Of a DNA stretch of 22,498 nt, positions 1 to 22,498 are shown in pieces (within the stretch, counting starts at the first letter, position 1; each line of letters opens with the position of its first letter). The translations under genes were made by a program, and so were the position numbers. The stretch is from a virus. The stretch is taken from positions 1 through 22,498 of IMG/VR virus record IMGVR_UViG_3300035670_001325, one strand, 5' to 3'. The notes under the pieces were generated by a model. It saw only the letters and a program-made list of their open reading frames with translations, had not been told where the DNA came from and ran no database searches.

Positions 1-1
1 G

Positions 2-760
2 TCATCGACGCTTGCGTTGATGATTGCCCACGGCGAACTAGAACCCGTAGATGCGGCGATCTTTGCCGATACCGGCTGGGAACCGAAAAAGGTTTATGCA
101 TGGCTGGATTGGCTAGAGAAGCAGTTGCCGTTTCCGGTGCATCGAGTGCAGCGCGGGAACCTGCGTGAGGATTTAATCCAGCGTAGGAAATCAACTGGAC
201 AACGCTTCGCCGCCGTGCCGTGGCACATGGTCATGCCGAACGGCGACCGTGCGATGGGGCGTAGGCAATGTACCAAGGAATACAAGATTGAGCCGCTCGT
301 TAAGAAAGAGCGCGAGTTGCTCAGTCTTGTGCCAAGGCAGCGTGCCAAGGGAATGTTGTGCGAGACGTGGATTGGTATTAGCACCGACGAAGCCATGCGA
401 ATGAAGCCAAGTCAGTGGGGTTGGAAAAAACACCGTTGGCCGCTGATTGAGAAGGGTATGAGCCGGTGGGATTGCTTGCAGTGGATGGAGCGCAAGGGCT
501 ATCCGTTGCCGCCAAAGTCTAGTTGCATTGGTTGCCCGTACCACTCTGACCATGAGTGGCGGCTAATCCGTGACGATCCCGAAGCGTGGGCAGATGCGCT
601 GGAGATGGACGAAGTGATTCGTACGCAAAACAAGATAGCGGGAACGCAGTATATGCACCGCTCTTGTGTGCCTCTCAAAGACGCTGACCTGACGACCGCC
701 GCTGACCACGGGCAGACCGACTTGTTCAACAACGATTGCGAAGGGATGTGCGGCGTATGA
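2..760 (+). CDS. PP-loop (PAPS reductase/DndC-like) family protein, 5' end cut by window
   Basis: The frame is open to the window edge, so the true start lies upstream. The first codons read SSTLALMIAHG, which looks like the end of an ATP-binding PP-loop, so the TTG or ATG near position 17-20 is not the real start. Downstream are features typical of phage PAPS-reductase-like proteins: FADTGWEP (about residue 16 counted from the TTG at 17), RRQCTKEYK (Cys85), WIGISTDE, SSCIGCPYH (Cys170 and Cys173) and a C-terminal DCEGMCGV. The spaced cysteines suggest an iron-sulfur cluster or zinc site, as known for DndC-type members. Such enzymes activate a substrate with ATP for sulfur or nucleotide chemistry; in phages the substrate is usually unknown. 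It overlaps the next gene by ATGA. Family placement is fairly safe; a role in DNA modification is inference. Confidence 0.75.
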   Translation, partial: SSTLALMIAHGELEPVDAAIFADTGWEPKKVYAWLDWLEKQLPFPVHRVQRGNLREDLIQRRKSTGQRFAAVPWHMVMPNGDRAMGRRQCTKEYKIEPLVKKERELLSLVPRQRAKGMLCETWIGISTDEAMRMKPSQWGWKKHRWPLIEKGMSRWDCLQWMERKGYPLPPKSSCIGCPYHSDHEWRLIRDDPEAWADALEMDEVIRTQNKIAGTQYMHRSCVPLKDADLTTAADHGQTDLFNNDCEGMCGV

Positions 761-1071
761 TTAGCGACGAGAGAGCAGAAAAGGCACTGCGGTATTTGGT
801 TGATACCGACGAGCCTTGTGCGCTCGCCAAGGCTGAGACGGAGCGTGCGGAGTATGCGTGGAAGGCGACACGGGAAGCCGTGTTCACGCACGCAGAAGGC
901 ACGGTGGCGGAGCGGCAAGCGATTGCCGCGACGCACCACGCCACGAAGGAAGCGCACGACCGTTACTGCGCGGCCATAGCCGTGTACAGCAAAATGGCGA
1001 ACAAGCGCGAGACAGAGCGGATAGTCCTTGATACTTGGCGCACGATTCAGGCGAACCGGCGACAGGGATAA
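757..1071 (+). CDS. Small helical phage protein of unknown function
   Basis: A 104-residue protein. I chose the ATG at 757 because it overlaps the preceding stop as ATGA and has AAGGGA upstream (741-746); a TTG at 736 would extend it by seven codons into the previous gene. The protein is strongly charged, rich in Ala, Glu, Arg and Lys, and predicted by eye to be almost entirely alpha-helical with coiled-coil character (AEKALRYLVDTDEP at the start, then GTVAERQAIAATHH). Similar helical proteins with an (E/D)RAEKAL(R/N)YL start are common in phage early regions near recombination or replication genes. I do not know a demonstrated function. Its stop is immediately followed by an A-tract and a GC-rich hairpin. 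Confidence 0.7.
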   Translation: MISDERAEKALRYLVDTDEPCALAKAETERAEYAWKATREAVFTHAEGTVAERQAIAATHHATKEAHDRYCAAIAVYSKMANKRETERIVLDTWRTIQANRRQG

Positions 1072-1094
1072 AAAAAGCCCCGCCGAAGCGGGGC
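1070..1094 (-). terminator. Intrinsic terminator acting on leftward transcription
   Basis: Arms GCCCCGC (1077-1083) and GCGGGGC (1088-1094) enclose a four-base loop. On the minus strand this reads as a 7-bp GC stem with a TTCG tetraloop followed by seven T residues, a textbook intrinsic terminator. On the plus strand the hairpin is preceded by A residues and followed by AAGGACTC, so it should not terminate rightward transcripts efficiently. It lies between two rightward genes, so it probably stops leftward read-through (for example from the operon ending near 2475) from invading the upstream genes. Confidence 0.6.
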
Positions 1095-1122
1095 AAGGAC
1101 TCTCTAACAGGAGAAACTAACG

Positions 1123-1206
1123 ATGCCCGAGCAGACTACATGGCGGGCGAGGGGTTTGCAATGGACTTATTGGACGAAATTAAACAACGCGACATTAGCA
1201 AACTAA
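1123..1206 (+). CDS. Possible 27-codon leader ORF overlapping the helicase start
   Basis: An ATG at 1123 has the strongest Shine-Dalgarno of this junction, AGGAGA at 1109-1114 with 8-base spacing. Its frame is not the helicase frame. It encodes 27 residues beginning MPEQTTWRARGLQW, including three Trp, and stops at 1204-1206, about 45 bases inside the helicase gene. It could be a leader peptide coupling translation of the helicase, or a fortuitous ATG. No family is recognised. Confidence 0.3.
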   Translation: MPEQTTWRARGLQWTYWTKLNNATLAN

Positions 1207-2489
1207 CGCCCGCACAGTGGTTTGGCCGCTTTGCGTACGTGAGAAGTGAGGACAGTTACTTCGACATGGTGGAGCGACGCGAATTGTCGCGCCAATCGTT
1301 CAATGCCATGTACCGGCACGTTTCGTGCGCCTCGATACACAACAAGCGGCGAATAGAAGCCTCTATCGCGTTCGACGAGAGCCGCGCTGACATGGGCGGC
1401 CATGCCCTAGAGGGCATCACGTTTGCCGCCGGAGAAGCCGCCCTCGTAGCCCGTGCGGGGCTGGTTTACGGCAACCGATGGAGGGACGCTAGGCCGAAGG
1501 CCGTATTTGCTGACGTATCGCCGTGGCTGAACCATGCCGAGCGGATGATTCCTGACCCGATGGAGCGCAACCACGTTCTCGATGTGATGGCGTACAAGCG
1601 GCAGAACCCGAACCGCAAGATAAACCACGCGATCCTGCACGGCGGTCTGCCTGGATCAGGCAAGGACACCTTGTGGACGCCTTTCCTGTACGCCATTGGC
1701 GGAGGGCTGAACAGCAACGTGGCGATTGTGCGCTCGGACGAACTACAGACCCAATGGGGCTACGCGCTCGAATCCGAGGTCGTGGTTATCAATGAACTGC
1801 GACAGGCTGGCAAAGACCCGAGAGCATTGGAAAACAACCTAAAGCCGCTAATCGCCGCACCGCCCGAACTGCTACAGGTAAACCGCAAGGGCTTGCACCC
1901 CTACTACGCCTTAAATCGGCTTTTCGTTTTAGCGTTTTCCAATGAGCGTGACGCTATCGCGCTCCCCGCCGATGACCGCCGATGGTTTGTCCTATGGTCG
2001 CACGTCCCACGGATGCGGGACGATGAGTCAGCGAGCCTGTGGCGATGGTATGCTGAGGGCGGCCTCGATGCCGTGTGTGCGTACCTGGATGCCCGAGACG
2101 TTAGCGCGTTCAATCCTGGAGCCGCTCCGCCGATGACCGATGCAAAGGCCATCCTGCTACAGACTGGAATGAACCCGACAGAGGCCGCGCTTGCCGAAAT
2201 GATCGCAGCGCGTCAGGGCGTGTTCCGGCACGGCTTTATAACTAGCCCGTTTCACAAGTTGGTGAACGACTTACAAAACGCGCTTGGGGATCGTTATAGG
2301 GTGAACCAAGCCGCAATCAATATCGCGCTAAAGGATGCGGGATGGACAGACCGAGGGCGCATCTACTCGAAAGAACACGTCACCAAGAAACACGTTTTCA
2401 CCGCCCCCGAACACTCGCACCTGTCGAACAGCGAGGTGCGGCGCATGGTCGAAACCGCTGCGCCGCCCCCCTTATCAGTCGTCAAATAG
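1161..2489 (+). CDS. DUF5906/SF3-like helicase, putative replication helicase
   Basis: A 442-residue protein from the ATG at 1161, which has GAGGGG at 1149-1154; in-frame starts at 1140 and 1035 are possible but less well placed. The ATPase core shows a Walker A motif GGLPGSGKDT (about 161-170), with Asp in place of the usual Ser/Thr after Lys as in many phage DUF5906 proteins. It also shows a Walker B-like VVVINE (207-212), sensor 1 FSN (259-261) and an arginine-finger region DDRRW (271-275). The C-terminal ~80 residues look like a winged helix (NQAAINIALKDAGW). This family unwinds DNA at phage and plasmid origins, often fused to a primase; no primase domain is visible here, so primase activity would have to come from elsewhere. 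Its 3' end overlaps the convergent leftward operon by 15 bases. Confidence 0.85.
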   Translation: MDLLDEIKQRDISKLTPAQWFGRFAYVRSEDSYFDMVERRELSRQSFNAMYRHVSCASIHNKRRIEASIAFDESRADMGGHALEGITFAAGEAALVARAGLVYGNRWRDARPKAVFADVSPWLNHAERMIPDPMERNHVLDVMAYKRQNPNRKINHAILHGGLPGSGKDTLWTPFLYAIGGGLNSNVAIVRSDELQTQWGYALESEVVVINELRQAGKDPRALENNLKPLIAAPPELLQVNRKGLHPYYALNRLFVLAFSNERDAIALPADDRRWFVLWSHVPRMRDDESASLWRWYAEGGLDAVCAYLDARDVSAFNPGAAPPMTDAKAILLQTGMNPTEAALAEMIAARQGVFRHGFITSPFHKLVNDLQNALGDRYRVNQAAINIALKDAGWTDRGRIYSKEHVTKKHVFTAPEHSHLSNSEVRRMVETAAPPPLSVVK

Positions 2490-2537
2490 CACGGAAAACA
2501 ACACGGTGACGGCTACGGCTATCAGGAATCCCGCCAT
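2475..2537 (-). CDS. 20-residue hydrophobic peptide, last gene of leftward operon
   Basis: The sequence is MAGFLIAVAVTVLFSVLFDD, a single transmembrane-like helix ending in two acidic residues. GAGGG lies about 7-8 bases upstream of the ATG on the minus strand, and the ATG lies inside the end of the preceding gene (16-base overlap). Its stop lies within the 3' end of the convergent helicase gene. The Shine-Dalgarno and overlap support translation, but the ORF is tiny. It could be a holin-like or membrane-targeting peptide; there is no evidence for a specific role. Confidence 0.4.
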   Translation of the reverse strand: MAGFLIAVAVTVLFSVLFDD

Positions 2538-2656
2538 AGCGTAGCCCTCGCCGTGTCAATGCAGCGCCCGAGGTACGTTATCCAGTATCTACGGGTGCAG
2601 CGGGTTAGGCCTGGATACCGAGGCGGCAAGCCCCAGCGCTCATAAAATTCGCTCAT
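2522..2656 (-). CDS. 44-residue basic protein of unknown function
   Basis: The ATG at 2656 overlaps the stop of the preceding gene as ATGA, indicating translational coupling. The product begins MSEFYERWGLPPRYPG and is Arg- and aromatic-rich with two Cys (TRCTRRYW and GRCID). It is too short for a confident fold assignment, and I recognise no family with a known role. Support comes from the coupling overlap and its place in a tight operon. Confidence 0.5.
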   Translation of the reverse strand: MSEFYERWGLPPRYPGLTRCTRRYWITYLGRCIDTARATLWRDS

Positions 2657-2853
2657 CGCCGATCATCCAAAGCGCGGCGTAGTTCCTCTACGAATGGGTG
2701 CAACTGCGGGATGGTTAACCCCTCATCCCATGCGTACAGCAAAGCACGAGCCGTAACTTTTATCCATTCGTCACGGGTTGGCGGGTTGTCGTCAGTCGCT
2801 CGAAATAGGTCCTCTAATTCAGCCATGGTCGGTCTATGTGGTTTGTCTTGCAT
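2653..2853 (-). CDS. 66-residue helical protein of unknown function
   Basis: Starts with MQDKPHRPTMAELEDL; an internal Met at residue 10 is a possible start but has no Shine-Dalgarno, whereas GGTGA lies 5 bases before the chosen ATG. The protein is predicted by eye to be alpha-helical and acidic at the start (AELEDLFRATDDN), ending with a charged helix FVEELRRALDDRR. It starts three bases after the stop of the preceding gene and overlaps the next by ATGA. No domain is recognised. Confidence 0.6.
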   Translation of the reverse strand: MQDKPHRPTMAELEDLFRATDDNPPTRDEWIKVTARALLYAWDEGLTIPQLHPFVEELRRALDDRR

Positions 2854-2856
2854 AAG

Positions 2857-2976
2857 TCACCAGTACACTGAGTCGGGGTTGATACGTCGGCGGCAATGCC
2901 AATTCGGTGGCGGCACTTCCCGCCAATCTAAGCCGCGACAATGCCAGAAAGACAGGCGACGCCATAGGCTACGCAT
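2857..2976 (-). CDS. 39-residue Trp/Cys-rich protein of unknown function
   Basis: I place the start at the ATG at 2976, which has GAGG about 9 bases upstream and overlaps the end of the HTH gene by 8 bases. A longer frame from 3057 would run far into that gene and is unlikely. The product has two similar WHCR elements (SFWHCRGLDW and PNWHCRRRIN) in 39 residues, giving two Cys, two His and several Trp. Metal binding is possible but two Cys and two His in this spacing match no classical zinc finger I know. Confidence 0.45.
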   Translation of the reverse strand: MRSLWRRLSFWHCRGLDWREVPPPNWHCRRRINPDSVYW

Positions 2977-3175
2977 GGGGCGTACCTCGCAGCCTGTAAC
3001 GGGCGTAGCGCTTGCCGTTAGTGGTTTCGGTGCTGCACTCAATATCCATGCCCTCACGCCTTAAATCGGCCACGCGAGCGGCTAGGCGGAAGCACCCAAA
3101 GTCTTGCAGGGCGTCAAGCGGGGTAAGAGACCGCCCTGATAACAGGGCGACCTTGATTGCTTCATTCTGCGACAT
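2969..3175 (-). CDS. Helix-turn-helix protein (HTH_39-like)
   Basis: A 68-residue protein. The core ALLSGRSLTPLDALQDFGCF followed by RLAARVADLRREG is the pattern of the small winged-helix family common in phages: LTPLDAL is the helix before the turn, and RLAARVADLRR the recognition helix. The tail (YARYRL) would form the wing. GGAGA precedes the ATG by about 10 bases. These proteins presumably bind DNA; specific targets are generally not known. It is the only recognisable DNA-binding regulator in the window, so it is the first candidate for the dyads in the adjacent control region, but nothing in the sequence links them directly. Confidence 0.75.
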   Translation of the reverse strand: MSQNEAIKVALLSGRSLTPLDALQDFGCFRLAARVADLRREGMDIECSTETTNGKRYARYRLRGTPHA

Positions 3176-3347
3176 CTAATGGGTCTCCGATGTTGACCTC
3201 TTCAACTTCCCAGTCCATTGACGAGCACGCAATACGGCCACTACGAACGATTTGTAGGGCAATCTCGGCGGCCTCGTCAGCGTCTTTAGCCTGTACGCTC
3301 ACCGTCTCGTTAATGGTCGCCCACATAACAACGTCAAAGTACCTCAT
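3162..3347 (-). CDS. 61-residue conserved phage protein, function unknown
   Basis: Starts MRYFDVVMWATINETVSV, then QAKDADEAAEIALQIVRSG, ending NIGDPLDVAE. The pattern of a beta-strand pair, an Ala/Glu helix with DADEAAE and another strand (DWEVEEVNI) is like small phage and plasmid proteins of the DpnD/PcfM type, which have no firmly known function. The ATG overlaps the upstream stop as ATGA, GAGG lies about 8 bases upstream, and the gene overlaps the next by 14 bases. Family resemblance is by eye only. Confidence 0.6.
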   Translation of the reverse strand: MRYFDVVMWATINETVSVQAKDADEAAEIALQIVRSGRIACSSMDWEVEEVNIGDPLDVAE

Positions 3348-3634
3348 GCGGCCACCTCATCGCGGATCGCGTCCAACAGATGCTCGGCAATCTCGTGCCA
3401 ATTAACGTCAGAGAGAAAGGCGCGGGCGTAGTCCATCGCTAAACCTTCGACCTGACCGTAGCCGCTCACTACCTCTTCGGCGTACTCTTCCAACTGTTTA
3501 GAGAGGCTATAAGCGTCATCGTCTCGGACCTCACGCGGCCACATATCGCGGGCGTCGATGCCGTCGATGATTTCAAGGTTGACGCGCCACGTGGCGTAGT
3601 TAGTCCAACCGTTATAAGTCTTTTCTGTTTGCAT
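3344..3634 (-). CDS. Conserved phage protein with NGWTNYATW motif, function unknown
   Basis: A 96-residue acidic protein with the N-terminal motif YNGWTNYATWRVNLE, a signature I recognise from many phage and plasmid proteins of unknown function (recalled as a DUF7249-type family; the name is not verified). The rest is helical, with LSKQLEEYAEEVV in the middle and IAEHLLDAIRDEVAA at the end. AGGA lies about 10 bases upstream of the ATG. Members are normally small cytoplasmic proteins in phage early or accessory operons. Confidence 0.7.
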   Translation of the reverse strand: MQTEKTYNGWTNYATWRVNLEIIDGIDARDMWPREVRDDDAYSLSKQLEEYAEEVVSGYGQVEGLAMDYARAFLSDVNWHEIAEHLLDAIRDEVAA

Positions 3635-3648
3635 GGTTAGTTTCCTGG

Positions 3649-3798
3649 TTAATCGTTAGTAATAAAAAAGAGAGCGGAAGTAGCAGCACACCATATGCCT
3701 GCCACAAATAGGTACGGCGCGGCGTAGTCGTCGGCAAAGTAGCCTGCCACAGATGCGATATAGGCTAGGGCGAGAGTGAGCGACGATAAGCGGGTCAT
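3649..3798 (-). CDS. 49-residue small membrane protein
   Basis: The ATG at 3798 overlaps the stop of the preceding gene as ATGA. The translation begins MTRLSSLTLALAYIASVAGYF, then a short acidic DDYAAP turn, then LFVAGIWCAATSALFFI before ending TND. This is two hydrophobic helices with a short loop, or a signal-anchor plus one helix. The frame was checked codon by codon; a longer 88-codon frame over the same stretch (3656-3922) is in the wrong frame and Arg/Cys-rich. A small holin-like or superinfection-exclusion role is conceivable but unproven. Confidence 0.55.
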   Translation of the reverse strand: MTRLSSLTLALAYIASVAGYFADDYAAPYLFVAGIWCAATSALFFITND

Positions 3799-4016
3799 GA
3801 TTGCACCACGTTGAGTGCTTCCAACTTCTTCGAGAGATCACGCAAGCGATGAGCAAAAAGAGGGCGGTTAAAGTGTTGGTCGAACGTATCGCCCTGCGTG
3901 ACGAAGGCGACCCAATTCCCATAAGAACTATTGCAACGGCTAATTCGAAAAACGCAGCCGTCTGCGTAACCTACATATTCGCCTTTATGGAACTTGGATT
4001 TTTCAATGTTATGCAT
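3795..4016 (-). CDS. 73-residue protein of unknown function
   Basis: I chose the ATG at 4016 because GGAGGAA precedes it by about 9 bases, the best ribosome-binding site in this operon; the longer frame from 4070 would overlap the upstream gene. The product (MHNIEKSKFHKGEYVGYADG at the start) has a short strand-rich N-terminal half and a C-terminal charged helix RLRDLSKKLEALNV. No family is recognised. It is coupled by ATGA to the membrane-protein gene downstream. Confidence 0.65.
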   Translation of the reverse strand: MHNIEKSKFHKGEYVGYADGCVFRISRCNSSYGNWVAFVTQGDTFDQHFNRPLFAHRLRDLSKKLEALNVVQS

Positions 4017-4054
4017 GGTTAATTCCTCCGTGTTATGTCCTGGCTGTCGCGATC

Positions 4055-4069
4055 TGACAACGATTGTCA
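4055..4069. promoter_or_regulatory. Perfect dyad TGACAA-CGA-TTGTCA in the leftward operon
   Basis: Six-base arms separated by three bases, in the 50-base gap between the first two leftward genes and covering the stop codon of the first. Its core ACAA-N3-TTGT resembles the dyad over the operon promoter at 4441-4453, so it could be a second site for the same protein. It could also be a weak RNA hairpin; no T-tract follows on either strand. Confidence 0.3.
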
Positions 4070-4411
4070 CAAGCCGGGGGCTAAGTTGGGGTCGCAGGCA
4101 ACCGGAGGCTTATCCTCAAGGATGCAAAACTCGAAAGGGATGTAGACCTTGCTGCCATCGTCAGCGATAAACCCGACGGACACATAAGCGAGACACTCGT
4201 TAATAAACTGAGTCTTAAAACATCGCAGGGCCTTACCGTTAGCAGCAGCGCGAAGTTTGGCGAGGCTCGGATGGCTTGACGTCTTAACAAGGTCTAAGGC
4301 GTAACGTCGGGCTGCTTGGGTGCTATTATTAGCAGTGAACACAACGTCTTCGACGTATTGACCGATGATGCCTTGGAATTGGCGAGGTGTGGTTGCTACG
4401 TAAGTTCTCAC
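4067..4411 (-). CDS. First gene of leftward operon, 114 residues, function unknown
   Basis: Starts with GTG at 4411; GGAG lies about 9 bases upstream. The protein has a mixed alpha/beta appearance: TYVATTPRQFQGIIGQYV, then a basic helix TQAARRYALDLVKT and strands LAYVSVGFIADD and VYIPFEFCIL. No catalytic motif or known family is recognised. As the promoter-proximal gene it would be the most strongly transcribed of the operon. In many phages this position holds a host-takeover or regulatory protein, but the sequence does not show that. Confidence 0.65.
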   Translation of the reverse strand: MRTYVATTPRQFQGIIGQYVEDVVFTANNSTQAARRYALDLVKTSSHPSLAKLRAAANGKALRCFKTQFINECLAYVSVGFIADDGSKVYIPFEFCILEDKPPVACDPNLAPGL

Positions 4412-4440
4412 TGTTAGTTACTCCGCTGTTTGTTTTGTAA

Positions 4441-4477
4441 ACAATTCGATTGTACATACCTATTTATAGTTGGTAAA
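4441..4477 (-). promoter_or_regulatory. Leftward promoter with operator-like dyad over the -10
   Basis: Reading the minus strand, TTTACC (4477-4472) and TACAAT (4454-4449) are separated by exactly 17 bases, a good sigma-70 match with a strong -10. The predicted start point is near 4442, leaving a leader of about 30 bases before the GTG at 4411. The perfect dyad ACAAT-TCG-ATTGT (4441-4453) covers the -10 box and the start point, so a bound protein would block the promoter. This is the only promoter in the control region I find convincing. Confidence 0.55.
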
Positions 4478-4662
4478 GAATTATTTTACAGAGATAGTGA
4501 CACAAAACGCCATCTATTTACCTTTGTGCCGTATAGATGACGCTTGAATAGGCGAAACGGGAAAGAGCGTAAAGGGCTAGTAAATAAGGAATAAATGTGA
4601 GGGATATGCGTTTTAGGCTAAGACTCTTACTGCCAAATATTTCTCCGAATTAGAAACAACTT

Positions 4663-4679
4663 TTTAGGCATAGCCTAAA
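4663..4679. promoter_or_regulatory. Perfect palindrome TTTAGGC-ATA-GCCTAAA
   Basis: Seven-base arms with a three-base spacer. Matching half-sites occur on both sides: TTTTAGGCTA at 4611-4620 and GCCTAA at 4691-4696. The repeated half-site makes a protein-binding site more likely than an RNA hairpin, and no T-tract follows. It is distinct in sequence from the GTTGC dyads just to its right. Confidence 0.45.
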
Positions 4680-4721
4680 TGACCTAACACGCCTAACCTC
4701 TCTCTGTTCCGGCTTCTCTCT

Positions 4722-4812
4722 GTTGCAAAAAAGCAACTGGCTACGCATACGTTGCATCCACGCAACATAGGATCGGCTGTTGCGTAAACGCTACATGTTG
4801 CGTCCAGACAAC
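4722..4812. promoter_or_regulatory. Array of four 16-bp dyads, GTTGC-N6-GCAAC
   Basis: Sites begin at 4722 (spacer AAAAAA), 4751 (ATCCAC), 4779 (GTAAAC, right arm GCTAC) and 4797 (GTCCAG, right arm ACAAC). The first two are perfect and the last two have one mismatch each. Distances between starts are 29, 28 and 18 bases. A further degenerate copy, TTTGC-GTCCAG-GCTTG, begins at 4855. Constant arm and spacer lengths with varied spacer sequence are the pattern expected for a dimeric DNA-binding protein, either as a multi-site operator or as origin iterons. Two more perfect copies occur at 16956 and 17117. Confidence 0.65.
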
Positions 4813-4816
4813 ATCA

Positions 4817-4828
4817 TGTAAACAATTC
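4817..4828. repeat. 12-bp direct repeat TGTAAACAATTC (second copy)
   Basis: The same 12 bases occur at 4436-4447, where they overlap the dyad and start point of the leftward promoter. Here the copy abuts the right end of the GTTGC dyad array and is followed by two TCGTTTGC words 23 bases apart (about 4829 and 4852). Related AAACAAT/CGTTT sequence recurs near 5024. It may be a binding site of a second regulator. Confidence 0.4.
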
Positions 4829-4923
4829 TCGTTTGCATAACTACATGAGAATCGTTTGCGTCCAGGCTTGTGGTACACGCACAACAATTCCCGTGCCAAA
4901 ACGAAGGGGGGGTAGGGCCAGGG

Positions 4924-4937
4924 CGTGACCGGTCACG
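4924..4937. promoter_or_regulatory. 14-bp perfect palindrome CGTGACC/GGTCACG
   Basis: A spacer-free perfect palindrome just before the AT-rich stretch. Perfect 14-bp palindromes without loop are poor RNA hairpins but typical protein-binding sites. No second copy was noticed in the window. Confidence 0.4.
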
Positions 4938-4949
4938 ATTACGAAAGGC

Positions 4950-4966
4950 TCACAAAAATTTTGTGA
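4950..4966. promoter_or_regulatory. AT-rich palindrome TCACAAAA-A-TTTTGTGA followed by a T-tract
   Basis: Eight-base perfect arms around one base, followed on the plus strand by ATTTTTTTTAATTT. The stem is too AT-rich and loopless for a strong terminator, though the T-tract is suggestive. Together with the flanking A/T tracts it could be an easily melted or bent element, as in origins, or an operator. Confidence 0.35.
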
Positions 4967-5061
4967 ATTTTTTTTAATTTGTACACACATCATCCGTACA
5001 TCCTTTACTTACCCCTTTCCCTAATAAACGATTGTTTGGTAACCTTTACTGGCAACGTCTG

Positions 5062-5207
5062 ACCAGATGCGCTGGTAGCGACCGAGAGGTAACTGAAGGA
5101 AAGGACTCCACCATCTAAGGCACTAAACGTATCCCTAGACGCTTCCGCCTCGGCACACAGGCTCCACGGTAGTTGGAGATCGCGGCCTCCCGATGGGACA
5201 ATCCCAT
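5062..5207 (+). other. Three small hairpins upstream of the late operon
   Basis: Inverted repeats ACCAG-N5-CTGGT (5062-5076), CTCCA-N7-TGGAG (5162-5178) and ATGGGA-CAA-TCCCAT (5193-5207) lie in the ~190 bases before the first late gene. They could be a structured 5' leader of the rightward transcript or part of a small RNA. No tRNA fold or riboswitch class is recognised, and a minus-strand frame across this stretch lacks a credible start. Confidence 0.25.
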
Positions 5208-5253
5208 ACGTTGCTACTTTCCTTCTCGCCAAACCTTCTGTTACATTCCCCGC

Positions 5254-5457
5254 ATGGCACTAAAGATGACGGAAGAGGAGTGGTCGCAGTTTGCTGCCAC
5301 GGCTTTGGTATGCCGCTCTTGCTTCTGGTCTGCCGAAGTAACCCGTCCGCAAAACAAGATTTGGTGCGCTCATCGTGTCGTCCACGGTTGGGTGACGGAT
5401 AAGCCTCGATGCGACGGTCTGGCGTTTAAATACGAGGATAAGCGTGGAGACGTTTAG
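5254..5457 (+). CDS. 67-residue Cys-rich (zinc-ribbon-like) protein
   Basis: The start could be ATG 5254 or ATG 5266; neither has a good Shine-Dalgarno, and I list the longer. The protein has CRSC (Cys20, Cys23), then Cys38 and Cys53, giving C-x2-C-x14-C-x14-C, a plausible zinc-binding arrangement. It begins MALKMTEEEW and ends in a charged tail. Its 3' end overlaps the GTG of the terminase small-subunit gene. Small zinc-ribbon proteins next to terminases are common in phages, and some (HNH-type) aid packaging, but no nuclease motif is present here. Confidence 0.6.
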   Translation: MALKMTEEEWSQFAATALVCRSCFWSAEVTRPQNKIWCAHRVVHGWVTDKPRCDGLAFKYEDKRGDV

Positions 5458-5920
5458 GTCGATCCCTTTTAAGCCTCGGGAACTGAAAGCCTCTCAGGAG
5501 GTTTTGGATAAGATTTACGAGGCTGCCAAACTTGGGCTTAAGGGTGATGCCCTAGCCTTTGCTGCGGACATGCTGCCGACCGAGTATCGTAGGCTCTGCC
5601 AGATGGATGGGGCGGCTGCTATCGCGGAGGCAAAGGGTCGTGCTGACAGTGAATTTGAGGCGGCAAACCAGTTGCGCGTGGCGGCTCTTGGTGGCGATAG
5701 CAAGGCAGCACTTGCTCTGTTGCAGCACGTGCATGGGTGGGTCGCTAAGACCCAGGTGCAAGTCGATGTTAAATCGCAAATCAGTATCATCGCGGCGCTG
5801 CAAGAGGCGGAATCCCGCGTTATTCAGGGTCGAGTGGTGTCGGATACACCGCCTGCACTGACGCACGAACCCGCTAAACGTCTGACGCTGGAGCCAGAGC
5901 GTGCAACTGCCGATCTATAG
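5444..5920 (+). CDS. terS: Terminase small subunit
   Basis: A 158-residue protein from a GTG at 5444 with GAGGA at 5434-5438. The N-terminal half contains an HTH-like helical region (EVLDKIYEAAKLGLKGDALA, then MLPTEYRRLCQMD) followed by a long helix IAEAKGRADSEFEAANQLR and AALGGDSKAALALLQHVHGW, an arrangement I recognise from phage small terminases. Small terminases oligomerise, bind the packaging-initiation site and feed DNA to the large subunit. It directly precedes, and overlaps by 20 bases, the large-subunit gene, which strongly supports the call. Confidence 0.75.
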   Translation: METFRSIPFKPRELKASQEVLDKIYEAAKLGLKGDALAFAADMLPTEYRRLCQMDGAAAIAEAKGRADSEFEAANQLRVAALGGDSKAALALLQHVHGWVAKTQVQVDVKSQISIIAALQEAESRVIQGRVVSDTPPALTHEPAKRLTLEPERATADL

Positions 5921-7424
5921 CGCCGAAGAAGAAGAGTTGCTGATGAGCAAACTCTGGTCGCCGTCCATTAAGGACGACCCAGAGGCTTTCGTACTGCTCG
6001 TCTTTCCGTGGCAGAAGAAAGGCACCCCGCTAGAGCATTTCCACGGCCCCCGTAAGTGGCAGCGTGAAGTGCTGCGGCAGGTATCTGCCCACATCAAAAA
6101 GAACAAAGAAGCGACCGCGTTTGAAGTCTTGCGTATGGCTACGGCTTCCGGTCGCGGTATCGGTAAGTCTGCGCTCGTCTCGTGGCTCATCCTCTGGATG
6201 CTAACTACGCGCATAGGCTCGACGACCATTGTGTCGGCTAACTCAGAAGCGCAGTTGCGCTCGATCACATGGGCAGAAATCACTAAGTGGGCAGCGCTCC
6301 TAATCAACTCGCATTGGTTTGAGATCAGCGCTACCCGCGTGATGCCCGCTAAATGGATTGCTGAACTTGTTGAGCGCGACCTTAAGAAAGGCACCCGTTA
6401 CTGGTCTGTCGAAGGTCGCCTTTGGTCAGAAGAAAACCCCGACTCGTATGCCGGTGTCCACAACCACGACGGCGTGATGGTCATCTTTGACGAAGCCTCG
6501 GGTATCCCTGACCCCATCTGGTCTGTGACCGCAGGCTTCTTTACTGAAAACACGCCAAACCGTTTCTGGTTTGCGTTTAGCAACCCACGCCGAAACGAGG
6601 GCTATTTCTATGAGTGCTTCAACGCGAAAAGGAATTTCTGGACGACGCAAAGCATCGACGCCCGCCAAGTCGAAGACACCGACAAAGCGGTCTACGAGCA
6701 AATCATCGAAGAGTACGGCGCGGACTCCCCGCAAGCCCGAATCGAAGTGTATGGACAGTTCCCCACCGATGGAGACGACCAGTTCATCCCTCCAAGCCTG
6801 GTGGACGAAGCAGCGACTCGCCCTAAGTACAAAGATGAAACTGCTCCGATTGTATTGGGCGTTGATCCGGCTCGAAGCGGTAATGACTCGACGGTCATTG
6901 TGGCGCGTCAAGGCCGCGATATTGTCGCGATTAAGCGCTATAAAGGCGAAGATACAATGGAGATCGTCGGGCGAGTAATCGACGCTATCGAAGAGTTCCG
7001 CCCTGCGCTTGTCGTCCTTGACGAAGGTGGCCTCGGCTACGGCATCTTGGATCGCTTGAAAGAGCAGCGGTACAAGGTGCGCGGCGTCAACTTTGGCTGG
7101 AAGTCGTCAAAGCCTGCCATGTGGCAGAACAAGCGTGCAGAGATGTGGGGCGACATGCGCCAGTGGCTACGCACCGCCTCGATACCGAACGAACGACTGC
7201 TGAAGTCCGACCTCTGTAGCCCGCAGTACAAGACGAACTCTTCGGGTGCTATAGCGCTGGAAGCCAAGAAAGACATGAAGGCTAGGGGTCTCGCCTCGCC
7301 TGACGCAGCAGATGCGTTGGCGGTCACTTTCGCGTACCCTGTTGCAAGTCGAGAGTCAAGGGTTAAAATGGAACGCAAGTCTTATGGGCGCGGCGAGATG
7401 CTCTCGTCGTGGATGGGTGCCTAG
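5901..7424 (+). CDS. terL: Terminase large subunit (ATPase-nuclease)
   Basis: A 507-residue protein from a GTG at 5901. The ATPase domain has Walker A ASGRGIGKSA (about 82-91), Walker B VMVIFDEASG (192-201) with the catalytic Glu198, and a coupling-type FSNP (226-229). The RNase H-like nuclease domain shows GVDPARSGND (Asp322), VVLDEGG (Asp374) and SPDAADALA (Asp468/Asp471), the expected three acidic positions. The enzyme pumps DNA through the portal into the procapsid and cuts it at the end of a headful or at specific sites. Length and motif order are normal. The following gene starts with GTG directly after its stop. Confidence 0.95.
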   Translation: MQLPIYSAEEEELLMSKLWSPSIKDDPEAFVLLVFPWQKKGTPLEHFHGPRKWQREVLRQVSAHIKKNKEATAFEVLRMATASGRGIGKSALVSWLILWMLTTRIGSTTIVSANSEAQLRSITWAEITKWAALLINSHWFEISATRVMPAKWIAELVERDLKKGTRYWSVEGRLWSEENPDSYAGVHNHDGVMVIFDEASGIPDPIWSVTAGFFTENTPNRFWFAFSNPRRNEGYFYECFNAKRNFWTTQSIDARQVEDTDKAVYEQIIEEYGADSPQARIEVYGQFPTDGDDQFIPPSLVDEAATRPKYKDETAPIVLGVDPARSGNDSTVIVARQGRDIVAIKRYKGEDTMEIVGRVIDAIEEFRPALVVLDEGGLGYGILDRLKEQRYKVRGVNFGWKSSKPAMWQNKRAEMWGDMRQWLRTASIPNERLLKSDLCSPQYKTNSSGAIALEAKKDMKARGLASPDAADALAVTFAYPVASRESRVKMERKSYGRGEMLSSWMGA

Positions 7425-7688
7425 GTGGCTAAAAAGTCCGTATCACTGTCCGTTGGTCGCGGCGAAAAGCAGCCCGTTTCTAAGGGCGCTGGCCTGACCG
7501 CCAAGGGCAGAGCCAAGTACAACCGCGCTACGGGCAGCAAACTGAAGGCTCCGGCGCCAAACCCGAAGACTAAGGCTGACGCAGGACGTAAAAAGTCCTT
7601 CTGTGCCCGCATGAAAGGGGTCGTTCGCAACGCCAAGGGGCCAGCCGAGCGTGCCAAGGCATCACTCAGACGATGGAAGTGCAGTTAA
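7425..7688 (+). CDS. Small basic protein (DUF6321-like)
   Basis: An 87-residue, very Lys/Arg-rich protein starting with GTG right after the terL stop. Its order of motifs, GRGEKQPVSKGAGLTAKGR, then KYNRATGSKLKAPAPNPKT and KSFCARMKGVV...ASLRRWKC, matches a protein family I recall from many aquatic phages (DUF6321, name not verified). The role is unknown. The charge and conserved Cys suggest nucleic-acid binding. Its stop overlaps the next start as TAATG. Confidence 0.7.
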   Translation: MAKKSVSLSVGRGEKQPVSKGAGLTAKGRAKYNRATGSKLKAPAPNPKTKADAGRKKSFCARMKGVVRNAKGPAERAKASLRRWKCS

Positions 7689-7855
7689 TGGCCGCAAAAC
7701 GAGGCTTGTACGCCAACATTCACGCTAAACGGGCACGTATTGCTGCCGGTTCTGGCGAAAAGATGCGTAAACCAGGTGCTAAAGGCGCTCCGACCGCTAA
7801 AGCGTTCCGTCAATCGGCCAAAACGGCCAAGAAACCGGCCAAAAAGGGTAAATAA
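7688..7855 (+). CDS. 55-residue Lys-rich protein
   Basis: I chose ATG 7688 (TAATG overlap with the previous stop) over an in-frame ATG at 7673. The product starts MAAKRGLYANIHAKRARIAA and continues SGEKMRKPGAKGAPTAKAF, ending in a Lys/Ala tail. The KRGLYANIHAKR...GSGEKMRKPG pattern recurs in phage genomes, usually beside terminase or portal genes. It is likely to bind DNA or RNA by charge; there is no known function. Confidence 0.7.
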   Translation: MAAKRGLYANIHAKRARIAAGSGEKMRKPGAKGAPTAKAFRQSAKTAKKPAKKGK

Positions 7856-7858
7856 GCC

Positions 7859-8044
7859 ATGAAATACAATCCTGTAGGTGTGTCACCGGGCGCCACGATT
7901 GGCGACATGATCACCAATTCTCGTATGCAAAAGCCTCGTATGCCTGCTCCGCGTGGTCCGCGTCGGGTGAACGAGGACATGATCCGCACGACGGTCGCGT
8001 TCCGCCCGACTCCGGTCGTTAAACCGCGTGGACGGATGGGTTAA
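7859..8044 (+). CDS. 61-residue basic Pro-rich protein
   Basis: ATG three bases after the previous stop. The product is rich in Pro, Arg and Met (MQKPRMPAPRGPRRVNEDM, then FRPTPVVKPRGRMG) and probably disordered. Its stop overlaps the next ATG as TAATG. The function is unknown; the position in a run of four basic genes between terL and portal suggests a packaging or virion role. Confidence 0.6.
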   Translation: MKYNPVGVSPGATIGDMITNSRMQKPRMPAPRGPRRVNEDMIRTTVAFRPTPVVKPRGRMG

Positions 8045-8184
8045 TGCCTCTCGTTAAATCGTCTTCCAAGGCTGCCTTCCGCAAGAACATCAAAGCGGAA
8101 GTGAAGTCGGGTAAGCCGGTCAAACAGGCCGTTGCCATCGCGTATTCGGTCAAGCGTCGAGCAGCAGCAAAGAAGCGCAAATAA
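8044..8184 (+). CDS. 46-residue basic protein with KQAVAIAYSVKRR motif
   Basis: ATG 8044 overlaps the upstream stop, and its TAA overlaps the portal ATG (TAATG at both ends). The sequence begins MPLVKSSSKAAFRKNIKAEV and has GKPVKQAVAIAYSVKRR, a motif seen in many tiny phage proteins that lie next to portal or terminase genes. It ends in a Lys/Arg tail. The function is unknown. It is short enough to be skipped by standard length cutoffs, but the coupling and conserved motif make it credible. Confidence 0.7.
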   Translation: MPLVKSSSKAAFRKNIKAEVKSGKPVKQAVAIAYSVKRRAAAKKRK

Positions 8185-10343
8185 TGGCTAAAGACCCTAC
8201 AGGCATTAAAGGCGCCGGTTACGTCGCCAACACGCCGCAATCCCGTCGCGGAAAGGACTCTGCTGACATCCTAGCGCAAGCGCGTACACGGATGATGCTG
8301 TCCCTGACTGCGTATAGCGAATCCCGTGACAGCGAACTGGACGACCTGCGCTTTATGGCAGGTTCGCCGGACAACCGCTGGCAGTGGCCGCAGGAAGTGC
8401 TGGCAACCCGTGGTGCCGTGCAGGGTCAGACGATCAATGCGCGTCCCTGCCTAACCATCAACAAACTGCCCCAGCACGTTCGGCAGGTCACTAACGACCA
8501 GCGCCAGAACCGTCCCTCGGGCAAAGTCATTCCGGTTGATGACAAGGCGGACATTGAAGTCGCTGAGATTTTTGACGGTATTGTCCGTCACATCGAGTAC
8601 ATCTCGGACGCCGACGTCGCCTATGACACCGCGTGCGAGAACCAGGTTACCTACGGCGAAGGCTATATCCGCATACTGACCGAGTATTGCGACGACAACA
8701 CCTTCGACCAAGACATTCGCATCGGACGTGTGCGAAACTCGTTCTCGGTCTACATGGACCCGCACATCCAAGACCCCTGTGGTTCAGATGCCGAGTGGTG
8801 TTTCATAACTGAGGACATGCCCCGTGAGGAGTTTGAGCGTCATTTTCCTGACGCCGAGCCAATCTCGTCGATCCAGCAGCGTGGTGTTGGTGACGAGAAT
8901 TTGGCGCAATGGATTACGGATGACTCCGTTCGGATTGCGGAATACTTCTACGCTTACTACGAAAAAGCGAAGTTAAACCTCTATCCGGGGAACCAAACGG
9001 CGTTTGCCGGGTCACCCGAAGCCAAGCAGTTGGAAATGATGGGCTTGCAGTCCGTTCGCAGCCGCGAAGTGGACATTCGCCGCATCAAGTGGATCAAGAC
9101 CAACGGCTACGAAATCCTTGAAGAGCAAGACTGGCCGGGTAAGCACATCCCGGTTATCCGCGTTGTCGGAAACGAGTACGAAGTAGAAGGTCGCATTTAC
9201 ATTAGCGGCCTCGTACGCAACGCTAAAGACGCCCAGCGCATGTACAACTACTGGGTGTCCCAAGAGGCGGAAATGCTCGCCTTGGCCCCCAAAGCGCCGT
9301 TTATCGGTTATGGCGGGCAGTTCGAGGGCTACGAGCATCAGTGGAAGACGGCTAACACGCAGAACTGGCCGTACCTTGAGGTCAATCCTGACGTAACTGA
9401 CGGCGCTGGCAGCATGTTGCCGTTGCCGCAACGTGCGGCGCCACCCCTTGCACAGACGGGTCTGATTCAGGCTAAGATGGGGGCGTCGGACGACATCAAG
9501 GCCACCACTGGCTACTATGACTCTAGTCTCGGCGCCACGTCTAACGAGCGTTCGGGCAGAGCCATTTTGGCGCGTGAACGACAGGGCGACACGGGGTCTT
9601 ACCACTACGTTGATAACTTGGCCCGCGCTGTTCGCTACGTCACGCGACAGTTGGTGGACTTGATTCCGAAAATTTACGACACCCAGCGTATTGCTCGCAT
9701 CATCGGTATTGACGGCGAGACGGGCACGGTGCGTATTGACCCGATGCAGCCGGAGCCTGTCCGCAAGATCGTGGACCAGGCCGGTGTTGTCATCGAGAAG
9801 ATTTACAACCCGTCTGTCGGTAAGTACGACGTGGCTGTAACGACTGGCCCGTCCTACCTGACCAAGCGTCAGGAAGCGATGGAAGCCATGTCGCAGATTC
9901 TCCAGGCTAACCCAAATCTCTGGCAGGTGGCTGGCGACTTGTTCGTCAAGAACATGGATTGGCCGGGTGCCCAAGAGATCGCCAAGCGTCTGGCTAAGAC
10001 GATTGACCCCAAACTCCTTGCTGACCCGGATGAAGACCCGGCGTTGCAGGCCGCTAACCAGCAGATTGAGGTTATGGGCCAAGAAATGCAGATGATGCAG
10101 GAGATGCTCCAGCGCGTATCGCAGTCGATGGAAGCCACGGAACTGCGTATCAAGGAGCAGGAAGCGGCCATCAAGGCTTACGACGCCGAAACCAAGCGCA
10201 TTAGCGCCGTGCAGGCTGGCATGTCTGAAGAGCAGATTCAGGACATCGTTATGGGCACGATTTCGGGTATGATGTCAAGCGCAGATTTAATGCCCACGGA
10301 AGTTCCACGTGAAACTCCGCAAATGGGCGAGGGAATGGTATGA
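8184..10343 (+). CDS. P22-type portal protein
   Basis: A 719-residue protein, close to the 725 of P22 gp1. Recognisable stretches include LDDLRFMAGSPDNRWQWP near the start, RPCLTINKLPQHVRQVTNDQ, the stem/wing region YGEGYIRILTEY, and the adapter-like SNERSGRAILARERQGD. A long C-terminal coiled coil (about 615-690; QQIEVMGQEMQMMQEML and following) corresponds to the barrel helix of P22-type portals. The portal ring occupies one vertex, is the channel for packaging and ejection, and is the docking site for terminase and later gp4. It overlaps the following gene by ATGA. Confidence 0.93.
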   Translation: MAKDPTGIKGAGYVANTPQSRRGKDSADILAQARTRMMLSLTAYSESRDSELDDLRFMAGSPDNRWQWPQEVLATRGAVQGQTINARPCLTINKLPQHVRQVTNDQRQNRPSGKVIPVDDKADIEVAEIFDGIVRHIEYISDADVAYDTACENQVTYGEGYIRILTEYCDDNTFDQDIRIGRVRNSFSVYMDPHIQDPCGSDAEWCFITEDMPREEFERHFPDAEPISSIQQRGVGDENLAQWITDDSVRIAEYFYAYYEKAKLNLYPGNQTAFAGSPEAKQLEMMGLQSVRSREVDIRRIKWIKTNGYEILEEQDWPGKHIPVIRVVGNEYEVEGRIYISGLVRNAKDAQRMYNYWVSQEAEMLALAPKAPFIGYGGQFEGYEHQWKTANTQNWPYLEVNPDVTDGAGSMLPLPQRAAPPLAQTGLIQAKMGASDDIKATTGYYDSSLGATSNERSGRAILARERQGDTGSYHYVDNLARAVRYVTRQLVDLIPKIYDTQRIARIIGIDGETGTVRIDPMQPEPVRKIVDQAGVVIEKIYNPSVGKYDVAVTTGPSYLTKRQEAMEAMSQILQANPNLWQVAGDLFVKNMDWPGAQEIAKRLAKTIDPKLLADPDEDPALQAANQQIEVMGQEMQMMQEMLQRVSQSMEATELRIKEQEAAIKAYDAETKRISAVQAGMSEEQIQDIVMGTISGMMSSADLMPTEVPRETPQMGEGMV

Positions 10344-10702
10344 AACCGGCTGATTTTGTAGGCATGTTGTTTCTAGCGCGGGATGTCACCCATTCGGTGC
10401 ATCTCAACACCCGCTCGTACGCCAAGCACAAGGCGTTGGGTAAGTTTTATACCGGCGTGGTGGATTTGGCTGACTCGTTTGCGGAAGCCTATCAGGGCCG
10501 TCACGGCCTGATTGGCCCAATCACGTTAATGTCGGCTAAAAAGACCAGCAATGTTGTTGAGTTTCTGCAAGACCAGTTAGCCGAAATTGAGGCTAACCGC
10601 TACAAGTTTTGCGACAAGGAAGAAACGTCAATTCAAAACATTATTGACGAAATTGTCGCTCTGTATCTGTCCACTTTGTACAAGTTACGTTTCTTGGCTT
10701 GA
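10340..10702 (+). CDS. DUF5856-like helical protein
   Basis: A 120-residue, all-helical protein. The segment FLARDVTHSVHLNTRSYAKH followed by ALGKFYTGVVDLADSFAEAYQG strongly resembles the DUF5856 family found next to head genes in T4-like and cyanophage genomes. The conserved His and acidic residues on helices recall ferritin-like folds, but a metal site is inference. It is coupled to the portal gene by ATGA, so it may be made in proportion to portal. The role is unknown. Confidence 0.75.
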   Translation: MKPADFVGMLFLARDVTHSVHLNTRSYAKHKALGKFYTGVVDLADSFAEAYQGRHGLIGPITLMSAKKTSNVVEFLQDQLAEIEANRYKFCDKEETSIQNIIDEIVALYLSTLYKLRFLA

Positions 10703-10712
10703 GGTATAGACA

Positions 10713-11015
10713 ATGCAATTACTTAACCCGCTGAACGACAGTCTGTTCCCGGCCAAGACTGCCTCTTATACGGGGACTGCCGGGTCTACGGGCACTTGGG
10801 ACGCTGGCGTCGAGGGTGTTGTGGTGTGGGCTACGACCGCCGCTTATATCGCCGTTGGCGAAGGCGTGACGGCAACCACCAGCAGCACGCCGATCCCGGC
10901 TAATGTTCCGGTGCCGTTCATTGTGCCGAAGGGCACGGGCGCTCCGTGGCGCGTGTCGGCAATTCAGGTTGCCTCTGGCGGCAGTGTGTACGCCAAGCCG
11001 ATTAGTGGCAACTAA
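10713..11015 (+). CDS. Small beta-rich virion-type protein
   Basis: A 100-residue protein rich in Gly, Thr, Val and Ala, with alternating polar/hydrophobic segments (GVVVWATTAAYIAVGEGV, then VPFIVPKGTGAPWRVSAIQV) that look like a small beta-sandwich. GAGG lies about 9 bases before the ATG. Proteins of this look are common among phage head-decoration and tail-collar proteins. It is probably a minor structural protein; the specific position in the virion is unknown. The stop overlaps the next ATG as TAATG. Confidence 0.55.
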   Translation: MQLLNPLNDSLFPAKTASYTGTAGSTGTWDAGVEGVVVWATTAAYIAVGEGVTATTSSTPIPANVPVPFIVPKGTGAPWRVSAIQVASGGSVYAKPISGN

Positions 11016-11188
11016 TGACCACTTTTTACGGCATCGCTCCGCAAAACGGCTTAGCCCTTGGGTTAGGGTCGATTATTGCGTTAGGCGTACCGCCTGCTGG
11101 CGCTGCGCCCCCTGCGGCATCGTATTTACTACTTGAAGACGACTCGTTTGTGCTGCTCGAAGACGACAGCAAAATAGAATTGGAGTAA
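11015..11188 (+). CDS. 57-residue protein with tandem LLEDDS repeat
   Basis: ATG overlaps the previous stop (TAATG). The N-terminal half is hydrophobic and Gly/Ala/Pro-rich (GLALGLGSIIALGVPPAGAA). The C-terminal half repeats a short unit, YLLLEDDSF then VLLEDDSK then IELE. Short L-L-E-D/S repeats occur in phage tail-associated proteins, where they form regular beta-strands. A membrane or tail role is possible; no function can be assigned. GGAG at its 3' end serves the next gene. Confidence 0.55.
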   Translation: MTTFYGIAPQNGLALGLGSIIALGVPPAGAAPPAASYLLLEDDSFVLLEDDSKIELE

Positions 11189-11191
11189 GTC

Positions 11192-11908
11192 ATGGCTGAT
11201 ACCAAAATAAGTGCACTGAGTTCAGGCGCACCGGCCCAGGCAGGCGACGAGTACGTCATTGCACGCTCTGGCGCTAACTACAAACTGACCGGCACTAACC
11301 TGCTCGGCCTAGTTACCGGCACCGCCAACACTTTTACCGCTGCTCAGACGTTCCGCGCCGCAAGCGCTGTGCGCTCAGAAGCCGCTGCCACGCAAGACGC
11401 TGTGGTGCTGGCTGGTCGCGCAGGTGGCACAAATTCGTATGCCGTCACGCTGACGCCAACAACGCTTTCTGCCAATCGAACGGTGACATTGCCCGATGCC
11501 GCTACAACGGTGCCGGTGTTTAGCCAAGTCATTACGTTTAGCGGTCCTTCGGCTGCTCGTACCGTAACGCTGCCAGATGAAAACTTTACTGTTGGCTTTC
11601 GCAACATCCCGCAGTCGGGTAGCGACAAGACGACAAGTTACCAGTTGGCTGTCGGCGATGTCGGCAAGTTCGTCGGTGTCGGCGCGTCGGGTTCTATCAC
11701 GATCCCTGATGCGACGTTTGCCGCTGGCGATGTGGTGTCGATCTTCAACAACACATCCGGCAACGTGACGATTACCTGCACGATTACGACGGCGTATATC
11801 GCGGGTACGGATGCAGACAAGGCGAGTGTGACTTTGGCAACGCGAGGTGTGGCGACGATACTGTTCCTGTCAGGTACGGTCTGCGTTATCTCTGGCAACG
11901 TGAGTTAA
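11192..11908 (+). CDS. Putative tail-fibre/virion protein
   Basis: A 238-residue beta-rich protein; GGAG at 11182-11185 precedes the ATG by 6 bases. The N-terminus TKISALSSGAPAQAGDEYV is a phage tail-fibre attachment-type module and resembles the start of the tailspike gene at 14759 (IKISQLPDATQPLSGSEQV). The middle has repeated strands (RTVTLPDAATTVPVF and RTVTLPDENFTV), and the C-terminal ~90 residues form another beta domain ending ILFLSGTVCVISG. It is probably part of the receptor-binding or adaptor apparatus. Confidence 0.65.
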   Translation: MADTKISALSSGAPAQAGDEYVIARSGANYKLTGTNLLGLVTGTANTFTAAQTFRAASAVRSEAAATQDAVVLAGRAGGTNSYAVTLTPTTLSANRTVTLPDAATTVPVFSQVITFSGPSAARTVTLPDENFTVGFRNIPQSGSDKTTSYQLAVGDVGKFVGVGASGSITIPDATFAAGDVVSIFNNTSGNVTITCTITTAYIAGTDADKASVTLATRGVATILFLSGTVCVISGNVS

Positions 11909-11911
11909 GCC

Positions 11912-13537
11912 ATGTCGGGCATCATGAATCTGCTGCTGGCCGCTAAAGTTGCTGGTGCAGCGCCTTATACGGTTATCCAGACATTCCTTGCCACGGGAAC
12001 GTGGACTGCGCCTGCTGGCGTTACTAGCGTTGAGTATCTCGTCGTTGCGGGTGGTGGTGGTGGATCAAATTATGGTGGCGGGGGAGCCGGTGGTTTTCGT
12101 ACTGGAACAGGTTTATCCGTTACTGCTGGAACGGATTACACAATAACTGTCGGTGGTGGCGGTAGCGGCGGCCTTGGCACAACCAGCACCGCAACAAATG
12201 GAAACAACTCTGTCTTTAGCAGTATTACGTCAAATGGCGGAGGCAGGGGCGGCTACAATGGCGATCCCGGCTCTCCGGCGGCTTCTGGCGCAAATGGCGG
12301 TTCCGGTGGTGGCGGGTCGTTTGACACGGCAGGCGGCAGCGGCAACACCCCTAACACATCCCCTTCACAAGGCAATAACGGCGGAAGTCCTAATAAAGGT
12401 TCCCCAAATTTTGCCGCAGGCGGCGGTGGCGGCGCAGGCGCAAATGGAAGCGTTGGAACGGCTACGGCTGGCGGCGCTGGAGGCAATGGCACAGCCTCGT
12501 CAATATCTGGGCCGTCTGTAACTTATGCTGGTGGCGGCGGCGGCGGGGCATTTAGTGTCCCCGGCGCAAATGCCCCCGGCGGCACAGGTGGCGGTGGTCA
12601 GGGCGGTAAGACGGGAACAGGACAAGCAGCGGGATCAACTAATACTGGAGGCGGTGGCGGCGGCGCTGGCAATACCAGCAGTAGTGGGTCTTCCGGCGGT
12701 TCCGGCATTGTCATCCTCAAATACGAAGTCCCCGGCTCAACCTCGGTCTTTACCTTCAAGTCCACGCAGACGTGGGTGGCTCCTACGGGTGCGGCAAGCG
12801 TTGACTACCTCGTTGTTGGAGGTGGCGGCGGTGGTGGTTCTACTTATGGAACTGGGTCAGGCGGTGGCGGTGCAGGAGGTTTCCGAACTGGCACGGGATT
12901 ATCAATAACCGCAGGCACCGAATACACCATTACCATAGGCGCTGGTGGTGCGGCTGCTCCTGCGGCATCTAGTCCCGCTGTTGGGGCATCAGGAAATGCG
13001 GGTAATAATTCCGTATTTAGCACTATTACATCGGCTGGTGGTGGTTTTGGTAACGGCGGTGCATCGCCTTTCACGGGTGGTTCTGGCGGGTCAGGTGGCG
13101 GCGGTCGTTACACCGGAACAGGCGGCGCTGGAAATACTCCAAACACTTCGCCATCTCAAGGAAGTAACGGTGGAAATGGCGCGGGAGAGCCGGGGCCAAA
13201 TTATGGCGGTGGCGGTGGTGGTGGCGCATCTGCAACTGGCGGTAACGGCGGCAACACGACTGGCGGCAATGGCGGCAACGGCACCGCGTCTAGCATTTCT
13301 GGCTCGTCTGTAACGTACGCTGGAGGCGGCGGCGGCGGAACTTATGTCGGCGGCACCGCAGGAACAGGCGGCACGGGTGGTGGCGGCAACGCAGCGCCCG
13401 GTGGAACCTCAAGCAATGCAACTGCTGGAACTGCCAATACTGGCGGCGGCGGCGGCGCTGCGTCTAGTACTGGATCGGCGTCAGGCGCTTCTGGCGCAGG
13501 CGGCTCCGGCATCGTAATTCTCAAGGTCAATTTCTAA
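11912..13537 (+). CDS. Glycine-rich tail protein with internal duplication
   Basis: A 541-residue protein of extreme Gly content. After a short N-terminal segment there are two similar units of about 250 residues. Each opens with TFxxTxTWxxPxGxxSVxYLVVxGGGGG, has GAGGFRTGTGL and YTIT, passes through a long Gly/Asn/Ser region containing GNTPNTSPSQG and NGTASSISG, and closes with GSGIVILK. This is the Gly_rich_2-type domain of phage tail proteins; related Gly-rich adhesins of T-even phages pack as polyglycine II helices that present receptor-binding loops. It is probably a distal tail adhesin. Several long frames in other reading frames here are artefacts of the repetitive composition. Confidence 0.8.
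   Translation: MSGIMNLLLAAKVAGAAPYTVIQTFLATGTWTAPAGVTSVEYLVVAGGGGGSNYGGGGAGGFRTGTGLSVTAGTDYTITVGGGGSGGLGTTSTATNGNNSVFSSITSNGGGRGGYNGDPGSPAASGANGGSGGGGSFDTAGGSGNTPNTSPSQGNNGGSPNKGSPNFAAGGGGGAGANGSVGTATAGGAGGNGTASSISGPSVTYAGGGGGGAFSVPGANAPGGTGGGGQGGKTGTGQAAGSTNTGGGGGGAGNTSSSGSSGGSGIVILKYEVPGSTSVFTFKSTQTWVAPTGAASVDYLVVGGGGGGGSTYGTGSGGGGAGGFRTGTGLSITAGTEYTITIGAGGAAAPAASSPAVGASGNAGNNSVFSTITSAGGGFGNGGASPFTGGSGGSGGGGRYTGTGGAGNTPNTSPSQGSNGGNGAGEPGPNYGGGGGGGASATGGNGGNTTGGNGGNGTASSISGSSVTYAGGGGGGTYVGGTAGTGGTGGGGNAAPGGTSSNATAGTANTGGGGGAASSTGSASGASGAGGSGIVILKVNF
11972..13531 (+). repeat. Two-unit tandem duplication within the Gly-rich gene
   Basis: Unit one is about 11972-12721, unit two about 12743-13531. 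They share opening, middle (GNTPNTSPSQG, NGTASSISG) and closing (GSGIVILK) segments at matching positions but differ in the Gly-rich loops. This suggests an old in-frame duplication followed by divergence, with the low-complexity DNA also a likely site of slippage or recombination. Confidence 0.75.
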
Positions 13538-13788
13538 TGAAGACGTATCAATTACTCGGCATTGACACCGCAATCCATCTGCTGCGCCCCGGTGCGAAAT
13601 GGGAGTGGACGGGTGGCTTGGGCTTTACTCGATGGGACGATCCGCGACCGCAACCGTCCGTTGAGGAAGTCATGGAGACGATTGAAAAGATCAAAGCCTT
13701 TGAGGACAGCATCAACACCATTTTGCTGCCCGAGCAAAAGAAGGCGTTTGACGAGTATGTTGAGCAGATTGAACAGGCGGCAGCGTGA
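13537..13788 (+). CDS. 83-residue protein, possible tail-fibre assembly/XkdW-like
   Basis: ATG overlaps the previous stop (TAATG). It contains WEWTGGLGFTRWDDPRPQPS followed by a helical region VEEVMETIEKIKAFEDSI and an acidic/Gln-rich end. The pattern of an N-terminal strand-rich segment with a conserved WDDP motif and a C-terminal helix resembles small tail-associated proteins such as XkdW, which lie next to tail fibres. The match is weak and by eye. It overlaps the oxygenase gene as GTGA, so the two are probably coupled. Confidence 0.55.
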   Translation: MKTYQLLGIDTAIHLLRPGAKWEWTGGLGFTRWDDPRPQPSVEEVMETIEKIKAFEDSINTILLPEQKKAFDEYVEQIEQAAA

Positions 13789-14387
13789 TCACTTACAACC
13801 TGTTCCCCACAGCAGTTGCCAAGTTTGAACTCGGACGGGACTACACCGCCGAGGAACTAGCATTTGTGGGCGAGCAGCCGACTCATAGCAATATGGGCAA
13901 CACGACCAGCGACGACCGTTATGTGCTGCGGCACGACACGATGGCAAGCCTCAAGGCGTTTGCTGAGGCCAGCGTCAACGAGTACCTGCGCTCGATCTAC
14001 GCGCCGAAACACGACGTATCGCTGCGTCTGACGCAATCGTGGCTGAACTACACGAAGGCCGGTCAGTATCACCACAAGCACGCTCACCCAAACTCGTTCG
14101 TGTCTGGGGTGCTGTACCTCAAGGCTGCCCGCGAGCGCGACAAGATTTACTTTTACAAAGACGGTTATCAGCAGGTCAAACTGCCGACTGACAACTACAA
14201 CGTTTACAACAGCGATTCGTGGTGGTTCGAGGTTGGTGCGGGCGATCTGATGCTGTTTCCGTCTAGCCTGACTCACATGGTCGAAACCGTGCAGGGCGAC
14301 GAGCGGGTATCATTAGCGTTCAACACATTTCCGGTCGGCTATGTTGGCGAGGAAGAAAGCCTGACCGCATTGCACTTGAAGGAGTAA
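13785..14387 (+). CDS. Putative 2-oxoglutarate/Fe(II) oxygenase
   Basis: A 200-residue protein starting with GTG. It has the landmarks of the 2OG-FeII_Oxy_5 family: HHKHAHPNSFVSGVLYL (His99 and His101 region, probable metal ligands), then LMLFPSSLTHMVETV (His164) and DERVSLAFNT (Arg174, probable 2OG contact). Such proteins sit within tail-fibre modules of many marine and freshwater phages; the substrate is not known. Possible roles are hydroxylation of a fibre protein or of host surface components. Length and motif spacing are normal, so an active enzyme is likely. Confidence 0.8.
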   Translation: MITYNLFPTAVAKFELGRDYTAEELAFVGEQPTHSNMGNTTSDDRYVLRHDTMASLKAFAEASVNEYLRSIYAPKHDVSLRLTQSWLNYTKAGQYHHKHAHPNSFVSGVLYLKAARERDKIYFYKDGYQQVKLPTDNYNVYNSDSWWFEVGAGDLMLFPSSLTHMVETVQGDERVSLAFNTFPVGYVGEEESLTALHLKE

Positions 14388-14392
14388 CCCAA

Positions 14393-14755
14393 GTGGCTCA
14401 TTTCTGCGAATTGGATGAAAACAACGTGGTTCTCCGCGTAGTCGTGGTGGACAACAAGGATACGGCTGACGCAAACGGCGTCGAGAAAGAGCATATCGGT
14501 GCTGCCTACCTTGAGCGCCTGCTTGGTGGTTATTGGGTGCAAACCTCATATAACGGCAACATCCGTAAGCACTACGCTGGCGTCGGCTACACCTACGACA
14601 CGTCTTTGGACGCTTTTGTACCTCCGCAGCCGTACCCGTCATGGACGCTGGATGCTGACTGCAACTGGCAGGCTCCGGTGCCGATGCCAAACGACGGGCA
14701 AATGTATTTATGGGACGAGGCAGCCGGTAACTGGGTTGTGGTTCCGAAGGAGTAA
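14393..14755 (+). CDS. Conserved tail-region protein, function unknown
   Basis: A 120-residue protein starting with GTG 14393 (AGGAG about 9 bases upstream). The text HFCELDENNVVLRVVVVDN, followed by LLGGYWVQTSYNGNIRKHY, YAGVGYTYDTSLDAFVPP and a Trp/Pro-rich end DADCNWQAPVPMP, is a protein I recognise from many aquatic phages, usually next to tail-fibre genes. The function is unknown. It is a compact globular protein and likely a minor virion component or assembly factor. Confidence 0.7.
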   Translation: MAHFCELDENNVVLRVVVVDNKDTADANGVEKEHIGAAYLERLLGGYWVQTSYNGNIRKHYAGVGYTYDTSLDAFVPPQPYPSWTLDADCNWQAPVPMPNDGQMYLWDEAAGNWVVVPKE

Positions 14756-14758
14756 GTG

Positions 14759-16954
14759 ATGAGTACCATTAAGATTTCGCAACTGCCTGATGCTACCCAG
14801 CCGTTAAGTGGCAGCGAACAAGTGCCGCTTGTTCAAAGCGGAATCACCAGAAAAACGACTGTTTCGTCGCTTGGTAACGCAATTACTCCCAAGCAATTTG
14901 GTGCAGTGGGTAACGGAGTAGCCGATGACACGGCTGCTATCCAGGCTTGTTTGGCCGCGCAAAAACCCGTGGATTGGCAAGGACTGACGTACAAGATTAC
15001 GGCGCCTATTCTGCAAGCCTGCACAAGCAACGTAATATGGATGGGTAACGGCGCAACGATTGTATATGTGCCTGCTGCTCACACCGAGTATGCGATCCGC
15101 CTGACCAACGCAGTTGTTATTGATTACAACATCAATGACATCACGATCAATGGCTCCAAACTCTGCAACAAGGTGCTAGAGGTTCTTAGCACTAGCGGGT
15201 TGCCGACGCCAGCGCCTAACTTTACAGCGACTAATTTGTTCGTTGAGCAAGCCAAGCGCCTTAATACGTTTAACGGCGGCAACGGAATTCACATTCGTGG
15301 GTCGTTTGACACCGTAGCGTTTTACGGTGGCGGTGCGCGTGACTGCGAATTGCCCGCTGGACAAGGAACGCCTGGCGTTATTGGCATGACTGGTATTGCC
15401 ATTGATTGGTACAGCGTTTCGTCTTTTGCCCGCCGAGCGTTGTTCAGTGGCGTTACTGTTCTAAAAATCTACAGTTCCGACCTTGCTTACAACAGTGACC
15501 AAGACGGCATAGCCTATTTTGTGCCGGATGAAAGCGTTGGCGGCAACAAAGTTCGTTCGCAGTTCTGGTGCGGTGACGCTAGCATTTTTGCTAACTGTTA
15601 TGGCCGATCCATCAAGACGCAATGCCTTGAGACTGTTGTAGAGAACTGCCAATTCAACAAATCAGAAGGCTTGACCGCTGGCGGCAACGTCGAGGTGGAC
15701 GCGCAAACTGGCGGGTTAATGATTAGCGGGTGTTTGTTTAAGTACACCGATGGCAACCAACCGGGCGTCTGCGTCAACATTTCTAGCGGCGCTGGGTATG
15801 GCAACCCCAGTATGTATGTGATGGGGAACCGCGTATTTCTGGACGCAGCCACGACGCTTAACATCTTCGCGCAAGCGTTTCCAAGAGATGGGTATTTCGG
15901 CGCGATTGAGGTGTCCGGTAACAACATCTACGGAAAAACCAAAGAACTTTGCGACATCTATTGCAACGGCGATATGACGCAAGTGGTGGCGTCTAACAAT
16001 TTTATAAAAGAGATTGTTAACGGCCCGAGCAGCGCAAAAGCCATGGTGTATTTCCGGTCTTATTCAATAAGCCCCTACTTTGCTTACCTTACGGCAAACA
16101 ACAACGTTTACGACGACACTCATGCGCCAAAGTTGATGTTAAGTGACGTTTCCGGCGTGAGTATGAGTGCCGAAGTGTCTGGTACTAACAATTTAGGGTT
16201 TGAGTCGTCGTTGGTTGTTATGACCACGACTGCTGCAAACGAGGTTACAACCTCGGGCACACAAGATTTAGTGCTGTCCACGAAAAGGGGTGTCGACTCT
16301 GGCAAGATCACGATTCGTGATGGCGCTAACCAAAATATACGAATTGAGCCGAACGGTACTGGTCAAACTGTACTCACGGGTCGCGCGTCTTTTGGCACGT
16401 CAGTAGCCGCTGCCCTTGAAAGGGTTGTGATTTCCGGGCCTCTTAATAGTGACTCGGCAACTTCGTATGGGCTGCGTATTACGGCAACGATCCCGGCTGC
16501 TACAACGTCGGGGGCGTTTTATTTCCGAACTGCTGCCAATACGGAAGATGCAGCATTTACGGTAGCCAGTATTGCCCACTATCTTGCAGATCAGTCAACC
16601 GTTTCTGGCGGCTCTCGATTACAGCCCACCAATCAATATGGATTCTGGGCTGGAGATACACTGATTGGAGCAGCCAATAACTATGGCTTTTTCTCCGATT
16701 TGCCTGCTGCCACCGGTCGCTGGAACGTCTATTCCAACGGGACAGCGCCTAACTTTTTCCGTGGTGCAACAGTTGTTGGATCATCTGCGCTGGCTACAAA
16801 TGCCACAGACGGGTTTCTTTACATTCCGACTTGTGCGGGAACGCCTACAGGCACCCCGGCCTCGTATGGAAGTACCGCCCCGTTGGTGGTTGATAGCACC
16901 AATAACAAGTTGTACTTCTACAGCGGCGGCACTTGGCGTGACGCTGGGCCGTAA
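14759..16954 (+). CDS. Tailspike/tail-fibre protein with pectate-lyase-like beta-helix
   Basis: A 731-residue protein from the ATG at 14759 (AGGAG at 14748-14752); a GTG three bases earlier is possible. Residues 1-40 (IKISQLPDATQPLSGSEQV) look like a virion-attachment module. Then comes KQFGAVGNGVADDTAAIQAC (about 46-65), the hallmark opening of pectate-lyase-3 type right-handed beta-helices found in tailspikes. The central 300-400 residues are Gly/Asn/Val-rich coils with repeated short strands. The C-terminus has a Gly/Ser/Thr-rich beta region ending TNNKLYFYSGGTWRDAG. Such proteins bind and sometimes hydrolyse host surface polysaccharide; catalytic residues cannot be identified by eye. Confidence 0.8.
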   Translation: MSTIKISQLPDATQPLSGSEQVPLVQSGITRKTTVSSLGNAITPKQFGAVGNGVADDTAAIQACLAAQKPVDWQGLTYKITAPILQACTSNVIWMGNGATIVYVPAAHTEYAIRLTNAVVIDYNINDITINGSKLCNKVLEVLSTSGLPTPAPNFTATNLFVEQAKRLNTFNGGNGIHIRGSFDTVAFYGGGARDCELPAGQGTPGVIGMTGIAIDWYSVSSFARRALFSGVTVLKIYSSDLAYNSDQDGIAYFVPDESVGGNKVRSQFWCGDASIFANCYGRSIKTQCLETVVENCQFNKSEGLTAGGNVEVDAQTGGLMISGCLFKYTDGNQPGVCVNISSGAGYGNPSMYVMGNRVFLDAATTLNIFAQAFPRDGYFGAIEVSGNNIYGKTKELCDIYCNGDMTQVVASNNFIKEIVNGPSSAKAMVYFRSYSISPYFAYLTANNNVYDDTHAPKLMLSDVSGVSMSAEVSGTNNLGFESSLVVMTTTAANEVTTSGTQDLVLSTKRGVDSGKITIRDGANQNIRIEPNGTGQTVLTGRASFGTSVAAALERVVISGPLNSDSATSYGLRITATIPAATTSGAFYFRTAANTEDAAFTVASIAHYLADQSTVSGGSRLQPTNQYGFWAGDTLIGAANNYGFFSDLPAATGRWNVYSNGTAPNFFRGATVVGSSALATNATDGFLYIPTCAGTPTGTPASYGSTAPLVVDSTNNKLYFYSGGTWRDAGP

Positions 16955-16955
16955 T

Positions 16956-17011
16956 GTTGCATTGGCGCAACTTGTAAGTTAAAGTTTAACCGTACTGGTG
17001 CGTTTCACCAG
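16956..17011 (+). promoter_or_regulatory. GTTGC-N6-GCAAC dyad and hairpin before the scaffold gene
   Basis: This 75-base gap is among the longest in the late operon. It contains a perfect copy of the control-region dyad (16956-16971, spacer ATTGGC) and a hairpin CTGGTG-CGTTT-CACCAG (16995-17011). A weak sigma-70-like pair, TTGCAT (16957-16962) and TAAAGT (16980-16985) with 17-base spacing, would put the dyad on the -35 box. This may be an internal, regulated promoter for the head genes. The promoter match is weak; the dyad match is exact. Confidence 0.45.
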
Positions 17012-17029
17012 GTTTCCGTAAGGAATGTT

Positions 17030-17812
17030 ATGTCGGACGAAAACGTAGTCCCTGAAGTTGTAGCGGAAGTACCCGCGCCGGAACCGGCGGTCACGGCTGC
17101 CCCGGAACCCGAAGTCGTTGCGGAAACGCAACAGCCGGAGGAAAAGCCAGCCAAATCGTTCACTCAAGAAGAGTTGGACGCGATGGTCGGCAAGAGGCTT
17201 GCCCGAGAGCGGCGCAAGTGGGAGAGAGAGCAGGCGCTTAAGGCCCAGCCGACACCGGCTGAGTCAGTCGCCCTGCCTAGCAAGGAAGAAGACCCGGAGG
17301 GTTACGCAGAGGCTTTGGCCGAGCGTAAGGCTGCGGAACTTCTCGCCCGACGCGAGGCAGAGCGTGAGCAGCAGGCTCTTCTGATGGCTTATCACGACCG
17401 TGAAGAAGCGGCTAGGGAACGGTATGACGACTTCGAGCAAGTCGCATACAACCAAAACCTAGCCATTACGGCTGTGATGGCACAGACGATTCAGGCTTCG
17501 GAAGTAGGACCGGATATTGCTTACTATCTCGGCTCTAACCCCCGCGAGGCTGATCGCATTTCTCGGATGTCGCCGTATATGCAAGCAAAGGAAATCGGGA
17601 AGATTGAGGCCAAGTTGGCTGACAATCCCGCCCCGGTAAAAAAGACAACCAGTGCGCCACCGCCGATTAAGCCTGTCACGGCAAAAGGCACTAGCGCCTC
17701 GGTCTACGACACGACGGACCCACGGTCAATTTCGGCCATGAGTGCGTCAGAGTGGATTGAGCGCGAACGCCAGCGACAGATTAAGCAGTGGGAAGCGCGT
17801 CGTAACCGCTAA
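17030..17812 (+). CDS. Scaffolding protein
   Basis: A 260-residue protein with AGGA 5 bases before the ATG. It has an acidic/Pro N-terminal tail rich in PE and VAE, a long charged coiled coil (about 45-130; ELDAMVGKRLARERRKWE and following), a helical middle, a linker KKTTSAPPPIKPV, and a basic C-terminal helix WIERERQRQIKQWEARR. This composition, size and position directly before the coat protein are typical of P22-type scaffolding, whose basic C-terminus binds coat. It would shape the procapsid and leave before or during packaging. Confidence 0.8.
   Translation: MSDENVVPEVVAEVPAPEPAVTAAPEPEVVAETQQPEEKPAKSFTQEELDAMVGKRLARERRKWEREQALKAQPTPAESVALPSKEEDPEGYAEALAERKAAELLARREAEREQQALLMAYHDREEAARERYDDFEQVAYNQNLAITAVMAQTIQASEVGPDIAYYLGSNPREADRISRMSPYMQAKEIGKIEAKLADNPAPVKKTTSAPPPIKPVTAKGTSASVYDTTDPRSISAMSASEWIERERQRQIKQWEARRNR
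17117..17132. promoter_or_regulatory. Perfect GTTGC-N6-GCAAC dyad inside the scaffold gene
   Basis: Spacer GGAAAC, close to the GTAAAC of the imperfect site at 4779. It lies 161 bases after the site at 16956, within codons for VVAETQQ. The coding sequence alone could produce it, but an exact match to the same 16-bp pattern next to another copy is suggestive of a paired site. Confidence 0.4.
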
Positions 17813-17832
17813 CTTCTTTTGGAGACACGAAA

Positions 17833-19041
17833 GTGGCTAATACACTTCTTACTATTGACATGATCACGCGGAAAGCGTTGGAGATTCTTGAAAACAATCT
17901 CGTGCTGACCCGCAATGTTAACCGCCAGTACGACGACTCCTACGCCGTCGAAGGCGCCAAGATCGGCACCACGCTGCGTATCCGCTTGCCGGACCGCGCT
18001 CTCGTGACCGACGGTGCTGCCCTCCAGGTGCAGGACGACAACGAGCAGTTCACCACGTTGACCGTTGCCTCGCAGAAGCACATCGGCGTGAACTTTACGA
18101 CTGCCGAAATGACCATGCAGTTGGACGACTTTGCCGAGCGCGTGCTGAAGCCGCGTATCAGCCAGTTGGCCGCCAGCATCGACGCTGACGTTGCTAACTC
18201 GTTCAACGGTATCTATCAGTCTGTCGGCACCCCCGGCACGACCCCCAGCAGCACCGCTGTTCTTCTCGCTGCCCAGCAGAAGTTGAACGAGGCCGCCGCT
18301 GTGATGTCGCCGCGTTATGTCACCGTGAACCCGGCTGCAAACGCCGCGCTCATCGAGGGCATGAAGGGCTTGTTCAACCCGGTCAGCACGATCTCGGCGC
18401 AGTTCAAGAACGGCATGTTTGGCGAAGGCATCCTTGGGTTCGAAGAACTTAACATGTCGCAGTCGATCAAGCAGTTCACGACCGGCAGCCGCGCTGCGGC
18501 CAGCGTTTCGGTCAAGGGCACGGTGTCCACTCAGGGCGCTTCGACCATCACCCTGAACGGTGTGACGGGCGAAACCTTGAAGAAGGGCGACGTGTTCACG
18601 ATTGCAAACGTCTACGCTGTGAACCCGCAGACCCGCGAGTCCACTGGTTCGTTGCAGCAGTTCGTGGTGACGGAAGACATCACTGCCGCTTCGAGCGAGT
18701 ACGTGAACGTTAAGATCAGCCCGGCGATCTACACCTCGTCGCACGCGTTGGCGACCGTCAACTCGTTCCCGCAGAACTCTGCGGCTGTGACGTTCCTTGG
18801 CGGCGTGTCCACCCAGTATCCGCAGAACCTCGTGTACCACCGCGACGCGATTGCGTTTGCCACGGCTGACCTCCTGCTCCCGCAGGGCGTTGACATGGCT
18901 TCGCGTCAGGTCCACAACGGTATCTCCATGCGCGTTGTCCGTCAGTACGACATCAACAACGACCGTATGCCGTGCCGTATCGACGTGCTGTATGGCTACT
19001 CGGTGATTCGTCCGCAGATGGCCGTGCGCCTCTGGGGCTAA
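17833..19041 (+). CDS. P22-type major coat protein
   Basis: A 402-residue protein from a GTG at 17833 with GGAG about 9 bases upstream. Recognisable P22 coat features are the start NTLLTIDMITRKALEILENN, the HK97-like core, an inserted beta-rich domain in the middle (about 220-310; VSVKGTVSTQGASTITLNG and GDVFTIANVYAVNP), and the C-terminal YHRDAIAFATADLLLPQG with SMRVVRQYDINNDRMPCRID. It is the shell-forming subunit, assembled with scaffold. Its length is slightly below the 430 of P22. Codon use is strongly C/G-ending compared with the tail genes, fitting high expression. Confidence 0.93.
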   Translation: MANTLLTIDMITRKALEILENNLVLTRNVNRQYDDSYAVEGAKIGTTLRIRLPDRALVTDGAALQVQDDNEQFTTLTVASQKHIGVNFTTAEMTMQLDDFAERVLKPRISQLAASIDADVANSFNGIYQSVGTPGTTPSSTAVLLAAQQKLNEAAAVMSPRYVTVNPAANAALIEGMKGLFNPVSTISAQFKNGMFGEGILGFEELNMSQSIKQFTTGSRAAASVSVKGTVSTQGASTITLNGVTGETLKKGDVFTIANVYAVNPQTRESTGSLQQFVVTEDITAASSEYVNVKISPAIYTSSHALATVNSFPQNSAAVTFLGGVSTQYPQNLVYHRDAIAFATADLLLPQGVDMASRQVHNGISMRVVRQYDINNDRMPCRIDVLYGYSVIRPQMAVRLWG

Positions 19042-19071
19042 CCCTTAACCTTATTCACGGAGTAATTCAAA

Positions 19072-19467
19072 ATGGCACTTCCTAATGGCGCTAGTGGTTA
19101 TCAAATCACAGACGGCAACGTCGGCGAGGCTACCCTTTTTGTGCAGGGCGCTCCCACGGCGGTATCGGCAGCGGCGACGGCTACTGCCGCGCAACTCGCG
19201 AACGGCCTCTTCACGTTCAACGGCACGGCGGGTGATCTCACCCTGCCGACGGTCGCTGACCTTGAGGCGGTTGTTAGCGTGGACAAGGCTGACATTGCGT
19301 TTGACTTCTTTGTCATCAACATCGACGCGACGACTGACGACGTAACTGTCGCCACGAACACGGGTTGGACGTTGGTTGGCAACATGAAGGTCGATGAGGC
19401 AACTTCAGGCCACTTCCGCGCTCGCAAGACCGGTTCGGGTACTTGGACCTGCTACCGCATTTCGTAA
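19072..19467 (+). CDS. Small beta-rich protein after coat, possible decoration protein
   Basis: A 131-residue protein; GGAG lies about 9 bases before the ATG. It is rich in Ala, Thr, Gly and Asp, with alternating strands (FFVINIDATTDDVTVATN, then HFRARKTGSGTWTCYRIS). Its position immediately after the coat gene and its size fit a head-decoration or other minor virion protein, but no decoration family is recognised. It is followed by a strong hairpin. Confidence 0.6.
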   Translation: MALPNGASGYQITDGNVGEATLFVQGAPTAVSAAATATAAQLANGLFTFNGTAGDLTLPTVADLEAVVSVDKADIAFDFFVINIDATTDDVTVATNTGWTLVGNMKVDEATSGHFRARKTGSGTWTCYRIS

Positions 19468-19474
19468 TGGCGAC

Positions 19475-19502
19475 GCCCTCGGCAGGGAAACCTGCCGGGG
19501 GC
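19475..19502 (+). other. 12-bp hairpin with GAAA tetraloop after the decoration-type gene
   Basis: Arms GCCCTCGGCAGG (19475-19486) and CCTGCCGGGGGC (19491-19502) pair fully, with one T-G wobble, around a GAAA loop, a very stable GNRA hairpin. No T-tract follows (TAACCTAAAGG), so full intrinsic termination is unlikely. It may protect or process the upstream coat/decoration mRNA, or reduce transcription into the next genes. Confidence 0.55.
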
Positions 19503-19522
19503 TAACCTAAAGGGGTATTGAT

Positions 19523-19993
19523 ATGCCAAATACACAGGCTGTTGGTGTTGCATACGCCGACCCAGAGTTTCAGAGCGTGAGCGTCACTGGTGCCGTCACG
19601 GCAGCCAGTGCGTCCGTTTCTGGCGCTCTATCGGCGGGCAGCGTGTCGTCGGCTTCGGTCACGGCAAGCGGCAATTTGTTTGTTAAGTCGGCTACGGTAG
19701 CAGCAGCAGGCAGCAACCAGGGTACGGCGGCGGCTGTTGCGGGCGGTTTTACGCTTGTGACGGGTGCTGACGCTGCCAAGGGCGTTGTCCTTCCGGCGGC
19801 TGCGGCTGGTTTGGTTGTGATTATCAAGAACGCCGATGCGGCGAACGCGGTGCTGAAGGTCTATCCGGCCTCTGGCGATGCGATCAACGCGCTGGCTGCA
19901 AATGCTTCTTACGACATGGCGGCAAAGACCTCGATGCTGCTCGTGGCGTATGACGCAACGACTTGGTACACGGTGCCGTTGCTGGCTTCGTAA
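19523..19993 (+). CDS. Beta-rich virion-type protein
   Basis: A 156-residue protein; AAGGGG lies about 9 bases before the ATG. The first half is an Ala/Ser/Val strand repeat (SVTGAVTAASASVSGALSA and similar). The second half (KGVVLPAAAAGLVVIIKNAD, then VYPASGDAINALAANASYDM and ending WYTVPLLAS) is a domain I recognise from several phage fibre and head proteins. The strand repeat resembles tail-fibre shaft segments. It is probably a small fibre or head-surface protein. Confidence 0.6.
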   Translation: MPNTQAVGVAYADPEFQSVSVTGAVTAASASVSGALSAGSVSSASVTASGNLFVKSATVAAAGSNQGTAAAVAGGFTLVTGADAAKGVVLPAAAAGLVVIIKNADAANAVLKVYPASGDAINALAANASYDMAAKTSMLLVAYDATTWYTVPLLAS

Positions 19994-19994
19994 T

Positions 19995-20198
19995 ATGCCG
20001 AATATCTACCTGCGTCACCCCAAACACGGGGACAAAGTAGCAATCTCGGTGCTGGAAGCGCGGGAAGATATGGAGCATGGGTGGGAGGAATTTGACCCCT
20101 CTGACCCGGATGATTCAGAATCCCCGGTGTCGGCAGACTTGTCGGCATCGGGGAATTCTGATAACGCATTAAGGGCGCGACGACGACGCCGGGAGTAA
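19995..20198 (+). CDS. 67-residue protein with YLRHPKHG motif, before gp4
   Basis: Start chosen at ATG 19995, just after the previous stop; an upstream in-frame start at 19878 lies inside the previous gene. The protein begins MPNIYLRHPKHGDKVAISVL and EAREDMEHGWEEFDP, a pattern seen in other P22-like phages directly before gp4. It continues into an acidic Ser/Asp-rich tail and ends in an Arg run. The function is unknown; the link to gp4 suggests a head-completion role. The last third of the gene contains a long inverted repeat. Confidence 0.65.
   Translation: MPNIYLRHPKHGDKVAISVLEAREDMEHGWEEFDPSDPDDSESPVSADLSASGNSDNALRARRRRRE
20116..20160 (+). other. Long imperfect hairpin within the gene before gp4
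   Basis: The arms 20116-20135 and 20140-20160 pair over 20 bp with a GACT loop, one bulged A (20154) and three G-T wobbles. This is much longer than expected by chance in a coding region. It ends about 40 bases before the gp4 start, so it could affect translation of gp4 or be an mRNA processing site. Confidence 0.5.
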
Positions 20199-20201
20199 TA
20201 C

Positions 20202-20915
20202 ATGGCAACCACCGCTGCTGACCAGATCAACGGTGCGCTGCGTCTGATCGGGCAATTGGCAGAAGGTGAAGTGCCTTCGGCAGCCACGTCTCAGGACGCC
20301 CTCACTGCCCTCAACCAGATGCTTGACTCGTGGAGTACGGAGCGTCTGGCCGTCTACTCGACCCAAGATCAAGTCTATAACTGGCAGCCTAACGTCCGCA
20401 CCATTACGATGGGGCCGACGGGTACGTTCGTTGCCGAGCGTCCAATTCTGATGGATGACGCAACTTACTTCCGTGACGCCTCGACCAACGTGTCGTATGG
20501 CATCAAACTGATCAACAACGAGCAATACAACAACATTGCCGTTAAGACAGTAACCTCAACTTATCCACAGTTAATGTGGGTCAACATGACCTACCCAGAC
20601 GTGGAGATTTACATCTATCCGGTGCCGACCAAGGTGCTGGAGTTTCACTTTGTGTCGGTGCGCCCGCTGACTCAGCCTGCTGCGCTAGATACAAACCTTG
20701 CGTTCCCGCCGGGATACCTGCGTGCGTTTCGATTTAACTTGGCCTGCGAACTCGCAGCCGAGTTTGGCGTGGAACCTTCGCCGCAGGTGCAGCGCATTGC
20801 GATGTACAGCAAGCGCGACTTGAAGCGCATCAACAACCCGGATGACTTGATGGCAATGCCAGCGGCACTGATCGTCAACCGTCCAAGGTTCAATATATTC
20901 ACAGGAAATTTCTAA
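20202..20915 (+). CDS. P22 gp4-like tail accessory/head-completion protein
   Basis: A 237-residue protein. Features of the P22 gp4 family are the start AADQINGALRLIGQLAEGE, the DALTALNQMLDSWSTERL helix, YPDVEIYIYPVPT, FPPGYLRAFRFNLACELAAE and the end NRPRFNIFTGNF. In P22, gp4 binds below the portal ring after packaging and seals the DNA, with a peptidoglycan-hydrolysing activity reported for P22 gp4. It is longer than P22 gp4 (about 166 residues), as is common in related phages. It is followed by gp10 as in P22. Confidence 0.85.
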   Translation: MATTAADQINGALRLIGQLAEGEVPSAATSQDALTALNQMLDSWSTERLAVYSTQDQVYNWQPNVRTITMGPTGTFVAERPILMDDATYFRDASTNVSYGIKLINNEQYNNIAVKTVTSTYPQLMWVNMTYPDVEIYIYPVPTKVLEFHFVSVRPLTQPAALDTNLAFPPGYLRAFRFNLACELAAEFGVEPSPQVQRIAMYSKRDLKRINNPDDLMAMPAALIVNRPRFNIFTGNF

Positions 20916-20917
20916 GT

Positions 20918-20950
20918 ATGTTTAAACGCATGCTTGGAGAAGAAAATTGA
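20918..20950 (+). CDS. 10-codon micro-ORF before gp10
   Basis: ATG 20918 reads MFKRMLGEEN and stops at TGA (20948-20950) overlapping the gp10 TTG as TTGA. Together with AGGA near 20902 and the strong GGAGA inside it, it may couple translation of gp10 with its rare start, or be fortuitous. Confidence 0.25.
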   Translation: MFKRMLGEEN

Positions 20951-22470
20951 AGACGCCAATTTTGGGCTCGTCTTATGTGGTCCGGTCCGTAAACGCGGCG
21001 GACAACCTGTTAATTAATCTTTATCCAGAAGTGGTGCCCGAAGGCGGCAAGGAACCCGCGTACCTGCAACGCTGCCCAGGCATGACGTTGAAGGCTACCG
21101 TGGGCACCGGCCCTATTCGTGGCGTCTACAGCCTTGGCGACTACCTGTACGTCGTGTCGGGCACAGAGTTTTACCGCCTGACAACTGCGTATGTTGCCAA
21201 CAAGATTGGTGATGTGACGGGCACCGGCCCGGTGTCAATTGCTGACAACGGAACGCAGTTATTTATAGCCTGCAATCCTGACAGTTATATCTACAACACC
21301 AGCACGTTGGCGTTTGCCCAGATCACCGACCCGGACTTTCCGGGCGCCGTGAATGTGGGCTACCTTGACGGTTACTTTGTGTTCAATGAACCGAACTCGC
21401 AGAGAGTATGGGTCACAGCCTTATTGGATGGGCTGTCGATTGACCCCTTGGATTTTGCGAGTGCGGAGGGTTCACCAGACGGGCTAGTCTCTCTGATCAT
21501 TGACCACCGTGAAGCGTGGCTGTTTGGCACGAACTCGGTGGAGGTCTGGTACAACTCGGGCGATGCCGATTTCCCCTTGTCCCGCATCCAAGGCGCTTAC
21601 AACGAGATCGGTTGTATTGCCCCCTACTCGGTCGCCAAGATGGATAACTCTGTCTTTTGGCTAGGCGCAGACGCTCGCGGTCAAGGCATCGTTTATCGAG
21701 CGCAGGGTTATCAAGGTGTGCGCGTATCTACGCACGCCGTAGAGTTTGCCATTCAGGGTTACAGCAACTTGGCCGATGCGGTGGGCTACACCTACCAACA
21801 AGACGGTCACACGTTCTATGTACTGAACTTTACCGACGCCGACACGACGTGGGTATATGACGCTGCTACGGGGGCGTGGCACGAACGCGCAGGGTTTGCG
21901 AAAGGCGACTTTACGCGCCACCGTGGTAACTGCCATGCGCGGTTTAACGGCGAGCCGGTGTTGGGCGATTACGAGAACGGCAAGTTGTATGCGTTCGACT
22001 TGGACGTGTACTCGGACGCTGGCGTAACGCAGAAGTGGCTACGTCGCTGGCGTGCGTTAGCGCCGGGTAGCAACGATCTTAAACGCACGGCTCACCACTC
22101 GCTTCAAATTGACTGCGAGACTGGCGTTGGCCTAGACGGCTATGCGCTAGAGGATTATCAATATCTAGGGTCAGAATCGCTGCAAATACTTGACACCGAA
22201 AGCGGCGAAAACATTATTTTGGAATACACGCCTGTTACGGGCGCTAACCCGCAGTTGATGCTGCGCTGGTCGGATGATGGCGGCCACACTTGGAACGGTG
22301 AGCGTCAAGTCTCGATGGGGCGCATAGGTCAGTATGGTACCCGAGCCATATTCCGCCGCTTGGGCATGACGTTAAAACTGCGCGACCGTGTGTACGAAAT
22401 CAGCGGCACTGATCCGGTAAAGGTCGCCATTATGGGTGCCGAACTGCAAATCAGCGGCACCAATGCCTGA
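20947..22470 (+). CDS. P22 gp10-like packaged DNA stabilisation protein
   Basis: A 507-residue protein; P22 gp10 is 472. The start is TTG 20947 with GGAGA at 20936-20940. It begins KTPILGSSYVVRSVNAADNL with LYPEVVPEGGKEPAYLQRCPG, the typical opening of this family, and continues with beta-propeller-like strands (YLDGYFVFNEPNSQRVWVTA, AWLFGTNSVEVWYNSGD, DNSVFWLGADARGQG). The C-terminus (SQVSMGRIGQYGTRAIF region, and RLGMTLKLRDRVYEI) is also typical. In P22 it binds gp4 below the portal and, with gp26, stabilises packaged DNA. Overlaps the next gene by 8 bases. Confidence 0.88.
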   Translation: MKTPILGSSYVVRSVNAADNLLINLYPEVVPEGGKEPAYLQRCPGMTLKATVGTGPIRGVYSLGDYLYVVSGTEFYRLTTAYVANKIGDVTGTGPVSIADNGTQLFIACNPDSYIYNTSTLAFAQITDPDFPGAVNVGYLDGYFVFNEPNSQRVWVTALLDGLSIDPLDFASAEGSPDGLVSLIIDHREAWLFGTNSVEVWYNSGDADFPLSRIQGAYNEIGCIAPYSVAKMDNSVFWLGADARGQGIVYRAQGYQGVRVSTHAVEFAIQGYSNLADAVGYTYQQDGHTFYVLNFTDADTTWVYDAATGAWHERAGFAKGDFTRHRGNCHARFNGEPVLGDYENGKLYAFDLDVYSDAGVTQKWLRRWRALAPGSNDLKRTAHHSLQIDCETGVGLDGYALEDYQYLGSESLQILDTESGENIILEYTPVTGANPQLMLRWSDDGGHTWNGERQVSMGRIGQYGTRAIFRRLGMTLKLRDRVYEISGTDPVKVAIMGAELQISGTNA

Positions 22471-22498
22471 CAAGATTACACAGATACCGGCACCTCGC
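22463..22498 (+). CDS. Start of a further tail gene, cut by window end
   Basis: ATG 22463 overlaps the gp10 stop and is open to the end, reading MPDKITQIPAPR. An Ile-Pro-Ala-Pro-Arg start is common in small phage proteins next to gp10, and in P22 the tail needle gp26 follows gp10, but twelve residues are too few to assign. Overlap and position make it a credible gene. Confidence 0.5.
   Translation, partial: MPDKITQIPAPR

Follow-up and report, generated by a model that had tools for sequence, protein, structure and literature searches.

The question raised by this locus is whether a short dyad that is clustered in a control region of a phage genome, and found again 12 kb away at the start of the head scaffold gene, has the same function in both places. 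The window analyzed here is a whole record of 22,498 bp, a fragment of the genome of an uncultivated podovirus, i.e., a P22-like bacterial virus, of which the closest named relatives, as judged from the capsid protein, are MW202483 (81% identity) and Phage DSL-LC05 (71% identity). The genes and sites that are discussed below are listed in Table 1. The tail cassette of the window also harbors a 2OG-Fe(II) oxygenase gene (13785-14387), and MW202483 has one beside its scaffold gene.

Table 1. Genes, predicted sites and RNA elements of the window, with the basis of each assignment
Feature	Position	Strand	Basis or remark
Winged-helix protein, 68 aa (best candidate binder)	2972-3175	-	HTH_39, PF14090, E 4e-11
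Array of four dyads	4722-4812		Exact: 4722-4737, 4751-4766; one mismatch: 4779-4794, 4797-4812
Terminase	5901-7424		Family match
P22-type portal	8184-10343		Family match
Tail gene	14756-16954	+	Family match; last gene of the tail cassette
Dyad GTTGCATTGGCGCAAC (GTTGC-ATTGGC-GCAAC), proposed operator	16956-16971		Exact match; intergenic
Predicted promoter, TTGCAT (16957-16962), 17-nt spacer, TAAAGT (16980-16985)	16957-16985	+	Position and comparison with relatives
H-type RNA pseudoknot	16989-17011	+	Covariation; 16989-16992 with 17001-17004, 16995-17000 with 17006-17011
Hairpin TTCC-GTAA-GGAA, includes Shine-Dalgarno AAGGA (17020-17024)	17014-17025	+	Leader comparison
Head scaffold gene	17030-17812	+	Family match; ATG at 17030
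Dyad copy GTTGCGGAAACGCAAC	17117-17132	+	Exact match, within scaffold codons V-A-E-T-Q
P22-type major capsid protein gene	17833-19041	+	Family match
Connector genes	20202-22470		Family matches

A search of the whole record identified GTTGC-N6-GCAAC at 4722, 4751, 16956 and 17117 only, i.e., four exact copies as compared to 0.03 expected from dinucleotide shuffles, none of which reached four. The initial annotation, which had pointed to two additional exact dyads with the arms and spacing of the array, was thus right in its coordinates. It had also described these copies as flanking the start of the scaffold gene, which obscures a difference: the dyad at 16956 is intergenic and begins two bases 3' of the tail-gene stop (its start 74 nt and its end 58 nt 5' of the scaffold ATG), and that at 17117 is found 87 nt inside the scaffold open reading frame; the two copies are not equivalent. 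With a weight matrix derived from the array sites of relatives alone, the window being left out, 16956 ranked second and 17117 third among the positions of the window (with a gap between the weakest array site, at 16.4, and the next non-site, at 13.7). A scattering of the motif over a complete genome, which had been named as an observation that would speak against a specific function, was not seen: G001, a near-complete relative of 37.7 kb, contains four exact sites, of which two belong to its array. Upstream of a tail gene in G001 (32278-32293; also in L018, at 7391) there is an exact motif copy, GTTGCCTACTGGCAAC, for which a hairpin is suggested rather than an operator because the arms extend (GTTGCC/GGCAAC) and the matrix score is low.

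A search for relatives of the terminase yielded 80 loci. Those closest to the window carry arrays of the same motif, composed of two to seven sites and located 1-2 kb upstream of the terminase, and an exact motif copy is missing from the entire records of most other relatives. The array sites of relatives are found at fixed places with respect to a conserved anchor, GTGGTACACGCACAAC (about -141, -119, -91, -73 and +21), and 30 distinct sites define a 16-bp palindrome, roughly GTTGC[AG][TC]NN[AG]CGCAAC. Near-identical dyads are thus clustered in one control region and kept in relatives, as in arrays of the lambdoid type (OL/OR of lambda, P22 and 434), where several near-identical palindromes of ~16 bp reside between divergent gene groups. 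In contrast to the lambdoid arrays, that of the window is found on the terminase side rather than next to a repressor or cro gene (in G001 the Cro-like gene is at 14125-14298 and the array at 6009-6166), and an additional site resides on the predicted promoter of a structural gene 12 kb away.

The region surrounding the array has additional features. Two copies of a sequence that starts with TGTAAACAATTC (4436-4462 and 4817-4843), at a distance of 381 bp from each other, bracket the array region, and downstream of the array (at about 4915-4950 in the window) a run of G is followed by a conserved palindrome, GTGACCGGTCACG, which is found in all array relatives. A non-coding block of ~170 nt (5050-5222), with the array on one side and the terminase genes on the other, is near-invariant in 12 relatives, displays a few compensatory stem changes (CTCCA/TGGAG versus CTCGA/TCGAG) and has hairpin-like insertions in L114 and L115; it is possibly a structured RNA or a packaging site, and a comparison with Rfam gave no credible match for this block and its folding energy no signal (z 0.7). 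In the equivalent divergent region of MW202483 (L165, 28264-28579) the GTTGC dyads are replaced by several TGTTTA-N2-TAAACA dyads, which suggests that the operator specificity shifts between relatives.

An array that is found upstream of terminase genes, as is often the case for cos or pac sites, and in which no convincing sigma70 promoter was identified, could instead be a packaging or replication site composed of small-terminase or initiator sites, with 16956 as a stray or secondary copy. We regard this scenario as improbable because the putative small-terminase gene is also found, at 74% identity (71% coverage), in the record G013, which has no array, and because the leader copy is located over the promoter position in many genomes. 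The small terminase was thus rejected as the array binder.

The scaffold-gene leader in which the dyad at 16956 is found can be compared across relatives via a block, GTAAGTTAAAGTTT, that 11 leaders share. All 11 carry GTTGC at the same distance, and the right arm is exact in nine and ACAAC in two, a variant that is also found in arrays. For these 11 leaders and two more found via the motif, the identity is 31% in the upstream 30 bases, which belong to differing tail genes across relatives, 100% in the left arm, 42% in the 6-base spacer, 89% in the right arm and 81% in the next 20 bases. Because the arms are conserved around a free spacer, 16956 has the properties of a symmetric protein site. 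The leader spacers also match the array spacers in base preference, far better than shuffled or random spacers do (P<5e-5), a preference that differs from that of a -35 box, and the leader site of G005 ranks fourth by the matrix in its record. Among the records that cover both regions, the leader dyad is found in three of the four with an array (the window, G005 and, with one mismatch, G001) and in 0 of 18 array-less records of at least 30 kb, where the array records are akin to one another and the counts are not independent; G004 has an array and no leader dyad, and several close relatives (L013, L014 and L111) are also without it. From these comparisons of sequences, the data indicate that 16956 is a candidate operator, to which the array-binding protein would also bind. 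The earlier proposal of one regulator for both regions is thus supported at 16956, where the conserved arms with a free spacer, the spacer preference, the shared ACAAC variant and the co-occurrence with the array all point in this direction, and not at 17117.

The dyad at 16956 is found exactly where homology among relatives begins, directly after a stop codon. Such a position would suit, as an alternative to a protein site, an RNA hairpin that ends the transcript of the tail genes or a boundary at which the tail cassette recombines. This explanation appears very unlikely. At 16956 there is neither a U-tract nor a terminator call, as would be seen for an intrinsic terminator, and the arm changes (GCAAC to ACAAC) are uncompensated; on these grounds a terminator or RNA hairpin was rejected. 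A boundary would leave unexplained both the free spacer within conserved arms and the shared spacer preference, and no dyad copy is found at the other end of the tail cassette.

The dyad overlaps the -35 element of the predicted scaffold promoter. In the leaders of 68 relatives the mean sigma70-type promoter score is 8.0, compared to 4.9 for shuffles, where the consensus used may not be that of the host. Scores above 6 are found in 53 of the 68 leaders and in none of the coding controls, the strongest promoter being TTGACA-17-TATATT, and in most relatives the signal is found at a constant distance from the ATG. We propose that the phage protein that occupies the array would also take 16956 as a symmetric site. 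A separate scaffold/capsid transcript would start at this promoter, behind the exchangeable tail-fibre cassette, and the bound protein would cover the spacer between -35 and -10, and would hold the scaffold promoter closed for as long as the regulator is neither removed nor titrated away. Of the possible effects, repression is the most likely because, as judged from the geometry, the dyad is centered ~28 nt upstream of the likely transcription start. Dimeric proteins that bind between -35 and -10 usually block the polymerase, and activator sites are usually found at or upstream of -41. The promoters score lower in the dyad clade (6.1-9.2) than in the TTGACA relatives (up to 14.5), as would be expected if the regulator activates, rather than represses, a weak -35/-10 promoter in this clade, but the position of the dyad center between these two elements makes activation an unlikely outcome. 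Control of the capsid genes, which had been suggested for the distal dyads, is supported in the sense of a proposed operator at the scaffold promoter; evidence was found for neither insulation nor DNA looping, which had been suggested as well.

The candidate operator also resembles known activator sites. As in the sites of CII and P22 C1, TTGC half-sites are found six bases apart near a -35 element. However, CII-type sites are direct repeats (the P22 C1 site is TTGCGAGCACTTGC), whereas the half-sites at 16956 are inverted and the left arm is itself the -35; no TTGC-N6-TTGC direct repeat was found in either dyad region. Because of the inverted repeat and the different geometry, a CII/C1 activator site was rejected. 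The sites of P2 Ogr and P4 Delta are also dyads that control phage late genes, but there the half-sites are 12 bases apart and centered near -55, as compared to six bases apart and a center at about -28 for 16956, and this assignment was rejected as well.

The copy at 17117 is found in a different setting. It is exact in seven homologous scaffold genes, which belong to one clade, with one synonymous difference, in the spacer, and the adjoining codons are conserved to about the same degree. In five relatives that carry the leader dyad, the N-terminus of the scaffold is different and the copy at 17117 is missing, and L111 has this copy in the absence of an exact leader dyad. Both distal copies could nevertheless be operators, with 17117 as an auxiliary site that would form a 161-bp loop with 16956 and act jointly with it, in the manner of lac O2, which likewise resides within a gene (lacZ), 3' of the operator at the promoter. 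The rank of 17117 with the matrix from the arrays of relatives, its exactness in the seven scaffold genes and its spacer, which fits the array preference, are all in line with such a function. Unlike lac O2, however, the copy is lost when the coding sequence changes, and its restriction to one homologous clade, its absence from five relatives with a leader dyad and its presence in L111 make an auxiliary operator doubtful. The suggestion that 17117 is a second operator is thus not supported; this copy is scaffold coding sequence and its match to the motif is probably incidental.

The candidate binder of the array and of 16956 would be found among the gene products that follow the array. In a comparison of gene content, the winged-helix gene was found in 10 of 10 array records and in 0 of 30 others, and it is part of the leftward gene group, which starts beside the array; a comparison of the protein with PDB sequences gave no match. 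A P22_Cro/YdaS-like protein is found in five array records and is absent elsewhere, where the remaining array records end before the place of its gene in the gene order. No strong site was identified near the Cro-like gene of G001. This protein follows the array, yet its own gene is without nearby sites, and it was therefore rejected as the first candidate. Based on gene content and site positions, the winged-helix protein would be the better candidate and the Cro-like protein stays second.

Between the promoter and the ATG, relatives harbor the sequence ACCG-TA-CTGGTG-CGGT-T-CACCAG or a variant thereof, which forms an H-type pseudoknot. When the window leader was folded by minimum energy, no signal was obtained (z 0.01); because the folding program cannot form pseudoknots, covariation was used instead. 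In 66 leaders, changes on both sides are found for all ten pseudoknot pairs (79 cells, compared to 18 when shuffled; 0 of 500 shuffles reach this number), the pseudoknot helix by itself gives 22 cells compared to 4.6, and sliding of the pairing partners abolishes the covariation signal. A full Watson-Crick pseudoknot, counted strictly, is found in 31 of the 66 leaders (0.5 expected); the first helix of the window itself (16989-16992 with 17001-17004) has one mismatch, ACCG with CGUU. The Shine-Dalgarno hairpin just 5' of the ATG is found in 50 of the 66 leaders (7 expected). In the compensatory changes of its helices, the scaffold leader behaves as expected of a structured cis-regulatory RNA.

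Of 18 records searched with a covariance model, 17 contain the element, with a single match in each except for G017, which has a second, weak one. The matches are found at the scaffold start wherever coordinates were compared, and MW202483 is below the threshold. Two phages outside the training set are recovered as well, Thalassomonas phage BA3 and, with a weak match at the expected place, MW202520. No family of Rfam 15 matches the element. In a scan of 15 distant phages, some of which are near-duplicates, the strict version identified the pseudoknot in three of 15; with the loop limits then relaxed by one base each, and with matched shuffles and background, it was found in nine of 15 (0.3 expected in shuffles; background 15 in 1726 windows). 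These nine include the isolates BA3, VvAW1, X14, vB_ValP_FGH and PAE2, and their pseudoknot helices differ (AACCG/CGGTT, AAGC/GCTT, GGC/GCC, CCG/CGG). Because the pseudoknot is retained in L080, L082, L083 and L026, where the promoter signal is weak or absent, the element is more than a transcript end. In P22, where the gap between the portal and scaffold genes is 13 nt, neither the dyad motif nor the pseudoknot was found.

The leader RNA probably controls translation of the scaffold gene. The transcript would begin at or just before the pseudoknot, followed by the hairpin around the Shine-Dalgarno sequence, which would offer a second, translational control of scaffold; the pseudoknot together with the partly sequestered ribosome-binding site would most likely determine how much scaffold protein is made. 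Autogenous leader pseudoknots are found for T4 gene 32 and for ribosomal protein S15, and the element described here is, similarly, an H-type pseudoknot in the mRNA leader for an abundant protein; in contrast to these, it belongs to a different gene family and has no match in Rfam. A scaffold-leader pseudoknot was not found described in open-access papers. By analogy with P22, for which autoregulation by the scaffold has been reported (Wyckoff and Casjens 1985, as cited in PMC5744158), unassembled scaffold protein would most likely feed back on the leader. This comparison is made to the scaffold gene of a phage of the same capsid type, but one in which the pseudoknot is absent.

Taken together, we consider it reasonably probable that 16956 is an operator on the scaffold promoter that is shared with the array, that the RNA pseudoknot leader is a second control and that the copy at 17117 is incidental. 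The proposed operator would then provide a further, clear example of a structural-gene promoter that is reached by the regulator of a control array 12 kb away. We know of no answer, at the level of an RNA site, to how the dose of scaffold is matched to that of the coat protein, and a compact, covarying RNA that is fixed to the scaffold start makes this question directly testable; the element is found in the isolates Shewanella phage X14, Thalassomonas phage BA3, Vibrio phage VvAW1 and Pseudomonas phage PAE2. A wider reading, which we put forward tentatively, is that a new RNA element, i.e., an H-type pseudoknot and a downstream Shine-Dalgarno hairpin, through which scaffold limits its own translation, is common to P22-type phages from several groups of bacteria, and that one clade adds a transcriptional lock. 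If true, the early/late array regulator and the RNA element would constitute a two-tier control of timing and dosage in capsid assembly.
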